A stretch of DNA of 64,000 nucleotides. It comes from Cryptosporangium minutisporangium (lineage in GTDB: Bacteria; Actinomycetota; Actinomycetes; Mycobacteriales; Cryptosporangiaceae). The notes below the pieces were generated by a model that was not told the origin of the DNA, made no database searches, and saw nothing but the letters and a program-made list of their open reading frames with translations. This document shows positions 1 through 64,000 of this stretch, piece by piece (the stretch's first letter is position 1; the number at the start of each line of letters is the position of its first letter). The stretch spans positions 1 through 64,000 of the forward strand of contig NZ_BAAAYN010000029.1 of NCBI RefSeq assembly GCF_039536245.1, in the 5' to 3' direction. The translations under genes were made by a program, and so were the position numbers.

Positions 1-500
1 GCTTGCTCACTCGGCTGTCCTCCCTCATCCGGCACCGCTCCTGGAGCCCCGCAAGTCTCCGATCCAGTTGGATCGCAGACTCGAACACCTCGGTACCGGA
101 GTGAGGCGCCCTCAACTCGCCAGCCTCCGTCGCCGCACACCGACCCGGTAGGCCGGTTCTGCTGTTGACCTCATAACGTGCGCTTATGGGCTGGTCGTCC
201 GTTGACCTGCCGCGACTACGCGCACTGGGCCTCCCACCTGGGAGTGACCTTCAGGCAGGGACCTCTCCGGAGAGATGTCCTGATACGCGGCATCCCGCGA
301 TGCGACGTGTCCCCGAACGCCAAGCGGTCCACGGTCGGTCCCGCAACACCTCTGTCGCGGAGATGCGCGATCGCTGCGTTCAACTGCTCCTGGGATTCGG
401 TCACGGCTCGTCGCTGGGTTGACCTCAAGAACCGGACAGCTCCGAGTCACGACCAGCGGTGGTATTGAGCTGCCGCAGCCGTGGCAGCAGCATTCGTGGC
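1..500. other. left edge, no confident gene
   Basis: Open frames exist on both strands between about 178 and 470 but none has a recognisable domain, a good ribosome site or an actinomycete-like advantage over its shadows. On the minus strand, stretches near 1-100 and 216-428 would encode helical, charged peptides that could be eroded coding DNA. I cannot assign them. The gene continuing past base 1, if any, is not identifiable. Confidence 0.4.
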
Positions 501-877
501 ATGTCCTTCCGACTCGACGTGCGTCGCCTCGCCGCCATCGACATGTGGGGATCGGCGGGTGTCCGCTGGCGACGGTGGGTCATCCTGGCCGAGTTCCTGC
601 TCGGTGTCGTCGGCGCCGGCGCGCTCGGCGTCGTCGCGAACTCCTCCGGCGGCCAGCGGGCGGTGTTGGGCTACTGGCTGATCGGCCTGGCCGCCAACTA
701 CGTACCGCTGTCCGCGCACGCGGTCTCGCTGATCCGTCCGGGTGCGCTCGAGTCGGAGCTCCGGGCGTGGACATTCCAAGCGAACTACACCACTACACGA
801 CCGCGCAATTGTGGGTCGTCGTGCCGCTGCTCATGATCGTGCTGGCCGTCGATCAATGGCGGCGTGACCTGCCGTAG
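501..877 (+). pseudogene. small membrane protein gene broken by a frameshift
   Basis: From the ATG at 501 the frame encodes a cytoplasmic start, then hydrophobic segments (WVILAEFLLGVVGAGALGVV and YWLIGLAANYVPLSAHAV). It continues to the motif ELR near base 763, where the frame goes out of register. In the frame one base back, the continuation is GVDIPSELHHYTTAQLWVVVP followed by another membrane segment and a stop at 877. Adding one G to the GGG run at 763-765 restores ELRGVDIPSEL, which reads as one protein of about 125 residues. This looks like a three- or four-helix membrane protein of unknown function that is common in actinomycetes. The break is either a true mutation or a homopolymer sequencing error. 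Confidence 0.65.
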
Positions 878-1090
878 CGGGTTGGCCGTAGGCACATCCT
901 CCGCTCGGGTGAGCAATGTGGCCGACCGCGTCGATCGGCCCGGAGATGCGCCGACGCTCCGGTTGGGAGACCTGGGCCGTTGAACTGATGAACGTCGCTG
1001 TCACCGTCCGGCTGAGATACCGAACGACCGATCAGACAACCCTCGACCTCGTCGTCGTTCAGCCACGTCCGGGATCCCGTTGCTACAACG

Positions 1091-2209
1091 TCAGCGCGGA
1101 TTGAACACCGGCCAGCTCGACGCGTTCTCGAAGTTGCCGACCCGCTGTGTGCTCGCGGTCGTGGACAGGCACAGCTCCTTGAACTCCTCGGCGGTGACGT
1201 CCGGATTCGGGTTGTAGTTGCACGTGCCGGTCACCTTGAGGTCGTCGGCGGCCATGACCATCGTGCTGAAGGTGCCGCCCTGGCCGTTTCCGGAGCGCTC
1301 GTGTTTGATGCGGGCCGGCCGGTCCTCGTACACGGAGTCCGCCTTGCCGATGCCGGTACCCAGAGGATTCGTGTTCACGCTGATGAATCCCGACCCAGGG
1401 CCGGCGTAGGTGGCGGTGGCGGACGGCTTGCGTCTCTTGCCGCTCAGGTCGATGGTGGCCTGGAACTCACTCAGCAGCCCGCCGGTCGGTGCTCGCAGCG
1501 TGAACGGGAGCCGGGCGTGGCCGGTCAGGTTGACCCGCACGGCCGTGGCTACCTTCGCGGCCAGCTTCTCCGGCTCCGGAAACCCTCGCACGCTAACCCT
1601 TGCCTGCGCGTCGGGCGCCCAGTTCCAGCGCAGCTCCCAGCCCCAATCCTGGCCCCAGAAGTTCAGCGTCGACGGGTAGCCGTTGATGCTCGGGCCCGCG
1701 ATCGTTTTCTCGATCTTGTTTCCTAGCTCGCCCGTCAGCTTGGCACCTCGCGAGCCCACGGCGATGCTGACGTCCTTGTTGCCCGCGGAGGCGTAGAAAC
1801 CCAGACTGGTGAAGCGGACCCAGGTACCGCGTTCGCTGAGTTCGTCCGGAACCTCACCGACCAAAAGCTCGCTGCGCAGCAGGTCGAACCGGGTCGGAAC
1901 GGTGCCCGGCAGCGGGAGGCTACCGTGCGGTTTCTCCGCCGGGAGTTTCTCGATCTTCAACCTCTGCTCCTGACCGGGACCCGCCGGTGACGCGGCTCGA
2001 TCGGTGCCGGTGCCCAGCATCAGCGACGTCACCGCCACGGTTACGACCAGCACCAACGCGGCCGCGGTGGTGATGACCCAGCGCGTACGAGCACGCTCGC
2101 GTGCCTGCGCCATCTCGATGACACGGCGGACGTCGACCGGCGCAGGTGGAGGCGCGGTGTCCACCACTCCGGTCAGCAGCGCCCGAGTCCGGGATTCGTC
2201 CATGGTCAA
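1091..2209 (-). CDS. membrane-anchored partner of the ECF sigma factor (putative anti-sigma)
   Basis: This is a 372-residue protein with a cytoplasmic N-terminus of about 42 residues, a single membrane helix (ITTAAALVLVVTVAVTSLML) and a large outside domain of about 300 residues rich in beta-strand-like sequence. Its start codon overlaps the stop of the sigma factor gene (ATGA at 2206-2209), so the two are translated together. Membrane proteins in this position beside SigE-type ECF factors are usually regulators of the sigma factor. No zinc anti-sigma motif (HxxxCxxC) is visible, so the anti-sigma role rests on gene order. The extracellular part is unrecognised. ATG at 2209 is taken because of the overlap. 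Confidence 0.7.
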   Translation of the reverse strand: MTMDESRTRALLTGVVDTAPPPAPVDVRRVIEMAQARERARTRWVITTAAALVLVVTVAVTSLMLGTGTDRAASPAGPGQEQRLKIEKLPAEKPHGSLPLPGTVPTRFDLLRSELLVGEVPDELSERGTWVRFTSLGFYASAGNKDVSIAVGSRGAKLTGELGNKIEKTIAGPSINGYPSTLNFWGQDWGWELRWNWAPDAQARVSVRGFPEPEKLAAKVATAVRVNLTGHARLPFTLRAPTGGLLSEFQATIDLSGKRRKPSATATYAGPGSGFISVNTNPLGTGIGKADSVYEDRPARIKHERSGNGQGGTFSTMVMAADDLKVTGTCNYNPNPDVTAEEFKELCLSTTASTQRVGNFENASSWPVFNPR

Positions 2210-2730
2210 CTCCTCGTCCGGGTCGTCGGGGCGTCGTCGTGGTCGCTATCGGGTAGCGCTCGGCGGAGTGCGGCCAGTCCTCTCGCGGTCTGGCTCTTGA
2301 CCGTCCCGGCCGAGCACCCCAGCGTTTCCGCAGTTTCTTCAACCGAGAGGTCGGAGTAGTAACGGAGCGCGATCACTGCGCGCTGACGCGGTGGTATTCC
2401 CGCCAAGGCTCTGCGGACCGCGACGATGGACGCGGTGTCCGGATCGGTGGAGGCCGCCTCATCCGGTACATGGTCGACCAGCACCATCCGGCGCGCCCAG
2501 TTGGTGCGGCGTTCACTGACGAACGTCCGGACCAACGTCGTACGCGCATAGGCGTGCAGGTGGGTGGCGGCGCGTGCACGATCCCACTTCATGTACAGCT
2601 TGACCAAAGAGTCCTGAACCAGGTCGTCGGCGTGATGCCGATCCTGGCAGAGCAGATAGGCCAAGCGTTGGAGCGCGGGTAAGCGCTCTTGCACGTACTT
2701 CCGAAACTCCTCGTCCGGCTGGTCGCTCAC
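2206..2730 (-). CDS. SigE-family ECF RNA polymerase sigma factor
   Basis: This 174-residue sigma-70 family factor directs RNA polymerase to a specific promoter set. Region 2 is seen at about residues 10-75 (AYLLCQDRHHADDLVQDSLVKLYMKW), including the DDLVQ core-binding motif. Region 4 is at about 105-160, with PPRQRAVIALRYYSDLSVEETAETLG followed by the recognition helix CSAGTVKSQTARGLAALR. The length and sequence fit the actinobacterial SigE-type family (TIGR02983-like). It is followed with a 4-base overlap by a membrane protein likely to control it. The start at 2730 sits at the expected distance from region 2. Confidence 0.9.
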   Translation of the reverse strand: MSDQPDEEFRKYVQERLPALQRLAYLLCQDRHHADDLVQDSLVKLYMKWDRARAATHLHAYARTTLVRTFVSERRTNWARRMVLVDHVPDEAASTDPDTASIVAVRRALAGIPPRQRAVIALRYYSDLSVEETAETLGCSAGTVKSQTARGLAALRRALPDSDHDDAPTTRTRS

Positions 2731-3045
2731 GCCGTCCCCTCCGGTTGTCCCCGTGGTGCCACCTCTTAGAGGGCTGCTGCGCGGCCGGCGTTGCCTCGCT
2801 TCCCGAACTATTTTCGGATCCGGTGATTTTTGGTTGTGCGCAGTCAGGGCTCCCGAGCGACGGCCCCGTCGGCGGATACCGCGAGCCGGTTCTTCGACCG
2901 GGCCACCCCGCCACCCGTGGGCGCGGCCGATGTCCCGGCGGAGGCGATCGTCCCGCCGACCCGACCAGCATGGCCGTAGGTAGCGCGCATGTCCGAAGCG
3001 CCCAAACCGGACTAACTCGTTGGCCGATCATGTCACCCTCGGGGT
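2731..3045. other. intergenic region, nothing certain
   Basis: This 315-base stretch lies between the divergent sigma factor operon and the membrane protein at 3046. Promoters for both must lie here, but I see no strong -35/-10 pair, palindrome or small ORF with a good ribosome site. Confidence 0.4.
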
Positions 3046-3819
3046 GTGGGCGTCCGTCACTCATCCCCGTCTCAGCTGCGATGGTTCGCCTGGCCGTGGG
3101 ACCGTGACGCCGCCACCCAGTACGACCGACATATCGAGGCCGGGCCTCTCGGCCGTGCGGTGCTCGCTGCGCTCGGTGTGGCGCTGGTGGCGCTCGGCAT
3201 GTACTCCGCCGCCGACCTGTACGACACAACAGCGGCGTATCGGCGAGCGACGAACTGCGCCGCTGGCGGCGAAGAGTGTCTGCCGGTCGAACGCGGTCGC
3301 GTTCTCGCAGCGGACGTACGTCGTCACGAAGGCTTCGGCGACGATCCTGACAGCACCAGCTACACCGTTGACGTGCGCCGCGTGGACAACACCGTGGAGA
3401 CGCACACCGTTGGCAAGTCGTTCTACCGAGCAGTGGAAGTCGGCAGCGAAGTCGAGTTGCGGGTGTGGCAGGGCCAGATCATCAGGCTGCGGGCCGGCGA
3501 TGAGGTGGAGTCGTTCACACCGAAGGTCATGGGCCTCCTCGTGCCGCGCTGGTACACAGCCTGGCTGGGGCTGGGCTTAGCCCTATGGGCGACGGTCACG
3601 CCTGCCCCTACCGTTCGCTTCGCCTGGGTGTTTGGCCGCTTGTTCCTCTGGACGTGGATCGGCCTGGCGCCATTCATTGCCGCCTGGGGCACAGTCCTCA
3701 ACGGCACAGTACCGAGCACCCCAATGGGGTGGATCGCCTCCGTTGCCCTGTTTGCTCTGCTCTTCGTCGTGCCGGGCATCGTGGGGCTGCGCATGCTGCA
3801 TCGCCGGGCGAATGCGTGA
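3046..3819 (+). CDS. multi-pass membrane protein, unknown function
   Basis: This protein has 257 residues from a GTG start. One membrane helix (AVLAALGVALVALGMYSAADLY) is followed by an outside domain of about 100 residues with VDVRRVDNTVETHTVGKSFY and EVGSEVELRVWQGQIIRL. About four further helices follow between residues 165 and 250. The layout (helix, beta-rich ectodomain, helices) resembles DUF3592-like membrane proteins, but I cannot confirm the family. It stands alone on the plus strand and converges on the hydrolase gene at 3851. Confidence 0.65.
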   Translation: MGVRHSSPSQLRWFAWPWDRDAATQYDRHIEAGPLGRAVLAALGVALVALGMYSAADLYDTTAAYRRATNCAAGGEECLPVERGRVLAADVRRHEGFGDDPDSTSYTVDVRRVDNTVETHTVGKSFYRAVEVGSEVELRVWQGQIIRLRAGDEVESFTPKVMGLLVPRWYTAWLGLGLALWATVTPAPTVRFAWVFGRLFLWTWIGLAPFIAAWGTVLNGTVPSTPMGWIASVALFALLFVVPGIVGLRMLHRRANA

Positions 3820-3850
3820 CGCCGTCGCCGCTGATCAGCATCGCCGATCC

Positions 3851-4615
3851 TCAGGGCTCCCGTAGGAACTCGGCCAGGACGGGCGCCAGTACGGGGGCCG
3901 CCACGGTGTGCCACTCCCCGGGAAGGCTCAGAGGCTTCGCGTTCGGAAGCAGCCGGGCCGCGGCCGCCGCCATGCCGGCGAGGTCGTCGCTGCTCCCGGC
4001 GCTGTCGAGTATCAGCGTGGGCGTCAGCACTCGGCTGAGCGTCGTCGCGTTGGTGGCCTCGCTCAACACGCTGTCGTAGACCAGTGTGTGCGCGACCGAC
4101 ACCATGGCCTCCCAGTCCGGCGTGCCGCGCATCTCCACCAGCACATCGGCGGGTACGCCGATGCTCGTCAGGAAGAACTCGACCGCGTCCACGCCGGACA
4201 GCTCGCGCAGTTTCGCGGTGAACGCCTGCTGCTCAGCGGAGTCGTCGGTGAGGTCGAGCGGAGGCTCCAACAGGGCCAGTCGACGGATGTCGAGCCCGGT
4301 CGCCGCGGCGTGCAGCCCGACCAGGCAGCCGGAGGAGAAGCCATAGAAGCAGATGGGCGTGCCGATCTCGGCGATCAGCGCGCTGAGGTCCTCGACCTCC
4401 CGGGCGGGGGTGTACGGCGGGGTGTCGGTGCTCTCGCCACGGCCCCGCCGGTCGTAGTGGTAGACGGCGAAGTCTTCGGCGAGCAGCTCGGCCAGCTCGC
4501 CGAACGGACTGTTCGCGCGGTAGTGCCCTGCGGCGTCCACGAGGACGAGCGGCGGTCCGGTGCCGACCTGCTCGTAGGCGATGCGCGTGCCGTCCCGCGA
4601 GGTGACCCAGCTCAT
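3851..4615 (-). CDS. alpha/beta hydrolase
   Basis: This is a 254-residue alpha/beta-hydrolase fold enzyme with no signal peptide, so probably cytoplasmic. The strand-turn after LVLVDAAGHYRANSPF carries the oxyanion region. The nucleophile is the serine in GFSSG (about residue 95), and the general-base histidine is in GEWHTV near residue 235. The DRRGRGES motif typical of this superfamily is present. The substrate cannot be read from sequence. It is divergent from a TetR regulator 29 bases away with a shared palindrome, so the regulator probably represses this gene. Confidence 0.85.
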   Translation of the reverse strand: MSWVTSRDGTRIAYEQVGTGPPLVLVDAAGHYRANSPFGELAELLAEDFAVYHYDRRGRGESTDTPPYTPAREVEDLSALIAEIGTPICFYGFSSGCLVGLHAAATGLDIRRLALLEPPLDLTDDSAEQQAFTAKLRELSGVDAVEFFLTSIGVPADVLVEMRGTPDWEAMVSVAHTLVYDSVLSEATNATTLSRVLTPTLILDSAGSSDDLAGMAAAAARLLPNAKPLSLPGEWHTVAAPVLAPVLAEFLREP

Positions 4616-4616
4616 G

Positions 4617-4638
4617 AACTGAACGGTATAGTACAGTT
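4617..4638. promoter_or_regulatory. TetR-type operator between hydrolase and TetR gene
   Basis: AACTG and CAGTT form outer arms 12 bases apart. Over the 22 bases, 16 positions match their reverse complement, including inner AC/GT and a central TA. The site fills almost the whole 29-base gap between divergent start codons and covers a TATAGT that could be a -10 box. This is the classic placement for autoregulation by the adjacent TetR protein. Confidence 0.65.
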
Positions 4639-4644
4639 GTTGTC

Positions 4645-5259
4645 ATGGGAAGGGACGAGAAGCGCCGCGCGATCGTCGACGCGGCCCTGGCCGAGTTCCT
4701 CGCCGCGGGCTACACCGGCGCAGGCATGGACCGGGTGGCGGCGGCGGCCGGGGTCTCGAAGGTCACCGTGTACGCGCACTTCCACGACAAGCGGACGCTC
4801 TTCGAAGCGGTCTTCACGTCGGCCGTCGCCGACGCGGAGACGGCGGGCGCGCCGATCGTCGAAGCGCTGGCCGAGTCCGACGATCTGCCGCGCGACCTGC
4901 GCACGTTCGCCCGTGAGCACGTTGCGACGGTGACCCAGCCGCACTTGATCCGCTTGCGTCGCATGCTCATCGGGGAGGCCGAGCGGTTTCCCGAGCTGGC
5001 CCGGGCCTGGCACCGCGCCGCCCCCGAGCGCGGCCACGCGGTGCTGGCCGCCGCCATCGAGCGGCTCACCGCCCGTGGGGTGTTGAGCGCGGCGGACCCG
5101 CTGCTCGCCGCGCAGCACTTGAACTACCTGATCTTGTCGATTCCGCTCAACGAGGCGATGTTCGCCGTCCGCGAGACCTTCGACGAGGCGGAGCTGCAGC
5201 GGTGGGCAGACGAGGCAGTCCACGTCTTCCTAGCCGCCTACGGGAGCCCGGACGCCTAG
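4645..5259 (+). CDS. TetR/AcrR family transcriptional regulator
   Basis: This is a 204-residue one-component regulator. The N-terminal DNA-binding domain spans residues 5-52 (RRAIVDAALAEFLAAGYTGAGMDRVAAAAGVSKVTVYAHFHDKRTLFEAVF), with the recognition helix VSKVTVYAHF. The C-terminal part is the helical ligand-binding and dimer domain, resembling the AefR-like TetR C-terminal type. It is transcribed away from the alpha/beta hydrolase and shares the operator at 4617-4638. The inducing ligand is unknown. Confidence 0.92.
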   Translation: MGRDEKRRAIVDAALAEFLAAGYTGAGMDRVAAAAGVSKVTVYAHFHDKRTLFEAVFTSAVADAETAGAPIVEALAESDDLPRDLRTFAREHVATVTQPHLIRLRRMLIGEAERFPELARAWHRAAPERGHAVLAAAIERLTARGVLSAADPLLAAQHLNYLILSIPLNEAMFAVRETFDEAELQRWADEAVHVFLAAYGSPDA

Positions 5260-5269
5260 ACACGACGAC

Positions 5270-5292
5270 GCCCCCGTCCCGAAGGCAGGGGC
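5270..5292. terminator. weak hairpin between convergent genes
   Basis: GCCCC pairs with GGGGC around an imperfect inner stem, between the stops of the TetR gene (5259) and the MazG-like gene (5369). There is no U-run. The position suggests a two-way terminator, but the stem is short. Confidence 0.35.
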
Positions 5293-5368
5293 CCGTGGTG
5301 CTGCTCGCAGCCGCCGGTGTCGCGAAGCCAGTCACGCTCGCCCTTGTAGCCGATGAACACGCGAAGGC

Positions 5369-5914
5369 TCACGGCGTCGCGTCCTGCTGCCCGGCGATGC
5401 GGGCGGACACCCGGTGGGCCTTTTCGGTGAGCACCTGCGCGGGGTCAAGACCGAGCGACCTGATTGCGTCGACCGAGTGGAACACCGTCTCGGCCAGCGC
5501 GCGCCTCAGGCCGGCAACCGTGCGGTCACCGCCCAACCGTCCGGCCGCCACGTTCCCCACGTCGCAGGTCAGGTGCAGCATCCGGGCTGACGTGCTCTTC
5601 GGGCTGATGTCCTGCAGCCACGCGAACGCCTTGGTGATGACCGTCCCGGCGTCCCCGTCGATCGACTGCAAGACCGTGAGGGCGGCGAGGACCACATCGG
5701 CCAGTTCGTCGGCGACGTCGCGCTTCGTGTGGGTGACGCCCTTCCGCGGGTTCTGGCCGACGACGCCGATCCACGCCGCCCACGCTTCGCCGAGTTCCTC
5801 TGCGACCTTCCCGACGCGCCAGGTGATCTCCTGCTCGTCGCGGCCATTCGCGGCGTCGAGCCACTCCACGGAGCGGGTGACGGCGTCGACGACGGGCGTG
5901 AGGTCGGTGGTCAT
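5369..5914 (-). CDS. MazG-like nucleotide pyrophosphohydrolase-related protein
   Basis: This 181-residue all-helical protein has the MazG-type metal site. RVGKVAEELGEAWAAW supplies the E-x-x-E pair and KRDVADELADVVLAALTVL supplies the second E-x-x-D pair, both in the first 80 residues. MazG-family enzymes hydrolyse (d)NTPs to monophosphates and pyrophosphate and act in nucleotide housecleaning. The C-terminal half (LGLDPAQVLTEKAHRV) looks like a second, more degenerate helical repeat. The gene stands alone and is divergent from the kinase gene at 6028. The exact substrate cannot be inferred. Confidence 0.75.
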   Translation of the reverse strand: MTTDLTPVVDAVTRSVEWLDAANGRDEQEITWRVGKVAEELGEAWAAWIGVVGQNPRKGVTHTKRDVADELADVVLAALTVLQSIDGDAGTVITKAFAWLQDISPKSTSARMLHLTCDVGNVAAGRLGGDRTVAGLRRALAETVFHSVDAIRSLGLDPAQVLTEKAHRVSARIAGQQDATP

Positions 5915-6013
5915 CAGAACTGCACCTCCTGGTGCATGAGTCCGAGGTGAATCACTGCGAAGGGTTCCCTGGTCCGTAGGTCTCCGCGACGCTCACCGGA
6001 GGTGGGGGTCCTC

Positions 6014-6019
6014 TAAGGT
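6014..6019 (+). promoter_or_regulatory. candidate -10 box of the kinase gene
   Basis: TAAGGT lies 8 bases before the ATG at 6028 and there is no clear ribosome site between them. This fits a leaderless or near-leaderless transcript. No convincing -35 hexamer is seen. Confidence 0.35.
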
Positions 6020-6027
6020 TTCCGCGT

Positions 6028-9000
6028 ATGTATTGGACGGTCGGTGACACGATCGCGGGGACCTACCGTGTCCTGCGGGTACATGGCAACGGTGGCATGG
6101 GCCTCGTGTATCAGGTCCGGCACCTGCAGTGGGACGTCGACCTCGCGGTCAAGAGTCCTCGGACCGAGATGTTCCGCACCGCCGCCGACCGGGAGCGGTT
6201 CATCGCGGAGGCGCAGGCATGGGTGTCGCTCGGTCTGCACCCGCACGTCTGCGCGTGTCACTACGTGCGGGTGCTGGACGGTGTACCGCTGGTGTTCGCG
6301 GAGTACCTCGCCGGCGGGAGCGTCCGCGAGTGGATCGACGATCGGCGGCTGTACGACGGCACCACCGATGAGGTCCTGGCCCGGATCGTGGACATCGCGA
6401 TCCAGGTCGCCTGGGGCCTGGGGCACGCGCACGAGCACGGTCTGGTGCACCAGGACGTCAAGCCGGCCAACGTGCTGCTGGACGCCGACGGCACCGCGAA
6501 GGTCACCGACTTCGGGATCGCGAAGGCGCGGGCGAGCGTGTCGGAGCACCGGCAGGCACCGACCGATCCGACGCTCAGCGTGCTGGTCTCACGTGGCGGA
6601 CTGACCCCGGCCTACGCGTCACCGGAGCAGGTCGACGGCGGACGGCTCGGCAGGCGCACCGACGTGTGGAGCCTCGCCGTGTCGGTCCTGGAGCTGTTCA
6701 CCGGCGGAATTTCCTGGTCCATGGGCGCGGCCGCGCCGTACGCCCTCGCCGACCATCGGCAGCACGGTCCGCCGGAGCCCCATCTGCCGCCCATGCCCGC
6801 GCCCCTGCACGACCTGCTGACTCGGTGTCTGCGCATCGATCCGGCCGATCGGCCACCCACAATGATGGCGGTCGCCGAGGCGCTCGTAGAAATCTACGAG
6901 CGGATGCTCGGCCGACGCTACCCCCGGCTGGCGCCGCGGCCGGCAGAGCTTCGTGCCGACGAACTCACCAACCGCGCGCTGTCCCTGCTCGACCTCGGCC
7001 GCCCGGATGAGGCCGATCGGGCGTTGGCCGAGGCGCTACGCGTCGACCCTCGCCATCCGCATGCCGTGTACAACAACGGTCTGCTGCGCTGGCGGCGCGC
7101 CGAGATCTCCGACACCGAGGTCGTCGCGCGGATCGAGGAAGCGCGTGTGGCTGGTGCCGGCGCGGTTGTCGACGATCTGTTGACCCAGATCCACCTCGAG
7201 CGCGGTGACCCCGACCCTGTCGCTGGCGGCACGGTCGGTAGGCACGACGGCGCCGGCAGCTTCGAGCCGTCGCCCTCGGCTGCCGTCATCCGGCCCAGTG
7301 CCGGCGGTGACTACGTCATCGGCAGCAGGCCGCCGGGAGGGGGTTTGGACAGCCCGTACACGGTCTTGGTGTGGGACGTCGAGCGCAACACAGCACGGTG
7401 TGAGCTGCGCGGGCATCCCTCGCGAGTGAACGCCGCGGACATCACTGCCGACGGCCAGCTGGCGATTTCGGGCGGCGGAGGGCTCATGTTCGGCGCGAGG
7501 TCTGGGCTCGACGCCGAGCATTTCGCCGTCCGCGTCTGGGATCTCGTCCGGGGAACATGCCGACATGTCCTGACCGGACACACTGGGCCGGTACGGTCGG
7601 TGCGCGTCAGTGCCGACGGCCGCGTCGCGGTGACCGGCTCCGAAGACCGGACCGTCCGGGTGTGGGACCTCACGACCGGCTCGACCGGACGGGTCCTCGC
7701 CGGCCACACCGACCGCGTCGCCGACGTGGACGTCAGCGCGGATGGCCGCCTCGCGGTATCCGGCGGCAACGACGGCACCGTCCGGATCTGGGACCTGGTT
7801 TCCGCTAGGACGTTGCGGGCGCACCACCATGGCCACAGCGTGTCGGCCGTAGCGCTGAGTGCGGACGGTCACCGGGTCGCGTTCGGCGACCGGGAGGGCT
7901 GGCTGCACGTCGGGGATGCGAGCACCGGCTCGTACCGCCGGATCCGCGCGGACCCCACCGCGGTACTCACCCTGGATCTCAACCGGGACGGCAGCCTCGC
8001 CGTGACCGGCGGCAACGACGATTCCATCCGGATCTGGTCCACGGCCAACGGGCGCTGCCTGAGGACCTGCGCTGGCCATCGCGACCACAACTCGCCGTCG
8101 AGCTACCCCGTCGATATGAGCGCCACCTTCACCGCCGACGGCCGGTCGGTGCTCTCGGCGGGTCGGCACTCCGTGCGGCGTTGGGGACTGCCGACCGGGC
8201 ACAGCGCGCCGCTCATGCCGTGCCGCCCGCGCTCGCAACCCGAACTCGTCCAGACCGAGGTGCAGGTCCGCGCGCTGCTGACCGACGCCGACCGGGCCCT
8301 GGACGAGCAGCAGTACCCCGCCGCGCTCACCGTGCTCCGCCGTGCCCGGGCCACACCCGGCCACGAACGGTCCCGTCCCGTGCTCGACGCGTGGCGACGC
8401 CTTACCGACCGATCGGTCCGGGTCGGCCTGCGCTCGGTGTGGGAGGCAGCACCGTTGACCGGCCACGCGGGAAGGGTCAACGCGATCGCGGTCAGTGAGG
8501 AGCCCGACCGGGCGATCTCCGCCGGCGCGGACGGCACGGTACGCCTCTGGGACCTCGACTCCGGGCAGTGCCTGCGGAGCGTGGCCGGACGAGACGAGAC
8601 TCATCAGGTCGCCGTCAGCCGGGACGGGCGACGGGTGCTCTTCATCCGGGGCGCCGCGCTGTATCTGTGGACCGGGGTGTCCGTGGAGAAGGTGGCCGAC
8701 GACGTCCTCGGGCCGATCCAAGCCGAGGAGCAGATCGGTGGCCCGCTCGCGGTCAGCGCCGACGGCCGCTACGCGATCACCAACAGCCCGCAACCGGGCA
8801 TCATCCTGTGGGACGTGACCGACGGCACCCGCCGGATCGCCCTGCCCGAGCAGCAGTTCGAGTCGTTGTCACTGTTGCTCAGCGCGGACGCGCGCTTCGC
8901 CGTCGACTACACCCTCGGTGACGGAACCCGCCTGTGGGATCTGGAGCACGGCCGGCAGTTGGGTGTGCTGCGGCCCGGGCACGACTATTTCCCGGTAGCC

Positions 9001-9783
9001 CTCGGCCCGGACGGCCGCTTGCTGCTGAGCGACGGGTGGCGGCTCCACCTGGTGGACCCGTTCAGCGGGGTTGCCGCGGCGGTTCTGGAGGAGCGCCCCG
9101 GAGGGTTCAACCATGCCCAGCTCGGCCCGGACGGGCGCTTCGCCGTTTCCGCCGGCAACGATCACACGGTGCGGATCTGGGATCTGACGACGGCCACCTG
9201 CCTGCGGGTACTGCAGACGGATGCGCGACTCGGTTCGGTGCAGTTCAGCGCCGACGCGAGGTTCGTGCTGGCCGGCACCGACGATGGTGCGATCCTGGTA
9301 TGGGAACTCGACTGGGAACTGCGTGCACCCAACGCCGCGGACTGGCACGAGGACGCCCGTCCTCTGCTGAGCAACTTTCTCGACCTGCACACGGGCGATC
9401 ACTCGACGTGGCGACCGCAGGACGTCGACGGGCTGCTCGGTCGGCTGGCCCGAGCCGGGCTGGGATGGGTACGGCCCGAGGGAGTTCGGGCCGAACTGCT
9501 CCGCATGGCCGAGGTATGGCCGGGGCCACCGGTGCTGCGCATGCTGCCGGCGCCAGGTCCGGACGCCGACAGCGGCGACCCGCCGTCCGCTCGGAGCGCC
9601 CGGACCGCGGCCGAGGCCCGACGCGACGTCCAACACAGCCCTTGCCCCCGATGCGGGGCCACCCCGCAGAGGGCGGGCGAGCCCATCGAGACCACTCCGT
9701 TCGGACGGCGCTGGGTTCGTATTCCCGGGCACTGCCCTGCCTGCTCCGCACAGTTCGAACACTGGTTCGACCTTCCCCGCTGA
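6028..9783 (+). CDS. Ser/Thr protein kinase fused to WD40 repeats and a C-terminal zinc ribbon
   Basis: This is a 1251-residue protein. The kinase domain (about 10-290) has the glycine loop GNGGMGLVYQV, lysine 42 (LAVKSP), the catalytic loop HQDVKPAN with Asp143, DFG at 161-163 and YASPEQVDG as the activation-segment end. A TPR-like helical pair follows (about 310-350). Then come WD40 blades, with many copies of a VSADGR..V..G..D.TVRVWDL pattern, in two blocks (about 430-730 and 800-1110) separated by a helical linker. The last 40 residues hold two cysteine pairs (CPRCG and CPAC), a zinc-ribbon-like end. No membrane helix is seen, so it should be a cytoplasmic signalling scaffold, unlike PknB with its membrane anchor. 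Its targets are unknown. HQD replaces the usual HRD. Confidence 0.9.
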   Translation: MYWTVGDTIAGTYRVLRVHGNGGMGLVYQVRHLQWDVDLAVKSPRTEMFRTAADRERFIAEAQAWVSLGLHPHVCACHYVRVLDGVPLVFAEYLAGGSVREWIDDRRLYDGTTDEVLARIVDIAIQVAWGLGHAHEHGLVHQDVKPANVLLDADGTAKVTDFGIAKARASVSEHRQAPTDPTLSVLVSRGGLTPAYASPEQVDGGRLGRRTDVWSLAVSVLELFTGGISWSMGAAAPYALADHRQHGPPEPHLPPMPAPLHDLLTRCLRIDPADRPPTMMAVAEALVEIYERMLGRRYPRLAPRPAELRADELTNRALSLLDLGRPDEADRALAEALRVDPRHPHAVYNNGLLRWRRAEISDTEVVARIEEARVAGAGAVVDDLLTQIHLERGDPDPVAGGTVGRHDGAGSFEPSPSAAVIRPSAGGDYVIGSRPPGGGLDSPYTVLVWDVERNTARCELRGHPSRVNAADITADGQLAISGGGGLMFGARSGLDAEHFAVRVWDLVRGTCRHVLTGHTGPVRSVRVSADGRVAVTGSEDRTVRVWDLTTGSTGRVLAGHTDRVADVDVSADGRLAVSGGNDGTVRIWDLVSARTLRAHHHGHSVSAVALSADGHRVAFGDREGWLHVGDASTGSYRRIRADPTAVLTLDLNRDGSLAVTGGNDDSIRIWSTANGRCLRTCAGHRDHNSPSSYPVDMSATFTADGRSVLSAGRHSVRRWGLPTGHSAPLMPCRPRSQPELVQTEVQVRALLTDADRALDEQQYPAALTVLRRARATPGHERSRPVLDAWRRLTDRSVRVGLRSVWEAAPLTGHAGRVNAIAVSEEPDRAISAGADGTVRLWDLDSGQCLRSVAGRDETHQVAVSRDGRRVLFIRGAALYLWTGVSVEKVADDVLGPIQAEEQIGGPLAVSADGRYAITNSPQPGIILWDVTDGTRRIALPEQQFESLSLLLSADARFAVDYTLGDGTRLWDLEHGRQLGVLRPGHDYFPVALGPDGRLLLSDGWRLHLVDPFSGVAAAVLEERPGGFNHAQLGPDGRFAVSAGNDHTVRIWDLTTATCLRVLQTDARLGSVQFSADARFVLAGTDDGAILVWELDWELRAPNAADWHEDARPLLSNFLDLHTGDHSTWRPQDVDGLLGRLARAGLGWVRPEGVRAELLRMAEVWPGPPVLRMLPAPGPDADSGDPPSARSARTAAEARRDVQHSPCPRCGATPQRAGEPIETTPFGRRWVRIPGHCPACSAQFEHWFDLPR

Positions 9784-9846
9784 CCTTCGGTCGGCGGCGT
9801 GCCGAGCGGCGGGGAGATTGCCGGCACTGATCGGGCTGGCCACCGG

Positions 9847-10221
9847 TCAGGCCGTAATGATCTCCGGCGCCAGCGGGGCGAGTGCGTCCACGGCCTGGTA
9901 GATCATCTCGTCGTCGGCGCCCGCGTCGGCCAACGCAGCCCCAAGATGGCCGATGACGGCAGCGAACGCCGCGGGGGTGATACCGAGCCCGGCGTGCGCG
10001 ACGTTCATGGCGCGGCCGGTGTAGGGAGGCCCAGCGCCGAGCGCCTGGCCGACGAAGAGCCGCTGGTGCTCCTTCAGCCGCTCCAGGTCGACGCCCTCGA
10101 AGTACGGCGCGAGTAACGGATCTGCGAGGACCTCCTCGTAGAACACGTCGACGACCGCGGCGACGGCCGGTGCGCCACCGATTCGGTCGAAGTTGGTGTC
10201 GGGGGCTGCCTCGGTGCCCAT
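9847..10221 (-). CDS. truncated haemoglobin (group 1 type)
   Basis: This is a 124-residue 2-on-2 globin. The N-terminal FDRIGGAPAVAAVVDVFYEEVLADPLLAPYF contains the GG turn and the B10 Tyr/CD1 Phe region. EHQRLFVGQALGAGPPYTGRAMNVAHAGLGI follows, with the proximal histidine in NVAHAGL. The family binds O2 or NO through heme, with roles in NO detoxification or oxygen handling. The start at 10221 is chosen because AGGAGG lies 7 bases upstream. A longer frame upstream lacks globin homology. Confidence 0.9.
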   Translation of the reverse strand: MGTEAAPDTNFDRIGGAPAVAAVVDVFYEEVLADPLLAPYFEGVDLERLKEHQRLFVGQALGAGPPYTGRAMNVAHAGLGITPAAFAAVIGHLGAALADAGADDEMIYQAVDALAPLAPEIITA

Positions 10222-10339
10222 CCGCGTCCTCCTGGCTGCATGGTGACCCGGCAAGATAGGCCGGTGGGGCCACCACGGTCCCACCGGTCGAGCCACTCGT
10301 CGACCGATGTCCGAAGATCCCTCTGCGCTGCACTGACCG

Positions 10340-10906
10340 TCAGGCGTACCTGATCGAGCGGGCGAACGTCGGTAGATCCAGCCGCCAGTCGTTGCTGCGC
10401 ATGAACCGGCCCGGCGGGTACTCGAAGTCGCACTCACGGACCAGTTCGAACCCGACACGACGACACACTGCATTGGACGCCGGGTTGTCGACCGACGGAA
10501 AGGCATGCAGCCATCGCAACCGACTGGTTCCGGCGGCATGGGCCGCAGCCGCTGCTGCGGCCTGGCCCGCGATGCCCCGGCCTTGGAACTCCGGCAGGAC
10601 GTTCCAGCCCATCTCGAAGACGGCGTCGTCCTGCCAGGTCCGCTCCGCATAGCCGACGCTGCCGACCGGGTCGCCGGTGGCTCGCAGTCGGACGCTGAAC
10701 ATGCACCCTTTTCCCTCGGCAGAGAAGCCCAGGTAGCGACCGTGTCGTACCAGGATCTGCGGCTCGGTCTCCGGGCCGCCGAGATGTTCTTTCATCGCGG
10801 GGGTGTTGATGCGCCGGAGCAAGCCGAGGTCCGCCTCGGTCCACGGCTGGATCGTCACCAGCGACACAGCAGCTCCTGACGCTCGACTTCTTCGCGCGGT
10901 TGTCAT
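10340..10906 (-). CDS. GNAT family N-acetyltransferase
   Basis: This protein has 188 residues from the furthest start. The acetyl-CoA binding motif is seen as VLPEFQGRGIAGQAAAAAA (the Q-x-x-G-x-G/A signature), followed by AFPSVDNPASNAVCRRVGFELV, the usual terminal motif of RimJ-like enzymes. It transfers an acetyl group from acetyl-CoA to an amine, and the substrate is unknown. A start about 14 codons in (VSLVTIQPW) would also fit the domain. It is the middle gene of three minus-strand genes (9847-11389). Confidence 0.85.
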   Translation of the reverse strand: MTTARRSRASGAAVSLVTIQPWTEADLGLLRRINTPAMKEHLGGPETEPQILVRHGRYLGFSAEGKGCMFSVRLRATGDPVGSVGYAERTWQDDAVFEMGWNVLPEFQGRGIAGQAAAAAAAHAAGTSRLRWLHAFPSVDNPASNAVCRRVGFELVRECDFEYPPGRFMRSNDWRLDLPTFARSIRYA

Positions 10907-10942
10907 CGCGAAGGCCGCCAGCCGGCGTTCAGTGCGGCCACG

Positions 10943-11389
10943 TCAGCGACGTAGACCTTCGCGGCGGGTCCGCGCTGACAACCGGCTGAGGGACTTCGCG
11001 ACGGCACGGGTGACGGCACTGATCAGCGTCGAGCCGATGGCCATCACCACGAAGACGAGGGGTGCCCCTCCGAGCCACAGCCCGAAGCCGTAGTCGGTGG
11101 AGGCGACCCACCAGGTCCAGCCGGCCGTGAACGTCACGGTCAGCGCGATCGGCGGGATCCACGGCGGCAGCATCAGCGCACCGACGACCGTGATCGCGAT
11201 CAGGCATAACACACAGCCGATCACCTGCCACGCCACGAACGGTCCGGTGACTTCTCCGGTGGGCCAGAAGACTTGAATCTCCCGATCCCAACCCAGCCAG
11301 GCGCCCCAGGTCACCGCGGTCGCCACTGCGACAGCGAGCGCGCCCAGCAGCTCGCCGCGGTACTCCCTGCTCCACTCCGGAGTCCTCAT
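10943..11389 (-). CDS. small multi-pass membrane protein
   Basis: This protein has 148 residues from the ATG at 11389 (MRTPEWSREYRGELLGA). Four hydrophobic segments are visible: LLGALAVAVATAVTWGAWL, WQVIGCVLCLIAITVVGALM, PPIALTVTFTAGWTWWVA and LWLGGAPLVFVVMAIGSTLI. The C-terminus is strongly basic and so probably cytoplasmic. No family is recognised. It is divergent from the zinc-finger-like gene at 11435. Confidence 0.6.
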   Translation of the reverse strand: MRTPEWSREYRGELLGALAVAVATAVTWGAWLGWDREIQVFWPTGEVTGPFVAWQVIGCVLCLIAITVVGALMLPPWIPPIALTVTFTAGWTWWVASTDYGFGLWLGGAPLVFVVMAIGSTLISAVTRAVAKSLSRLSARTRREGLRR

Positions 11390-11434
11390 GCACCGATCCT
11401 GTCGACTCGCCGACGAGTGGGGAAGAGTGGTGTG

Positions 11435-11992
11435 GTGACCGATGACTCGTGGATGGAGTTGGACCAAGCAGCCGCCTGGCTGGTCGGTCAGTTTCGCCCG
11501 CTGCTGACCGAGCTGACCGGCGCTGCGGGTCAGGACGTAAGGCTGCCACCTGGACCGGCGTTCGCCCCCTGGGACGAATCACTGTGGTTCTGCGACGACG
11601 TGAGTGCCGACGATCGCGTCGCCCTGCTGCGGAACGTCGACCTGGTCGAGCGGGTGTGGAGCACGCTCGCGTCAGCGGGGTGGACCGTGCGAGTCCGGTG
11701 TCCGGAGTGCGGCGAAGCGCTGATCGCGCTGACCACCACCCGGCGGAGCGGTCGGGAGTTGTGGTGGGAATGCGGAGCGTGCGGTTGGCTCGGTGTCCAG
11801 TACCCGGAAGATCAGCAGCTCCGACGGATGCGGCGGCTGGAAGGCGCGGAGTCGGACTGCGTCTTCTGCGGCGAGGACGGGACCAACGCCGCCAGCTGCG
11901 AGACCTACGAATACCGCGGGGAACGCGCGGACTGGTTGGTGTGCCTGTACTGCGGGAGGAGCCACACCCGCCTGGCATCGCCGGAATCCTAG
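11435..11992 (+). CDS. hypothetical protein with two zinc-finger-like cysteine clusters
   Basis: This protein has 185 residues from the GTG at 11435, with GGGGAAG just upstream. The first 70 residues are acidic and helical. Two CxxC pairs follow: CPECG...CGACG (about 90-120) and CVFCGEDG...CLYCG (about 142-178), each able to bind one zinc. Such ribbons bind nucleic acid or protein. There is no catalytic motif and I do not recognise the family. A longer upstream frame lacks a start site. Confidence 0.6.
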   Translation: MTDDSWMELDQAAAWLVGQFRPLLTELTGAAGQDVRLPPGPAFAPWDESLWFCDDVSADDRVALLRNVDLVERVWSTLASAGWTVRVRCPECGEALIALTTTRRSGRELWWECGACGWLGVQYPEDQQLRRMRRLEGAESDCVFCGEDGTNAASCETYEYRGERADWLVCLYCGRSHTRLASPES

Positions 11993-12008
11993 CTCGCGCC
12001 CCGGGATG

Positions 12009-12476
12009 TCATCCCACGACGAGACGGAACTCGAGATCGCCCCGCGGTGCCAGGGTGAGCCGGGCGTCGCTCAGCGTCGGGCTTCCCTCCGTTCGAATCG
12101 GGATCGTGCAGTCGGTCGGCGTCGTGCACTCCGCCGATTCCGGGTCCCCGACGGACACCACGTTCGGAATCGCCCGGAGCCATTGTCGAACTTGACCGCC
12201 GTGCAGGGAGATTGCGTCGGCACGGCAGGTGTTCGGGCAGGCCACATACGTGACTCGCACTCGATCGGAATCCAGTTTCACCTCGGCCGTACGGGTGAAG
12301 CCAGGAGGAACACCGAGGCGGCGAGCCGCATCCAGGTTGTCCTCGTACGAATTCGGCCTGGTCTGGAACAGATACCCGATCGCCGCGGAATTCGCGGCGC
12401 ACGCGCAGACGACGATCACACCGAGGGAACCCAGCACAGCAAATAACAGGCGCTTGTTCACGGTCGGATTCCTCAT
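12009..12476 (-). CDS. secreted or membrane-anchored hypothetical protein
   Basis: This protein has 155 residues from the ATG at 12476. MRNPTVNKRLLFAVLGSLGVIVVCACAANSAA gives a basic start and one hydrophobic segment with cysteines, either a signal anchor or a lipoprotein-like signal. The outside part contains CPNTC and two further cysteines (CTTPTDC) that could form disulfides. The function is unknown. It converges on the gene ending at 11992. Confidence 0.55.
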   Translation of the reverse strand: MRNPTVNKRLLFAVLGSLGVIVVCACAANSAAIGYLFQTRPNSYEDNLDAARRLGVPPGFTRTAEVKLDSDRVRVTYVACPNTCRADAISLHGGQVRQWLRAIPNVVSVGDPESAECTTPTDCTIPIRTEGSPTLSDARLTLAPRGDLEFRLVVG

Positions 12477-12613
12477 CGCGGTAGCGCGTGGCCGCTCCGG
12501 CTGACGCGCGCGAGTCGTGATTGGACTGTTGTTTTCCCGACCACGATAGCGTCTACGAACGCCCGTGTACACAAAGCTTCGGCGTCGCGACGAACGCCAC
12601 ATCCGACCGTGGG

Positions 12614-13255
12614 TCAGTCCTGCTCCGGGCCGTCCAACAGCGCGGCGATCAGCCCCAGGAGCTGCTCGCGCAGCTCCGGCAAGTCTCCGCCCTTTCCCGC
12701 GTCCACCTCCGCGGTCACCAGCGCGCTCACCGCTCCGATCACCGCCCGGCCGATGAAACGAGGATCCAATCCGCCGCGCCAACGCTGCCCCTGCGTGACC
12801 ACGTCGGCGACCGCGAGAGCGAACTGCTCCTGCACCGCCAGACGCCGCGCCACGGCAGCAGGTCCGGCACCGTAGACCTCGATCAAGAAGACGCGAGCCG
12901 ACGTCGGCGCCTCCGACAGTGCGCCGAGATACGTCGAGAACACGCGGTCCAGCCGGCTGAGCACGGCCTCCTCCGGCGAACCGAGCGCGTTCACCATCGC
13001 GTCGATCAACAGATTCGACGCTTCGTCGAACGCCGCCAGGAAGCAGTCCTGCTTGTCCGCGAAGTGCTGATAGAAGGTCTCTCGGGAGATGCGCGCCCGC
13101 TTGAGCACCATCCCCACGGTCGTAGCGGCGTATCCCTCCTCCGCCACGGCGTCCACCATGGCCGCCAGAAGGCGAGCGCGTTGCGCCGCGCGGACTTCCT
13201 CGCGGCTGAGATGGTGGTGTCCGCGGGGCAGCGTAGGAACATCACCGGTACCCAT
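12614..13255 (-). CDS. TetR/AcrR family transcriptional regulator
   Basis: This protein has 213 residues. The helix-turn-helix lies at about residues 22-68: RARLLAAMVDAVAEEGYAATTVGMVLKRARISRETFYQHFADKQDCFLAAF. The C-terminal helical domain ends in ELREQLLGLIAALLDG. It is the third gene of a same-strand group (SDR, TetR, TetR), 83 bases after the second regulator, and may have its own promoter. Its target is unknown. Confidence 0.9.
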   Translation of the reverse strand: MGTGDVPTLPRGHHHLSREEVRAAQRARLLAAMVDAVAEEGYAATTVGMVLKRARISRETFYQHFADKQDCFLAAFDEASNLLIDAMVNALGSPEEAVLSRLDRVFSTYLGALSEAPTSARVFLIEVYGAGPAAVARRLAVQEQFALAVADVVTQGQRWRGGLDPRFIGRAVIGAVSALVTAEVDAGKGGDLPELREQLLGLIAALLDGPEQD

Positions 13256-13338
13256 CCGCGGGAATCTACCGAGGGCTGCCCCGATGCGACCAGCTTCGGC
13301 GTCCGCAGCCGCCGGGCACGCGCATCCACGACGCGTCG

Positions 13339-13989
13339 TCAGGGAGTCGGCGGGCCTCCGTCGCCGCTCAACAGCTTCTCGAACTCCGGTGAGAACCGCA
13401 GACTGGGCTCCCTCAGCACAGTGGTGCGCAGAGTCGTCAAGAGCACGCTCGACGCGATTTCGACGACGTCCTCAACAGAAATTTGGCGGCTCTCGATCCG
13501 GCTGAGAATCAGCTCGTCGAACAGTACGACCCAGGAACGCATCGCGGCGCTGAGCAAGGGCGACGGGTCACCGTCGAAGCCAGCTCCTTGCAGGATCTTT
13601 TTCGCCCCGTCCCATCGCAGATCGTCGATCAGCTCTTGAATGTCGGGGTCGGATCCGAGGCCGCCCCGCATCAGCGTGCGGAAGCCGTCCCGGCGGCGGT
13701 CGACGTATTCGACGTGACGGCGCAGCGCGTTTCGGAGAAGGTCCGGGAGGCTTCCCCCGTCCAGCGGAGCATCGTGTGTTTCGGCCAGCTCGGTGCGGAT
13801 TTCCGCCATCACGGCGACGTACAAGCCGCGCTTGTTGCCGAAGTGGTGAGCGATCAACCCATAAGCGACGCCGGCCTCCCGCGCGATCTCCGTCGTGGTC
13901 ACGGCCTCGTACGGATGGGCGCCGAAGAGTCGGCGGGCCGCCTCCAGCAACAGGCGGCGACGGTTCGGCTCGGTCGAGGGGACTGCCAT
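13339..13989 (-). CDS. TetR/AcrR family transcriptional regulator
   Basis: This protein has 216 residues. The DNA-binding domain is at about residues 10-57: RLLLEAARRLFGAHPYEAVTTTEIAREAGVAYGLIAHHFGNKRGLYVAVM. It begins 15 bases after the SDR gene stop, so the two are almost surely cotranscribed. It is the likely owner of the palindrome at 14880-14896 upstream of the SDR, giving feedback control of the pair. Confidence 0.92.
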   Translation of the reverse strand: MAVPSTEPNRRRLLLEAARRLFGAHPYEAVTTTEIAREAGVAYGLIAHHFGNKRGLYVAVMAEIRTELAETHDAPLDGGSLPDLLRNALRRHVEYVDRRRDGFRTLMRGGLGSDPDIQELIDDLRWDGAKKILQGAGFDGDPSPLLSAAMRSWVVLFDELILSRIESRQISVEDVVEIASSVLLTTLRTTVLREPSLRFSPEFEKLLSGDGGPPTP

Positions 13990-14004
13990 GTCGGCTCGGG
14001 CCCG

Positions 14005-14829
14005 TCAGTCGATCGCGGGGAGCGCCGACACGGAATCGATCCGACGACCGCCGACCCGAGCCAGGAGACGGCCCAGGGCCGGCACCTCGAGGGGCGCGAG
14101 GACGTAGGACGGGTAGGCGAGCCGCTTCCTACCGCGCCGGAGCGCCCGCACGATCGCCGCGGCGACCTTCTCCGCCGAGGTAGGACGAATCATCCTGGGC
14201 GGCGATCCCTTCCACGGCAGGCTGTCCACGTCCCGCAGCGCCGTGTCCGTCCCGCCGGGGATCACTTCCAGCACGCGGACATCCGTATCGGCGAGTTCCT
14301 CCCGCAGGGATCGCGTCGCTTGGGCCAGAGCGGCCTTGGAGGACGCGTAGTAGCCGAGGAGCGGCAGCGGGACCGACTGGATCGTCGAGGTGACGTTGAC
14401 GATCGTGCCGTGTCGCTGCGATCTCATGGACGGGATCACGGCGGCCCCGAGCGCCAACGGCGACCACAGATTGGTCCCGAAGATCGCCCGAGCCGCTTCG
14501 GAGTCGGAGTGCCGGCTCAGCGCCCCCGTCAGACTGGCTCCGGCGTTGTTGACGAGGATGTCGACGCCGCCGAGCTCATCCATCGCGCGGTGAGCGACCT
14601 CCACGGCGACGCCGGCCCGGGAGAGGTCCGCCGTGAGGACGAGCGGCTTCGGATGCCCGTCGGCGGTTACCTCTTTCGCGAGTTCCTCGAGGAGGTCGGT
14701 CCGTCTGGCCACGAGCGCGATCCGCGCGCCAGTGGCGGCGAGCTGCTTCGCCAGCACTCGCCCGATGCCGCTCGACGCCCCGGTCAGCACGACACGTTGC
14801 CCACGAAGGTCCAGTCCGGCAGCCACCAT
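14005..14829 (-). CDS. short-chain dehydrogenase/reductase (SDR)
   Basis: This is a 274-residue classical SDR. The Rossmann motif TGASSGIG is near residue 15, NNAGAS near 92, and the catalytic serine in VTSTIQSV is followed by the Tyr-x-x-x-Lys in YYASSKAA. Such enzymes oxidise or reduce alcohols and ketones with NAD(P). The long C-terminal tail rich in LRRGRKRLAYPSYVLAPL resembles SDRs acting on lipids. The ATG at 14829 has GGAAGG just before it. A GTG at 14853 is the alternative. It leads an operon with the TetR gene at 13989. Confidence 0.88.
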   Translation of the reverse strand: MVAAGLDLRGQRVVLTGASSGIGRVLAKQLAATGARIALVARRTDLLEELAKEVTADGHPKPLVLTADLSRAGVAVEVAHRAMDELGGVDILVNNAGASLTGALSRHSDSEAARAIFGTNLWSPLALGAAVIPSMRSQRHGTIVNVTSTIQSVPLPLLGYYASSKAALAQATRSLREELADTDVRVLEVIPGGTDTALRDVDSLPWKGSPPRMIRPTSAEKVAAAIVRALRRGRKRLAYPSYVLAPLEVPALGRLLARVGGRRIDSVSALPAID

Positions 14830-14879
14830 GCGCCTTCCTTCCGACCTCGTCACCCGAGCCCGACTCGATGGTGCACCCT

Positions 14880-14896
14880 TGATTGATAATCAGTCA
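14880..14896. promoter_or_regulatory. TetR-type operator before the SDR-TetR operon
   Basis: TGATTGATAATCAGTCA is a 17-base palindrome with 14 self-complementary positions besides the central base mismatches. It lies about 50 bases upstream of the SDR start at 14829. Its length and AT-rich centre fit a TetR-family site. The nearest candidate binder is the TetR protein at 13339-13989. Confidence 0.6.
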
Positions 14897-14910
14897 ATCC
14901 TCGCGCTGTG

Positions 14911-15192
14911 TCAGGTGGTGAGGCCCGCGTCGCGAGCGAGTAGGGCCGCTCGGACGCGGTTGGTGACGTCGAGGGCGGTCAGGACGCGGCTCACGTGCGC
15001 TTTGACGGTGCTCGCCCGCATGTGGAGGCCGGCGGCGATGTCGGCGTTGGTGTCGCCCCGCGCCAGCAGGGTCAGCACGTCGCGTTCACGGGCGGTGAGT
15101 CGGTCGATGCGGGCGCGGGCCGCGGCGGCCCGCGGCTGGTTGGTGCGGTGGTACAGGTCGATCAGGCGCCGGGCGGCGCTGGGGTGCAGCAT
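14911..15192 (-). pseudogene. C-terminal remnant of a NarL/LuxR-type response regulator
   Basis: The frame encodes LHPSAARRLIDLY, the usual linker after a receiver domain. It continues with a full LuxR-type HTH: LTARERDVLTLLARGDTNADIAAGLHMRASTVKAHVSRVLTALDVTNRVRAALLAR. About 120 receiver-domain residues with the phospho-accepting Asp are absent. Upstream the reading frame changes into a different gene start. With no receiver and no clear start, it is probably not functional. Confidence 0.7.
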
Positions 15193-15292
15193 CGCCGACG
15201 AGCAGGACGGACTCAGCCAGCACCGCGGTGGCGAGGATCAGGTAGGCAGTAGCGGCGGGCACGTCGGCGAGGGCGGCAGAGACGGTGTTCAT
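15193..15292 (-). pseudogene. N-terminal remnant of a DedA-like membrane protein
   Basis: From the ATG at 15292 the peptide MNTVSAALADVPAATAYL continues as ILATAVLAESVLLVG, which resembles the first membrane helix of DedA/VTT-family proteins. The homology stops at the next bases, where the response regulator remnant begins in another frame. DedA, sensor kinase and regulator genes are often neighbours in actinomycetes. One deletion would explain this junction. Confidence 0.45.
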
Positions 15293-15517
15293 CGATCGGA
15301 CACCACCAGGTCCTGGCCGACGGGCCCGGGCCAGTGCTTGACCGCTGGGTGCTACCGCGCTGACGGTGCCCAGGCCGCGGAGGGCCTCGGTGCGGAACGC
15401 CCAGCCGTCGGGGCGGTGGCGGGACAGGAAGCGGGCGAACGGCGGCGTCGAGTGGTTCATGCATTCGACGCTAGGAAGCGGCCCCCCGGGGATCCGCCGA
15501 TGTGCGACCGCCTACCC

Positions 15518-15531
15518 CCGACGAAAGTCGG
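15518..15531. promoter_or_regulatory. palindrome upstream of the remnant two-component locus
   Basis: CCGAC GAAA GTCGG is a perfect 5-base-arm inverted repeat. It lies about 60 bases before the ATG at 15460 of the minus-strand frame leading into the remnant region, and about 105 bases before the plus-strand gene at 15636. It looks like a NarL-type operator left behind after loss of its regulator. No proof of binding can be read from sequence. Confidence 0.4.
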
Positions 15532-15635
15532 TCACGCCCGCCGAGACCCACGCCACGGAATTCCAGCAGTGTGGTTCCGCCCACCCGGCCGTCTCGTCGG
15601 TTACACCGGAACCCTCACGTTCCGGGGAGACCACC

Positions 15636-15851
15636 ATGCTGCTGCGCTCCGACGGCTGGACCGTCGAGATCTACCAACGCCAGGTCGCACCTGATTCGCT
15701 GCCCGAGCAGCGGGTGCGGGTCAAGAACCTGGGGTTCGTCGCCTACGACGGGACGGACCTCACCCGCGCCCGGCTGATGCTCGAGGACGCCGGCATCGAC
15801 TGGGCCGACCTGGAGTACGTCGAGGACGGCGGGGCAGCGGCTGCCGGCTGA
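15636..15851 (+). CDS. small hypothetical protein
   Basis: This protein has 71 residues. The ATG at 15636 is preceded by GGGGAGA at a good distance. It has an alternating hydrophobic N-terminal part (MLLRSDGWTVEIYQRQVA) and an acidic end (DWADLEYVEDGG), with no membrane helix or known motif. The codon third positions are GC-rich as in neighbouring genes, which supports real coding. The function is unknown. Confidence 0.55.
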   Translation: MLLRSDGWTVEIYQRQVAPDSLPEQRVRVKNLGFVAYDGTDLTRARLMLEDAGIDWADLEYVEDGGAAAAG

Positions 15852-15913
15852 GGCACATCGCTCCGGCGGTGGCGCCGCGTCCCGTCTCCGGACCAGGCGC
15901 GACGCGGTCCGGG

Positions 15914-15919
15914 TAGCCT
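15914..15919 (+). promoter_or_regulatory. candidate -10 box for a leaderless gene
   Basis: TAGCCT lies 6 bases before the GTG at 15926, with no ribosome site between. Confidence 0.35.
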
Positions 15920-15925
15920 GCGCCG

Positions 15926-16426
15926 GTGGGACACAGCATCACCGCGCTCCTGGTGCCCGAGCCGTACGACGAGCGCGCGGCCCGTGCGTGGGACGTCGTG
16001 GGCGTGCCGCTCCCGGCGGGCCTCCGGCTGGTCCACCTCGACCACTACTACTCCGCTTACTGGCAGGCGCGCCGGGGCGTGACCGCACGGCTCGACGTGC
16101 CACCGGACTTCCCGGGCACGTTCCCGCGCGAGGGGGTGGTCGCCGAACTGGCCGCCGCCGTCGCCGGGACCACACCGAGCGACGAGCTGACGTTCGCGCT
16201 GCTGATGACCGACTACTTCGGCGGCATCGGTGAGCAGTGGGCCTGCGCTTTCGCGGCCGGGAACCGCGTTCCGTCGGTCCGGGACATCAACGGTGTTCTC
16301 CGCGTGCTGGGTGTGCGGGCCGTGGCCGGCTCCGACGAGTTCGACACGGTCGGCCTCGGACAGCACCGCACCTCCCCGGCCTATCTGGAGCGCTACCCGG
16401 ATCTCTGCGACGAACTGGGCGTCTAG
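15926..16426 (+). CDS. hypothetical protein
   Basis: This is a 166-residue soluble protein starting at a GTG. It has an N-terminal GHSITALLVPEPYDERAARAWDVVGV and a central acidic region, with repeated aromatic residues (DHYYSAYW). No catalytic motif or membrane segment is apparent. Codon use matches the neighbourhood. It ends 16 bases before the convergent exporter gene stop at 16442. I do not recognise the family. Confidence 0.6.
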   Translation: MGHSITALLVPEPYDERAARAWDVVGVPLPAGLRLVHLDHYYSAYWQARRGVTARLDVPPDFPGTFPREGVVAELAAAVAGTTPSDELTFALLMTDYFGGIGEQWACAFAAGNRVPSVRDINGVLRVLGVRAVAGSDEFDTVGLGQHRTSPAYLERYPDLCDELGV

Positions 16427-16441
16427 GACCCTGCTCGTCGG

Positions 16442-17338
16442 TCAGGTCCGGGTGCGTTGGGTCACCGCGATGCAGCCCACCACGACCAGTGCGGTGACCG
16501 GAGCGAGCGGCGAGAGGTGCTCGCCCATCAGCAGGACCGCCCACACCAGCGTGAGCAGCGGCTGGGCGAGTTGCAGTTGGCTCGCCTTGGGCACCCCGAT
16601 CAGCGCCATGCCCCGGTACCAGACGACGAACCCGCCGAACTGCGACACGGCCGCGAGGTACGTCATCCCGACGATCGTCGTCGCGGTCAGGTGCACCGGC
16701 TCGGCGACGAGCGCGAGCACGGTGACGAGGGTGCTGATCGGGAGTGCGGCGATCACGCCCCAGGCGATCACTTGCCAGCCCGGCAGGTACGCCGTGAGGC
16801 GGCCGCCCTGGGCGTACCCGGCGGCGCACAGCAGGAGCGCGCCGAGCAGGTAGACGTCGCCGAGCGTCGGAAGCCCGTGGCTCTGCTGCAGTGCGAACCC
16901 GACGACGGCGAGGGCGCCGAGGCCGGCGGCGGCCCAGAACGTGCCGGAGAGCCGTCGCCCGGTCAGCGCGGACGACAGTGCCGCGGTGGCCAGGGGGAGT
17001 ACCCCGATGATGACGGCCGAGTGCGCGGTGGTGGACGTCTGCAGCGCGAGCGTCGTCAGTAGCGGGAAACCGAGCACGCAGCCGACGGCCACCGTGAGCA
17101 GGGCCGGCCAATGGTCCCGGGCAGGCACCGGCACCCGGGCGCCCGCCAGGCAGGCCGCCGCGAGGAGGCCGGCGAGCAGACCGCGGACGCCGGTCGTGGT
17201 CCACGGTCCGAGGCCGTCCAGCGCCCAGACGGTGGCCGGAAAGCTGAACGAGAACGCCGCGACGGCGAGTGCGGCGAGGAGGGTGCCGCTCCGGACCGCT
17301 ACCGCCGCCGGCCGGGTAGCGCTATCTTGTGCTGTCAT
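16442..17338 (-). CDS. EamA/DMT-family transporter
   Basis: This protein has 298 residues with ten predicted membrane helices in two EamA repeats. The repeats start near residue 14 (LLAALAVAAFSFSFPATVWALDGLGPWTTTGVRGLLAGLLAA) and residue 155 (GDVYLLGALLLCAAGYAQG). The family exports amino acids, nucleosides or drugs through the inner membrane. The ATG at 17338 overlaps the oppositely directed MocR start at 17337, which strongly suggests the MocR protein controls this gene. TACCGT on the minus strand 5 bases before the start could be its -10 box. Confidence 0.88.
   Translation of the reverse strand: MTAQDSATRPAAVAVRSGTLLAALAVAAFSFSFPATVWALDGLGPWTTTGVRGLLAGLLAAACLAGARVPVPARDHWPALLTVAVGCVLGFPLLTTLALQTSTTAHSAVIIGVLPLATAALSSALTGRRLSGTFWAAAGLGALAVVGFALQQSHGLPTLGDVYLLGALLLCAAGYAQGGRLTAYLPGWQVIAWGVIAALPISTLVTVLALVAEPVHLTATTIVGMTYLAAVSQFGGFVVWYRGMALIGVPKASQLQLAQPLLTLVWAVLLMGEHLSPLAPVTALVVVGCIAVTQRTRT
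17323..17328 (+). promoter_or_regulatory. candidate -10 box of the MocR gene
   Basis: TATCTT lies 8 bases before the ATG at 17337, inside the first codons of the divergent exporter gene. A transcript beginning at the start codon would be leaderless. Confidence 0.4.
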
Positions 17339-18755
17339 GAAGGACGGTAGCAGTTTCGGCCAGCTGCTCGCTGGGCTGCGCACGGAGCTGAGCCGCTACT
17401 CGGAGGGCGAGAAGCTGCCGTCGAGCCGGGTGCTGGTCCGGCAGTACCAGGTCAGTCCGGTCACGGTGTCCCGAGCCATCGCGGTTCTCGCGGCCGAAGG
17501 GCTCGTCACGTCCCGGCCCGGCGCTGGCGTCTTCAAGGCCTCCGCTCGGCGCGACCGCGGCGCCCTCGGTGACGTCTCCTGGCAGGAGGTGGCGCTCAGC
17601 GCGGACGCGGGCGCCCGGGGAGCGGACGCAGCCAGCGTCCTGGCGACGCTGACCACCCCGCCGCCGGAGGTCATCGACCTCAACGGCGGGTACCTGCACG
17701 CGTCGCTCCAGCCGGAGCGTGCGCTCGCCGCCGCGCTGGCCCGCGCCGGCCGTCGACCCGGCGCCTGGTCACGGCCACCGGTCGAGGGCCTGACCGAGCT
17801 GCGGGCCTGGTTCGCCCGCGACGTGGGGGGACCGGCTGGGCCGCTCGGCGTCCCGGACGTCCTGGTCACCGCGGGAGGGCAGACCGCGCTCACCACCGCG
17901 CTCCGGGCGCTCGCGGTTCCGGGCGCACCGGTGCTGGTCGAATCCCCCACCTACCCGGGCCTGCTCTCGGTGGCCCGCGCTGCCGGGCTGCGCCCGGTAC
18001 CGGTGCCGGTCGACGCCGACGGCGTGCGCACCGATCTGCTCGCGGAGGCGTTCGCCGCCAGCCGGGCCCGGGTGTTCGTCTGCCAGCCGCTGTTCTCCAA
18101 CCCCAGCGGCACGGTGCTGTCCCCGACCCGGCGCACCGAGGTGCTGACCATCGCCCGGGAGGCGGGCGCTTTCGTCGTCGAGGACGACTTCGCGCGTCGC
18201 CTCGTGCACGCCGACTCCCCGCCGCTTCCCCGTCCGCTCGCCGCCGACGATCCGGACGGCGTCGTCGTCCACGTGCGGTCGCTGACCAAGGCGGCGTCAC
18301 CCAGCCTGCGCATCGGGGCGTTGACCGCGCGCGGACCAGCGTTGGAGCGCCTCCGGGCGATTCAAGTCGTCGACAGCCTCTTCGTTCCCCGGCCACTGCA
18401 GGAGGTGGCACTCGAGCTCGTCGGCTCACCGGCCTGGGCGAGCCACCTCCGGACGCTCGCGGCTGCACTGCGCGACCGCCGCACGGCGCTGGTCGACGCG
18501 CTCGCCGAGCTCCGGCCGGATCGGACGCCACGCGGCGGCTACCACCTGTGGATCCGGCTGCCGGACGGCACCGACGAGCGGGCGGTCGCCGCGACCGCGC
18601 TCCGGGCCGGTGTGGCGGTCACCCCGGGCGGCCCGTACTTCGCCGCCGAAGCGCCCGCCCCGTATCTGCGGCTCAGCTACGTCAGCACACCCGGAACCGC
18701 GCAGCTGGAGGAGGGTGCCGGCCGCCTGCGCGTGGCCTTGCGGCCGTACGGTTGA
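17337..18755 (+). CDS. MocR-type (GntR/aminotransferase) transcriptional regulator
   Basis: This protein has 472 residues. A GntR winged helix is at about 5-75 (GEKLPSSRVLVRQYQVSPVTVSRAIAVLAAEGLVTSRPGAGVF). It is joined to a fold-type I aminotransferase-like domain at about 100-470. The PLP lysine is K318 in VRSLTKAASPSLRIG, with NPSGTVLSP and VVEDDFARRL lining the cofactor site. MocR regulators use PLP or its adducts as effectors and often control the divergent gene, here an EamA exporter. Its start codon overlaps the exporter start (CATG at 17336-17339). Confidence 0.92.
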   Translation: MKDGSSFGQLLAGLRTELSRYSEGEKLPSSRVLVRQYQVSPVTVSRAIAVLAAEGLVTSRPGAGVFKASARRDRGALGDVSWQEVALSADAGARGADAASVLATLTTPPPEVIDLNGGYLHASLQPERALAAALARAGRRPGAWSRPPVEGLTELRAWFARDVGGPAGPLGVPDVLVTAGGQTALTTALRALAVPGAPVLVESPTYPGLLSVARAAGLRPVPVPVDADGVRTDLLAEAFAASRARVFVCQPLFSNPSGTVLSPTRRTEVLTIAREAGAFVVEDDFARRLVHADSPPLPRPLAADDPDGVVVHVRSLTKAASPSLRIGALTARGPALERLRAIQVVDSLFVPRPLQEVALELVGSPAWASHLRTLAAALRDRRTALVDALAELRPDRTPRGGYHLWIRLPDGTDERAVAATALRAGVAVTPGGPYFAAEAPAPYLRLSYVSTPGTAQLEEGAGRLRVALRPYG

Positions 18756-18763
18756 GTGCTCGC

Positions 18764-19402
18764 ATGAGGACGGTTGGACGGATAGCGGTGGCCGGATGCT
18801 CGGTCGTCGGAGTGGGTCTCGTGCTGGTCGGGCTGCAGGGGCTGCCCGGAGTACTGACCGGCGGCGATTACCTGCTCAATCCCGGCGAGTACGCGGTACT
18901 CAACCGCGTGTTCGAGCATCCGTTCCTGCTGGCGACCGGCGGCGTCGTGCTGCTGCTGGTGGCGATGGCGATCGGCGTCCGGCGTCGTTTCGTACGGTTC
19001 GGGGCGCTCGGCGTCGCGGGCCTGCTGGTGGCGTTCGGGCTCTGGCTCGGCTTCCCCCTCTCGTCGGAGCCCGGTCTGCCGACCGCCGGTCGGCAGACCG
19101 TCGAACACCGGTCGCCGGACGGGCGCTACACCGCCGCCGTCACCCGCTGGGGGAAGCTGCAGGGGCCGGCCTGGCTCGTCGTCGTCCGGTCGAACGACGG
19201 CCTGTGGAGCCGCGAGCACCTGGTCGGGTGCGTCGACGGCAACGGCGGGCTGGGCCTCGACCGTGTGGCGTGGGTGGATCCGACGACGCTCCGGCTCTAC
19301 CGGAGCGACGAGGAGGAGTACGACTTCCGTCTCGACGCGACGACCGGCGCGCCCGACCACGAGCTGTACGGCGGCGACGTGGACGCCTGTTACCAGCTCT
19401 AA
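18764..19402 (+). CDS. membrane protein with soluble C-terminal domain
   Basis: This protein has 212 residues from the ATG at 18764. Three hydrophobic segments span the first 105 residues (VAGCSVVGVGLVLVGL, LLATGGVVLLLVAMAIGV, LGVAGLLVAFGLWLGF). An outside beta-rich domain follows (HRSPDGRYTAAVTRWGKLQG and DRVAWVDPTTLRLYRSDEEEY) with paired cysteines (CVDGNG and DACYQL). The domain reads like one propeller-type repeat, but no family is certain. It follows the MocR gene by 8 bases. Confidence 0.6.
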   Translation: MRTVGRIAVAGCSVVGVGLVLVGLQGLPGVLTGGDYLLNPGEYAVLNRVFEHPFLLATGGVVLLLVAMAIGVRRRFVRFGALGVAGLLVAFGLWLGFPLSSEPGLPTAGRQTVEHRSPDGRYTAAVTRWGKLQGPAWLVVVRSNDGLWSREHLVGCVDGNGGLGLDRVAWVDPTTLRLYRSDEEEYDFRLDATTGAPDHELYGGDVDACYQL

Positions 19403-19501
19403 CCTGGTCCGCCGCGCCGACGTCCTCCGGCACAAGTGAATCATTACGACATACCGCCCGATAACATCCACTGAGACGATCACGGGCGCAGGGGGGAAGT
19501 G

Positions 19502-21232
19502 ATGGGCGGCAACGCTGGGCGGGTGGCAGCAAAGCCGGAAACCGGGAGTGTTGTCGCGCCGTCGCCGGCCGAACTCGCGCGCCGCCTCGCTCACCCGTCG
19601 ATCCGGGCTCCGTTGGCGGTCGCCCTCACCAACGCGGAGGGCTACATCGAATGGGTCAATCCGGCGTTCTCTCGACAGACCGGCTACGCGGCCGGCGAGG
19701 TGATCGGACGCGATCGTCTTGATCTTTTTCGCGGTGCCGTGCTGAGAACGGGGGAGTTGGACCGAATTCGGCAGGCAATGGCGAGCGGCCAACTGATCGA
19801 GGCGGAGTTCCAAACTCTCACCCGGACCGGACAGCCGTACTGGGTTTCCTGTGTTGTCGCGCCGTCGGAGGAAGACGGTGAGGCGCGGTCCTTTGTCTTC
19901 GCCGAGGAAGACATCACCCAGCGGCGGCGGAGTGACGATGCCGCGCGCGCGGCGATCCAACGCGCGGAAGCGTTGGCCGATACGCTGAGCGCGGAACGCG
20001 AGTTGTTGGTGAGCGTGCTCTCGACGATTCCGCACGTCGTATTCTGGAAAGACGCGGAGAACCGGTATCTGGGATGCAACGAAGCATTTCTCCGATTGCG
20101 CGGAATCGCGTCGGAGAAGGCGCTCGTCGGACACACCGAAGCGGAGCTCCCGGACGGCGACGACTTCGTCGACACGATCCGCAGACTGGAGAAGAAGGTC
20201 GTATCGGCCGGGGAGCCGGTCGTCGACCACTCGATCGTGGTCACCGATCCCGACGGCAGGCAGCGCACCATGCTGCTCAGCATTCTTCCGCGCTACGGAC
20301 AGCATTCCGGCATGGACGGTGTGATCGGCGTCTGCGCCGACGTGACCCAGGCGAGCGAACTCGAACGGCAGTTGGCGCAGGCGACGCGCTTGGAGGCCGT
20401 CGGTCAGCTGGCTGCCGGGTTGGCACACGAGATCAATACGCCGGTGCAGTACGTCTCGGACAACGTGCTGTTCCTCGCCGACTCGGTGGGGGACATGCTC
20501 AACCTGGTGCAGTCGGTGGCGACCGCGGTGGGCGCCGCGGACGACGGCGCCGCGGAGGCGGATTACGAGGAACGGTGTCGAACGATCCGGTCGCTGGTCG
20601 GGAGCGTCGACCTGGAATTTCTGAAAGGCGAGATACCGGGCGCGCTGGAGCAGACGCTGGAAGGCGTCGGCCGGGTCGGTGAGATCGTCCGGGCGATGAA
20701 AGAATTCTCTCATCCGGGCCAGGGGCGGTCCGACACCGATCTCAATCGCGCGGTCGAGACCACGGTCCAGGTGAGTCGGAACGAATGGAAATACATCGCG
20801 GAGCTCGACCTGGACCTCGACCCGGCGGTGGGAATGGTTCCTTGCTACGAGGGCGAGCTGAAGCAGGTGATTCTCAACCTCATCGTGAATGCCGCGCACG
20901 CGGTGGAAGCCGCCCGGCCCGGCGAGATGGGGCGCATCGAGGTGGCCACGCGACGCGCCGAGAACGAGGTCCTGGTCTCCGTGGGTGACAACGGAACCGG
21001 CATGGACGAGGCGACCCGCGCCCGGATCTTCGACCCGTTCTTCACCACCAAAGGGGTGGGGAAAGGAACCGGGCAGGGATTGTCGATGGCGCACAACTGC
21101 ATCGTCGGCAAGCACGGTGGTGCGATCGAGGTGACGTCGGAGGTCGGCCGGGGATCGACGTTCACGATCCGGCTGCCCCTCGTCGCGCCGGATGCGGAGC
21201 CACCGGGGGTCGACAGCGACGACATCTTCTGA
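19502..21232 (+). CDS. PAS-domain sensor histidine kinase
   Basis: This protein has 576 residues and no membrane helix, so it is a cytoplasmic sensor. PAS 1 is at about 25-140 (ALTNAEGYIEWVNPAFSRQTGYAAGEVIGR), then a coiled-coil-like linker. PAS 2 is at about 170-285 (IPHVVFWKDAENRYLGCNEAFLRLRGI). The phospho-accepting His309 lies in GLAHEINTPVQYV. ATP-site boxes are LNLIVNAAHAV (N), GDNGTGMD (G1), IFDPFFTTK (F) and GTGQGLS (G2). The insertion between the H box and N box is long. No response regulator is adjacent, so this is an orphan kinase. ATG 19502 is preferred over GTG 19499 because of spacing to GGGGGGAAG. Confidence 0.92.
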   Translation: MGGNAGRVAAKPETGSVVAPSPAELARRLAHPSIRAPLAVALTNAEGYIEWVNPAFSRQTGYAAGEVIGRDRLDLFRGAVLRTGELDRIRQAMASGQLIEAEFQTLTRTGQPYWVSCVVAPSEEDGEARSFVFAEEDITQRRRSDDAARAAIQRAEALADTLSAERELLVSVLSTIPHVVFWKDAENRYLGCNEAFLRLRGIASEKALVGHTEAELPDGDDFVDTIRRLEKKVVSAGEPVVDHSIVVTDPDGRQRTMLLSILPRYGQHSGMDGVIGVCADVTQASELERQLAQATRLEAVGQLAAGLAHEINTPVQYVSDNVLFLADSVGDMLNLVQSVATAVGAADDGAAEADYEERCRTIRSLVGSVDLEFLKGEIPGALEQTLEGVGRVGEIVRAMKEFSHPGQGRSDTDLNRAVETTVQVSRNEWKYIAELDLDLDPAVGMVPCYEGELKQVILNLIVNAAHAVEAARPGEMGRIEVATRRAENEVLVSVGDNGTGMDEATRARIFDPFFTTKGVGKGTGQGLSMAHNCIVGKHGGAIEVTSEVGRGSTFTIRLPLVAPDAEPPGVDSDDIF

Positions 21233-21275
21233 GGCCGTCCTTCCCGGCGGGTGCCGGAGCTGCGAGGCTGACCCG

Positions 21276-22421
21276 GTGCCGGACACCGAACCGTCGACCT
21301 CCGGCGTTCCCCCGGTAGACGCCGACGCGCTGAACACCGCCGCTGCGGAGGCACTGCGGGCACGGTTCGGGCCGCTCACGCTCACCGAACTGACGCCGTT
21401 GGCGGGCAGTACGAGGGCGCGGGTGTTCCGGGCCCGTCTCGTCGGCCGCGCGGGCGTACCCACATCGGTGATCGTCAAGGCCCCGGTCGCGGTGGCGCCG
21501 CCGCGCGAACGGGTCGCGCTCGACGTCCTCACCCGCGCCGGTGTACCGGGGGTTCCGGAGCTGCTGGCCGCCGCGGACGTGCCCGAGTTGCTCGTCCTGG
21601 CAGATGCCGGGACCGGCTCCTCGCTCGCCGATCGTCTCATCGGCTCCGATCCGGACGCCGCCGGCCGGGCCGTGCTGGTCTGGGCGGAGGCGATGGCGAG
21701 GTTCCAGGCCGCGACGGTCGCGCTCGGGCCGACGTTCACCGACGCGCTGGCGGCGCTGACGCCGCTCGGACCGCCGCCCACCGAGCTCACCCGCGAGCTG
21801 TTGTCCTCCGCCGCGGCCGGTCTCGTCGAGTATCTGCCACGCTTGGGCGTAATCCCACGCCCGGCCGCGCTGGACGCGCTCCGGCAGCTGGCCGACGGAC
21901 TCGACCCGGACGCGTACACCCTCGACCCCGGGGACGCGTGCCCGGACAACAACGTCGAGACCGCCGAGGGGCTGGTCCTCATCGACTTCGAGTTCGCCGA
22001 GTACCGCCACGCCGGGTGGCAGGCGGCCTACCTGCGGGTGCCGTGGCCCAGCTGCTGGTGCAGCTGGCGGCTGCCGGCGGCGGTCGCCGACCGCGCTCTC
22101 GACACCTGGCGCCGGACGCTCGCCCCAGCGCTGCCGGCGATCGCGTCCGACCGGTTCGACCGAGAACTGGAGCTGATCGTGGCGGGCTGGATCCTGCTCT
22201 CGGTGAGCTGGTTCCTGCCGGCGGCACTGGACGGCGACGCGTCGACGACCAGCACGGGCCGTCCCCGACCGACCCGGCGCCAGCTGATCCAGCACCGTCT
22301 CGGGCAGCTCGCACGGGCGGAGGAGCCCGGTGAGCTGGTCGCGCTCGCCGCCGAGGCGCACGCGGCCACGGAACGCGCGTGGGGAAGGGTGCCGCTCCCG
22401 CTGGCTCCCGCCTGGCGCTGA
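21276..22421 (+). CDS. aminoglycoside phosphotransferase/kinase-fold protein
   Basis: This protein has 381 residues from the GTG at 21276. The N-lobe has TPLAGSTRARVFRARLV and the ATP lysine in VIVKAPV. The catalytic segment is altered: GDACPDNNVETAEGLVLIDFEFAEYRHAGW carries the D-x-x-x-x-N and the IDFE metal motif of APH-like kinases, with GDACPDNN replacing the more usual HGDLHPGN. It probably phosphorylates a small molecule, substrate unknown. It follows the histidine kinase closely and ends at a strong two-way terminator. Confidence 0.75.
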   Translation: MPDTEPSTSGVPPVDADALNTAAAEALRARFGPLTLTELTPLAGSTRARVFRARLVGRAGVPTSVIVKAPVAVAPPRERVALDVLTRAGVPGVPELLAAADVPELLVLADAGTGSSLADRLIGSDPDAAGRAVLVWAEAMARFQAATVALGPTFTDALAALTPLGPPPTELTRELLSSAAAGLVEYLPRLGVIPRPAALDALRQLADGLDPDAYTLDPGDACPDNNVETAEGLVLIDFEFAEYRHAGWQAAYLRVPWPSCWCSWRLPAAVADRALDTWRRTLAPALPAIASDRFDRELELIVAGWILLSVSWFLPAALDGDASTTSTGRPRPTRRQLIQHRLGQLARAEEPGELVALAAEAHAATERAWGRVPLPLAPAWR

Positions 22422-22434
22422 TCGCACGAACCGG

Positions 22435-22470
22435 GCCGGGACACTCCCCGCCACGGGGGAGTGTCCCGGC
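22435..22470. terminator. strong hairpin between convergent genes
   Basis: A perfect 15-base stem (GCCGGGACACTCCCC with its complement) closes a 6-base loop. It lies between the stops at 22421 (plus) and 22483 (minus), where a two-way terminator would be expected. There is no U-run, as is common in actinomycetes. Confidence 0.75.
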
Positions 22471-22482
22471 CTGGGTGGCGGG

Positions 22483-23337
22483 TCAGCGGTTGGTGCGGCC
22501 CAGGTCCACCGGTAGCTGAACGCCGGTGACGTGACGCGCTTCGTCGGACGCGATCCAGGCGACCGCCGCCGCGATGTCGTCGGCCTCGCTGATCTGCGTC
22601 GGCAGGCTGCCCATGTACAGCAGGCCGTGCTGCGGCATGGTGGGGAGCAGGGTGGAGATCTCGGTCATCTGCAGACCGGTGTTCACGCCGAACGGGTGCA
22701 CGGAGTTGACCCGGATCCGGTACTCCGCGAGCTCGTTGGCGAGCGTCTTCGCCAGGCCGGTGACGCCGTGCTTCGCCGCGACGTAGTCGGCGAGCAGCGG
22801 CAGCCCCACCAGACCGGCGACCGAGCTGGTGAACGTGATCGACCCGCCGGTGCCCTGCTCGATCATGATCGGGATCGCCGCCTTGGCGGTGTGGAACGCG
22901 CCGGTGAGGTTGATGTCGATCGTCGTCTTCCAATGCTCGGCGTCGATCTCCCACGCCCGGGCGGCGCTCGTCATGCCGGCGTTGGCGATCACCACGTCGA
23001 GGCGGCCGAGCTCGGCGACCCCCGCTTCGACCGCGGCCTTGACGCCGTCGAAGTCGCGGATGTCGGTCTGGCTGGTCACGATGCGCCGGTCCAGCTTCTC
23101 GACCAGGCGGACGGTCTCGGCGAGGTCCTCCGGCGTCGACCCTGCGTAGGTCGTCGTCGGTAAGTCCGCGCAGATGTCCAGCGCGATGATGTCGGCGCCC
23201 TCGGCGGCCAGGCGGATGGCCTCGGCCCGGCCCTGTCCGCGGGCGGCGCCGGTCACGAACGCGACCTTGCCCTCGAAGCGCCGCGCGATCGGGGTGTTCG
23301 GGACCGGCGGTTCCGGAACCGGGTTCGGGGTGGTCAT
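22483..23337 (-). CDS. mycofactocin-coupled SDR family oxidoreductase
   Basis: This protein has 284 residues. The NAD motif is TGAARGQGRAEAIRLAAEGA followed by IIALDIC, the ARGQGR signature of SDRs that keep NAD bound and use mycofactocin as electron acceptor (carveol dehydrogenase-like, TIGR03971-type). NAGMTS, the serine in FTSSVAG and the Y-x-x-x-K in YVAAKHG complete the active site. Such enzymes oxidise alcohols, often terpenoid or sterol-like. It is divergent from a LacI regulator with a good operator between, and so is likely inducible. Confidence 0.88.
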   Translation of the reverse strand: MTTPNPVPEPPVPNTPIARRFEGKVAFVTGAARGQGRAEAIRLAAEGADIIALDICADLPTTTYAGSTPEDLAETVRLVEKLDRRIVTSQTDIRDFDGVKAAVEAGVAELGRLDVVIANAGMTSAARAWEIDAEHWKTTIDINLTGAFHTAKAAIPIMIEQGTGGSITFTSSVAGLVGLPLLADYVAAKHGVTGLAKTLANELAEYRIRVNSVHPFGVNTGLQMTEISTLLPTMPQHGLLYMGSLPTQISEADDIAAAVAWIASDEARHVTGVQLPVDLGRTNR

Positions 23338-23368
23338 GGGGGTCGTCTCCTTCTGTCGCCGACCTACA

Positions 23369-23382
23369 CTAAATCGCTTTAG
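23369..23382. promoter_or_regulatory. LacI-type operator
   Basis: CTAAATCGCTTTAG is a 14-base palindrome with the central CG typical of LacI/GalR sites and only one mismatched pair. It lies in the 88-base gap between the divergent SDR and LacI genes. Confidence 0.75.
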
Positions 23383-23425
23383 CTGACGGTACGGTACGGG
23401 GGGACGCGAGAGGAAGGGGTGAGTT

Positions 23426-24358
23426 GTGCCGCGATCGAGGGTCACGCTGGCCGACGTGGCCCGGCGCAGCGGGGTCTCCCCGGCGACGGTGAGCTTCGTG
23501 CTGAACCGGGTGACCGGGCAGACCATCCCGGCAGCCACGCAGGAGCGGGTCCGCCGCGCCGCCGAGGAACTCGGGTACGTCCCGCACGGCATCGCGCGGG
23601 CGCTCCGGGAAGGCACCTCGCGGCTGGTGCTGCTCAACGTCGGGCAGCTGCCGCGGCGCACCAGCCTGGAGGGGTTCGTCGACGGGCTGGACGAGGAGCT
23701 CACCCGGCTCGGCCACGCGCTCCTCGTCCGCTACGGCGACCGTCCCGGCGACTCGCTGCGCCGCGTCGTCGAGGCGACCTCACCGCGCGCAGTGCTCGAC
23801 CTCGCGCGGCTCTACGCGTCCGATGATCCGGACGCCCACGACGGCGGGTGGCTCACCGGGCTCGCGGCGCACACGCTGACCCAGATCGGCTACCTCGTCC
23901 GGCGCGGGCACACCGCGCTCGGGTTCGTGCTGCCGGCGGACCCACGGGTCGCGCGCCTGGCGCAGCTGCGCTGGGAGCAGGCCCGGACGGCGGCCGGCGC
24001 GCTCGGGCTGCCGGAGCCCGTCGCGTTCACCGTCGCGGCGGACCGCGCGGAGACGCGGGAACGGCTGCGGGACTTCCGGCGCGCGCATCCCGCGGTGAGC
24101 GCGGTCGCCGCCTGCGACGACGACGTCGCGATCCGGACGCTGGTCGCGCTGGCGGACCTCGGCCTCTCCGCACCCGCCGATCTGGCGGTCATCGGGTTCG
24201 ACGACACGGAGTACGCGGCCCTCTGGACCCCCGCGCTGACCACCGTCCGGATCGAGGCGGTGGCGTACGGGCGATGCGCGGCGCGGCACGCGCTCGGCCT
24301 CGATCCGGGGCCGTTGCCGCCGGACCCGGCGACCGTGGTCGAGCGCGAGTCGGCGTAG
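23426..24358 (+). CDS. LacI family transcriptional regulator
   Basis: This protein has 310 residues. The HTH and hinge are at residues 1-60: VTLADVARRSGVSPATVSFVLNRVTG, then AATQERVRRAAEELGYVPHGIARAL. The periplasmic-binding-like effector domain follows, but with an unusually degenerate first subdomain. It ends with DLAVIGFDDTEYAALWTPALTTVRIE, the family signature. It starts with a GTG after GAGGAAGGGG. Divergent from the mycofactocin-type SDR, it probably represses both through the site at 23369-23382. The inducer may be the SDR substrate rather than a sugar. Confidence 0.92.
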   Translation: MPRSRVTLADVARRSGVSPATVSFVLNRVTGQTIPAATQERVRRAAEELGYVPHGIARALREGTSRLVLLNVGQLPRRTSLEGFVDGLDEELTRLGHALLVRYGDRPGDSLRRVVEATSPRAVLDLARLYASDDPDAHDGGWLTGLAAHTLTQIGYLVRRGHTALGFVLPADPRVARLAQLRWEQARTAAGALGLPEPVAFTVAADRAETRERLRDFRRAHPAVSAVAACDDDVAIRTLVALADLGLSAPADLAVIGFDDTEYAALWTPALTTVRIEAVAYGRCAARHALGLDPGPLPPDPATVVERESA

Positions 24359-24373
24359 CGCCCGTGTGGTGGG

Positions 24374-24748
24374 CTACGCCTCCGCCCACACCCCCAGCTC
24401 GTTGCCGGTCGGGTCGGTGAAGTGGAAGCGGCGCCCACCGGGGAAGTCGTAGGGGCCGTTCACGACGGTGCCACCGGCGTTGCGCACCGCCTCGACGGAC
24501 CGGTCGAGGTCGGTGGAGAACAGCAGCACCAGCGGGCCGCCGCCCGCGTGGACCTCCGCCTCCGCACGCAAGCCGCCGACCTCTGCGGACCCGCCCTCGG
24601 GGCTCTGGATGCCGGCGTACCCCGGCCCGTAATCGTTGAACTGCCACCCGAACGCGTCGGCGTAGAACCGCTTCGCCGCGGCGAGGTCGGTGACCGGGAG
24701 CTCGATGTAGTCGATGGCGTGGTGCCGGTGTGCGGCCGTCTCGGACAT
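24374..24748 (-). CDS. VOC (glyoxalase/bleomycin-resistance) family protein
   Basis: This protein has 124 residues, a single VOC fold of two beta-alpha-beta-beta-beta modules. HHAIDYIELPVTDLAAAKRFYADAFGWQFNDYG opens the first, and HFTDPTGNELGVW closes the second with the conserved glutamate metal ligand. Members bind a divalent metal and act on or sequester small electrophiles. The substrate is unknown. A longer frame upstream is ignored because the family starts at this ATG. Confidence 0.85.
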   Translation of the reverse strand: MSETAAHRHHAIDYIELPVTDLAAAKRFYADAFGWQFNDYGPGYAGIQSPEGGSAEVGGLRAEAEVHAGGGPLVLLFSTDLDRSVEAVRNAGGTVVNGPYDFPGGRRFHFTDPTGNELGVWAEA

Positions 24749-24800
24749 GAACCCGATTCTGCGCGCCCGGTACGACACTTCCGCCGCGCCGCGCGTGTTC

Positions 24801-25997
24801 CTAACGGCCGCGGGGCGCGGTCGGCGTGAACGAGACCGGCAGCGTCTCGTACCCGCTGACGAACATCGCCGGGCGCAGGGCGGGCTCGCCCGGCCCGGTC
24901 AGGTGCAGGTCGGGGAACCGGTCGAGCAGCGCCGTGAAGACCGACTCCAGCTCCAGGCGCGCGAGCGAGGCCCCGAGGCAGAAGTGGGGACCGATGCCGA
25001 ACGCCAGGTGATTGTTGGGGCTGCGAGCCGGATCGAACCGGAACGGGTCCGGGAACACCGCCTCGTCACGGTTGGCCGACGGGTAGAGCAACAGGACCTT
25101 CTGCCCCTGCCGCAGCTCGCGACCGTGGAGCGTGACGTCGCGGGTCACCGTCCGGGCCATGTTCCGGATCGGGGTGACCCAGCGGAGCATCTCCTCGATC
25201 GCCGAGGGCAGGAGGCTGCGATCGGCGCGCAGCCGTTCCCAGTGGTCGCGCTCGGCAAGCAGCTGGTAGAGGCCGCCGGAGATGACGTGCCTGGTGGTCT
25301 CGTCGCCGCCGATCAGCAGCAGTAACGAGTCGAAGTACAGCGTCTCGTCGTCCAGCCGCTCGCCGTCGACCTCGGCGTGGACCAGCACGCCGATCAGGTC
25401 GTCGCCGGGCGCGGCCCGCCGGTCGGCGAACACGCCGGTGAAGTACTCCCGGGACTCGGCCATCGCGGTCGCCATCCGGCTGATCCGCACGGGGTCCGCG
25501 CGCTGGCCCTGGACCGCCATCATGTCGTCGGACCAGCGCAGCAGGTCCTGGTAACGCTCGGGCCGGACGCCGAGCTGGTCCCCGATCACGATCAGCGGCA
25601 GCCACGCCGCGACCGCGGAGACGAACTCGCACGCACCGCGCTCGCAGATCCGGTCGAGCAGGGCGTGGGTGATCTCGTCGATGCGGGGCCGCAGGTCGGC
25701 GACGCGGCGTGGGGTGAACCCCTTGCTGATCAGCCGCCGTCGCAGGAGATGCTGCGGGTCGTCCTTGTCGATCATCATCGGGGTGGCCGGGGTCTCCGGC
25801 CGGATGCCGCCGGCGCTGGAGAACAGCTCGGGGTGCAGCGACGCGTCCTTGATGTCGGCGTAGCGGGTGAGCCCCCACACGCCTCCGTTCGCGTCCCAGT
25901 ACACCGGGTCGTTGGCTCGCAACCAGGTGAGCGCCGAGTGGGGATCGCCGCCCCAGAAGTCGCCGCTGGTCAGCTGCGGGGTCTCCGTCGTGGTCAT
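24801..25997 (-). CDS. cytochrome P450
   Basis: This is a 398-residue soluble bacterial P450. The I-helix oxygen-binding motif is LLLIGGDETTRHV, the K-helix E-x-x-R is in AIEEMLRWV, and the heme loop is FGIGPHFCLGASLARLE with the axial cysteine near residue 345. MIDKDDPQHLLRRRLISKGFTPRRV is the usual C-helix region. The sequence type resembles CYP families that hydroxylate steroids or fatty acids in actinomycetes. There is no ferredoxin or reductase gene beside it. Confidence 0.93.
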   Translation of the reverse strand: MTTTETPQLTSGDFWGGDPHSALTWLRANDPVYWDANGGVWGLTRYADIKDASLHPELFSSAGGIRPETPATPMMIDKDDPQHLLRRRLISKGFTPRRVADLRPRIDEITHALLDRICERGACEFVSAVAAWLPLIVIGDQLGVRPERYQDLLRWSDDMMAVQGQRADPVRISRMATAMAESREYFTGVFADRRAAPGDDLIGVLVHAEVDGERLDDETLYFDSLLLLIGGDETTRHVISGGLYQLLAERDHWERLRADRSLLPSAIEEMLRWVTPIRNMARTVTRDVTLHGRELRQGQKVLLLYPSANRDEAVFPDPFRFDPARSPNNHLAFGIGPHFCLGASLARLELESVFTALLDRFPDLHLTGPGEPALRPAMFVSGYETLPVSFTPTAPRGR

Positions 25998-26100
25998 GGC
26001 CGAGCACCTCCGCGGGCGGTCGTTGCGCCGGGCGGTCGATCCGATCCATCGTGGACGTGCGATCCGCAGCTTACCGGCGGACGCCGGCCCGCGCGGCGAC

Positions 26101-26544
26101 TCAGCGAAGCGCCCGGCGGTTGGTTCGGGCCAGCGCGATCGTCGCCACCGTCGTGCCGATCGCGCCGACGACGGCCGTCCCGGCGAGCGTGTACGCCATG
26201 CGGTAGTTCACCGGCGCCCGCGCGTCCCGCACCTCCGACTCGGGGTTCTCCGGGTCGTAGACGACCGGGATCTCGTCACCGGCGGACGGGGCCGGTCCGG
26301 GGGCTTCGTCGCCCTGCCCGACCTTGGTCCGGACGGTCCGGCCGTCGGCCGTCCGGAACTCGACCTCGATCCGTTGCTTCTTCTCGGTGACCTCGACGAC
26401 GCGTGCGGTGGCCTCCTGGCCGCGGTCCTCCAGGGCGCGATCGTTGCTCCAGACGGTCCAGGCGGCGTAGGCGAATCCGAGCACGACCACGAGTCCCAGA
26501 GTCGCGAACAGCGGCGTGGGTGGCCGCTTCGTCAGCGTGCGCAT
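26101..26544 (-). CDS. DUF3592-like membrane protein
   Basis: This protein has 147 residues from the ATG at 26544. One helix at about 12-33 (LFATLGLVVVLGFAYAAWTVW) is followed by an outside domain containing ATARVVEVTEKKQRIEVEFRTADGRTV and PVVYDPENPESEV, the DUF3592 pattern. A second helix is near 115-138. The role is unknown. It is divergent from the YtrA-type regulator, and the long inverted repeat at 26602-26641 lies in the shared upstream region, so it may be in the same regulon. Confidence 0.7.
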   Translation of the reverse strand: MRTLTKRPPTPLFATLGLVVVLGFAYAAWTVWSNDRALEDRGQEATARVVEVTEKKQRIEVEFRTADGRTVRTKVGQGDEAPGPAPSAGDEIPVVYDPENPESEVRDARAPVNYRMAYTLAGTAVVGAIGTTVATIALARTNRRALR

Positions 26545-26601
26545 GTGGATCTCGATTCCCCGGGGAAGCGCGCCCGGAAACCCTGAGTGGACAGACGCGG
26601 C

Positions 26602-26641
26602 GGCTCTGTGGTTCATTAGTAGGGTAATGAACCACAGAGCC
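26602..26641. promoter_or_regulatory. YtrA-type operator, perfect 17-bp inverted repeat
   Basis: GGCTCTGTGGTTCATTA is followed by GTAGGG and then its exact reverse complement. The centre contains TAGGGT (26620-26625), a possible -10 box for the regulator operon, so a dimer bound here would block RNA polymerase. The site is 11 bases before the GTG at 26653 and 57 bases from the divergent gene. Confidence 0.8.
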
Positions 26642-26652
26642 GGAGAGGTGTC

Positions 26653-27027
26653 GTGTTCGATGACCGCAGCCCGATCTACCGGCAGATCGCCGAGCAGATC
26701 AAGGCCGACATCCTGCGCGGCGTGCTGGGCGCCGACGACCAGGTCATGTCGACCAACCAGTACGCCGCGTACCACCGGATCAACCCGGCCACGGCCGCCA
26801 AGGCGCTCCAGCAGCTGGTCGAGGAGGGCGTCGTCTACAAGCGTCGGGGCATCGGCATGTTCGTGAGCCCCACCGCGCACCAGACCCTCCGCGCGCAACG
26901 ACGGGAGCGGTTCTTCGCCGACGTCGTCGCACCGATGGTGGCCGAGGCCCGGATGATCGACATCCCGCTCGCCGAGGTCGCCGACCACATCCGGCGGCTC
27001 GCCGATGACACCAGGAAGGACCGATGA
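26653..27027 (+). CDS. GntR family regulator, YtrA subfamily
   Basis: This protein has 124 residues. A winged helix (residues 1-75) has SPIYRQIAEQIKADILRGVLGADDQVMSTNQYAAYHRINPATAAKALQQLVEEGVVYKRRGIGMFV. A short helical dimerisation tail of about 50 residues is typical of YtrA, which lacks a large effector domain. It starts with a GTG after GGAGAGG and overlaps the ABC ATPase gene by 4 bases. Members usually repress their own ABC operon and respond to cell-envelope antibiotics. Confidence 0.92.
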   Translation: MFDDRSPIYRQIAEQIKADILRGVLGADDQVMSTNQYAAYHRINPATAAKALQQLVEEGVVYKRRGIGMFVSPTAHQTLRAQRRERFFADVVAPMVAEARMIDIPLAEVADHIRRLADDTRKDR

Positions 27028-27908
27028 CACCGACGATCGACGTCGCCGACCTGTCGTACCGGTACGGGACGACGCTCGCGCTGGACGGGGTGAACTTCTC
27101 GTTACCCGGTGGGAAGATCTACGGCTTGCTGGGCCGCAACGGCGCCGGCAAGACGACGCTGCTCTCGGCGCTGGCCGGCTTCCGGAAGCCGTCCGCGGGC
27201 ACCGTACGCATCGATGGGCAGCCGGTCTTCGAGAACGCCCAGGTCGTCCGGCAGGTATGCCTCATCCAGGAGAGCAGCAACGTCGGCGACCGCAGCGACA
27301 CGCTCCACGACATCCTGGACTTCGCGCGACGGCTCCGGCCGGGCTGGGACGCCGCCTACGCGGCGCGGCTGGTCGAGAAGTTCGAACTGCCGAGCCGTAC
27401 CAAGCTCGGTGAGCTGTCCCGCGGCCAGCGGTCGGCCTTCGGCATCGTGGTCGGCCTGGCGTCCCGCGCGCCGGTGACGATGTTCGACGAGGCGCACCTC
27501 GGTATGGACGCGCCCACCCGCCAGGCGTTCGCCGACGAGCTGCTGCAGGCCTTTCTGGAGCAGCCGCGCACGTTCGTGGTCTCCACCCACTTGATCGAGG
27601 AGCAGAGCCCGCTGTTCGAACGGGTGCTGATCCTCCACGAGGGGCGGGTCCTGCTCCACGAAGACCTCGACGATCTCCGGGCCCGCGGCGTCGCGGTGAC
27701 CGGACCGGCCGCCACCGTCGACGACTTCGTCGCCGACCTCACCGTGCTCGGTGACCAGCGGCTCGGTCCGACGAAGTCGGCCATGGTCTACGGCGAGTTC
27801 GACGACGAGCGGCGCGCCGCCGCCCGCGCGGCCGGCCTGGATCTCGGGCCGATGGCCGTGCAGGACCTCTTCACCCACTTGACCCGATCCACGGGAGGTG
27901 CCCGATGA
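27024..27908 (+). CDS. ABC transporter ATP-binding protein
   Basis: This protein has 294 residues. Walker A is GRNGAGKTT (about residue 40), the signature LSRGQRS, and Walker B with catalytic glutamate VTMFDEAHLGMD, where DEA replaces the usual DEP. The switch histidine is in STHLIEE. The N-terminus is DVADLSYRYGTTLALDGVNF. It follows the YtrA regulator and precedes the membrane subunit with 4-base overlaps on each side, so the three genes form one translational unit. The transported substrate is unknown. Confidence 0.92.
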   Translation: MTPTIDVADLSYRYGTTLALDGVNFSLPGGKIYGLLGRNGAGKTTLLSALAGFRKPSAGTVRIDGQPVFENAQVVRQVCLIQESSNVGDRSDTLHDILDFARRLRPGWDAAYAARLVEKFELPSRTKLGELSRGQRSAFGIVVGLASRAPVTMFDEAHLGMDAPTRQAFADELLQAFLEQPRTFVVSTHLIEEQSPLFERVLILHEGRVLLHEDLDDLRARGVAVTGPAATVDDFVADLTVLGDQRLGPTKSAMVYGEFDDERRAAARAAGLDLGPMAVQDLFTHLTRSTGGAR

Positions 27909-28624
27909 CCGACCGGGACCGGCGCTGGCCGATCGCCGCCTACCTCTTCACCGCTCATCTGCCGTTCCTGATGCTCTGCGTGGCCGCCCTGGTCGGGTTG
28001 GCCGGACTGGTGCTCGCCGGGGTGGCGCTCTTCGGCACGGTCCGGATCAGCGCGCTCGACGCCGGTGGCCAGTTCCTGCGCTGGCTCGCGCTCGGCTACG
28101 GCGCGCACCTCGTCTACACCCTGCTGCCGACGTGCCTGGTGCACGGACGCACCCGCGGTGAGTTCCTCCGCCAGCTGCCGGTGTTCCAGGTCGGCGCCAC
28201 CGGAGTGATCGCCGCGCTCGTCACGCTCGCGTACGCGGGGGAGGCGCTGCTCTACCGGGCAGCCGGCTGGCCGCAGGGCTTCCAGGAGGACCGCCTCTAC
28301 GACCAGGGGACCGACGCCGCGTTGATCCTGCTGACCTACTGGAGCGGCTTGCTGGTGTGGATGGCGACCGGGTCGCTCCTCGGTGCCGCGTTCTACCGCC
28401 TCGAGGCCGGCGGTGTGCTGGTCCTGCCGCTGGTCGTCGTCCTGCTCGCCGTCAACGGCCTGAGCACAGGCGTCTTCGACCTGCCGCTGCTCGGATCGGT
28501 GCTCGGCTCGCACGACCTGGGGGTGCCCGCGGTCCTGGCGATCGCCGTGGCCAGTGCCGTCGCTGCGCTCGCCGCGACCTGGGCGCTCGCCCGCGACATG
28601 CCGATCCGGACGCGAGCGGCCTGA
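27905..28624 (+). CDS. ABC transporter permease (YtrA-linked)
   Basis: This is a 239-residue integral membrane protein with about six helices, for example LMLCVAALVGLAGLVLAGVALF, ALILLTYWSGLLVWMATGSLLG and VLVLPLVVVLLAVNGLS. It has no recognisable permease family motif beyond its position. The start overlaps the ATPase stop by 4 bases. With the ATPase it forms a small exporter or signalling ABC complex of the kind controlled by YtrA-type regulators. Confidence 0.8.
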   Translation: MTDRDRRWPIAAYLFTAHLPFLMLCVAALVGLAGLVLAGVALFGTVRISALDAGGQFLRWLALGYGAHLVYTLLPTCLVHGRTRGEFLRQLPVFQVGATGVIAALVTLAYAGEALLYRAAGWPQGFQEDRLYDQGTDAALILLTYWSGLLVWMATGSLLGAAFYRLEAGGVLVLPLVVVLLAVNGLSTGVFDLPLLGSVLGSHDLGVPAVLAIAVASAVAALAATWALARDMPIRTRAA

Positions 28625-28636
28625 CCGGGTGGGCAC

Positions 28637-28665
28637 CTGACGGGTGGAAAGTCGCGTGCTAGCTT
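28637..28665 (+). promoter_or_regulatory. promoter of the iron-complex-type ABC operon
   Basis: CTGACG at 28637-28642 and TAGCTT at 28660-28665 are separated by 17 bases, the ideal spacing for a housekeeping promoter. The ATG at 28672 follows the -10 box by 6 bases with no ribosome site, so the mRNA is probably leaderless. Confidence 0.55.
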
Positions 28666-28671
28666 CTGCCC

Positions 28672-29655
28672 ATGAAAATCATTTCCGTTAGCGCTGTGGG
28701 TTTAGCGGCGCTGCTCCTGGTCAGCGGCTGCGGGGCGGACGACCCCGCCCCGGCGCGGGCCGCCTCGGTGAACGTGACCAACTGCGGGCAGAACGTCTCG
28801 GTCGCGGCCCCGCCGCAGCGCGCGCTGAGCCTGGAGCAGAACGCGACGGAGATCCTGCTCAGCCTCGGTCTGGCCGACCGGATGATCGGAACCAGCTACC
28901 AGACCGACCCCGTCCTCCCCGAGCTGCGCGACGAGTACGAGCGGGTTCCGGTTCTCGCCGCCCGCTACCCCTCCCGGGAAGCCGTGCTCGACGCGCAGCC
29001 GGACTTCGTCTACTCCACGTTCACGTCCGCGTACGCGGGTGACGCGGCCGGCGCCCGGGCCGACCTGCGGAAACTCGGAGTCCCCGCCTACCTGTCCCGG
29101 TTCGCGTGCGAGAAGCCGGCGGACGGCCAGCCGGTCGTGAACTTCGACGGTCTGTTCGCGGAGATCACCGAGGTAGCCGACCTGTTCGGCGTCTCCGACC
29201 GCGGCGCCCGCCTGGTCGCTGCCCAGCGGGCACGGCTGGACGCCGCGGTGCGCGCCGCGGACGCGCCCGCCGACACGTCGGTGCTCTGGTACTACTCCGG
29301 CACGTCGACGCCGTACGTCGCCGGCTCCGGTGGGCTGCCCGCCGCGATCAGCACGCTGCTCGGCGTCCGCAATGCCTACGGGGACGCGAAGCAGACCTGG
29401 CCGGCGGGCAACTGGGAGCAGATCGCCGAGCGGAATCCCGACGTCATCGTCGTCGCCGACCTCACCCGCGGAGGAGACGGCGACAGCGCGCGATCCAAGA
29501 TCGACTTCCTGCGCTCCAACCCGGTGACCGCGCAGCTGGACGCGGTGAAGGCGGGCCGGTTCATCACGGTCTCGGGTTCGTCGATGGATCCGTCGGTGCG
29601 CAGCGTGGCGGCGGTCGAGCAGGTCAGCGCCGGGCTTGCGGAGCTGCCCCGATGA
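28672..29655 (+). CDS. ABC transporter substrate-binding lipoprotein (iron-complex/FecB type)
   Basis: This protein has 327 residues. The signal peptide ends in the lipobox LLLVSGCG, so it is anchored outside the membrane. The binding fold is of the helical-backbone class that carries siderophores, heme, B12 and similar cofactors: PPQRALSLEQNATEILLSLGLADRMIGTS, then NPDVIVVADL and DPSVRSVAAVEQV at the end. It heads a four-gene operon with 4-base overlaps: binding protein, methyltransferase, permease, ATPase. The ligand is not identifiable. Similarity to the proposed F420-0 uptake cassette is possible but unproven. Confidence 0.88.
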   Translation: MKIISVSAVGLAALLLVSGCGADDPAPARAASVNVTNCGQNVSVAAPPQRALSLEQNATEILLSLGLADRMIGTSYQTDPVLPELRDEYERVPVLAARYPSREAVLDAQPDFVYSTFTSAYAGDAAGARADLRKLGVPAYLSRFACEKPADGQPVVNFDGLFAEITEVADLFGVSDRGARLVAAQRARLDAAVRAADAPADTSVLWYYSGTSTPYVAGSGGLPAAISTLLGVRNAYGDAKQTWPAGNWEQIAERNPDVIVVADLTRGGDGDSARSKIDFLRSNPVTAQLDAVKAGRFITVSGSSMDPSVRSVAAVEQVSAGLAELPR

Positions 29656-30416
29656 GCGCGCTCGACCCCGACGTCGGTCGGCGGCTGCTGGAGGAGTGGG
29701 ACGTCCAGCAGAGCGCGTACGTCGCGCACCGGGAGCAGCGCTTCGGTGTGCTGCTGGAGGTGGTGCGGCTGCACCTGGGCGACGAGGTGACGGTGCTGGA
29801 CCTGGCGTGCGGACCCGGCGCGATCTCGGAGCGAGTACTGACCGCGCTTCCCGGTGCGTCGACGATCGCCGTCGACTACGACCCGATCCTGCTGACGGTG
29901 GCGCGCGCCGCGCTGGCGGTCCACGGGGACCGGGCGCGGGTGCTCGACGTCGACTTGGCCGCGCCCGGGTGGACGCGTGCGCTCGGCGTCGAGAAGGTGG
30001 ACGCGGTGCTCAGCTCCACCGCGCTGCACTGGCTCTCCCCGGCGCAGCTGCTCGCGACCTATGAGGCCGCGGCGACGCTGCTCCGGCCGGGCGGCCTGCT
30101 GCTCAACGCCGACCACCTGCGGTTCGACGCCGCGTTCCCGACGCTCCGCACGCTGGCCGAGCAGCACGACGCGCAGACCCAGCGGGCCGGATTCGCGGCC
30201 GGCGCGCTGGAGTACGACGCCTGGTACGCCGAGGCCGCGCGGGAACCGGCGTTGGCTGCACTGGGCCCGGAGCGGCAGCGGCGGTTCGCCGATCGGCCGC
30301 CGCAGGCCCTGGCGCCGCTCGACTTCCACCTCGCCGCCCTGCGCGCGGCCGGTTTCGCCGAGGTCGGAACCGTCTGGCAGTACTTCGACGACTACGTCGT
30401 GCTCGCGCGACGATGA
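29652..30416 (+). CDS. class I SAM-dependent methyltransferase in an ABC uptake operon
   Basis: This protein has 254 residues. Motif I is VLDLACGPGAISERVL, the acidic residue after strand 2 is in IAVDYDP, and VDAVLSSTALHWLSP is motif IV of small-molecule methyltransferases. LLRPGGLLLNADH is post-motif. It is placed between the binding protein and permease genes with overlapping stop/start codons on both sides, so it is translated in step with the transporter. This suggests it acts on the imported compound or a related metabolite. Confidence 0.85.
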   Translation: MSALDPDVGRRLLEEWDVQQSAYVAHREQRFGVLLEVVRLHLGDEVTVLDLACGPGAISERVLTALPGASTIAVDYDPILLTVARAALAVHGDRARVLDVDLAAPGWTRALGVEKVDAVLSSTALHWLSPAQLLATYEAAATLLRPGGLLLNADHLRFDAAFPTLRTLAEQHDAQTQRAGFAAGALEYDAWYAEAAREPALAALGPERQRRFADRPPQALAPLDFHLAALRAAGFAEVGTVWQYFDDYVVLARR

Positions 30417-31444
30417 CGGCGACGCTCTCCCGGCGGCCGATGTCCGGGTGGGTGCTCGCCGCCGCGCTGAGCGGCCTCGCGCTCAGCGTGCTCGGTGCCG
30501 TGACCGTCGGCGTGGCCGACCTCTCGCCGGTCGACGTGTCCCGGAGCCTCGCCCGGCACGTCGGCCTGCCGGTCACCCCGCTGCCGCCGCTGGCCGACAG
30601 CATCGTGTGGCAGCTCCGGCTGCCGCGCGTCCTGCTCGCCGGGCTGGTCGGTGCCGGCCTGGCCGTGTGCGGTGCGGTGCTGCAGGCGCTGACCCGCAAC
30701 CCGCTCGCCGACCCGTACCTGCTCGGGATCTCCGCGGGCGCGTCCACCGGCGCGGTCTCGGTGCTGGTGTTCGGGCTGGGCGTCGGCGCGATCGCGCTCT
30801 CCACCGGCGCGCTGCTCGGCAGCCTCGCCGCGTTCGGCGCGGCGCTCCTGCTGGCCGGTCGGCGGTGGACCGAGCCGCGGCGGATCCTGCTGGCCGGCGT
30901 TGCCGTCGGCCAGCTGTTCGCCGCGGCGACCAGCCTCGTCGTCGTGTCGGACGCGACCGCCCAGCAGACCCGCAGCATCACGTTCTGGCTGCTCGGGTCG
31001 CTGACGATGGCGAGCTGGGCCACGGTGGCGCTGAGCGCGGCGGTGGGTGGGGTCGCGCTGACGATCTGCTGGGCGGCCGCACCCGCACTCGACGCGTTCT
31101 CGTTCGGAACGGACGTGGCGCAGTCCCTCGGATTCGCGCCCGCCCGGGTCCGAGCCGTCCTGTTCGTCACCACCGCACTCCTGACCGCCGTCCTCGTCGC
31201 GGCCAGCGGCGCGATCGGCTTCGTCGGCCTCGTCATCCCGCACGCGGCCCGCTTCCTGGTCGGCGCGCGGCACCGCGTGCTGCTCCCGGCCTGCGCGCTG
31301 ATCGGCAGCACGTTCCTGATCTGGGCCGACACCGCCGCCCGGACCGTGTTCACCCCGCAGGAGATCCCGGTCGGGGTGGTGACCGCGCTCGTCGGCGTCC
31401 CGGCGTTCGCGGTGCTGCTCCGTCGACGTTCGGGGGAGCGATGA
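30413..31444 (+). CDS. FecCD-family ABC transporter permease
   Basis: This protein has 343 residues with about ten helices. Family hallmarks are WQLRLPRVLLAGLVGAGLAVCGAVLQALTRNPLADPYLLGISAGASTGAV near residue 65 and SGAIGFVGLVIPHAARFLVG near residue 265, the ATPase-contact loop. The end EIPVGVVTALVGVPAFAVLLRR is typical of siderophore and B12 importers. It overlaps the neighbouring genes by 4 bases at both ends. It forms the inner-membrane channel with the ATPase at 31441. Confidence 0.93.
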   Translation: MTATLSRRPMSGWVLAAALSGLALSVLGAVTVGVADLSPVDVSRSLARHVGLPVTPLPPLADSIVWQLRLPRVLLAGLVGAGLAVCGAVLQALTRNPLADPYLLGISAGASTGAVSVLVFGLGVGAIALSTGALLGSLAAFGAALLLAGRRWTEPRRILLAGVAVGQLFAAATSLVVVSDATAQQTRSITFWLLGSLTMASWATVALSAAVGGVALTICWAAAPALDAFSFGTDVAQSLGFAPARVRAVLFVTTALLTAVLVAASGAIGFVGLVIPHAARFLVGARHRVLLPACALIGSTFLIWADTAARTVFTPQEIPVGVVTALVGVPAFAVLLRRRSGER

Positions 31445-32223
31445 GGCTGCAGGCGCACGCGCTCGACCTCGCCGTCCGGACGAAACGGCTCGTCGTGAGC
31501 GCGACGCTGGACGCCCCCTCCGGCAGCTTCGTCGGCCTGGTCGGTCCGAACGGTTCGGGCAAGACGAGCCTGCTGCGGCTGCTCGCCGGTCTGTCCCGGC
31601 CCGACTCCGGCCGGATCCTGCTGGACGACGTCGACCGCGCCACCCTCAGCCGGCGGGCGCTGGCCCGGCGCGTCGCGTACGTCGGTCAGCACACCGCGCC
31701 GGACGCCGATCTGACCGTGCGGGACGTCCTGCTGCTCGCGCGCATCCCGCACCGGGCGTTGCTCGCGCCGGTCACGGCGGCGGATCACGAGGCGGTGGAC
31801 GATTCGCTCGACCGGGCCGGGCTCTCCGGGTACGGGCCGCGGGACTGGGCGTCGCTCTCCGGGGGTGAGCAGCAGCGCGTCAACATCGCGCGGGCGCTGC
31901 TGCAACGCCCGGACGTGTTGCTGCTGGACGAGCCGACGAACCATCTCGACATCCGCCACCAGCTGGAACTGCTCGACGACCTCGCGCGGTCCCCGCTGAC
32001 CGTCGTCGCGGCGCTGCACGGCCTGGACCTCGCCGCCCGGTTCTGCGACCGCCTCGTCCTGCTCGACGCCGGGCGGGTGGTGGCCGCGGGACCGCCGGTG
32101 GAGGTGCTCACCCCGGAGCGGATCGCCGCGGTGTTCGGGGTGGCCGCCGACGTCACGCTCGATGAGGAGGGGCGTCCGCTGCTGCGGTGGTACCGCCTGC
32201 CGTTGGCGGGGGCGACAACTTAA
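31441..32223 (+). CDS. FecE-type ABC transporter ATP-binding protein
   Basis: This protein has 260 residues. Walker A is GPNGSGKTS, the signature is LSGGEQQRV, Walker B is LLLDEPTNHLD and the switch histidine is in AALHGLD. The order and sequence type fit the siderophore/B12 importer ATPases (FepC/BtuD-like). The start codon overlaps the permease stop. It closes the operon that begins at 28672. Confidence 0.93.
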   Translation: MRLQAHALDLAVRTKRLVVSATLDAPSGSFVGLVGPNGSGKTSLLRLLAGLSRPDSGRILLDDVDRATLSRRALARRVAYVGQHTAPDADLTVRDVLLLARIPHRALLAPVTAADHEAVDDSLDRAGLSGYGPRDWASLSGGEQQRVNIARALLQRPDVLLLDEPTNHLDIRHQLELLDDLARSPLTVVAALHGLDLAARFCDRLVLLDAGRVVAAGPPVEVLTPERIAAVFGVAADVTLDEEGRPLLRWYRLPLAGATT

Positions 32224-32280
32224 CGTGGTAATCCGGGCCCGGATGAGGACGATGAGTTGTCGGCCCCGAGAGGAGACACC

Positions 32281-33564
32281 GTGTCGGAGAAGAACGTCGC
32301 AGGACCCGGGCGGCGGCGTCAGAACGACATCTACCGGGCCGGCGTCCTCGGCCGGCGGCCTGCCGTCCCGACGGACTTCCCCGAGCTGGAGCGCCGGGCG
32401 CGGAAGGCCAGCACCGCGACCGGCTGGGCCTACGTCGCCGGGGGCGCCGGTCAGGGACGGACGATGCGCAACAACCGGGCCGCGTTCGACCGCTGGGCGA
32501 TCGTGCCCCGGATGCTGCGCGGCCACGCGACGCGGAACCTGTCACGGAACCTGCTGGGGACCGAGCTGACCGCGCCGATCCTGCTCGCACCGGTCGGGGC
32601 CGGCCAGCTGATCGCGCCCGACGCCGACCTGCACACCGCCCGCGCCGCCGCCGCGACCGGCGTGCCGTACGTCTTCACCAACCAGGGCGGCACTCCGATG
32701 GAGGAGGCCGCCGCGGCGATGGGGGACACGCCCCGCTGGGTGCAGCTCTACTGGAGTACCGACGAAGGGCTGGTCGACAGCCTGATCCAGCGGGCCGAGG
32801 CGATCGGTGCCGGTGCGCTGGTGATCACGCTCGACACGACGCTGCTCGGGTGGCGGCCCCAAGACCTCAACCTGGGCTCGCTGCCGTTCGCGCGCGGACT
32901 CGGCATCGCGCAGTACACCTCCGACCCCCGCTTCCGGCAGCTGGTGGCCGAGCGGATCCGGCGCGCCGCGTCCGCCCGGCCCGAGGTGACGCTCGGCGCG
33001 ATCAAGTCGCTGCTCTCGATCACCCGCAACCATCCGGGCTCGTTCCTCGACAACCTCCGTTCGCCGGAGCCGCGCGCGTCGGTGGAGACGTTCCTCGACA
33101 TCTACTCCAACCCCCGGCTGAGCTGGGACCACATCGCCACCCTGCGCGACCGCACCCGGCTGCCGGTCGTCCTCAAAGGCATCGTGCACCCCGACGACGC
33201 GAAGCAGGCGTTCGCTCTCGGGGTCGAGGGGATCGTGGTGTCGAACCACGGCGGGCGGCAGATCGACAGCTCGATCGCGGCCCTCGACGCGCTCGTCCGG
33301 GTGCGCGAGGCGGTCGGACCGGACGCGACCGTGCTGATGGACAGCGGGATCCGCAGCGGGGCCGACGTGTTCACCGCGCTCGCGCTCGGGGCCGACGCCG
33401 TCCTGCTCGGGCGGCCGTACATGTACGGTCTGGCGATCGCCGGGCAGCGCGGGGTCGAGGAGGTCATCGCGAACGTGATCGCCGAGCTGGAGCTGACGAT
33501 GGCGCTGACCGGCGTCCAGAACCTCGCCGAGATCACCCGCGACCTGGTCGTGCGCAACCCGTGA
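32281..33564 (+). CDS. alpha-hydroxy-acid oxidising enzyme, lactate 2-monooxygenase-like
   Basis: This is a 427-residue FMN-dependent (beta/alpha)8-barrel enzyme. ILLAPVGAGQLIAPDADLHTARAAAATGVPYVFTNQGGTPMEE forms the flavin and substrate site. VVLKGIVHPDDAKQA has the FMN-contacting Lys. The catalytic base is His323 in SNHGGRQID, followed by MDSGIRSGADVFTALALGADAVLLGRPYMYG. The family oxidises L-lactate or related 2-hydroxy acids. The long N-terminus fits lactate 2-monooxygenase, which releases acetate and CO2. The GTG at 32281 has GAGAGGAG upstream and is preferred over an ATG at 32257. Confidence 0.88.
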   Translation: MSEKNVAGPGRRRQNDIYRAGVLGRRPAVPTDFPELERRARKASTATGWAYVAGGAGQGRTMRNNRAAFDRWAIVPRMLRGHATRNLSRNLLGTELTAPILLAPVGAGQLIAPDADLHTARAAAATGVPYVFTNQGGTPMEEAAAAMGDTPRWVQLYWSTDEGLVDSLIQRAEAIGAGALVITLDTTLLGWRPQDLNLGSLPFARGLGIAQYTSDPRFRQLVAERIRRAASARPEVTLGAIKSLLSITRNHPGSFLDNLRSPEPRASVETFLDIYSNPRLSWDHIATLRDRTRLPVVLKGIVHPDDAKQAFALGVEGIVVSNHGGRQIDSSIAALDALVRVREAVGPDATVLMDSGIRSGADVFTALALGADAVLLGRPYMYGLAIAGQRGVEEVIANVIAELELTMALTGVQNLAEITRDLVVRNP

Positions 33565-33602
33565 TCCGGTGTCGCGGCCGCGCAGGCGGGTAGCACCGGA
33601 TC

Positions 33603-34502
33603 ATGCGGGTAGAGCTGGAGGAGACAGCAGAGCTGCGATTCGGAGACGGGTCGCCGGTGCGTGCGGCGTCGGCGATCGCGCCGTTCGGCGACGGGTGGCT
33701 CGTCGTCCAGGACGACGCGACCCACGCGGCGTGGTGGCGGGTGGGCGCGGTGACCGCGGTGCGCGTCGTCGAGCCGGTCGACGGGCTGGACGTCTTCAGC
33801 GAGGCCGAGGGCACCAAACACCTCAAGCCGGACTTCGAGGCGGCGTGCCCGGTGGCGCCGGATCGGGTGCTGCTGCTCGGCTCCGGCTCGGCGGCCGCGC
33901 GGACCCGCGCGTCGCTGGTGACGTCGCAGGGCGCGTTCACCGTCGCGGACCTGACCCCGGTGTACCGGGCGGTCGCCGACGCGCTCGGTCTGCGGGACGG
34001 CCAGCTGAACCTGGAGGGTGCGTGCCGGGTGGGGGACCGGATGCGGTGGTTCCAGCGCGGCAACCTGCACGCGGGCGTGCCGACGATGTCGGTCGACGTC
34101 GATCTGGCGGCGCTGCTGGCGGCGGTCACCGGGGTCGGCTCCGCCGACCGGGTGGAGGTCGGTGCCGTGCGGCGGTACGACCTCGGCGCGGTCGACGGCG
34201 TCGGGCTCGCCGTCACCGACGCGGTGACGCTCCCCGATCGGCGGGTGCTGGTCAGCGCGGCGGCCGAGGACACTCCCAACGCGGTCGACGACGGGCCGGT
34301 GGTCGCCTCGGCGCTGGCCCTGATCGACGGCGACGAGGTGCGGGCCACCGTCGAGCTCCCGGAACACTCCGGCGGGGCGCACAAGGTGGAGGGCCTGGCG
34401 ATTCGTGAGGAGACCACGGACGGCGTGCGGTTGTGGGCGGTCGTGGACGCCGACGACCCGGCGGCGGCGTCGCAGCAGCTGGTGCTACGCCTCCGCTGGT
34501 GA
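33603..34502 (+). CDS. hypothetical beta-propeller-like protein
   Basis: This is a 299-residue soluble protein with repeated short beta-strand motifs and turns (FGDGWLVVQDD, RVLLLGSGSAA, GLAVTDAVTLPDRRVLVSAAAE). It ends in KVEGLAIREETTDGVRLWAVVDADDP, a pattern seen in cytoplasmic propeller-like proteins such as DUF6929 types. No signal peptide or catalytic motif is seen. It follows the lactate monooxygenase-like gene by 38 bases but the functional link is unclear. Confidence 0.6.
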   Translation: MRVELEETAELRFGDGSPVRAASAIAPFGDGWLVVQDDATHAAWWRVGAVTAVRVVEPVDGLDVFSEAEGTKHLKPDFEAACPVAPDRVLLLGSGSAAARTRASLVTSQGAFTVADLTPVYRAVADALGLRDGQLNLEGACRVGDRMRWFQRGNLHAGVPTMSVDVDLAALLAAVTGVGSADRVEVGAVRRYDLGAVDGVGLAVTDAVTLPDRRVLVSAAAEDTPNAVDDGPVVASALALIDGDEVRATVELPEHSGGAHKVEGLAIREETTDGVRLWAVVDADDPAAASQQLVLRLRW

Positions 34503-34506
34503 CCGC

Positions 34507-34857
34507 TCAACCGGCAGGCGTCGCCTTGCCGGTCACGGCGAGGTAGATGAAGAGGGCCGCCACTCCGATGAAAAGGACGTGGAAGAGCCGGACGACGATC
34601 GGCTTGTCGAAACCCGGTGGCGGGCTGCCGAACCGCGGGCGGTGCGCCGCGAGCCGGTCGGCGGCGCCGCCGACGTTGAACACGACGACCAGTGCGTAGG
34701 CGACGCCGGTGCCGGCGAAAGCGATCACCGCGGCCGGTGTCCAGGAGGCATCCGTCGAGAAGGCGACGAACGCGGCGAGCAGCGCGATCGCGTAAGCGAT
34801 GAAGAGGGCACGAGTGAGCGGGGTGAACGCGCTGCGGCTCCGCGTGGTTGTCTCCAT
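34507..34857 (-). CDS. small membrane protein
   Basis: This protein has 116 residues. Three hydrophobic segments are visible: LFIAYAIALLAAFVAFS, AAVIAFAGTGVAYALVVVFNV and LFHVLFIGVAALFIYLAV. A basic proline-rich loop (RLAAHRPRFGSPPPGFDKP) lies between the second and third. No family is recognised. It converges on the gene ending at 34502. Confidence 0.55.
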   Translation of the reverse strand: METTTRSRSAFTPLTRALFIAYAIALLAAFVAFSTDASWTPAAVIAFAGTGVAYALVVVFNVGGAADRLAAHRPRFGSPPPGFDKPIVVRLFHVLFIGVAALFIYLAVTGKATPAG

Positions 34858-34913
34858 GCGGGGGGCAATTCCCGGAGGCGCCGCTGTCTACACCGGACAA
34901 GCGACCGCGCCGG

Positions 34914-35012
34914 TCACAGCCCAGCGGCGATCGAGTTGATCAACGCCCGTGACTCGTCGGGCGGCGCTGCGAGTTCTTCCAGCCTGCGGTAGATCGCACG
35001 GTAGCGGCGGCA
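34914..35012 (-). pseudogene. C-terminal remnant of a DUF5753-type XRE regulator
   Basis: The last 32 codons of a minus-strand frame encode RRYRAIYRRLEELAAPPDE followed by SRALINSIAAGL and a stop. This resembles the end of Scr1-family (HTH plus DUF5753) regulators, whose final helices read like YDxIFDxLRxxALSPEESxxLI. No HTH or main DUF5753 body is present upstream, where the enoyl-CoA hydratase gene begins on the other strand. It is best read as a leftover tail. Confidence 0.45.
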
Positions 35013-35161
35013 CGTCCGTGTGGCCGCAGGCTCTCCGATCGAGTGTCCTCGCGATCGCTGGTTCTGGCGGCCCGGTCGAGGGTCGGTGCCGGGGTGGAGC
35101 TTCGGCTGTTGAAGGATGTCGGACGAGGCACCGGGGCGGGCATTCCGAGTAAGGGGCAACG

Positions 35162-36040
35162 ATGGAGTACGAGACGATCCGCTACGAGGTCAGCGACCGC
35201 ATCCTGACGTTGACGCTGGACCGGCCGGACCAGCTCAACGCGTTCACCGTGCGGATGGCCGAGGAGCTGGTCGACGCGTTCGGCCGGGCCGGCGCGGACG
35301 ACGACGTCGCGGCGATCGTCGTCACGGGCAGCGGGCGGGCGTTCTGCGCCGGGATGGACCTGTCGGCGTCCGGCAACGTCTTCGGGCTCGACGAGTCGCT
35401 GCGCCCGACGCCGGACGAGCTGCGGGAGCGCCTGGACGACCCGGAGATCCTGCACGGCGTCCGGGACACCGGCGGCCGGGTCTCGCTGGCGATCTACGCG
35501 TGCACGAAGCCGGTGATCGCCGCGATCAACGGCCCCGCGGTCGGCATCGGGGCGACGATGACGCTGCCGATGGACGTCCGCCTCGCGTCCGAGAAGGCCC
35601 GGATCGGGTTCGTGTTCGGCAAGCTCGGGATCGTGCCGGAGGCCTGCAGTTCCTGGTTCCTGCCGCGGATCGTCGGGATCAGCCGGGCCCTGGAGTGGAC
35701 CTACTCGGCCGACATCCTGTCCGCGGCCGAGGCCCACGAGGGCGGGCTGGTGCGGCAGGTCCTCCCGCCGGACGAGCTGCTCCCGGCCGCGTACGCGCTG
35801 GCCGCGAAGTTCACGACCGATCGGTCACCGGTGGCGACGGCGCTGACCCGGCAGCTGATGTACCGCAACAGCGCCCAGCCGCACCCGCTGGAGGCGCACC
35901 TGAGCGACTCGCTGGCGATGTTCTACACGAGCATCGGCGACGGCAAGGAGGGCGTGCAGGCGTTCCGGGAGAAGCGGAAACCCCACTTCGGTGGCCGGGC
36001 CAGCCACGATGTCCCGGACGTGTTCCCGACCGCGGACTGA
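35162..36040 (+). CDS. enoyl-CoA hydratase/isomerase family protein
   Basis: This is a 292-residue crotonase. ILTLTLDRPDQLNAFTVRM opens the fold. The oxyanion-hole loops are GRAFCAGMDLS and AAINGPAVGIGATMTLPMDVRLAS. GKLGIVPEACSSWFLPRIVG carries a catalytic glutamate (E in VPEACS). It hydrates or isomerises acyl-CoA in fatty acid, sterol or aromatic breakdown. The ATG follows AAGGGG. It has no beta-oxidation genes next to it. Confidence 0.9.
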   Translation: MEYETIRYEVSDRILTLTLDRPDQLNAFTVRMAEELVDAFGRAGADDDVAAIVVTGSGRAFCAGMDLSASGNVFGLDESLRPTPDELRERLDDPEILHGVRDTGGRVSLAIYACTKPVIAAINGPAVGIGATMTLPMDVRLASEKARIGFVFGKLGIVPEACSSWFLPRIVGISRALEWTYSADILSAAEAHEGGLVRQVLPPDELLPAAYALAAKFTTDRSPVATALTRQLMYRNSAQPHPLEAHLSDSLAMFYTSIGDGKEGVQAFREKRKPHFGGRASHDVPDVFPTAD

Positions 36041-36079
36041 GGTGCGAGGCGCCTCCGAGGTGAAGGCGCCCCGCGGCGC

Positions 36080-36586
36080 TCAGAAGAAGCGACCGGTTGT
36101 CACGGTGCCCTCGAACCGGCGGGTGTCGGCCGCGGACGGGCCGACGTCGAAGCTGGTCGTCTTCTTCTTGGTGATCCTTCCGACGTGCACCTTCTCGGTC
36201 TGCGACACAAAGACCGGCTGACCGTCCTTGGCCAGGTAGGCGATGTACACGGCCGCTGCCGCGAGTTGCTTGCCGTACTTGCAGATGCTGGTGATGTCGG
36301 CGACCTTGTTGGTGATCTCCGCGTCGTAGGCGGCGACGCGGGCCAGGTAGTTCGGGCTGTTCTTCAGCTATTTCAGCTTCTTCACGACCGCGCCGAGGCC
36401 GCAGGCGACCGTGCTCACCGCCGCGCCGTCGACGAGATTGCGCACGATGCGCTCGGCGTCGGCACCGCTGTAGGTGCCGGACAGAACCTTCGGCGGGGGA
36501 TCCGCCGCGACGGCCGGGGCCGCGAGGACGAAAGTGGAGAAGAGGAACGCGACGGCGGTGATCGCCGTGGCGAGGGTTCGACGCAT
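36080..36586 (-). pseudogene. secreted protein gene interrupted by an in-frame TAG
   Basis: From the ATG at 36586 a signal peptide is seen (ATAITAVAFLFSTFVLAAPAVA). It is followed by DPPPKVLSGTYSGADAERIVRN and VSTVACGLGAVVKKLK. Codon 73 is TAG (36370-36368). Beyond it the same frame stays open for 95 codons: LKNSPNYLARVAAYDAEITN, ADITSICKYGKQLAAAA, VFVSQTEKVHVGRI and a final TVTTGRFF before TGA at 36080. The two cysteines lie on either side of the stop. Without the stop it would be a 168-residue exported protein of unknown function. Confidence 0.75.
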
Positions 36587-36722
36587 ATCGGGTGTCCTTT
36601 CGCTGGGCACGTGAGCCCAACGGTCTTTACGTCCCTCACCGTCGTGGGTCGTTCACCCGGTCGTCTCCCGCCGAAATGCTCCTTCGTACTACCTGTTAGT
36701 CCGGTTGCGGAGGCGGCTCCGG

Positions 36723-37178
36723 TCAGAGGTCGACGACGGCGACGGTCTCGCCGTCGCTCTGTTCGCCGGTGAGGCGGAAGCCGAGCTTGAGATAGAACGG
36801 CCCCGGCCCGCCGTCCCGAGGCTCCCAGGTGACGTAGGCGCGGGTGCCGCCGCGGCGGCGGATCTCGGCGCAGACCGCGTCGACGGCGAACCGGCCATAG
36901 CCGTTGCCCTGTGCGTCGCCGGCGATGTTCAGGCGCCAGAGCCCGGAGCGCCGGTCGTCGGGGTTCCGGTCGGGCGCCCACGGCAGGTCGAGGAAGGCCA
37001 TGACGAAGCCGACCAGCCGTGGGCCGTCGTAGATCAACCGGGGCCACGCGTTGTCCCGGTAGACGTACGCCTCGGCCAGCGACCGGATCACCGGCGCGAC
37101 GAGGTCCTCCTGGTCGGGGCGCACGGTCAGGGCGAGCGCCGCCTCGTAGTTCGACGGGGTGATCTGCTGCAGTCGCAT
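36723..37178 (-). CDS. GNAT family acetyltransferase (polyamine-type)
   Basis: This protein has 151 residues. The acetyl-CoA motif is GDAQGNGYGRFAVDAV (Q/G-N-G-Y-G), with LWRLNIAGD just before and PGPFYLKLGFRLTGE at the end. This pattern is close to spermine/spermidine N-acetyltransferases of the BltD/PaiA type. The substrate is an inference. It is a single minus-strand gene just downstream of the SDR-FAH pair. Confidence 0.82.
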   Translation of the reverse strand: MRLQQITPSNYEAALALTVRPDQEDLVAPVIRSLAEAYVYRDNAWPRLIYDGPRLVGFVMAFLDLPWAPDRNPDDRRSGLWRLNIAGDAQGNGYGRFAVDAVCAEIRRRGGTRAYVTWEPRDGGPGPFYLKLGFRLTGEQSDGETVAVVDL

Positions 37179-37205
37179 GCCGTCGGACCGTAGCGGTTCG
37201 CCGGC

Positions 37206-37979
37206 TCAGCTCCCCGGCGGACGATACGACGGGCGGAGCGCGTCGGAGACGGTCTTGGCGCCGCCGTGGGAGCCGGCGCCACCGTCCACCGGAATCTCGG
37301 CGCCGGTGACGAACGAGGCCGCGTCGCTGAGGAGGAAGGCCACTACCTCGGCCACCTCCTCGGGACGTCCGGCGCGGCCGAGCGGGGTCTCGGCGACGGC
37401 GGCGGCACGGAACGCGGTGACGGCCGACGCGGTCATCGGCGTCTCGACGAACCCGGGGTGGACGATGTTGACCCGGATGCCGCGGGGGCCGAGCTCCAGA
37501 CAGGCGGCGTGCGTCAGGCCGCGCAGCGACCACTTGCTGGCGGTGTACGCGATCGGGTAGTGGCCCTGCACGGCGGCGAGCGAGCCCACGTTGACGATCG
37601 ACGCGCCGGCGGGCATCAGCGGCGTCAACGCCTGGATCCCCAGCAGGGGGCCGAGGACGTTGACGTCCTGCACGTGCGTGAACGCGTCGGGCGTGACGTC
37701 GCCGAGCCGAGCGCGCCAGGTGGTTCCCGCGCAGTTCACCACCCCGTGCACCGGCTGCTGCCGGTCGCGCAGCTCGTCGGCGAGCGCCGCCCAGGCGGCT
37801 TCCTTCCGGACGTCGAAGGCCCGGACGTCGGGAGCCCGGACGTCGGGGGTCGCCTCGTCGGACCGGGTCGTGACCAGGTCGAGCCCGAGCACGTTGGCAC
37901 CGGTCGCCCGGAGCTTCGCCGCTACCGCCGCACCGATGCCGGACCCGGCACCGGTCACCACGACGGTCGGTGTCGTCAC
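37206..37979 (-). CDS. short-chain dehydrogenase/reductase
   Basis: This protein has 257 residues. The NAD motif is TGAGSGIG, then NCAGTTWRARLGD, the serine in VGSLAAVQG, and the Tyr-x-x-x-Lys in AYTASKWSLRG. The C-terminus is FVTGAEIPVDGGAG. A short direct repeat (PDVRAPDVRAFDVRK) near residue 50 comes from repeated CCCGGACGTCGGG units in the DNA. It overlaps the FAH-family gene by 4 bases, suggesting a shared catabolic pathway. Confidence 0.9.
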   Translation of the reverse strand: MTTPTVVVTGAGSGIGAAVAAKLRATGANVLGLDLVTTRSDEATPDVRAPDVRAFDVRKEAAWAALADELRDRQQPVHGVVNCAGTTWRARLGDVTPDAFTHVQDVNVLGPLLGIQALTPLMPAGASIVNVGSLAAVQGHYPIAYTASKWSLRGLTHAACLELGPRGIRVNIVHPGFVETPMTASAVTAFRAAAVAETPLGRAGRPEEVAEVVAFLLSDAASFVTGAEIPVDGGAGSHGGAKTVSDALRPSYRPPGS

Positions 37980-38977
37980 CGGGCGACCCCGGCCCTCCGG
38001 GCGACCTCGGCGCTCCGCGCGGCCGCAGGGTCGCGGCGGCGGACGGCCGGGAGCGCCGGTGCGGGCGCCGCGCTGGTGACCCGGTTGGTGAGCGTGCCGA
38101 TGCCCTCGACGGTCAGCGTCACCTCGTCACCGTCGCGCAGCGGCGGCGGGTCCTGCTGCCCGCGGCGACCCCACAGCTCGGCGAGGCATCCGCCGTTGCC
38201 GACGGTGCCGGAGCCGAGCACGTCCCCGGCGACGACCCGGCTGCTGCGGGACGCGTAGGCGATCATCGTCTCGAACGTCCAGCCCATGTTCGAGAGCAGG
38301 TCGCGGCCGACGACCTCACCGTTGACGGCGGCGGTGCACTGCAGGTCCAGGAATCCGTCGCCGTCGCGGTACGGCTCGAGCTCGTCCGCGGTCACGATCC
38401 ACGGACCGAGGGTGCTGGCGAAGTCCTTGCCCTTGGCCGGACCGAGGTTGACCTTCATCTCCCGGCTCTGCAGGTCCCGCGCCGACCAGTCGTTGAGGAC
38501 GGTGTACCCGAAGACGACGTCCCGGGCCTGCTCGACCGAGAGGTTGTGGCCGTCGGAGCCGATAACGACCGCGACCTCCAGCTCGAAGTCGCGGGCGACG
38601 GAGTCGGCCGGGAACGGCACGTCCTGGCCGGGGCCGAGGATCGTGTGCGGGTTGGTGAAGTAGAACGTCGGGGCGGCGTACCAGGCCTCCGGCACGCCGC
38701 CGGTGCCGTCGACGCTGCGCCGTACGCCCTCGACGTGCTCGGCGAACGCGACGAAGTCACGGACGCTCGCCGGGGCGAGCGGCGGGAGCAGCCGCACGTC
38801 GGCGAGTGGGACGCCGGCCGAGTGGGCGACGGTCTCGGCGCCGAGCGCCAGCGCCGCGTCGAGCCCCAGCGCGACGACCGCGCGGGCGTCGAGGTCGTCG
38901 GCGAACGGGTGGATGCGGTCGTCGCTGACGACTCCGGCGTGCTGCCCGCCGTTGTGCACGTAGGTGGCGATCCGCAT
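37976..38977 (-). CDS. fumarylacetoacetate hydrolase family protein
   Basis: This protein has 333 residues. The metal site is seen as DFELEVAVVIG (E-x-E) with the downstream Asp in VLNDWSARDLQ. GPAKGKDFASTLGPWIV and VLGSGTVGNGGC are typical of the FAH C-terminal barrel. Members cleave C-C bonds or hydrate acylpyruvates in aromatic compound breakdown. The start ATG at 38977 gives MRIATYVHNGGQHAGVV. It is cotranscribed with the SDR at 37206-37979. Confidence 0.9.
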   Translation of the reverse strand: MRIATYVHNGGQHAGVVSDDRIHPFADDLDARAVVALGLDAALALGAETVAHSAGVPLADVRLLPPLAPASVRDFVAFAEHVEGVRRSVDGTGGVPEAWYAAPTFYFTNPHTILGPGQDVPFPADSVARDFELEVAVVIGSDGHNLSVEQARDVVFGYTVLNDWSARDLQSREMKVNLGPAKGKDFASTLGPWIVTADELEPYRDGDGFLDLQCTAAVNGEVVGRDLLSNMGWTFETMIAYASRSSRVVAGDVLGSGTVGNGGCLAELWGRRGQQDPPPLRDGDEVTLTVEGIGTLTNRVTSAAPAPALPAVRRRDPAAARSAEVARRAGVAR

Positions 38978-39138
38978 GCGGCTCCTTCGCCGAGTCGTTC
39001 GTGCCGACGACGGCAGGATGACCCTGCGGTTTCCGGCCGATTACCGATGACTCGACCACTCTCGGGCAGCAGCCGGGCCATGGGGAAGACCGATTTCCTG
39101 ATGCCGGCCATTCGCCCAGTCAATGGCTGCGGGCGCGG

Positions 39139-39573
39139 TCAGACCTCGCGGTCGTCCGCGCGGACCGCGGGCCTGTCGTCGGGCTCACCGGTGACCCGGA
39201 CGGTGAACCACACCGTCTTGCCGCCGTGGTGGTCCTCGGCGCCCCAACGGTCCGCGATGTGTTCGACGAGCTGCATGCCCCGTCCGCGGGCGGCCCGGTG
39301 GTCGAGCTGGCGGACCATCGGGCGCACCGAGGAGCCGTCGGTGAGTGCTACCCGAAGCCAGTCGCCGGAGTGCGACAGCTCGAGCTGGAAGCTGGATTCG
39401 CCGCCGACGTGCTCGACGGCGTTGGAGACCACTTCGCTGACGAGCAGTACGACGTCGGTGTGGTGCTCCGTGGCGACACCCCAGGCGGTGAGCAGGCTGG
39501 TCGTGATGCGCCGGGCGGTCTCGGGGGAGCCGGGTGCGGGTGGGAGGTCGATGCGGGCGTTGGACGTGGTCAT
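39139..39573 (-). CDS. ATP-binding anti-sigma-type kinase (HATPase)
   Basis: This protein has 144 residues, a single GHKL ATPase domain of the RsbW/SpoIIAB-like type. The N box is VVLLVSEVVSNAVEHV and the G1 region is LRVALTDGSSVRPMV. The usual DxGxG is altered to DGSSV, then AARGRGMQLVEHIADRWG forms G2. Such proteins phosphorylate or sequester anti-anti-sigma factors. They are numerous in actinomycetes and often have unknown partners. The ATG at 39573 is chosen; an upstream extension lacks homology. Confidence 0.85.
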   Translation of the reverse strand: MTTSNARIDLPPAPGSPETARRITTSLLTAWGVATEHHTDVVLLVSEVVSNAVEHVGGESSFQLELSHSGDWLRVALTDGSSVRPMVRQLDHRAARGRGMQLVEHIADRWGAEDHHGGKTVWFTVRVTGEPDDRPAVRADDREV

Positions 39574-39781
39574 TCGGGCCTCGGTCAGGTCGTTCGTCGC
39601 CGGGACGCGCACCCGGGGCGTCGGGTCCGTCGCGCGTCGCAATCCAGTCTGTGCCCACTGCGCCCGGCGCGTATGCGGAATTCTCGGCGCGTGAGACGCG
39701 ACACGCCGTCAGGTTCTCGACACTCTACGGTCACGTGACCGAGCGCGGAATGCGGAGCGCCCGCCGAGCCTTGGTCGGAGC

Positions 39782-40738
39782 ATGGAGTCTCCGGCGTGGC
39801 GAGCACCCGTCTCCTGGCAAGCGTCGGCGTCCCCCGCCGACGCGGTGTCGAACCTGCTCGATCGATTGCGGTGGACGGCGATCGGCTACTCCCGGGACGC
39901 GATCGGGCCGGGCGCCGGCCGATCGTTCCGGGGTGCCGAGACGCGATTCCACCACGTGGTCGCCGGCACCGTGACGATCATCGGATCGGCGGGCCCGGTG
40001 CGGCTGGGGCCGAACGACGCGGCCCTCGCGCTGCGCGGCGGGGACTACGCGGTCCGGGCGGAGACGACCGCGGTGGTGCTCAGCGCGGCGCTCGAGGAGG
40101 TCGGCGGGCCGGACCTGGTCGCCGATCGACTGCCGCTGTTGCTGCTGAACTGCGGCTTCGCGACGAAGGAGCCGCTGGCCGCGATGTTGCTGGACCGGAT
40201 GGAGGCCGAGGTCGCGGACGCCCGGCCGGGGGCGGCGTCGGTGGTGTCGCAGCTGGCGAACGTCGTCGCGGCCACGGCGTTGCGGGCCTGGGTGGAGAAC
40301 GGCTGTGACGTCGAGGGCTGGCACCGGGCGGCGGGCGACCCGGACATCGCGCGGGTGACCGCTGCCGTCCGCGACGATCCGGGCCAGCCCTGGACCGTGG
40401 ACCGGCTGGCCCGGGTCGCGCACGCCTCCCGGTCGATGTTCGCGGAGCGGTTCCGGCTGGTCGTGGGGGAGTCGCCGGGGCGGTACGTGCTGCGGATCCG
40501 GATGGAGCGCGCCAAGCAGTTGCTCCGCCGGGACGGGTGGTCGGTGGCGCGGACCGCGGTCGCGCTCGGGTACGGCTCGGAGGCGGCATTCAGCCGGGCG
40601 TTCCGTCGCTTCGTCGGCGTGCCCCCGAGCGCCTGGCGCCAGACTTCCCGCCCGGCGGCGGACGGTCCCGGCCTCCCACCCGTGGTGGGGGCCGGAGCCG
40701 GCGCCGACGTCACGAGCGGCGCAGCGCCGCGAGGCTGA
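39782..40738 (+). CDS. AraC family transcriptional regulator (cupin N-terminus)
   Basis: This protein has 318 residues. The N-terminal cupin-type sensor (about 20-190) starts LLDRLRWTAIGYSRDAIGPG. The C-terminal double HTH (about 205-300) includes WTVDRLARVAHASRSMFAERFRLVVGESPGRYVLRIRMERAKQLL and VARTAVALGYGSEAAFSRAFRRFVG. The neighbouring convergent MFS gene overlaps its 3' end by 29 bases. Regulators of this layout often control an adjacent efflux or catabolic gene, but the convergent arrangement does not prove it. Confidence 0.92.
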   Translation: MESPAWRAPVSWQASASPADAVSNLLDRLRWTAIGYSRDAIGPGAGRSFRGAETRFHHVVAGTVTIIGSAGPVRLGPNDAALALRGGDYAVRAETTAVVLSAALEEVGGPDLVADRLPLLLLNCGFATKEPLAAMLLDRMEAEVADARPGAASVVSQLANVVAATALRAWVENGCDVEGWHRAAGDPDIARVTAAVRDDPGQPWTVDRLARVAHASRSMFAERFRLVVGESPGRYVLRIRMERAKQLLRRDGWSVARTAVALGYGSEAAFSRAFRRFVGVPPSAWRQTSRPAADGPGLPPVVGAGAGADVTSGAAPRG

Positions 40739-41879
40739 GGCCGCCGAGCACCGCGGCGACACCACCCGTCACCAGGGCGGCTCGCACGCCCGCGCCGTCG
40801 ACCAGCAGACCACCGGCGAACGCGCCCACCGCGATCGCGACCTGGAACGTTGCGATCATCAGCCCGCCGGCGCTCTCCAGCCGGTCCGGCTCGGTCCGCG
40901 CGATCCAGGTCTGGAACGCGGTGGGCACCGCACCGAAGCCGATGCCCCACACGGCGACCGCGACGAACACCAGCGCGGTCGTGTCCACCGCGGCGGCGAA
41001 GGCCAGCGTCGCGCCGCCGATCAGCAGCGGCGCGCCCAGGACGAGCAGCGGCAGCCGCCGGTCGGCGAGCGGGCCGGCCGCCAGGTTGCCGACGACGTTC
41101 GCGACGCCGAAGAGCAGCAGCAGCGCCGCGAGCAGCCCGGCGTTCAGCCCTTGCACCAGCGCCGTCGCGGTGCGGAGGTAGGTGAACGCGGCGAAGTGCC
41201 CGGCGGCGACCAGGCCGATCGCGATCAGCCCGGCGAACAGCACCGGCCGGCGCAGCGTCTCGGCGAGCGTGCGCAGCCCGGGGGAGCCGCTCGGCGGCAC
41301 GGCAGGCAGCCACCGCGCTTGCGCCAGCACGGTCAGGAGACCCGCGCCCGCCGCGAGCGCGAACACGCCCCGCCAGCCCCAGACCTCGCCGAGGTAGGCA
41401 CCGAGCGGCACCGCGGCCACGGCCGCGACCGTGCTGCCCAAGTTGACGACGGTCAACGCCCGGCCCAGCCGGTCGGCCGGGACCAGCGCGGACGTCACCG
41501 AGATCGAGAACGCCCAGAATCCGGCGAGCGCGGCGCCGAGCAGCAGCCGGGAGACCAGCAGCAGCCAGTAGCTCGGCGTCAGAGCCACCAGGACGTTGGA
41601 GACGACGGCGAGCGCCATCAGTCCGATGAGCACGACCCGACGATCCTGCCGGGGGAGCAGCACCGCGATCGTGGGGGCGACGATCGCGCCCATCAGCGCG
41701 GTCACGGTGACCGCCTGGCCGGCGGTGCCCTCGCTGACGCCGAGGTCGGCGGCGATCCGGGGCAGCATGCTCGCGGGCAGGAACTCGCTCGCCACCAGCG
41801 TGAAGATGCCCAAGCCGATCGAGGCGACCGCACGCCAATCGGCGGTAACCGGTGGTGCGGCGGTGGCGGTGTCGGTCAT
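40710..41879 (-). CDS. MFS transporter
   Basis: This protein has 389 residues with twelve helices. LGIFTLVASEFLPASMLPRIAADLGVSEGTAGQAVTVTALMGAIVAP is helix 1 to 2, of the DHA1-type sugar/drug efflux class. The motif A-like region reads PRQDRRVVLIGLMALAVVSNVLV. It probably exports small organics. Its 3' end overlaps the AraC gene by 29 bases on the opposite strand. The start ATG at 41879 is preceded by GGAGCAC. Confidence 0.9.
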   Translation of the reverse strand: MTDTATAAPPVTADWRAVASIGLGIFTLVASEFLPASMLPRIAADLGVSEGTAGQAVTVTALMGAIVAPTIAVLLPRQDRRVVLIGLMALAVVSNVLVALTPSYWLLLVSRLLLGAALAGFWAFSISVTSALVPADRLGRALTVVNLGSTVAAVAAVPLGAYLGEVWGWRGVFALAAGAGLLTVLAQARWLPAVPPSGSPGLRTLAETLRRPVLFAGLIAIGLVAAGHFAAFTYLRTATALVQGLNAGLLAALLLLFGVANVVGNLAAGPLADRRLPLLVLGAPLLIGGATLAFAAAVDTTALVFVAVAVWGIGFGAVPTAFQTWIARTEPDRLESAGGLMIATFQVAIAVGAFAGGLLVDGAGVRAALVTGGVAAVLGGLSLAALRRS

Positions 41880-41993
41880 CGTGTGTGCTCCTCGAAGCCG
41901 TGGGAGGTGGTGGCTTCGAGGCTGCTGCGGTGGCGGCCGGGCTACTTGATCGCCCGTCTTCGGTACCTGACCGAACGTCCGCAAGAAACGACA

Positions 41994-42027
41994 CGGCCCC
42001 CGGTACCGCGAACGGAACCGGGAGCCG
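41994..42027 (-). terminator. hairpin downstream of the amidohydrolase gene
   Basis: CCCGGT and ACCGGG pair, extended outward by CGGC and GCCG around one mismatch. It lies just after the amidohydrolase stop at 42039 and before the MFS gene region. No U-run follows. Confidence 0.45.
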
Positions 42028-42038
42028 CAGCCTGCGGA

Positions 42039-43304
42039 TCAGGAGGTGGGCACCGCCTGCTTCTCGGCGAAGAGCCGCGCCCACTCGGCGCGGGACCGGA
42101 TCGAGGTGTCGACGTCGGTCGCCTTGGCGCGCAGGGCGCCGACCGTCGCCTGCTCCCGGGGGATCTTCGTGAACGGGTCCCAGTTGAAGAACCGGGCCGA
42201 GTTCTCCCAGGTGATCTTGTTGATGTCGGAGTCGCTCGCCCCCGCGGCCACCAGCTCGGCGTGCACCTTCTCGGGTGCGTCCGGCCAGAAGCAGTCGGAG
42301 TGCGGGTAGTCGCACTCCCAGGCGATCGTGTCGATGCCGATCTCGTGGCGCAGCTTCAGCGCCGTCGGGTCGGTGACGTAGCACGCCAGCGAGTGCTCGC
42401 GGAACACCTCGCTGGGCAGCTTGCCGCCGAAGTCACGGCGCAGCCAGCGCTGGTTCGTGTAGTGCCGGTCCGAACGGTCCAGGTAGAACGGGATCCAGCC
42501 GATGCCACCCTCGGAGAACGCGAACTTCAAGTCCGGGTAGGTGCGCATCGCCGGGCCCCACAGCAGGTCCTGGGCGCAGAGCGAGGAGATCTGCGGGGCC
42601 AGCACCATCAGGTTGTCGATCGGCGCGTCCTTCGCCAGGTCCAGCGCGGCGAAACCGGTGCCGATGTGGCAGCACATCACCAGGTTGTTGTCGGACAGCG
42701 CCTGGAAGACCGGACCCCAGTAGTCGAGGTCGTGGTAGCTGGGCAGTCCCTCGAGGTGCGGCAGTTCGGGCATCGTGATCGCCCGGACGCCCTTCTTGGC
42801 GACCCGCTCGATCTCCTTGATCATCGCCTCGGGGTTCCACGTCGGCATCAGCGCGAGCGGGATGAAGCGGTCGGGGTAGGCGGCGGCCCACTCGTCGATG
42901 TGCCAGTCGTTGTAGGCCGACACCATCACGAGCGTGATGTCGTCCTTCAGCTGGTTCAGGTGGCGCGCGCTGAACCCGGCGAAGGTCGGAAAGCACATCG
43001 ACGCGAGGATGCCGTTGCGGTCCATGTCGCGGACGCGCTCGTGGACGTCGTACACGCCCGGTCGCATCTCGGCGAAGATCGCGGGGTCGAGACCCCACTC
43101 CTCCGGCGGCCAGGAGACGACCGCGTTGAGGCCGACGACGCCGGTCTGCTTGCCGCGGTACATCCACTGGTCGATGCCGCGGTCGTCGGTGATGACGTGG
43201 GGCGCGTACTCGGCCCACTTGGCCGGGACGTGGCGGGCGAACATTTCCGGCGGTTCGACGACGTGGTCGTCGATGCTCACCAGCACCATATCGTCGATGT
43301 TCAT
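42039..43304 (-). CDS. amidohydrolase-2 family metal-dependent hydrolase/decarboxylase
   Basis: This is a 421-residue TIM barrel of the ACMSD type. MVLVSIDDHVVEPPEMF supplies the D-x-H metal ligands. CHIGTGF and FSEGGIGWIPFYLDR come mid-barrel, and IAWECDYPHSDCFWP carries the last ligand Asp. Relatives decarboxylate or hydrolyse aromatic ring-cleavage products. It is divergent from an AraC regulator (43395) with a palindrome between. The ATG at 43304 follows AGGAGCC; the long upstream frame lacks homology. Confidence 0.88.
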   Translation of the reverse strand: MNIDDMVLVSIDDHVVEPPEMFARHVPAKWAEYAPHVITDDRGIDQWMYRGKQTGVVGLNAVVSWPPEEWGLDPAIFAEMRPGVYDVHERVRDMDRNGILASMCFPTFAGFSARHLNQLKDDITLVMVSAYNDWHIDEWAAAYPDRFIPLALMPTWNPEAMIKEIERVAKKGVRAITMPELPHLEGLPSYHDLDYWGPVFQALSDNNLVMCCHIGTGFAALDLAKDAPIDNLMVLAPQISSLCAQDLLWGPAMRTYPDLKFAFSEGGIGWIPFYLDRSDRHYTNQRWLRRDFGGKLPSEVFREHSLACYVTDPTALKLRHEIGIDTIAWECDYPHSDCFWPDAPEKVHAELVAAGASDSDINKITWENSARFFNWDPFTKIPREQATVGALRAKATDVDTSIRSRAEWARLFAEKQAVPTS

Positions 43305-43369
43305 GCGGCTCCTCGTTGAGTGCAGGGGATCCGCCGTCCGCTCCGGGGACTCAGCGGGGTGAAGGGGGG

Positions 43370-43395
43370 TCACTTCTTTGTACGCTGAGAAGTGA
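43370..43395. promoter_or_regulatory. inverted repeat overlapping the AraC gene start
   Basis: TCACTTCT and AGAAGTGA are perfect 8-base arms separated by 10 bases. The right arm ends on the A of the ATG at 43395, so a bound protein would block the regulator gene and could affect the divergent amidohydrolase. AraC sites are usually direct repeats, so the binder is uncertain. Confidence 0.5.
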
Positions 43396-44225
43396 TGAGC
43401 ATCGGTGCACGGTCGGTCAACAATCCTGCAGAAGCGGCCACGGTCCCCCTGATCGACATCCGTCAGGGCGGCGGCGCCCTTGCGGGCAGCTACCTGTACG
43501 AAGGCGACCACCTGGTCACCGGCTGGCACCACCACGACATGCACCAGATCGAGTACGCGGTCGGCGGGGTGGTCGAGGTGGAGACCGCCGACGCCCACTA
43601 CCTGCTGCCGCCGCACCAGTTCGCCTGGATCCCGGCCGGGCTCGCCCATCGCGCCACGATGAGCGCCGACCTGCGGACGGTGTCGGTGATGTTCGGTCCG
43701 GAGCTGATCGCGCGGCCCGGCGACCGGGTTCGCATCCTGGCGGCGTCGGCGCTGATCCGGGAGATGATCGTCTACTCGCTCCGGTGGCCGATCGACCGCG
43801 CGGGCGGCGATCGGGTGGCCGACGACTACTTCCGGGCGCTGGGGCACGTCGTCTCCGACGCGCTGGACCACGAGGCGCCGCTGAGCCTGCCCAACTCGTC
43901 CGACCCGATCGTGGCCGCGGCGATGGAGTACACCAGGGAGCACCTGGACGAGGTCACGATCGACCGGGTGTGCCGCGCGACCGCGGTGTCCGAGCGGACG
44001 CTGCGGCGGCAGTTCTCGGCCACGGTCGGGATGTCCTGGCGGGCCTATCTGCTGCGGGCCCGCCTGCTGCGGGCGATGGCGCTCCTCGCGACGCCCGACC
44101 GGTCGGTGGGCGAGGTGGCGGCGGCCGTGGGATTCGCCGACGTCAGCGCGTTCGCCCGGGCGTTCGGCCAGCAGTGCGGGGAGACGCCGTCCGCCTATCG
44201 GAATCGCGTCCGCGCTCTACCCTGA
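43395..44225 (+). CDS. AraC family transcriptional regulator
   Basis: This protein has 276 residues. The N-terminal cupin has GWHHHDMHQIEYAVGGVVEVE with a histidine-rich metal-like site, then YLLPPHQFAWIPAGLAHRATMS. The C-terminal HTH pair begins TIDRVCRATAVSERTLRRQFSATVGMSWRAYLLRARLLRAM and continues SVGEVAAAVGFADVSAFARAFGQQCGETP. It is divergent from the amidohydrolase and is its likely regulator. A GTG at 43392 is an alternative start. Confidence 0.92.
   Translation: MSIGARSVNNPAEAATVPLIDIRQGGGALAGSYLYEGDHLVTGWHHHDMHQIEYAVGGVVEVETADAHYLLPPHQFAWIPAGLAHRATMSADLRTVSVMFGPELIARPGDRVRILAASALIREMIVYSLRWPIDRAGGDRVADDYFRALGHVVSDALDHEAPLSLPNSSDPIVAAAMEYTREHLDEVTIDRVCRATAVSERTLRRQFSATVGMSWRAYLLRARLLRAMALLATPDRSVGEVAAAVGFADVSAFARAFGQQCGETPSAYRNRVRALP
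44218..44223 (+). promoter_or_regulatory. candidate -10 box for the methyltransferase gene
   Basis: TACCCT ends 6 bases before the ATG at 44230 and lies within the last codons of the AraC gene. Confidence 0.35.
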
Positions 44226-44229
44226 GCGC

Positions 44230-44658
44230 ATGTCGTTGTCGCCCCGTCTCGCTGCGATCGTGCGAGCACTGCCACTACGTCCGGACTCGCGGGTGCTGGA
44301 GATCGGGTGCGGTCCCGGTGCGGCGGCGAGGGCGGTCGCGGCGATGCTCACCACCGGCCACATCCTCGGCATCGACCGCTCGGCTCGGGCGATCACCCAG
44401 GGGGAGACCGCCGCCGCGGCCGAGATCGCGTCCGGCCGGATGAGCCTCCGCGCGGTCGCCGCCGAGGACTTCGTGCTGCGCGCCGGCGAGCAGCCGTTCG
44501 ACCTGGTGTTCGCGGTCCGGGTCGGCGCGCTCGACGGGCGTCATCCGCAGCTCGGTGAACGTGTGCTGCAGCAGATCGCGCTGGCGACGACGCCCGATGC
44601 GCGGCTGTTCGTCGACGGCGGTGACCCGCTGCGGGAGGTCCCGATACCGCGGCCGTGA
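44230..44658 (+). CDS. small class I SAM-dependent methyltransferase
   Basis: This is a 142-residue minimal methyltransferase. Motif I is RVLEIGCGPGAAARAVA and the strand-2 acidic residue is in ILGIDRSARAI. AAEDFVLRAGEQPFDLVFAVRVGAL covers motifs III and IV. The later strands are shortened, so it may need a partner or be specialised. The substrate is unknown. It starts 4 bases after the AraC stop. Confidence 0.8.
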   Translation: MSLSPRLAAIVRALPLRPDSRVLEIGCGPGAAARAVAAMLTTGHILGIDRSARAITQGETAAAAEIASGRMSLRAVAAEDFVLRAGEQPFDLVFAVRVGALDGRHPQLGERVLQQIALATTPDARLFVDGGDPLREVPIPRP

Positions 44659-44745
44659 ATTCACAGCGTTCTCCGGGCTACCGCACGGTTCGCTGTCAGG
44701 TTTCCCAGCGATCGTGGGCTGGTCGTTGATCGATCGGAGGAACTG

Positions 44746-45630
44746 ATGCAGCACGGTCAGCCCGGCAAGGGCGTCGCGACCTACCAGGGGCGTCCGCTAC
44801 CCCGACCGGACGAGGAGGTCGTCGACCAGGGCCTCGGCTTCGACCTGGGCACGATGGGCCGACGCCGGGCGCTGAGGATGCTGGGGCTCGGCGCCACCGC
44901 GCTCGGCTTGGCGGCCTGCAGTCCCGAGACGTCCGCGTCGACGTCGGCGTCGGCGTCGGCGACTTCGGCCTCGGCGTCATCGGGGGAGATCCCGGAGGAG
45001 ACGGCCGGCCCGTACCCGGGTGACGGGTCGAACGGCCCGGACGTGCTGCAGCAGAGCGGCGTCGTCCGCAGCGACATCCGGACCAGCTTCGGCGACGCGA
45101 GCGGCACGGCCGAGGGCGTGACGATGACGCTGGAGTTGACGATCACGGACCTGGCCAACGGCGGCAAGCCGTTCGCCGGCACCGCGGTCTACGTCTGGCA
45201 GTGCGACCGGGAGGAGCGTTACTCGCTCTACTCCGACGGCGCCACCGACCAGAACTACCTGCGGGGCGTCCAGATCGCCGACGCCTCCGGCGTGGTGCGG
45301 TTCACCAGCATCTTCCCCGCCTGTTACCGCGGACGGTGGCCGCACGTCCACTTCGAGGTCTACCCCGACCAGGCCTCGATCGCCGACGCCGGCAACACGA
45401 TCGCGACGTCCCAGGTCGCGCTGCCGAAGGACGCCTGCGACAAGGTCTACGCGACGGCCGGCTACGAGTCGTCGGTGGCGAACCTCGCCCAGATCAGCCT
45501 GCAGAGCGACAACATCTTCGGTGACGACGCCGGCGCGTCCCAGCTGGGCACCGTGACCGGCGACGTTACCAGCGGGTACACGGTGAGGCTGGCGGTCGGC
45601 GTGGACACCAGGACCGCCCCGGCCCGCTGA
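44746..45630 (+). CDS. exported intradiol-dioxygenase-like lipoprotein
   Basis: This protein has 294 residues. A Tat-like signal (GRRRALRMLGLGATAL) ends in the lipobox LGLAACSP, so it is probably exported folded and anchored. A linker of about 20 residues is made almost only of Ala, Ser and Thr. The dioxygenase fold follows: TAVYVWQCDREERYSLYS and CYRGRWPHVHFEVYPD provide the Tyr and His-x-His ligands for Fe(III). Related extracellular proteins cleave catechols or bind aromatic compounds. It ends at a perfect terminator. Confidence 0.85.
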   Translation: MQHGQPGKGVATYQGRPLPRPDEEVVDQGLGFDLGTMGRRRALRMLGLGATALGLAACSPETSASTSASASATSASASSGEIPEETAGPYPGDGSNGPDVLQQSGVVRSDIRTSFGDASGTAEGVTMTLELTITDLANGGKPFAGTAVYVWQCDREERYSLYSDGATDQNYLRGVQIADASGVVRFTSIFPACYRGRWPHVHFEVYPDQASIADAGNTIATSQVALPKDACDKVYATAGYESSVANLAQISLQSDNIFGDDAGASQLGTVTGDVTSGYTVRLAVGVDTRTAPAR

Positions 45631-45639
45631 GTGGCGTGT

Positions 45640-45675
45640 GTGCATTTACCCCACCGTGGGGTGGGGTAAATGCAC
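45640..45675. terminator. perfect 16-bp hairpin between convergent genes
   Basis: GTGCATTTACCCCACC pairs with its full complement around a GTGG loop, between the stops at 45630 and 45682. The stem carries AAAT/ATTT near its base and could end transcription in both directions. Confidence 0.85.
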
Positions 45676-45681
45676 CCGAGC

Positions 45682-46890
45682 TCAGCAGTTGTTCGGTGCC
45701 GGCCTCCCGGCGAAACGGTCGGTCAGGAACTTCAGGACGTCGGGGGCCGAGGCCACCAGCGTCGTGACGTGCTCTCCGACGAACGTGGCCCACCGGACCT
45801 TCACCCCGGCGGCGCAGTACTGCCGGCGCAGTGTCTGGGCCTGGGAGAGCGGGATGATCTCGTCGTGGGTGCCGTGGAACAGGTAGACCGGCGCCTTCGG
45901 CGGTGCGGACCCGAGCTCGTTCTCGGCCAGCCGGGCGCGCCACTGCGGCGTCGCGAGCGGATTGGTCGTCGTGTAGTCGGCGATGCGCTGGAAGGCGTAG
46001 CCGAACACCGCGTCGACGCAGGCGCCCTGCTGGGTCGCGTAGAGCTGCTTGCCCTTCTCGTTGAGGAAGGCGGGCAGGTTCAGCTCCGGGTAGGCGGCGT
46101 CCAGGCCCAGGGCGGCCAGCAGCGCGAACCCGAACCCGAGCGTGCCGTCCAGGCTGGTGGCGACGACGTCGAGGTCGGCCGGAGTTCCGCCCGCGGTGAT
46201 GCCGACGACGTTCAGCTCCGGCGCGTACGTCGGGGCCAGCTCACCGGCCCAGGCCGCGCCGCCCCCACCCTGCGAGTATCCGGCGAACCCGACCGGCCCA
46301 CCGGCGCGCAACCCGGTGGCCGGGAGGCGGGTGGCCGCCCGGACGACGTCGATGACACCGTGCCCCTCGGAGCGGCCGACGATGTACGGGTGCGTCCCCG
46401 GGGTGCCGAGCCCTTCGTAGTCGGTGATCGCCACCGCCCAGCCGCGCCGCAGCATCGCGTCGATGAAGAGCGGTTTCTCGTAGTCGGGCTGGAACTTCGA
46501 CGGCGCGCAACTGTCGCCGATGCCGCGGGTCCCACTCGCGACCGACACGATCGGCCGGGTGCCGGGCCCTCGCCAGGCCAGCTTCGGGACCAGCACCCGG
46601 CCGGACACCGCGATCGGGGTGCCGAGCGCGGACCGGGACCCGTAGAGGACGAGGTAGCCCTTGTTGATCAGGTCGTCGGGCAGCTGCCGCCACCAGATCA
46701 CGTCGCCGTCGGCCCCGGCCGGCAGCGGGCTGGGCGGGGTGTAGAACGCGTCGCCGCTCGGGCCGGTGGGCGGTGGCGCCGCCGCGGCCGGGCTCGCGCG
46801 GAAGGCCGGCGCGACCAGCGTCGCGAGGACCAGCGCCACGGTGGCCACCAGAGTCCCGGCGCCACGCCGGGTCCGGAAGATGCTCGTCAT
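45682..46890 (-). CDS. secretory lipase
   Basis: This protein has 402 residues. A signal peptide with a basic start (FRTRRGAGTLVATVALVLATLVAPAF) ends near residue 38. The lipase domain (LIP, PF03583-like) has the nucleophile in GYSQGGGGAAWAG, the aspartate in HGTHDEIIP and the histidine in VGEHVTTL. The cysteine pairs suit an extracellular enzyme. It hydrolyses triglycerides or other esters. The ATG at 46890 has GAGGAG upstream. It is divergent from a hydrolase gene at 47045 with a TetR-like palindrome between. Confidence 0.88.
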   Translation of the reverse strand: MTSIFRTRRGAGTLVATVALVLATLVAPAFRASPAAAAPPPTGPSGDAFYTPPSPLPAGADGDVIWWRQLPDDLINKGYLVLYGSRSALGTPIAVSGRVLVPKLAWRGPGTRPIVSVASGTRGIGDSCAPSKFQPDYEKPLFIDAMLRRGWAVAITDYEGLGTPGTHPYIVGRSEGHGVIDVVRAATRLPATGLRAGGPVGFAGYSQGGGGAAWAGELAPTYAPELNVVGITAGGTPADLDVVATSLDGTLGFGFALLAALGLDAAYPELNLPAFLNEKGKQLYATQQGACVDAVFGYAFQRIADYTTTNPLATPQWRARLAENELGSAPPKAPVYLFHGTHDEIIPLSQAQTLRRQYCAAGVKVRWATFVGEHVTTLVASAPDVLKFLTDRFAGRPAPNNC

Positions 46891-47001
46891 GGAACTCCTC
46901 GTCGAGTCCGTGGGGTCCGCCGTCGTGGGGGTCGCTCCGGCCGGGGTACCGGCCCACACGCTAGGGAGGGCAACCGAGAGAAAGAACCCGTTGCAGGTCT
47001 C

Positions 47002-47017
47002 GTTACTGGCGAGTAAC
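47002..47017. promoter_or_regulatory. TetR-like palindrome between lipase and hydrolase genes
   Basis: GTTACT GGCG AGTAAC is a perfect 6-base-arm inverted repeat. It is 112 bases from the lipase start and 28 bases before the GTG at 47045. No regulator gene lies next to it, so the binder must be encoded elsewhere. Confidence 0.55.
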
Positions 47018-47044
47018 CTGACGGCCCTCCCGGTACGGTCAGGC

Positions 47045-48553
47045 GTGCTGATCACCCGCGCGTTACGGGTCCGGGCCGCGGTTGCGGTCGCGGTGGTGGC
47101 GGCCCTGCTGGCGGCTGCGGGCGTCTGGCTGCTGGCCTCGGCCGGGGGCCCCACGACGCGCCACCACGTGGTCGTCGACGGTGTTCCGCTGGACGTCGTC
47201 CGGCCGGCCGCAGCCACGGGACGGCGTCCGGGGGTGGTCGTCGCGCACGGATTCGCCGGGTCGGCGCGGTTGATGGCCCCTCTCGGCGACACGCTCGCGG
47301 CACGCGGTTACGTCGTCGTGCTGCTGGACTTCACCGGGCACGGCGCTCACCGGAGCGCGCTCCCGTCCGGCGACGACGGCGTCGCAGCCCGGCGTTCCGA
47401 TCTGGACACCGCGCTGGCCCACCTGCGCGGGTTGCCGAACGTCGACCCCACGCGGGTGGCGCTGGTCGGGCACTCGATGGGCGCGGGCGCCGTCACCCGG
47501 TACGCGGCGGAGCACCCGGAGATCACCGACACGGTCGCGATCTCGCTGCCGGACGCGTCCGAGGCGACGCCGGACCGGCCCGCGCGGCTACTGCTGCTCG
47601 TCGGTGGTCTGGAGTTCACCGGGTTCCGGGACGCGGCGAAGGAGGCGGCCGAGGGCGGAGCGGTGCGCGAGGCCGTGGTCGTGCCCGGCGTCGAGCACAT
47701 CTCGATCCTGTACGCGCCGCGCACCCACCGGGAGATCGTCGACCGGCTGGACGAGAGCCTCGGCGGGCCGTTCACCGACGACGCGGCACCGTCGCCGCTG
47801 CGCCGGGCCGGTGGCGCGGGGCTGCTCCTGATCGCGCTGCTGATCGGGCTCTACCCGGTGGCGCGGCTGCTGTTCGGTCCGGCCGTGTCCGGGTGGCCGT
47901 CGTTCGCGGTGCCACGGTTCGGCCGGGTGCTGGCGGTGACGGCCGTCGCCGCGGTCGTTGCCGCGCTGGTGGCACCGTTCCTGCCGACGACGCGCCTGCC
48001 GCTCGCGGTCGGCGGGTTCGTCGTCGGGTTCACGGGCGTGGCCGCCGGGGTGATGCTCGTGGGCGCCCGAGTACGGCGGGTCGACCGCTCGTCGCGGTTG
48101 CCGGCTGGCGTTCCTTCGGAGCGCAGCGGGACCCTCCGATGGGCGCTCGCGGGCCTCGTCCTCGTTCTGTACGCGGCGGTCGCGATCGGGGTGCCGCTGC
48201 ACCTGGGTGTCACCTACGCGATCCCGGGTGGGGCGCGGTGGTGGCTGCTGGCGTTCGTCTGGGCGGGATTCGGCGTGCTCGCGTACGCAGCGGAGCGCCT
48301 CACCGGCGGCAACAGCGTCGGCGTGCTGGCCACCTCGGCGGTGGTGACGGTCGCACTGACGGCAGCGGCGCTGGTCGGGCTCGCGCCCGGGTTCGTGCTG
48401 CTCGTGGTGCCGTTGCTGGCGGTCCTGCTGGTCTGGCAGGTGATCTGGAGCGCGATGCTGCACCGCTTCGCCGCGCCCTACTGGCTGATCACGCTCGTCG
48501 GATCGATGGTCGTGGCGTGGCCGGTCGCGACCGCGCTGCCGGTCGTCGGCTGA
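47045..48553 (+). CDS. alpha/beta hydrolase with C-terminal membrane domain
   Basis: This protein has 502 residues from the GTG at 47045. One helix at about 10-32 anchors the protein. A hydrolase domain (about 40-250) has VVVAHGFAGSARLM and the nucleophile in VALVGHSMGAGAVTR, with a likely His in GVEHISIL. About eight membrane helices follow from residue 260 to the end (GGAGLLLIALLIGLYPVARLLF onward). The hydrolase faces outside if the first helix is a signal anchor. TACGGT 5 bases before the start suggests a leaderless mRNA. It may act with the divergent lipase. Confidence 0.8.
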   Translation: MLITRALRVRAAVAVAVVAALLAAAGVWLLASAGGPTTRHHVVVDGVPLDVVRPAAATGRRPGVVVAHGFAGSARLMAPLGDTLAARGYVVVLLDFTGHGAHRSALPSGDDGVAARRSDLDTALAHLRGLPNVDPTRVALVGHSMGAGAVTRYAAEHPEITDTVAISLPDASEATPDRPARLLLLVGGLEFTGFRDAAKEAAEGGAVREAVVVPGVEHISILYAPRTHREIVDRLDESLGGPFTDDAAPSPLRRAGGAGLLLIALLIGLYPVARLLFGPAVSGWPSFAVPRFGRVLAVTAVAAVVAALVAPFLPTTRLPLAVGGFVVGFTGVAAGVMLVGARVRRVDRSSRLPAGVPSERSGTLRWALAGLVLVLYAAVAIGVPLHLGVTYAIPGGARWWLLAFVWAGFGVLAYAAERLTGGNSVGVLATSAVVTVALTAAALVGLAPGFVLLVVPLLAVLLVWQVIWSAMLHRFAAPYWLITLVGSMVVAWPVATALPVVG

Positions 48554-48592
48554 GGACGGCCCGGGCACTCGGACCGGGGCCGCTGGTGCCGC

Positions 48593-49513
48593 TCAGGCCC
48601 AGGCATCCTCGCGGACGCGCACGGTCGGGAACCACAGTTGGACGCCGTCGGCGTCGGCCAACTCGCCCAGCACCCGCATCGTGACGTCGAGGTCGTCGCC
48701 GGCGTACGGCAGTGCGCGCAGCGGCTGGTCCAGCGGGCGGAAGAAGTCGTCCCAGTGGATGAGTACGACCCGCTCCGCGCCGACCTGCCGGACGGTCTCG
48801 TCCCAGTACTGCCGGATCTCCGCGTCCGGCCGCAGCCCCAGCTGCCCGACGCCCAGGTAGACGACCTCGGCCCGGTAGCCGCGCAGCGCGCCGGGGACGA
48901 AGCCCGCGCTGCCCTGGACCAGCAACCGCCGCCCGGACGGACGGTGCGTGACGAACGTCGACCAGGCTTCGCCGCAGCGGTACGCCGACGCCCGGGCGGG
49001 TGGGCGGAGCGGCGCGGCGATCTCACCCGGGTACCGGTCCGGCGGGCAGTGGTGCGACTCGACCAGCGTCACCGTGTACGGCCCGAACTCGAGCGGCTCG
49101 CCGGGGGTGGCGATCCGGACGGCGTCCTCGGCCAGCCCGGCGCCGCGGCCGACGTTCGCGGTCGACCGGCCGCCGACCAGCGTCGCCCCGGTGCGCTCGG
49201 CGACCACCGCGGAGTCGAGCACGTGGTCGAAGTGGGTGTGCACGGGCGCCACCGCGGCGAGCTGGGACACTCCGGCGGCGGCCAGCTCGCGGTCGATGCG
49301 GGCGACGTCCGGCGCGATCCGGCCGAGTCCGACCTTGAGCAGGCCGGGGCGGCTGAAGTAGCCGTCGGTCAGCATCGCCGTCGTTCCGTCGTCCACGAGC
49401 AGCGTCGCCACGCCGAGGAACGTCACGGTCAGCGGGCTGGCGTCGGTGGCGCGGGGGACCGCGAACCGATCGGACCAGGCGGACAGGTCCGGACGCCCCA
49501 GCTTGAGTCGCAC
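48593..49513 (-). CDS. MBL-fold metallo-hydrolase
   Basis: This protein has 306 residues. The metal motif is APVHTHFDHVLDSAVVAERT (HxHxDH with F inserted as H-T-H-F-D-H). VESHHCPPDRYPG and VLIHWDDFFRPL supply further ligands. YLGVGQLGLRPDAEIRQYWDE is typical of the UlaG-like branch. The substrate is unknown. It converges on the gene ending at 48553. Confidence 0.85.
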   Translation of the reverse strand: MRLKLGRPDLSAWSDRFAVPRATDASPLTVTFLGVATLLVDDGTTAMLTDGYFSRPGLLKVGLGRIAPDVARIDRELAAAGVSQLAAVAPVHTHFDHVLDSAVVAERTGATLVGGRSTANVGRGAGLAEDAVRIATPGEPLEFGPYTVTLVESHHCPPDRYPGEIAAPLRPPARASAYRCGEAWSTFVTHRPSGRRLLVQGSAGFVPGALRGYRAEVVYLGVGQLGLRPDAEIRQYWDETVRQVGAERVVLIHWDDFFRPLDQPLRALPYAGDDLDVTMRVLGELADADGVQLWFPTVRVREDAWA

Positions 49514-49562
49514 CCGGGCGACTATAGGGCGCCGCCGGGGCTATCCGCCCGCGAGCACCTGT

Positions 49563-49946
49563 CTAGGCGCCGAGATTCTTCGGGTTCGGTCCGTGCTGGT
49601 TGGCGGGGTGGCTGTTCTGCACGAAGAACACGAGGAGAATGATCCAGCCGATGATCGGAACGATGCCGATGAGCTGCCACCAGCCAGTGCGGCCGATGTC
49701 GTGCAGGCGTCGCGCGCCCACGGCGAGGCTCGGAACGACCAGGGCCAGTTGGAGGACGCCTTCGATGGGCCCCACGCCGCCGAACGATCCATCACTGAGA
49801 CCGAGGATCGCGTCCAGGACAGCGCCGACGGCACCGACGATCGCGGTGAACAGGACGAAAAACCAGAACTCCGACCGGCGCGCACGACCGCTGAAGGTTG
49901 CGTACTTTTGCAGGAGGCAGACTCTGACAGCGTTCGGGAACGACAT
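49563..49946 (-). CDS. DUF805 membrane protein
   Basis: This protein has 127 residues. The family signature is clear: YATFSGRARRSEFWFFVLF at the start, then VPSLAVGARRLHDIGRTGWWQL, and a final helix IVPIIGWIILLVFFV. Four membrane segments are expected. The function is unknown (YhaH-like). Confidence 0.9.
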   Translation of the reverse strand: MSFPNAVRVCLLQKYATFSGRARRSEFWFFVLFTAIVGAVGAVLDAILGLSDGSFGGVGPIEGVLQLALVVPSLAVGARRLHDIGRTGWWQLIGIVPIIGWIILLVFFVQNSHPANQHGPNPKNLGA

Positions 49947-50027
49947 GGAGTCTCCTCAGGGAATCGATAGCGTCTCCGCAGGTGGATGAATCGTAGAGCC
50001 CAGGCGGCGGCGCGGCGGACACCGGTG

Positions 50028-51182
50028 TCAGGCGTGGGGGCCGACCGCCACGGGGCCGACCGTCAGGGTCGGCGTCCCCTCCAGGATCGCGCCGACCCGC
50101 GCGACCTCGCCATCGAGCTCGCCGAGTCGCTGCGCGGTCAGTGGGCGGAGCGGCTCCACCGTGATCGCCAGCCGGCGGCCCGACCGGCGCAGGTGCCAGA
50201 CGCCCGCGACGACGCCGTCGATCAGCAGCACCGGGTAGTTGCCCGCCTGGCTGCCGGCGAGCGCCCGCTCCCGCGCCGGGCCAGGGAACACCTGGTCCCG
50301 CGGGTGGCATCCGACCTGGTAGGCGTCGAAGTACGGCAGCAGCCGGAGCCCGCCCGGGGGCTCGTCGGCCGGTGCGGTGTCCCCGGCCACGACCCAGCCC
50401 TCGGTGCCCTCGACGTCCACCCGCTCCACCTCGTCGCCGAGCGTGCCGAACAGCGTCGTCGCCCAGCCGCGCGGCGCGTTGATCCACTGCGCGAAGTGGT
50501 GCGGCGTCGCCGGGCCGTAGCTGGTGAGGTACCAGCGGACGAGCTGCGCCAGCGCGTCCTGGCCGTCGAGCGGTGCGACGTCCGGCAGGTACCGGCGCGG
50601 GCTGGTGTAGGTGATCTTCCGCCCCCGGTTCGGGCCGAAGCACAGGACGCCGCGGTGTGCGGCGGCGCTGATCACCTGTCGCCAGCGCGGCCACATGTCT
50701 CCGAATGCCGGCATCGTCCGCTCGCCTGCCCAGGGTCCGGTGCGGGCGACCACCTCGTCGCCGAGTTCGTCGGTGGTCAGTTCGGCGTCGGCCAGCGCGT
50801 CGCCGATCGCCGCCACCACCGCGTCGGTCTCCGCGGCCGTGAAGCGGATGCCGTCCGGGAACGGGTTCGCGGCGGGCAGCGCGGAGAGCGCGGCGATCCA
50901 CACCGGAAGGTCCTCGGTCGCTAGCAGATGGACGGTGCCGCGCGGCCCGAACGTCTTGACCAGCTCGTGTTTCTCCCAGAGCGCGGCACGGACGTCCGCG
51001 CGGGTCGCACCGTCCAGGCGCAGGCCGATCGACAGCTCGGCCGCGGAGAGCACCTGCGCGTGCGCGCCACACATCGCACGCGCGGCGTCGGCCGGGCGGG
51101 CCGACGGTTGTGGGACGGTCAGCCCGTGGCGCGCGGACCGCCGCGCGTGTACCTGGGTCCAGGTCAGCTTCGGATCGCTCAT
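50028..51182 (-). CDS. AlkZ/YcaQ-like winged-helix DNA-binding protein
   Basis: This protein has 384 residues of the HTH_42 family, tandem winged helices around a beta barrel. RLDGATRADVRAALWEKHELVKTFGPRGTVHLL and FGPNRGRKITYTSPRRYLPD match the family. GAHAQVLSAAE is where AlkZ-type DNA glycosylases carry their catalytic Q-x-Q, here H-A-Q. These enzymes unhook interstrand crosslinks or remove alkylated bases; many uncharacterised members exist. It is a single gene, so the role is inferred from family. Confidence 0.8.
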   Translation of the reverse strand: MSDPKLTWTQVHARRSARHGLTVPQPSARPADAARAMCGAHAQVLSAAELSIGLRLDGATRADVRAALWEKHELVKTFGPRGTVHLLATEDLPVWIAALSALPAANPFPDGIRFTAAETDAVVAAIGDALADAELTTDELGDEVVARTGPWAGERTMPAFGDMWPRWRQVISAAAHRGVLCFGPNRGRKITYTSPRRYLPDVAPLDGQDALAQLVRWYLTSYGPATPHHFAQWINAPRGWATTLFGTLGDEVERVDVEGTEGWVVAGDTAPADEPPGGLRLLPYFDAYQVGCHPRDQVFPGPARERALAGSQAGNYPVLLIDGVVAGVWHLRRSGRRLAITVEPLRPLTAQRLGELDGEVARVGAILEGTPTLTVGPVAVGPHA

Positions 51183-51274
51183 GCCTCGACGCTAGGCGCC
51201 ATTCCGGTCAGTTCCTGGCCGGAAGCACGCCTGTAGTTGCCGGAAATCGCCTTGTCCCGCTCCGGGGCCGCGAG

Positions 51275-51280
51275 TACCTT
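51275..51280 (+). promoter_or_regulatory. candidate -10 box of the alpha/beta hydrolase gene
   Basis: TACCTT lies 8 bases before the GTG at 51289 with no ribosome site between, suggesting leaderless transcription. Confidence 0.35.
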
Positions 51281-51288
51281 CACGCCCC

Positions 51289-52152
51289 GTGACGAGCGAC
51301 GAATCCCGGGCCCGCGTCGGCGAGGTAGAGCTCTGCTACGACGCCGTCGGGGAGCCGGACGCTCCGGCGATGCTGCTGATCATGGGGCTCGGGTTCCAGC
51401 TGGTCCACTGGCCGGACGAGTTCTGCCAGCAGCTGGCCGCGGCCGGGTACCGGGTGATCCGGTTCGACAACCGGGACGCCGGCCGCTCGACGCACCTGCC
51501 CGGACGCCGGTACACGCTGGACGACCTGGCCGACGACGCCGTCGGTCTGCTGGACGCGCTCGGCATCGACTCCGCGCACGTGGTGGGAGCCTCGATGGGC
51601 GGCATGGTCGCGCAGCTCGTCGCGATCCGGCATCCGGACCGGGTGCGTTCGCTGGCGTCGCTGATGTCGACCACCGGCCGTCGGGGCGCCGGGCGGACCT
51701 CCCCCCGCGTACTCCGGCACCTGTTCGGCCGGCGGCCGCGGACCGAGGACGAGGCGATCGAGCGCCGGGTGCGGGTCTTCGCCGACGTCGGCTCGACCGG
51801 CTTCGACCAGGACCTCCCGGAGCTGCGGCGGGTGACCCGGCTCGCGTTTCAGCGTGATCCGGACGGCCGGGAGGGCCGACGGCGTCAGCACCGAGCGGTG
51901 CGGGCGGCGTCCGATCGGACGGAGGCGCTGGGCGGCGTCACCGTGCCGACGGTCGTCGTGCACGGCACCGCCGACCGGATGTGCCACCAGTCGGGCGGCT
52001 GGGCCACCGCTGAGGCCGTGCCCGGGGCGCGGCTGGAGCTGATCGACGGGATGGGGCACGATCTGCCGCCGGGGGCGTGGCCGCGGATCATCGGCGCGCT
52101 CGTCGACAACGCCCGCCGCGCCGACGAGCGCCACCTCACGCCCCCTTCCTGA
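51289..52152 (+). CDS. alpha/beta hydrolase (RdmC-like)
   Basis: This protein has 287 residues from the GTG start. LLIMGLGFQLVHWPDEFCQQL holds the oxyanion region and RFDNRDAGRSTH the next turn. The nucleophile is in VGASMGGMVAQL, the acid in VVVHGTADRM and the base in IDGMGHDLPP. The sequence resembles aclacinomycin methylesterase-type esterases, a broad group in actinomycetes. The substrate is unknown. It converges on a repeat-filled intergenic region. Confidence 0.87.
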   Translation: MTSDESRARVGEVELCYDAVGEPDAPAMLLIMGLGFQLVHWPDEFCQQLAAAGYRVIRFDNRDAGRSTHLPGRRYTLDDLADDAVGLLDALGIDSAHVVGASMGGMVAQLVAIRHPDRVRSLASLMSTTGRRGAGRTSPRVLRHLFGRRPRTEDEAIERRVRVFADVGSTGFDQDLPELRRVTRLAFQRDPDGREGRRRQHRAVRAASDRTEALGGVTVPTVVVHGTADRMCHQSGGWATAEAVPGARLELIDGMGHDLPPGAWPRIIGALVDNARRADERHLTPPS

Positions 52153-52246
52153 GGCGCGGTCGCCCGGCTCGGCGCCGAAATGGGTGGGTGGTTGTCGCCG
52201 CTTCGGGGTGACCGCCGCGATGGTTGGCGCGCTTCCAGTGCCATAG

Positions 52247-52425
52247 CCCGGAAAGCGCGACGACGACACCGCGCGCCGCCCGGAAAGCGCGACAACCATG
52301 CCGCGCGGGCCCGGAAAGGGCGACACCCACGCCTCGCGCACCCCGGAAGCGCGACAACCATGCCCCGCGGTGCCCGGAAAGGGCGACATCCACGCTGCGG
52401 GTCGACCGGGAAGCGCGACATCCAT
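52247..52425. repeat. six tandem copies of a 31/32-bp repeat
   Basis: Units start at about 52247, 52279, 52310, 52342, 52373 and 52405, each opening with CCCGGAA(A)GCGCGAC or CCCGGAAAGGGCGAC. Spacing alternates 32 and 31 bases, so two units make 63 bases. The units adjoin without spacers, so this is not a CRISPR. It sits between the convergent stops at 52152 and 52652. Confidence 0.85.
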
Positions 52426-52463
52426 CAGCGGGCGGCACCTCCTTGCCGCGACCGCTGGACGAT

Positions 52464-52612
52464 GGTGGGTGGCTTTCTCGAAAAGCCGCCTCGCGGGCGC
52501 CTCGGTGACGTGGTCTTCCCGAAAATGCGCCTCACAGGACGGGTAGTGAGGTGGTCTTCCCGAAGCGGCCGGGCGGGCGCGTCGGTGACGTGGTCTTCCC
52601 GAAATCCGGCCG
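52464..52612. repeat. four copies of a roughly 40-bp repeat
   Basis: Copies begin at about 52464, 52504, 52545 and 52584 and share GTGACGTGGTCTTCCCGAAA or a close variant, followed by GC-rich variable bases (periods 40, 41, 39). This is a different sequence family from the 31/32-bp array that ends 40 bases earlier. Confidence 0.75.
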
Positions 52613-52651
52613 GCGCGCCCCGCATCGGGCGGCGCCGGCCGGATCGTCGTG

Positions 52652-53884
52652 TCAGCGGCCGGCTAGCTCCTCGGCGAACTCGCCCTCGAACGCGTCCTGC
52701 ACGACCTTCGCGCCGCCCGGCACGTTCGCCGGCCGGGAGATGAAGCTCTGCAGGCTGGGCGACCGGTGCAGCGCGAAGCTGTCGATCGGCACCAGCAGCC
52801 CGCCGGTATCGACCTGCTTCAGGCCGTTGAACGCGTCGAGCACGCCCTGGCGGGTGAGGTCGTCCTGCTCGCAGGCGGCGTCGAGCACCTGCTTCATGAT
52901 CTCGGCCATGCCGTAACCCAGCACCGCGCCCGCGCTCGGGTTCTTCGTCTCGGGATAGGCCTTCGTGTACTCGGAGTACAGGTCCGGCTGGCGGTCGAAC
53001 GTCGACACCGGAGCGGCCACGTACAGGTGGGACGTCAGCCAGGACGCGGTCGGCCCCTGCAGCAGGCCCGGCGCGAACACCGGGTTGCTGCCGAGGATCG
53101 GAACGTCCAGCCCCTGCGCCTGCGCGGCGGCGGCGACCGACGCGGTCTGCGCCGGCGCGACGGTCAGCACGATCGCGTCCACCCCGCGCGCCTTGAGCTG
53201 GCTCACCTGGGCGCTCATGTCCTGGTCGGTGGCCTTGATCTGCGCCTCGACGACCGTCAGCTTCTTCTTCCCGGCGACGAACTTGGTGCCGGCCAAGCCA
53301 GTCTCGCCGTACTCGCCCTCGAAGTAGATATGGCCGACCGTGTCGCCCTCCTTGAGCAGCTTCTGTTTGAACATGTAGTCGTAACCGTTCGCCATCTCGA
53401 CGTCGTAGGTCGCTCCTGGGACCCCGGTGCCGGGAATGTCGGTGAGCGTCTCGCCCCACGCCGACGGGAAGTTCACGATCTTGTCGGCCTCGTAGTCCGA
53501 CGCCAGCGCCGCGTTGATCGGCGAGCCGATCGTCTGCTGCATCGCCAGCACGTCCGACTTGATCGAGCTGTAGAGCTGCACGCCCTGCTGCGGGACGTAC
53601 CCGGTGTCCTGGACGTCCAGCCGGACGGTGTAGCGGTCGCAGACCTTGCGGGTCTTCCAGTACAGCGTGTTCGCGTTGGTGATGTCCTTGCCGAGTGCGG
53701 CGAAGACGCCGGTGAGGTCGGTGAGCACGCCGAGCGTGATCGTGTCGCCGTCGACGCCGACGTCGGTGGCGACCGAGCCGGAGCCCGAGCCGTTCCCGTC
53801 CTCGGCCTTGTTGCTGCAGCCGGTCAGCGCGACCGCGACCGCGGCTGCCACGGCGACCAGGCGGGTGAGGGTGGCGGTACTCAT
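52652..53884 (-). CDS. branched-chain amino-acid-type ABC substrate-binding lipoprotein
   Basis: This protein has 410 residues. The signal peptide has the lipobox VALTGCSN. The Leu/Ile/Val-binding fold starts ITLGVLTDLTGVFAALGKDITNA and includes VPQQGVQLYSSIKSDVLAMQQTIGSP. Relatives bind amino acids, amides, urea or aromatic compounds. It is the last gene of the operon, 107 bases after the livM-like gene, and the gap holds five 16-bp repeats. The ligand cannot be read from sequence. Confidence 0.9.
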   Translation of the reverse strand: MSTATLTRLVAVAAAVAVALTGCSNKAEDGNGSGSGSVATDVGVDGDTITLGVLTDLTGVFAALGKDITNANTLYWKTRKVCDRYTVRLDVQDTGYVPQQGVQLYSSIKSDVLAMQQTIGSPINAALASDYEADKIVNFPSAWGETLTDIPGTGVPGATYDVEMANGYDYMFKQKLLKEGDTVGHIYFEGEYGETGLAGTKFVAGKKKLTVVEAQIKATDQDMSAQVSQLKARGVDAIVLTVAPAQTASVAAAAQAQGLDVPILGSNPVFAPGLLQGPTASWLTSHLYVAAPVSTFDRQPDLYSEYTKAYPETKNPSAGAVLGYGMAEIMKQVLDAACEQDDLTRQGVLDAFNGLKQVDTGGLLVPIDSFALHRSPSLQSFISRPANVPGGAKVVQDAFEGEFAEELAGR

Positions 53885-53898
53885 CGGTGCCCCCTTGC

Positions 53899-53978
53899 AC
53901 TTCGGAATTGGGCGACTTCGGGATTTGGCGACTTCGGGATCGAGCTACGTCGGGATCGAGCTACGTCGGGATCGAAAG
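53899..53978. repeat. five tandem 16-bp repeats in the leader of the binding-protein gene
   Basis: The units are exactly 16 bases: ACTTCGGAATTGGGCG, ACTTCGGGATTTGGCG, ACTTCGGGATCGAGCT, ACGTCGGGATCGAGCT and ACGTCGGGATCGAAAG. They fill the gap between the livM-like gene and the binding-protein start at 53884, 14 bases away. Confidence 0.85.
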
Positions 53979-53991
53979 GAATCGGGGAGCG

Positions 53992-55176
53992 TCAGGAGTC
54001 GGCGGGGCTGGCGGAATCGGACCGGTCGGCCCGGGGCGTGCGACGGAACCGCCGGGACCGTCCGATCCGGCTGGCCAGGCCGGCGAGTCCGGACGGGTGG
54101 AACAGCACGACGAGGACGATCGCCAGGCCGTAGAGGTAGCGGGCGGCCTCACCGGCGGCCACCCCGCCGCTACCGACGTCGGTGACGAGCGGAAGCGCGT
54201 CCGCGTAGCGCTGCAGGACCAGCGGGAGCGCGGTGACGAACACCGCGCCGAGAACGGCTCCGGGTAGCGAACCGAGCCCGCCCAGAACGATCATCGCGAG
54301 GAACTGGATCGAGACGAACAGCCCGAAGGACTCGGGCGCCACGCTGCCGATCGACAGCGCGTACATCACCCCGGCCAGCCCGCCGTACGCCGAGCTGACC
54401 AGGAAGATTTTGGCCTTGTAGCGCTGGACGTCCACGCCCATCACCGACGCCGCGACCTCGCTGTCGCGTAGCGTCCGCAGCGCCAGCCCGGGGCGGCTGC
54501 GCAGCAGGTTGCGGGCGAACAGGTAGGCGGCCACCGCGAGCAGCAGGCCGAGGTACCAGAGCCGTTCGGCCTCGCGGAACGGGACACCGAGGACCGACAT
54601 CGCCGGCCGGTCGGCGAACGAGAGACCGAACAGCGAGAACTCCGGCACCGAGCGGCCGTTGAACCCACCGGTGACCGACGTCCAACTGTTCAGCACGTGC
54701 TGGCCGATGAAGACCAGCGCCAGCGACGCCACCCCGAGGTAGATACCGCGCAGCCGCGCGGCGATCGGGCTGAACGCGAGCCCGGCGACGCCCGCCAGCA
54801 GGACACCGACCACCAGGCCGAGCAGCGGTGGCCAGCCCAGCCCGCTGAGCTCGTCGGCGCGCACGCCGGTGGGGTCGTCGGCCACGAACGTGTAGCTGAT
54901 CGCGCCGACCGCGAGGAAGAACGAGTGCGCGAGCGAGAGCTGCCCGGCCGTCCCGACGAGCAGGTTCAGCCCGAGCGCGCCGACCACGGCACCGGCGATC
55001 GCGAAGCCGGTGCGCAGCCAGAACTCCTCGACGTAGAACGGGACGACGAGCAGCAGGACCACGGTGGCGCCGAGCACGAGCAGCCGCAGCGGACGTCGGG
55101 CGGGGCGCGTCGGCGGCCCGGCGGGGCGGTCGGGCGCTGCGGCCGGGGGCTCGGCGACGCGGGCGGACTCAGACAC
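53992..55176 (-). CDS. livM: LivM-type ABC permease
   Basis: This protein has 394 residues with about ten helices. ALGLNLLVGTAGQLSLAHSFFLAVGAISYTF and RLRGIYLGVASLALVFIG are hallmarks. The cytoplasmic loop RTLRDSEVAASVMGVDVQRYKAKIFLVSSAYGGLAGVMYAL contacts the ATPase. A basic-acidic tail ends the protein. Its start overlaps the LivH-type gene by 8 bases. Together they form the inner-membrane channel of a HAAT-family importer. Confidence 0.93.
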   Translation of the reverse strand: MSESARVAEPPAAAPDRPAGPPTRPARRPLRLLVLGATVVLLLVVPFYVEEFWLRTGFAIAGAVVGALGLNLLVGTAGQLSLAHSFFLAVGAISYTFVADDPTGVRADELSGLGWPPLLGLVVGVLLAGVAGLAFSPIAARLRGIYLGVASLALVFIGQHVLNSWTSVTGGFNGRSVPEFSLFGLSFADRPAMSVLGVPFREAERLWYLGLLLAVAAYLFARNLLRSRPGLALRTLRDSEVAASVMGVDVQRYKAKIFLVSSAYGGLAGVMYALSIGSVAPESFGLFVSIQFLAMIVLGGLGSLPGAVLGAVFVTALPLVLQRYADALPLVTDVGSGGVAAGEAARYLYGLAIVLVVLFHPSGLAGLASRIGRSRRFRRTPRADRSDSASPADS

Positions 55177-56059
55177 GGGTCAGTTCCTTCGTGCCGAACA
55201 GCCCGGATGGGCGCACCAGCAGGACGACGATCATCACGAGGTACGGCACGACCGGCCCGAAGCCCCGCCCCAGGAACAGCAGCTGATCCTGGTACCCCGC
55301 GGCCAGCGCCTCGGCGACGCCGATGAGCAGGCCACCCACGAGCGCGCCACCGGTGGAGTCCAGCCCACCGAGGATCGCGGCCGGCAGCGCACCGAGCGCA
55401 ACCGTGTACACCGCCGGGCTGACCCCCGGCGTCGGCGCTCCGACCAGGAACAGCGCCGCCACGGCCGCCAGCACTCCGGCGATCAGCCACGCGATCGCCG
55501 AGACGCGCCCCTGCCGGATGCCCATCAGCGCGGCCGCCTCGCCGTCCTCGGCCGCCGCGCGCATCGCCACCCCCCAGTTGGAGTACTTGAACGCGGCGAA
55601 GAACAGGCCGATCAGGACGGCGGCGGCGCCGATCGCGAGGGCGCGGTTGGTACTGATGCCGACGTCGCCCAGCCGGAACACGTCCCCGCCCCACGGGTGC
55701 GGCACGTTGAGGATGTCCGAGCCGATCCGCCGCGTCATGTCGGTGAGCAGGATGATGTCGACGCCGATCGTGACCACGGCCAGGCTGATGTCCGGCGCGC
55801 CGCGCAGCCGGTTGATCACCAGCCGTTCGATGAGCAGCGACACCGCGGCGGTGAGCACGATGCCGGCCAGCGCTCCGAGCCAGAAGCCCCACGGTTCGGC
55901 GAACCGGACGATCGCGTACGCGCCGACCAGCAGCAGCGATCCGTGGGTGAAGCTGACGACGCCGCTGGCCTTGAAGATCACCACGAAACCGAGCGCGATG
56001 AGCGCGTACATGGCGCCCAGCGAGACACCGTTGAGCAGGAGCGAGAGGAACTGGCTCAC
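55169..56059 (-). CDS. livH: LivH-type ABC permease
   Basis: This protein has 296 residues with about eight helices. NGVSLGAMYALIALGFVVIFKASGVVSFTHGSLLLVGAYA is the family start, and MRAAAEDGEAAALMGIRQGRVSAIAWLIAGVLAAVAALFL is the ATPase-contact loop. It ends in VRPSGLFGTKE. It overlaps the LivG gene by 4 bases upstream and the LivM gene by 8 downstream. Confidence 0.93.
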   Translation of the reverse strand: MSQFLSLLLNGVSLGAMYALIALGFVVIFKASGVVSFTHGSLLLVGAYAIVRFAEPWGFWLGALAGIVLTAAVSLLIERLVINRLRGAPDISLAVVTIGVDIILLTDMTRRIGSDILNVPHPWGGDVFRLGDVGISTNRALAIGAAAVLIGLFFAAFKYSNWGVAMRAAAEDGEAAALMGIRQGRVSAIAWLIAGVLAAVAALFLVGAPTPGVSPAVYTVALGALPAAILGGLDSTGGALVGGLLIGVAEALAAGYQDQLLFLGRGFGPVVPYLVMIVVLLVRPSGLFGTKELTRV

Positions 56060-56912
56060 GGGCGCTCCCGGGGGGTTGGTTCGGTGTCCGACGACGCGGC
56101 CCGCGCGGCGGCGTCGGCGGGGAGCACGTCGTTCCCCGACCCGAGGTAGGCGCGGATCACCTCGGGGTCGGACTGGATCTCCGCCGGGCTGCCGTCGGCG
56201 ATCCGCCGTCCGAAGTCGAGCACCGTGACCCGGTCGGCCAGCGCCATGACCAGGCTCATGTCGTGTTCGACGAGCACGATCGAGATGCCGAGCGCGGTAC
56301 GGATCGCGCCGATCGTCCCGGCCATTCGCGCGGTCTCGTCGGCGTTCATGCCGGCCACCGGCTCGTCCAGCAGCAGGATCCGCGGTTCGGCGCAGAGTGC
56401 GCGTGCCGCCTCCACCCGCTTCTGGTCGCCGTAGGAGAGCGCGCCGACCGGCAGGTGCAGCTTGTCGCCGAGTTCGAGGAAGTCGGCGATCTCGGCGACC
56501 CGGGCGGCGTGCCGCCGGTGCTCCCGGGTGGCCTGCGGCAGCCGTAGGCCCGCCGCGAGGAAACCGGCGCGGGTGAGGTGGTGGCGGCCGAGGAGGAGGT
56601 TGTCGGCGACCGACTCGCGCGCCGAGAGCGCGATGTTCTGGAACGTGCGCGCCACGCCGACGTCGGCGATCTGGAACGGACGCATGCGGTCCAGCCGCGC
56701 CGGACCGAACCGCACCTGCCCGCCCGCGGCCCGGTACACACCGGAGAGCACGTTGAACAGCGTCGACTTGCCGGCGCCGTTCGGGCCGATCACCGCGTGG
56801 ATCGACCCCGGCGCGACCGTGAACGAGACGTCCGCGAGCGCCGCCAGCGCCCCGAACTGCACGCTGACGTCGTCCACTTCCAGTGCCGGGATGTCCTCCC
56901 GGACCGGGGCGC

Positions 56913-56925
<13 letters not shown>
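56056..56925 (-). CDS. livG: LivG-type ABC ATP-binding protein
   Basis: This protein has 289 residues. Walker A is GPNGAGKST, the signature region is LSYGDQKRVEAARAL (LSYG in place of LSGG, usual for LivG), Walker B is ILLLDEPVAGMNADE and the switch His is in LVEHDMSLVM. The characteristic C-terminus GSPAEIQSDPEVIRAYLG is present. It overlaps the LivF gene by 13 bases and the LivH gene by 4. Confidence 0.94.
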
Positions 56926-57698
<773 letters not shown>

Positions 57699-57816
57699 TG
57701 TTTGGTCCTCCCTGCGTGGGGGCCGGGGGAGTGGCCACAGTGTGTGCGGATGCGATCGGGTGGATCGGTGAAGACGGGGCGATCGGTGTCCAGAGCACTG
57801 TTTGTGTCGGGTCGCG

Positions 57817-57833
57817 GTGTGCACGCTGCACAC
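57817..57833. promoter_or_regulatory. palindromic operator, copy 1
   Basis: GTGTGCACGCTGCACAC is a perfect 17-base palindrome around CGC-like centre bases. It lies in the 278-base region between the livF and PucR starts and is repeated 57 bases further on. Confidence 0.7.
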
Positions 57834-57874
57834 CCCGTCGCGCGGCTCCCGCCGAGCCCGCCGCGGCCCGGAAT

Positions 57875-57889
57875 TGTGCACGCTGCACA
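57875..57889. promoter_or_regulatory. palindromic operator, copy 2
   Basis: TGTGCACGCTGCACA is the 15-base core of the first copy, centred 57 bases away. Two copies on divergent promoters suggest looping or cooperative binding by the adjacent PucR protein. Confidence 0.7.
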
Positions 57890-57962
57890 CTCCGGAGGCC
57901 TGCTGTCCGGAACGCGTGCACCGGACCGGCGGTGGATGCTGCCGATCGCCGGCGGGAGTCTC

Positions 57963-57968
57963 TACGCT
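57963..57968 (+). promoter_or_regulatory. candidate -10 box of the PucR gene
   Basis: TACGCT lies 8 bases before the ATG at 57977 without a ribosome site between. Confidence 0.35.
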
Positions 57969-57976
57969 CCGCCGAT

Positions 57977-59248
57977 ATGTCAGCGGTACCGGTCGGGCCG
58001 AGCGTCCACGTGCTCGCCGCCCGGCTCCGTGCACACCACCTCCCGGCCCTGACCGCCGAGGTGTTCCGCCATGTCGTCCAGGTGCGCCCGGAGTCCCTGA
58101 CCGACGGGTCGCTGAACCCGGGCGAACTGCGGTCGGTCTGCGCGGTCAGTCTCGACCAGATGCTCGGTGAGCTGGCCGACGGCGGTGCCACGGCGGCGCC
58201 GTCGCTCCGCGAGACCGGACGGCGGCGCGCGCAGGACGGTGCGCCGATGGAGTGGCTGCTCCACGGCTACCGGCTGTGCGCCCGGGCGATCTGGCAGGCG
58301 CTGGTCGACGAGGCGACCCGCAGCGGGGACGAGGGCGTTCGCCGTCTGCTCGCCGAAGCGGTCGTCGTGTGGGACGCGCTGGACCGCGTCTCGACCGCCG
58401 TTGCCACCGCGTACCGGGAGGAGCAGAGCCGCCTGCAGCGCACCACCCGGCTGCGCCGGGAGACCGTGCTCTCCGGGCTGCTGGAGCGACCGCCGCTGAC
58501 GGCGTCGGCGGTCGCCGAGGCCAGCGACGTGCTCGGCATCCCGGTGCGCGGGCCCCGGCTGGTCGTCACGGTCGCGGTCGCCCCACCGCCGGAGGACGGG
58601 TCGCCGGGGGACGGGTCGCCGGGGGACGGGTCGCCGGGCCAGGATCCGCCCGACACCGGTCCGACGCTGGAGGGGGTGCTGCGCGGGGCCGGGTTCCCGT
58701 CGGTCTGGGTCTGCCACGGTGTGCGCGAGTCCGCGCTGGTGGCCCTGGGCGGTCCGGACGAGGAGGCGGACGTCGTCACGCTGCTGGCCGACCGCGTGCC
58801 CGGCCCGGCGGTCGTCTCCCCGCTGATCGACGGGTTCGACGACGTCGCGCCCGCTCACCGCATGACGGTGCTCACGCTGCGGACGCTGCCCACTGGCTAC
58901 CGGGGCACCGTGCGGGTCACCGACCGGCTGCCGCACGCGCTGGTGGCGGCGGCGCCGGACGTCGCGGCCGTGCTCGTCCGGCACACGCTCGGCGGGTTGT
59001 CCACGTTGCGTCCGGCGGAGTGGGAGGCCTACGTCGAGACGCTGGAGGCGCTGGTGGAGGCGGACGGCTCGGTGTCGGCGGCGGCCCGGAGGCTGGGCTG
59101 CCACCGCAACACCGTCCAGAAGCGCCTGCACCGGATCGAGGTGCTGACCGGCCGTCCGCTCACGACGCTGCGGGGGATGGTCGAGCTGACCCTCGCCCTG
59201 CCCGCCGTGCGGCTGGACGGGGACCGGTCCGCCCGGCCCCCCGGATGA
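57977..59248 (+). CDS. PucR family transcriptional regulator
   Basis: This protein has 423 residues. The N-terminal half is a helical sensor (RsbT-coregulator-like, about 1-160). The middle (about 180-330) resembles a GGDEF-like CdaR domain. The C-terminal PucR HTH is EALVEADGSVSAAARRLGCHRNTVQKRLHRIEVLTGRPL. Between the first two lies DGSPG three times, from a 15-base tandem repeat at about 58596-58640. It is divergent from the liv-type operon with paired palindromes between, so it probably activates or represses that uptake system. Confidence 0.9.
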   Translation: MSAVPVGPSVHVLAARLRAHHLPALTAEVFRHVVQVRPESLTDGSLNPGELRSVCAVSLDQMLGELADGGATAAPSLRETGRRRAQDGAPMEWLLHGYRLCARAIWQALVDEATRSGDEGVRRLLAEAVVVWDALDRVSTAVATAYREEQSRLQRTTRLRRETVLSGLLERPPLTASAVAEASDVLGIPVRGPRLVVTVAVAPPPEDGSPGDGSPGDGSPGQDPPDTGPTLEGVLRGAGFPSVWVCHGVRESALVALGGPDEEADVVTLLADRVPGPAVVSPLIDGFDDVAPAHRMTVLTLRTLPTGYRGTVRVTDRLPHALVAAAPDVAAVLVRHTLGGLSTLRPAEWEAYVETLEALVEADGSVSAAARRLGCHRNTVQKRLHRIEVLTGRPLTTLRGMVELTLALPAVRLDGDRSARPPG

Positions 59249-59444
59249 CGCCCCGTCGTCCTCGTGGCGGGGTGGCGCTGTGGCCGGACTGTGCTCTTCT
59301 CAAGGGCTCCACAGTGGCGTGAACCGCGCATGAGAGCCGCCGAAATGGGCGGGTACGGGTTGGATCGGGCAGGTAGTGTCGGGGCGCCGGCGTCACCGCC
59401 TCCGCACCGCGGACCGCGCCGGCCGAATCCGAGGTGATCGGATC

Positions 59445-60191
59445 ATGGGCAAATACGACCCGCTGCGCCGGCACCTGGCCGCAGTGCCCGACGACCGGCG
59501 GGAAATCGGTCTGTCGTTGCGGGAAGTGGAGAGCCTGGTCGGGACGCTTCCACCGTCGGCGCGAGGCTACCGGGCCTGGTGGGGCAATCATGGCTCGTCG
59601 CCCCAGGCGGCGGCGTGGCTGGAGGCGGGGTTCGTCGTCGAAGGGGTCGATCTGAGCGGGGAGCGAGTGTCGTTCGTCCGGCCCGGGGTCGGGTACCGGC
59701 CGCTGGCGCGCGGCGACCGGCCGTCGACCGCCACCGGGGACGTGGACCACTCGGAGGCGACCGTGCAGTCGCACCTCGTCGCCCACCTGGTCCGGACCGG
59801 CTGGCGGATCGAGCGGGTCGCCGACACCGCCGCGCGCGAGCAGGGCATCGACGTCGTCGCCCGCCGGGGCGCCTGTATCCGGGCGATCGAGGTGAAGGGT
59901 TACCCGAGCCGGTCCTACGCCGACGCTCGCCGAGCCGGCGAGCGCAAACCGACCGGCCCGAGCACCCAGGCCCGGCACTGGTACGCGGCCGCGCTACTGC
60001 AGGCCGTGCTGGTCCGCGACGCGCACCCCGGCTACCGGGTGGGCATCGCGCTCCCGGACGTCCCGACCTACCGCTCACTGTTCGCGCGCAGCCATCGGAG
60101 CCTCGACGACCTGGCGATCGCGATGTACTTCGTGAGCGCGACCGGCCACGTCACCGCGACCGAGTCCAGCCCGGGCGGCGAGTGCGGCTAG
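59445..60191 (+). CDS. DUF7662-like domain fused to a PD-(D/E)XK endonuclease-like domain
   Basis: This protein has 248 residues from the ATG at 59445 (GAGGTGAT upstream). The N-terminal part (about 4-85) reads DPLRRHLAAVPDDRREIGLSLREVESLVGTLPPSARGYRAWWGNH, a pattern seen beside restriction or repair nucleases. The C-terminal part (about 105-240) has EATVQSHLVAHLVRTGW, GIDVVARR and AIEVKGYPS. These give the spaced E, D and E-x-K of a nuclease active site. It may be a restriction-type or DNA-damage nuclease; no methyltransferase partner is adjacent. Confidence 0.7.
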   Translation: MGKYDPLRRHLAAVPDDRREIGLSLREVESLVGTLPPSARGYRAWWGNHGSSPQAAAWLEAGFVVEGVDLSGERVSFVRPGVGYRPLARGDRPSTATGDVDHSEATVQSHLVAHLVRTGWRIERVADTAAREQGIDVVARRGACIRAIEVKGYPSRSYADARRAGERKPTGPSTQARHWYAAALLQAVLVRDAHPGYRVGIALPDVPTYRSLFARSHRSLDDLAIAMYFVSATGHVTATESSPGGECG

Positions 60192-60280
60192 GCCGCGCCC
60201 AACCGCACCCAACCGCGCCCGGCCGCGCCCAACCGCGCCCGGCCGCGCCCAACCGCGCCCAACCGCGCCCGGCCGCGCCC
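60191..60280. repeat. nine tandem 10-bp repeats
   Basis: Units alternate between GGCCGCGCCC and AACCGCGCCC (one AACCGCACCC) with an exact period of 10 bases, starting at the stop of the endonuclease-like gene. One unit is about one turn of DNA. Confidence 0.85.
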
Positions 60281-60285
60281 ACCCG

Positions 60286-60371
60286 TCACGGCTCGGCGCG
60301 CTCGGCCTCGACCAGCACGCGGCGCAGCAGCTTGCCGAACGGCGATCGCGGGACGCGGATGCGTCGTAGAT
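60286..60371 (-). pseudogene. C-terminal remnant of an acyl-CoA ligase-like gene
   Basis: A minus-strand frame reads RRIRVPRSPFGKLLRRVLVE followed by AERAEP and a stop at 60286-60288. This resembles the last motif of AMP-forming ligases (PRNxxGKxLRRxLR) with its catalytic lysine. Nothing ligase-like lies upstream, where the DoxX-type gene occupies the strand. Confidence 0.4.
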
Positions 60372-60399
60372 CCCCGCGATCGGCCGACGACCCGCGCGG

Positions 60400-60795
60400 C
60401 TAGGACTTCGTCGCGGCGCGCGCCCAGGCGACCAGGGCGGGCTGACCGAGCAGACGCAACGCACGCTTGCGGTCGCTGTCGAGCCCGAACCCGTCCTTGC
60501 GCTCGACCAGTTGGGCGACGTTGCCCGGGAACACCGCGACGAAGAACCCCGCGACGAGCGTGCCGAGCCGTCGGCGCGCAGGCTGGCGCCAAGTGGTGAG
60601 CAGTGACGCGCCGAGCGCGATCTCGACCACGCCCGAGCCGAGGACGACCGTGTCCGGGTCGACCGGCATCCAGCTCGGCACCTGGGCCTGGAACTCCTCG
60701 CGCAGCGTGGTCAGGTGGCCGACGCCGGCGCCGACCAGGACGGCGCCGAGCGCGACCTGACCGGCAGCGCGCAGCGCGCGGGTGGGGCTGGTCAC
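60400..60795 (-). CDS. DoxX-like membrane protein
   Basis: This protein has 131 residues from the GTG at 60795 (GGAGAG upstream). Four hydrophobic segments are seen: QVALGAVLVGAGVGHLT, LGSGVVEIALGASLLTTW and LGTLVAGFFVAVFPGNVAQLV among them. The spacing and FPGN motif fit the DoxX/YkgB-like family of small quinone-related membrane proteins. The function is not known. An upstream extension to 60987 crosses a tandem repeat and is rejected. Confidence 0.75.
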   Translation of the reverse strand: MTSPTRALRAAGQVALGAVLVGAGVGHLTTLREEFQAQVPSWMPVDPDTVVLGSGVVEIALGASLLTTWRQPARRRLGTLVAGFFVAVFPGNVAQLVERKDGFGLDSDRKRALRLLGQPALVAWARAATKS

Positions 60796-60860
60796 CGGGC
60801 TCTCCGTTCGTCGATCTGGGACGGACGCCCGCAACGTATCCCGTCGGCGCCCCCTCCGCC

Positions 60861-60910
60861 CGACGGAGCCCGACGGAGCCCGACGGAGCCCGACGGAGCC
60901 CGACGGAGCA
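60861..60910. repeat. five tandem 10-bp repeats
   Basis: CGACGGAGCC occurs four times in a row and CGACGGAGCA once, between the DoxX-like gene start and the aldo/keto reductase stop. Confidence 0.85.
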
Positions 60911-60922
60911 GAGCCGGGTCCG

Positions 60923-61858
60923 TCAGCGCCAGGCCCGGGCCGATCGGGTCGCCCAGTACTCCGCGGGCGCCTCGGCCAGCTCCCCAAGCCGGGCCAGCAC
61001 GTCCGGCGGCAGCGCCACCGCCGCGGCGCGCAGGTTCCGCGCGATCTGGTCGACCGTCACCGCGCCGGTCAACACCCGGGCAGCCCACGGCTGGGCCAGC
61101 GCCGCGGCCATCGCGAACTCGTCCAGTCCGAGGCCGAGCCGCTCCGCGATCGCGGCCGCGGGTCCGGCGCCCTCCACCTCGGAGAGTCGTCCGTTCGCGA
61201 GGCACTCCTTGACCACGACGTCGACGCCGGTCGCCGCGGCGTCGGCGAGCGCGGGCCCTACCGAGGGCTCCAGGAGGTTCCACGTCGACTGGACGACGGA
61301 GAACAGCGGCGCCCCGTCCACCACGACGCCGAGCGCGCGGCGCACGGTGTCGGCCTGTGCCGGGCCGGACGTCGACAGGCCGATTCGGACACCCCGCTCC
61401 CGCAGCTGCCCGAGCTCGTCGAGCAGCGAAGAGTCGTCGAGCGCCGGGCTGTCGGGCGTCACCGAGTGGATCTGATAGATCGCGACGGCGTCGCCGAGCA
61501 GCGCCTGGGTCTCCGCCCACTGCCGGCGGAACGCCGCGGGGGAGTGGTCCTTCACCTCGTGGACGTCGCGGTCCGTGCGCCACTCTCCGACGTACGTGTA
61601 GCCCCACTTGGAGGCGACCACCAGATCGTCGACGTCCGGCCGGGAGCTCAGCCACGCGGCGAGGAACTCCTCGGCCCGCCCGTACGAGCGGGCGGCGTCG
61701 ACGTAGCGCACGCCGCCCGCGTAGGCGGCGTCCAGCACCGCGGCGGTGCGGGCGCGCATCGCGTCCACCGACCGGTCGTCGCCGAGGTCGTCGGCGCGGC
61801 CGGCGGTCAGGTAAGCGGGCCGCCCGAGGGCGGCCAATCCGAGCCCGAGGCGGGTCAT
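60923..61858 (-). CDS. aldo/keto reductase
   Basis: This protein has 311 residues. AAYAGGVRYVDAARSYGRAEEFL carries the catalytic Asp and Tyr, ASKWGYTYV the Lys region, and IYQIHSVTPDS the His. These place it in the NADPH-dependent AKR superfamily. It overlaps the MBL-fold gene by 4 bases (61855-61858), so the two form one operon. The substrate is unknown. Confidence 0.9.
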   Translation of the reverse strand: MTRLGLGLAALGRPAYLTAGRADDLGDDRSVDAMRARTAAVLDAAYAGGVRYVDAARSYGRAEEFLAAWLSSRPDVDDLVVASKWGYTYVGEWRTDRDVHEVKDHSPAAFRRQWAETQALLGDAVAIYQIHSVTPDSPALDDSSLLDELGQLRERGVRIGLSTSGPAQADTVRRALGVVVDGAPLFSVVQSTWNLLEPSVGPALADAAATGVDVVVKECLANGRLSEVEGAGPAAAIAERLGLGLDEFAMAAALAQPWAARVLTGAVTVDQIARNLRAAAVALPPDVLARLGELAEAPAEYWATRSARAWR

Positions 61859-62934
61859 CCGGCGACCCGGACGCGCGGAGCACCACCGGGGGGACCGGCC
61901 GCCCAGGACAGTTCGCCGCGGCCGACCAGGTGCTGGACGTGCGCCGCGGTCTCGCCGAGCGCGGCGAACCGCATCCGGCCGATCTCCGCCCACGGTCGCG
62001 ACCAGGTCAGGGCGGACGCGACCTGCCACATCGTCGGCTCGCCGAGCGCACCGACGACCGCGACCAGCTCCCGGCACCGCTCCTCGTGGTGGGCGATCAG
62101 CTCCGCGGCCCGCACACCCAGTCCGCGGAACCGGTACTCGTGGGCGGGTAGCGCGTCGTGGTCGTCGTAGTCGGCGACCTTCTGCAGCGAGGCGAGGAAG
62201 TCCGCGAGCGGTGCGCCCTCGGCCGACGGGTTCAGCCCGATGTTGGGGCTGATCCGCGGCAGCACGTGGTCGCCGGTGAGCAACACCTTCGCCTCTTCGT
62301 CGGCCAGGCAGATGTGGCCGGGCGTGTGCCCGGGAGTCCAGACCGTCCGGATCCGCCTGCCCGGGAGCGGCACCAGGTCGCCGTCGGACAGGAATACGTC
62401 CGGCTCGGCCATCCGGAAGTCCGGCTCGCTGCGTGGGTTGCCGCGGGAGAGCAGCTCGTCGATGTCCTCGTCGCTCGCACCGGAGAGTCGCAGGATCTGC
62501 GTCATGCCCTTGCGGCGGACCTCCGGTGAGGTCGCGCCCATCCGCTGCGGCATGTTGTCGGCCTCGGCCGGGTGCATCGCGACCCAGGCGCCGGTGACCT
62601 CCCGCAGCCGGAGCGAGAGCCCGTGGTGGTCGGGGTGCACGTGCGTCGCGACCAAACCGACGATGTCGCCGAGCCCGAATCCGGCGACCTCGAGGCCGGC
62701 CAGCAGCGCCGACCAGGTCTCTTCGTCGTTCCATCCGGGGTCGACGACGACCACTCCGGAGTCCCCGGGCAGCAGGTAGCTCAGCGTGTACCGCAGCGGG
62801 TTGTCCGGGATCGGCACCGGAACCGACCAGATCGCGCCCGGCAGCTTCTCCACCGGCGGCAGCTCCCGCCGTCCCCAGGCCGCCTGCTGCTCCGTGCCCA
62901 GCACGACGATCCCGTCCGACCCGGTTGCTGTCAC
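61855..62934 (-). CDS. MBL-fold metallo-hydrolase
   Basis: This protein has 359 residues from the GTG at 62934. The metal motif is LVATHVHPDHHGLSLRL (HxHxDH), with a later HTPGHICLADEEAKVLLTGDHVLP. The C-terminal helical extension of about 110 residues (HEYRFRGLGVRAAELIAHHEERC onward) is typical of the LACTB2/glyoxalase II-like group. It is cotranscribed with the aldo/keto reductase. A palindrome at 62984-62997 lies upstream. Confidence 0.9.
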   Translation of the reverse strand: MTATGSDGIVVLGTEQQAAWGRRELPPVEKLPGAIWSVPVPIPDNPLRYTLSYLLPGDSGVVVVDPGWNDEETWSALLAGLEVAGFGLGDIVGLVATHVHPDHHGLSLRLREVTGAWVAMHPAEADNMPQRMGATSPEVRRKGMTQILRLSGASDEDIDELLSRGNPRSEPDFRMAEPDVFLSDGDLVPLPGRRIRTVWTPGHTPGHICLADEEAKVLLTGDHVLPRISPNIGLNPSAEGAPLADFLASLQKVADYDDHDALPAHEYRFRGLGVRAAELIAHHEERCRELVAVVGALGEPTMWQVASALTWSRPWAEIGRMRFAALGETAAHVQHLVGRGELSWAAGPPGGAPRVRVAG

Positions 62935-62983
62935 CGCTCCACCCTTCGATCCGCCCGTGACGACCCCGGGCCTCCTAGAAAGT

Positions 62984-62997
62984 AGAACCTAAGTTCT
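62984..62997. promoter_or_regulatory. inverted repeat upstream of the MBL-AKR operon
   Basis: AGAAC CTAA GTTCT is a perfect 5-base-arm repeat. It lies 50 bases before the GTG at 62934 and overlaps the stop codon of the right-edge gene. It resembles a TetR-type site; no regulator gene is adjacent within the window. Confidence 0.45.
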
Positions 62998-64000
62998 GTC
63001 CGGTGGGCGTCCGGGGTAGGGAAGCCCACATCGGCTCGGCTTGAGTTGACGCAGGGTGGATCCCGCTCCGGCCGGATCGAGGGCGGCCGTGGCCTGCTTG
63101 AACAGGTACTCGGCGCGTTCGTAGGAGAGGCGGCGACGGCCGGTGTCCGGGCACCGGCCGGCCGCCGAGGGCGTGCGAGCGGGGCCAGGTCGCCGGTCGG
63201 TGAGGAACAGCGGTCCCCGGGTGCGGCCCGCGATCAGCTCCGGGAGCAGCCGGGCGGTGCCGGATCGCCAGGTCACCCACGTGCGGCCGGCCCGTGCCCG
63301 GCGGTCGTCCAGGTCCAGGTTCTCGACGTCGAGCGCGAGCACCGTCCGTACCGGGGCGCCGGACTCGTGCAGTAACCGCCACAGCGTCCGCTCGCGCAGC
63401 GCCACGTCGGGGCGGCTCTCCAGCGCGTCGAGCAGCGACGCGTCGACCGGCGGCGTCGGCGTGCGGGTCTCGTCCCGCCGGGCGACGGCGGCCGACAGGT
63501 CCGGCAGCCCGGCCCAGGTGCCGAACGACCGGACCGCGGCGCGGTGCCGGTTCCACGTCGCCGCGGCGGTGTCGCCCCAGGCCATGGTGAGCACCGGCGC
63601 GACCGCGGCGGCGGTCAGGGCGTCCAGCGGCAGCCCGTCGCCGAGCGCGCGCCGCAGTCGGTCGAGCGTTTGGGTGTAGGAGCGCCGGGTGGTTGCGGTG
63701 AGGTCGTTGCGCTCCAGGAACTCGGTGGCGGCGGTGCCGAGCGTGGGCCCGGCCGGAGCGCTGACCGGCAGGGCGTCCGCCCGTCGGCGCAGGAACGCGG
63801 CCTCGGCGGCGTTGCGGGTCAGGGCGGCGGCTCGCTCGAACTCGCGCCGGGCTTCGTCGTGCCGCCCCAGCGTTGCCAGCAGGTCCGCCCGGACGGCGGG
63901 CAGCAGATGGTAGTCCCGCAGCCGAGCGTCGGTGACCAGGGGGTCGGCCAGGTCGAGCCCGGCCTGCGCTCCGCGGGCACGGCCCACCGCGACCGCCCGG
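62989..64000 (-). CDS. partial: ECF42-type sigma factor C-terminal region fused to a degenerate tyrosine recombinase
   Basis: The gene starts beyond base 64000; about 337 codons are visible. The first 70 residues match the TPR-like C-terminal extension of ECF42 sigma factors (DUF6596): RLRDYHLLPAVRADLLATLGRHDEARREFERAAALTRN. Without a stop this continues into an integrase-type SAM-like domain (TTRRSYTQTLDRLRRALGDGLP, WNRHRAAVRSFGTWA). A recombinase core follows (LLHESGAPVRTVLALDVENLDLDD, then PLFLTDRRPGPARTPSAAGRCPDTGRRRLSY). The usual H-x-x-R box is RQLK, and the protein ends 16 residues later without a catalytic tyrosine, so it should not recombine DNA. It could be a decayed gene or a non-catalytic DNA-binding fusion. 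Confidence 0.65.
   Translation of the reverse strand, partial: RAVAVGRARGAQAGLDLADPLVTDARLRDYHLLPAVRADLLATLGRHDEARREFERAAALTRNAAEAAFLRRRADALPVSAPAGPTLGTAATEFLERNDLTATTRRSYTQTLDRLRRALGDGLPLDALTAAAVAPVLTMAWGDTAAATWNRHRAAVRSFGTWAGLPDLSAAVARRDETRTPTPPVDASLLDALESRPDVALRERTLWRLLHESGAPVRTVLALDVENLDLDDRRARAGRTWVTWRSGTARLLPELIAGRTRGPLFLTDRRPGPARTPSAAGRCPDTGRRRLSYERAEYLFKQATAALDPAGAGSTLRQLKPSRCGLPYPGRPPDRT

Follow-up and report, generated by a model that had tools for sequence, protein, structure and literature searches.

The window, the whole 64,000-nucleotide stretch of the Cryptosporangium minutisporangium genome (G000) analysed here, encodes between positions 50028 and 56925 an AlkZ-like DNA glycosylase, an alpha/beta hydrolase and a branched-chain amino acid type ABC transporter cluster. 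The hydrolase gene (51289..52152, + strand; Pfam PF00561, E 3.2e-26) faces a convergent gene of the periplasmic-binding-protein family (52652..53884, - strand; PF13458, E 4.9e-36), which adjoins branched-chain amino acid type permease and ATPase genes. A sequence-only reading had described, between convergent genes, a tandem array of six adjoining units that alternate 32 and 31 bases. Both the convergent setting and the six units, at 52247-52424, were borne out. Of the 18 TRF rows for the window, the two that score highest are this array, one with period 32 (52246-52424, 5.7 copies, score 190) and one with period 63 (52246-52425, 2.8 copies, score 230).

As defined by a unit profile, the repeat unit comprises a conserved 20-bp core, CCCGGAAAGCGCGACAACCA, and a variable spacer of about 12 bp. 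All six cores lie on the + strand. Those of units 1 (52247..52266), 2 (52279..52298), 3 (52310..52329) and 5 (52373..52392) match the pattern exactly, and those of units 4 (52342..52360) and 6 (52406..52424) have one A fewer, with GGAA replacing GGAAA; the spacers differ by one base. Anchored on CCCGG, the units start at 52247, 52279, 52310, 52342 and 52373, then with CCGGG at 52406, and the 32/31 alternation is seen, but the unit profile gives steps of 32, 31, 31, 32 and 32. Strict alternation is thus partly an anchor effect; the commonest step across 51 arrays of this genome is 32. The GCGCGAC and GGGCGAC variants reported for the array are present, as is its 63-base double period, which fits the proposed duplication of a two-unit block, units 2-3 resembling units 4-5 in the sequence.

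The six units nevertheless form only one arm of the element, the inverted units and palindromic centre to their left having been overlooked. The array begins 58 bases before the start noted earlier and is bidirectional. Its short arm holds two inverted cores, both profile matches on the - strand: a distal one at 52189..52208 (CCCCGAAGCGGCGACAACCA on the - strand), 36 bases from the end of the hydrolase gene, and a proximal one at 52221..52240 (TGGTTGGCGCGCTTCCAGTG on the + strand). The distal unit is of a CGGCGAC subtype that occupies the distal short-arm position in 29 of 48 copies and the proximal position in 2 of 48. Between the arms lies the palindromic centre TGCCATAGCC (52239..52248, centre pattern match at 52239), whose commonest form in the family is TGCCATGGCA.

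Beyond the long arm, the + strand carries the 3' region of a longer composite form (52428..52525; nhmmer E 5.9e-10, the window copy being outside the seed set), within which lies the box TTGCCGCGACCGCTGGACGATGG (52443-52465). This region runs into a second type of array, in which the motif GGTCTTCCCGAAAA, from a second dispersed family, recurs at 41-bp steps (52475..52604, + strand). A third short repeat nearby, a 16-bp tandem array of TCGGGATCGAGCTACG at 53899-53975, stands immediately upstream of the substrate-binding protein gene. We rejected a coding repeat because a period of 32 bp is not divisible by 3; long ORFs do run across the array, and we took these for the spurious frames common in GC-rich sequence. 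No tRNA or known RNA was found at threshold in the window; Rfam gave 0 matches at gathering score there, and two far below it in 52100-52700. The segment 52180-52470 had no match in the phage or plasmid collection.

Copies and distribution of the repeat family

The genome holds many further copies, far more than chance would give. The 15-mer pattern CCCGGAAAGNGCGAC occurs exactly 38 times, compared with 0 times for its reversed form; when up to 2 mismatches are allowed the counts are 535 and 106. For the centre pattern, at up to 3 mismatches, they are 99 and 1. The unit profile above 12 bits matched 532 times, compared with once in reversed sequence, over 440,768 bases of loci from this genome, most of them picked for holding the motif. 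Over 400 kb of one contig, picked regardless of the motif, the profile above 10 bits gave 22 matches against 3 reversed, 19 of the 22 forming two arrays that both lie between convergent genes. We modelled the centre region from sequence alone, with 47 copies as input (40 from this genome and 7 from a congener, G002), and this model gave 190 matches, both strands and arm pieces counted. The matches listed resolve into at least 57 separate centre loci, of which C56:26326 and 26395 lie side by side.

The two arms differ in length. Short arms have two units in 44 of 48 copies, one in 3 and three in 1. Long arms range from 1 to 30 units, with four the commonest number (16 of 48). End modules are found in only about a third of copies: a leader-like 5' region in 18 of 48 (11 of them seeds), and the 3' region after 16 of 48, the window copy included (10 seeds), with 0 in reversed controls for both. 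Long rows of mostly identical units, about 30 at L031 (G000:C10:1-6000) and about 22 at L037 (G000:C27:101800-107800), suggest recent expansion. Several copies lie near contig ends (for example on C10, C11, C21, C27 and C56), so the repeats may break the assembly. Loci of variable unit number could be used for strain typing.

We further investigated whether the family is conserved in close relatives, and it proved to be neither unique to this locus nor confined to this species, although conservation extends to one congener and not to two others. G002 gave 27 matches with the centre-region model (best 3.8e-22), with 12 loci among the 24 matches listed, whereas G001 and G003 gave one match each (0.05 and 0.06), which we take as none. 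Several matches of a relaxed centre pattern in G002 were set aside as chance matches inside genes. The 12 G002 copies are compact: six have two units on each side, and in the other six, three of these four units score above threshold. Within 500 bases of them on either side we found no further row of units, though one copy may have a weak third unit next to it. Across the order, 29 of 298 genomes had a match at E <= 0.01, G000 and G002 included; with stricter filters, none of the 298 outside these two had a match better than 1.7e-4. On these sequence matches we treat the family as absent from other genera of the order. Titles and abstracts gave no description of such a repeat, in a search that reached a small share of the result lists.

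Placement between genes and at syntenic sites

Copies favor convergent gene pairs, and this is a trend of the family. Both neighbors were called for 47 of 51 arrays, the four with a missing neighbor being left out: 23 arrays are convergent, 20 co-directional and 4 divergent. Neighbors come from a codon-usage gene finder, and where a called ORF spans the array some of them are in doubt. For background, 400 kb of this genome contains 84 gaps that measure 200 bp or more; against these, convergent placement is in excess (23/47 versus 16/84, p 6e-4) and divergent placement in deficit (4/47 versus 29/84, p 8e-4). Against all 302 neighboring pairs the convergent excess holds (59/302 convergent, p 6e-5), while the divergent deficit is not significant (4/47 versus 59/302, p 0.07). 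Five further copies in this genome comprise 1 convergent, 3 co-directional and 1 uncalled, and the G002 copies are convergent in 5 of 12 cases and divergent in 1 of 12. No transposase or mobile-gene family recurs among 86 neighboring genes, as judged from the best 25 of 164 Pfam families. According to passages of PMC3049150, the pneumococcal BOX, RUP and SPRITE repeats share a convergent bias, read there as a mark of mobile, tolerated, parasitic elements.

We then compared 60 regions of C. minutisporangium with G002; besides the window they include 59 loci, of which a few lack an array. On the side of G002 the comparison covered 1.28 Mb of contiguous sequence, 800 kb from contig C1 and 480 kb from C6, together with the region syntenic with the window and the 12 element loci. 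Gene order is common to both species in nine regions, one of which (L038) has a single site only and no element. Around the window copy synteny extends to both sides, but in G002 another gene stands where the alpha/beta hydrolase would be, so the window offers no clean test of a filled against an empty site.

Six element loci have both flanks aligned in contiguous G002 C1, and all six sites are empty there. The bases between flanks number 334 in C. minutisporangium versus 9 in G002, 825 versus 14, 175 versus 46, 1063 versus 63, 861 versus 186 and 1122 versus 109; at three of the six (L202, L331 and L036) the difference between the species is larger than the element itself. In the 800 kb of G002 C1 the element model found a single strong locus, away from all six empty sites. 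At L208/L217 both species carry the element (446 versus 410 bases), L217 having entered the comparison because it holds one; one of the 12 G002 copies thus lies at a site shared with a copy found here. The pattern of filled and empty sites fits gain by insertion in the C. minutisporangium lineage, although the comparison is unrooted and loss by deletion in G002 could produce it as well. By eye, we recognized no target-site duplication or clean ends at the six junctions, where divergence of the flanks prevents a firm call.

Two of these loci have features of their own. The array at L037 (2333-3180) separates two divergent genes and directly precedes a TAGGAT motif and the GTG start codon of the one on the left, whereas in G002 the aligned flanks are 14 bases apart; insertion there may affect the promoter of the left gene. 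L193 carries a compact copy (3930-4104), and at the corresponding place G002 C1 has a simple GC-rich inverted repeat of about 35 bases, identified by eye.

RNA hairpin or protein-binding sites

The sequence-only reading had offered three possibilities, a terminator-like, a REP-like or a protein-binding element. As a bidirectional terminator or mRNA 3' stabilizer, the arms would pair as a long hairpin on either strand and end the transcription of both genes, which agrees with the convergent placement and with inverted arms around a palindromic centre. A mean of 17.8 of 24 inner positions can pair, with 24/24 in one copy, and RNAalifold found 4 of 14 predicted pairs changed on both sides with pairing kept; at L193, moreover, the sequence of G002 has a putative simple GC hairpin in place of the element. 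Against shuffled sequences the fold of the window copy had z values of -1.4 and -1.6, with 17 and 9 of 200 shuffles doing as well, an advantage that is slight and not clear. However, 51800-53000 holds 0 sites with a stem and T-run (shuffles, mean 0.5), the consensus fold energy over 47 centres is only -0.47 kcal/mol, and 24 of 47 arrays do not lie between convergent genes. Long arms of up to 30 units, moreover, stand opposite a short arm of about two. Complementarity between arms within the genome came to 836/1128, compared with 821.2 +- 8.8 after permutation (47 copies, one with a centre gap dropped); 278 of 5000 permutations reached the observed value, so there is no significant arm-to-arm covariation within this genome. 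Given the folds, the consensus energy, the terminator scan and the permutation test, we judge an RNA hairpin or terminator unlikely, and the suggestion of a terminator-like element is not supported.

The core itself appears constrained. Over 271 pairs of adjacent units, 9.5% of core columns differ versus 27% of spacer columns, a contrast that the profile used to choose the units, which gives more weight to the core, may have enlarged. One core base also differs between the two species as a whole. At core position 12 (the first C being 0), 170 of 187 C. minutisporangium units near the centres of 48 copies have G (13 A, 4 C), whereas 40 of 42 units from the 12 G002 copies have C (1 A, 1 T); this column was masked in the search. 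At the shared site L208/L217, four aligned units differ at this position in the same way.

Steps of 32 bp correspond to about three helical turns, which places the 20-base sites on nearly the same face of the helix. Core constraint together with 20-base sites at 32-base steps is the pattern of a protein-binding array, and on this pattern the element resembles protein-binding sites set in a row more than it does an RNA hairpin. Among the three earlier options a protein-binding element is the best, the binding itself being putative. The explanation we favor, and consider probable, is that the family is a lineage-specific small interspersed repeat, likely non-autonomous and mobile in the manner of MITEs or BOX elements, whose cores are 20-bp sites for a putative DNA-binding protein. 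Two inverted sites lie on one side of a palindromic centre, and on the other the direct sites follow one another every 32 bp. The cores would be bound by a transposase, a recombinase or a chromosome-organizing protein, which would either drive the spread of the element or select for the motif, and the long arm would grow by slippage or unequal recombination. At the window locus the element probably does nothing essential: it sits past the 3' ends of two convergent genes, where insertion would be tolerated.

The same sites could instead serve the host, as selected, non-mobile chromosomal sites for nucleoid organization, segregation or conjugation with a dedicated protein, TraB being one known design. 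The core constraint and the species-wide base, the tandem sites at 32-bp steps and the one site occupied in both species are all in keeping with such a role. We hold it to be rather improbable, since the family was not found in two of the four congeneric genomes, all six syntenic sites are empty in contiguous G002 sequence, and at least 57 copies stand against 12 in G002 among the matches listed. A further proposal, which we hold to be less likely than not, is that a species-specific protein recognizes the two-armed array of 20-bp sites and that site and protein have changed together, a core base differing between sister species even at a shared site. The species-wide base can alternatively come from separate bursts of two master copies, without a binding protein. 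If the proposal is true, the family would represent a new architecture of bacterial interspersed repeats and a natural case in which a single protein and its many dozens of sites across the chromosome have co-evolved in concert. The asymmetric architecture, the filled and empty sites and the species-wide base together should make the recognizing protein findable and site-protein co-evolution testable.

Relation to known repeat systems

As described in passages of PMC3733652, REP and BIME elements are dispersed, extragenic, palindromic and often clustered. The present family resembles them in being dispersed and intergenic, with a palindromic centre and clusters, and it is REP-like, as the sequence-only reading had suggested, only in this loose sense. 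The likeness ends at the unit, which is directional and not a hairpin, and at the transposase: the RAYT family PF01797 (Y1_Tnp) is found in 0 of 4 genus genomes versus 5 of 14 control genomes. REPs are palindromic hairpins of 20-40 bp with a GTAG or CGTC tag, whereas the unit here has a directional 20-bp core, and by eye its profile contains no GTAG tag. Passages of PMC3733652 mention CGTC-type REPs apparently without a dedicated transposase, and the absence of a RAYT is therefore insufficient on its own; it is the shape of the unit that rules out a REP. We thus reject a REP/BIME element moved by a RAYT transposase, an origin we regard as exceedingly improbable, for its directional, non-hairpin unit and the lack of PF01797 in the four genus genomes.

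The family resembles MITEs in one respect: it has dispersed copies that are present or absent at syntenic sites, the direction of change being unrooted. Its outermost units are inverted, TGGTTGTCGC...GCGACAACCA, and neither PF01797 nor the listed families of the neighboring genes pointed to an autonomous partner. The ends of transposons such as Tn7 carry several short transposase sites at set spacing, and the arms here likewise have several short, regularly spaced putative sites. In our family, however, the sites radiate from a centre with no cargo seen inside, and there is no recurrent transposase among the best 25 of 164 neighbor families.

The Streptomyces TRS motif contains CCCGGA, and so does the core of the present family. 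According to passages of PMC4170104, Streptomyces TraB recognizes TRS repeats, 8 bp long, in clt and probably also in clt-like sequences of the chromosome, and both systems thus present repeated recognition sites on an actinobacterial chromosome, but the core here is 20 bp long, bidirectional and centred on a palindrome. The BOX elements of Streptococcus pneumoniae (boxA-boxBn-boxC), as presented in passages of PMC3049150, are similar in being modular, dispersed and enriched between convergent genes, with a variable middle module and presence in only some species. BOX is predicted there to fold tightly as RNA, while the folds, the consensus energy and the arm permutation gave no stable RNA secondary structure for the element here. 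In addition, the module here is bidirectional around a palindromic centre and a putative binding site. We therefore file the element as a small interspersed repeat outside the BOX, REP and named MITE families.

The second dispersed family, whose motif follows the 3' region in the window, has its own distribution. With up to 2 mismatches, GAGGTGGNNTTCCCGAAAA has 185 sites in the C. minutisporangium genome (0 for the reversed control) and 0 sites in the three congeners. Several of these sites are divergent pairs with starts 31-34 bases apart (for example G000:C17:184422/184455 and C26:97156/97189), and this 41-bp family may therefore share the two-armed plan.
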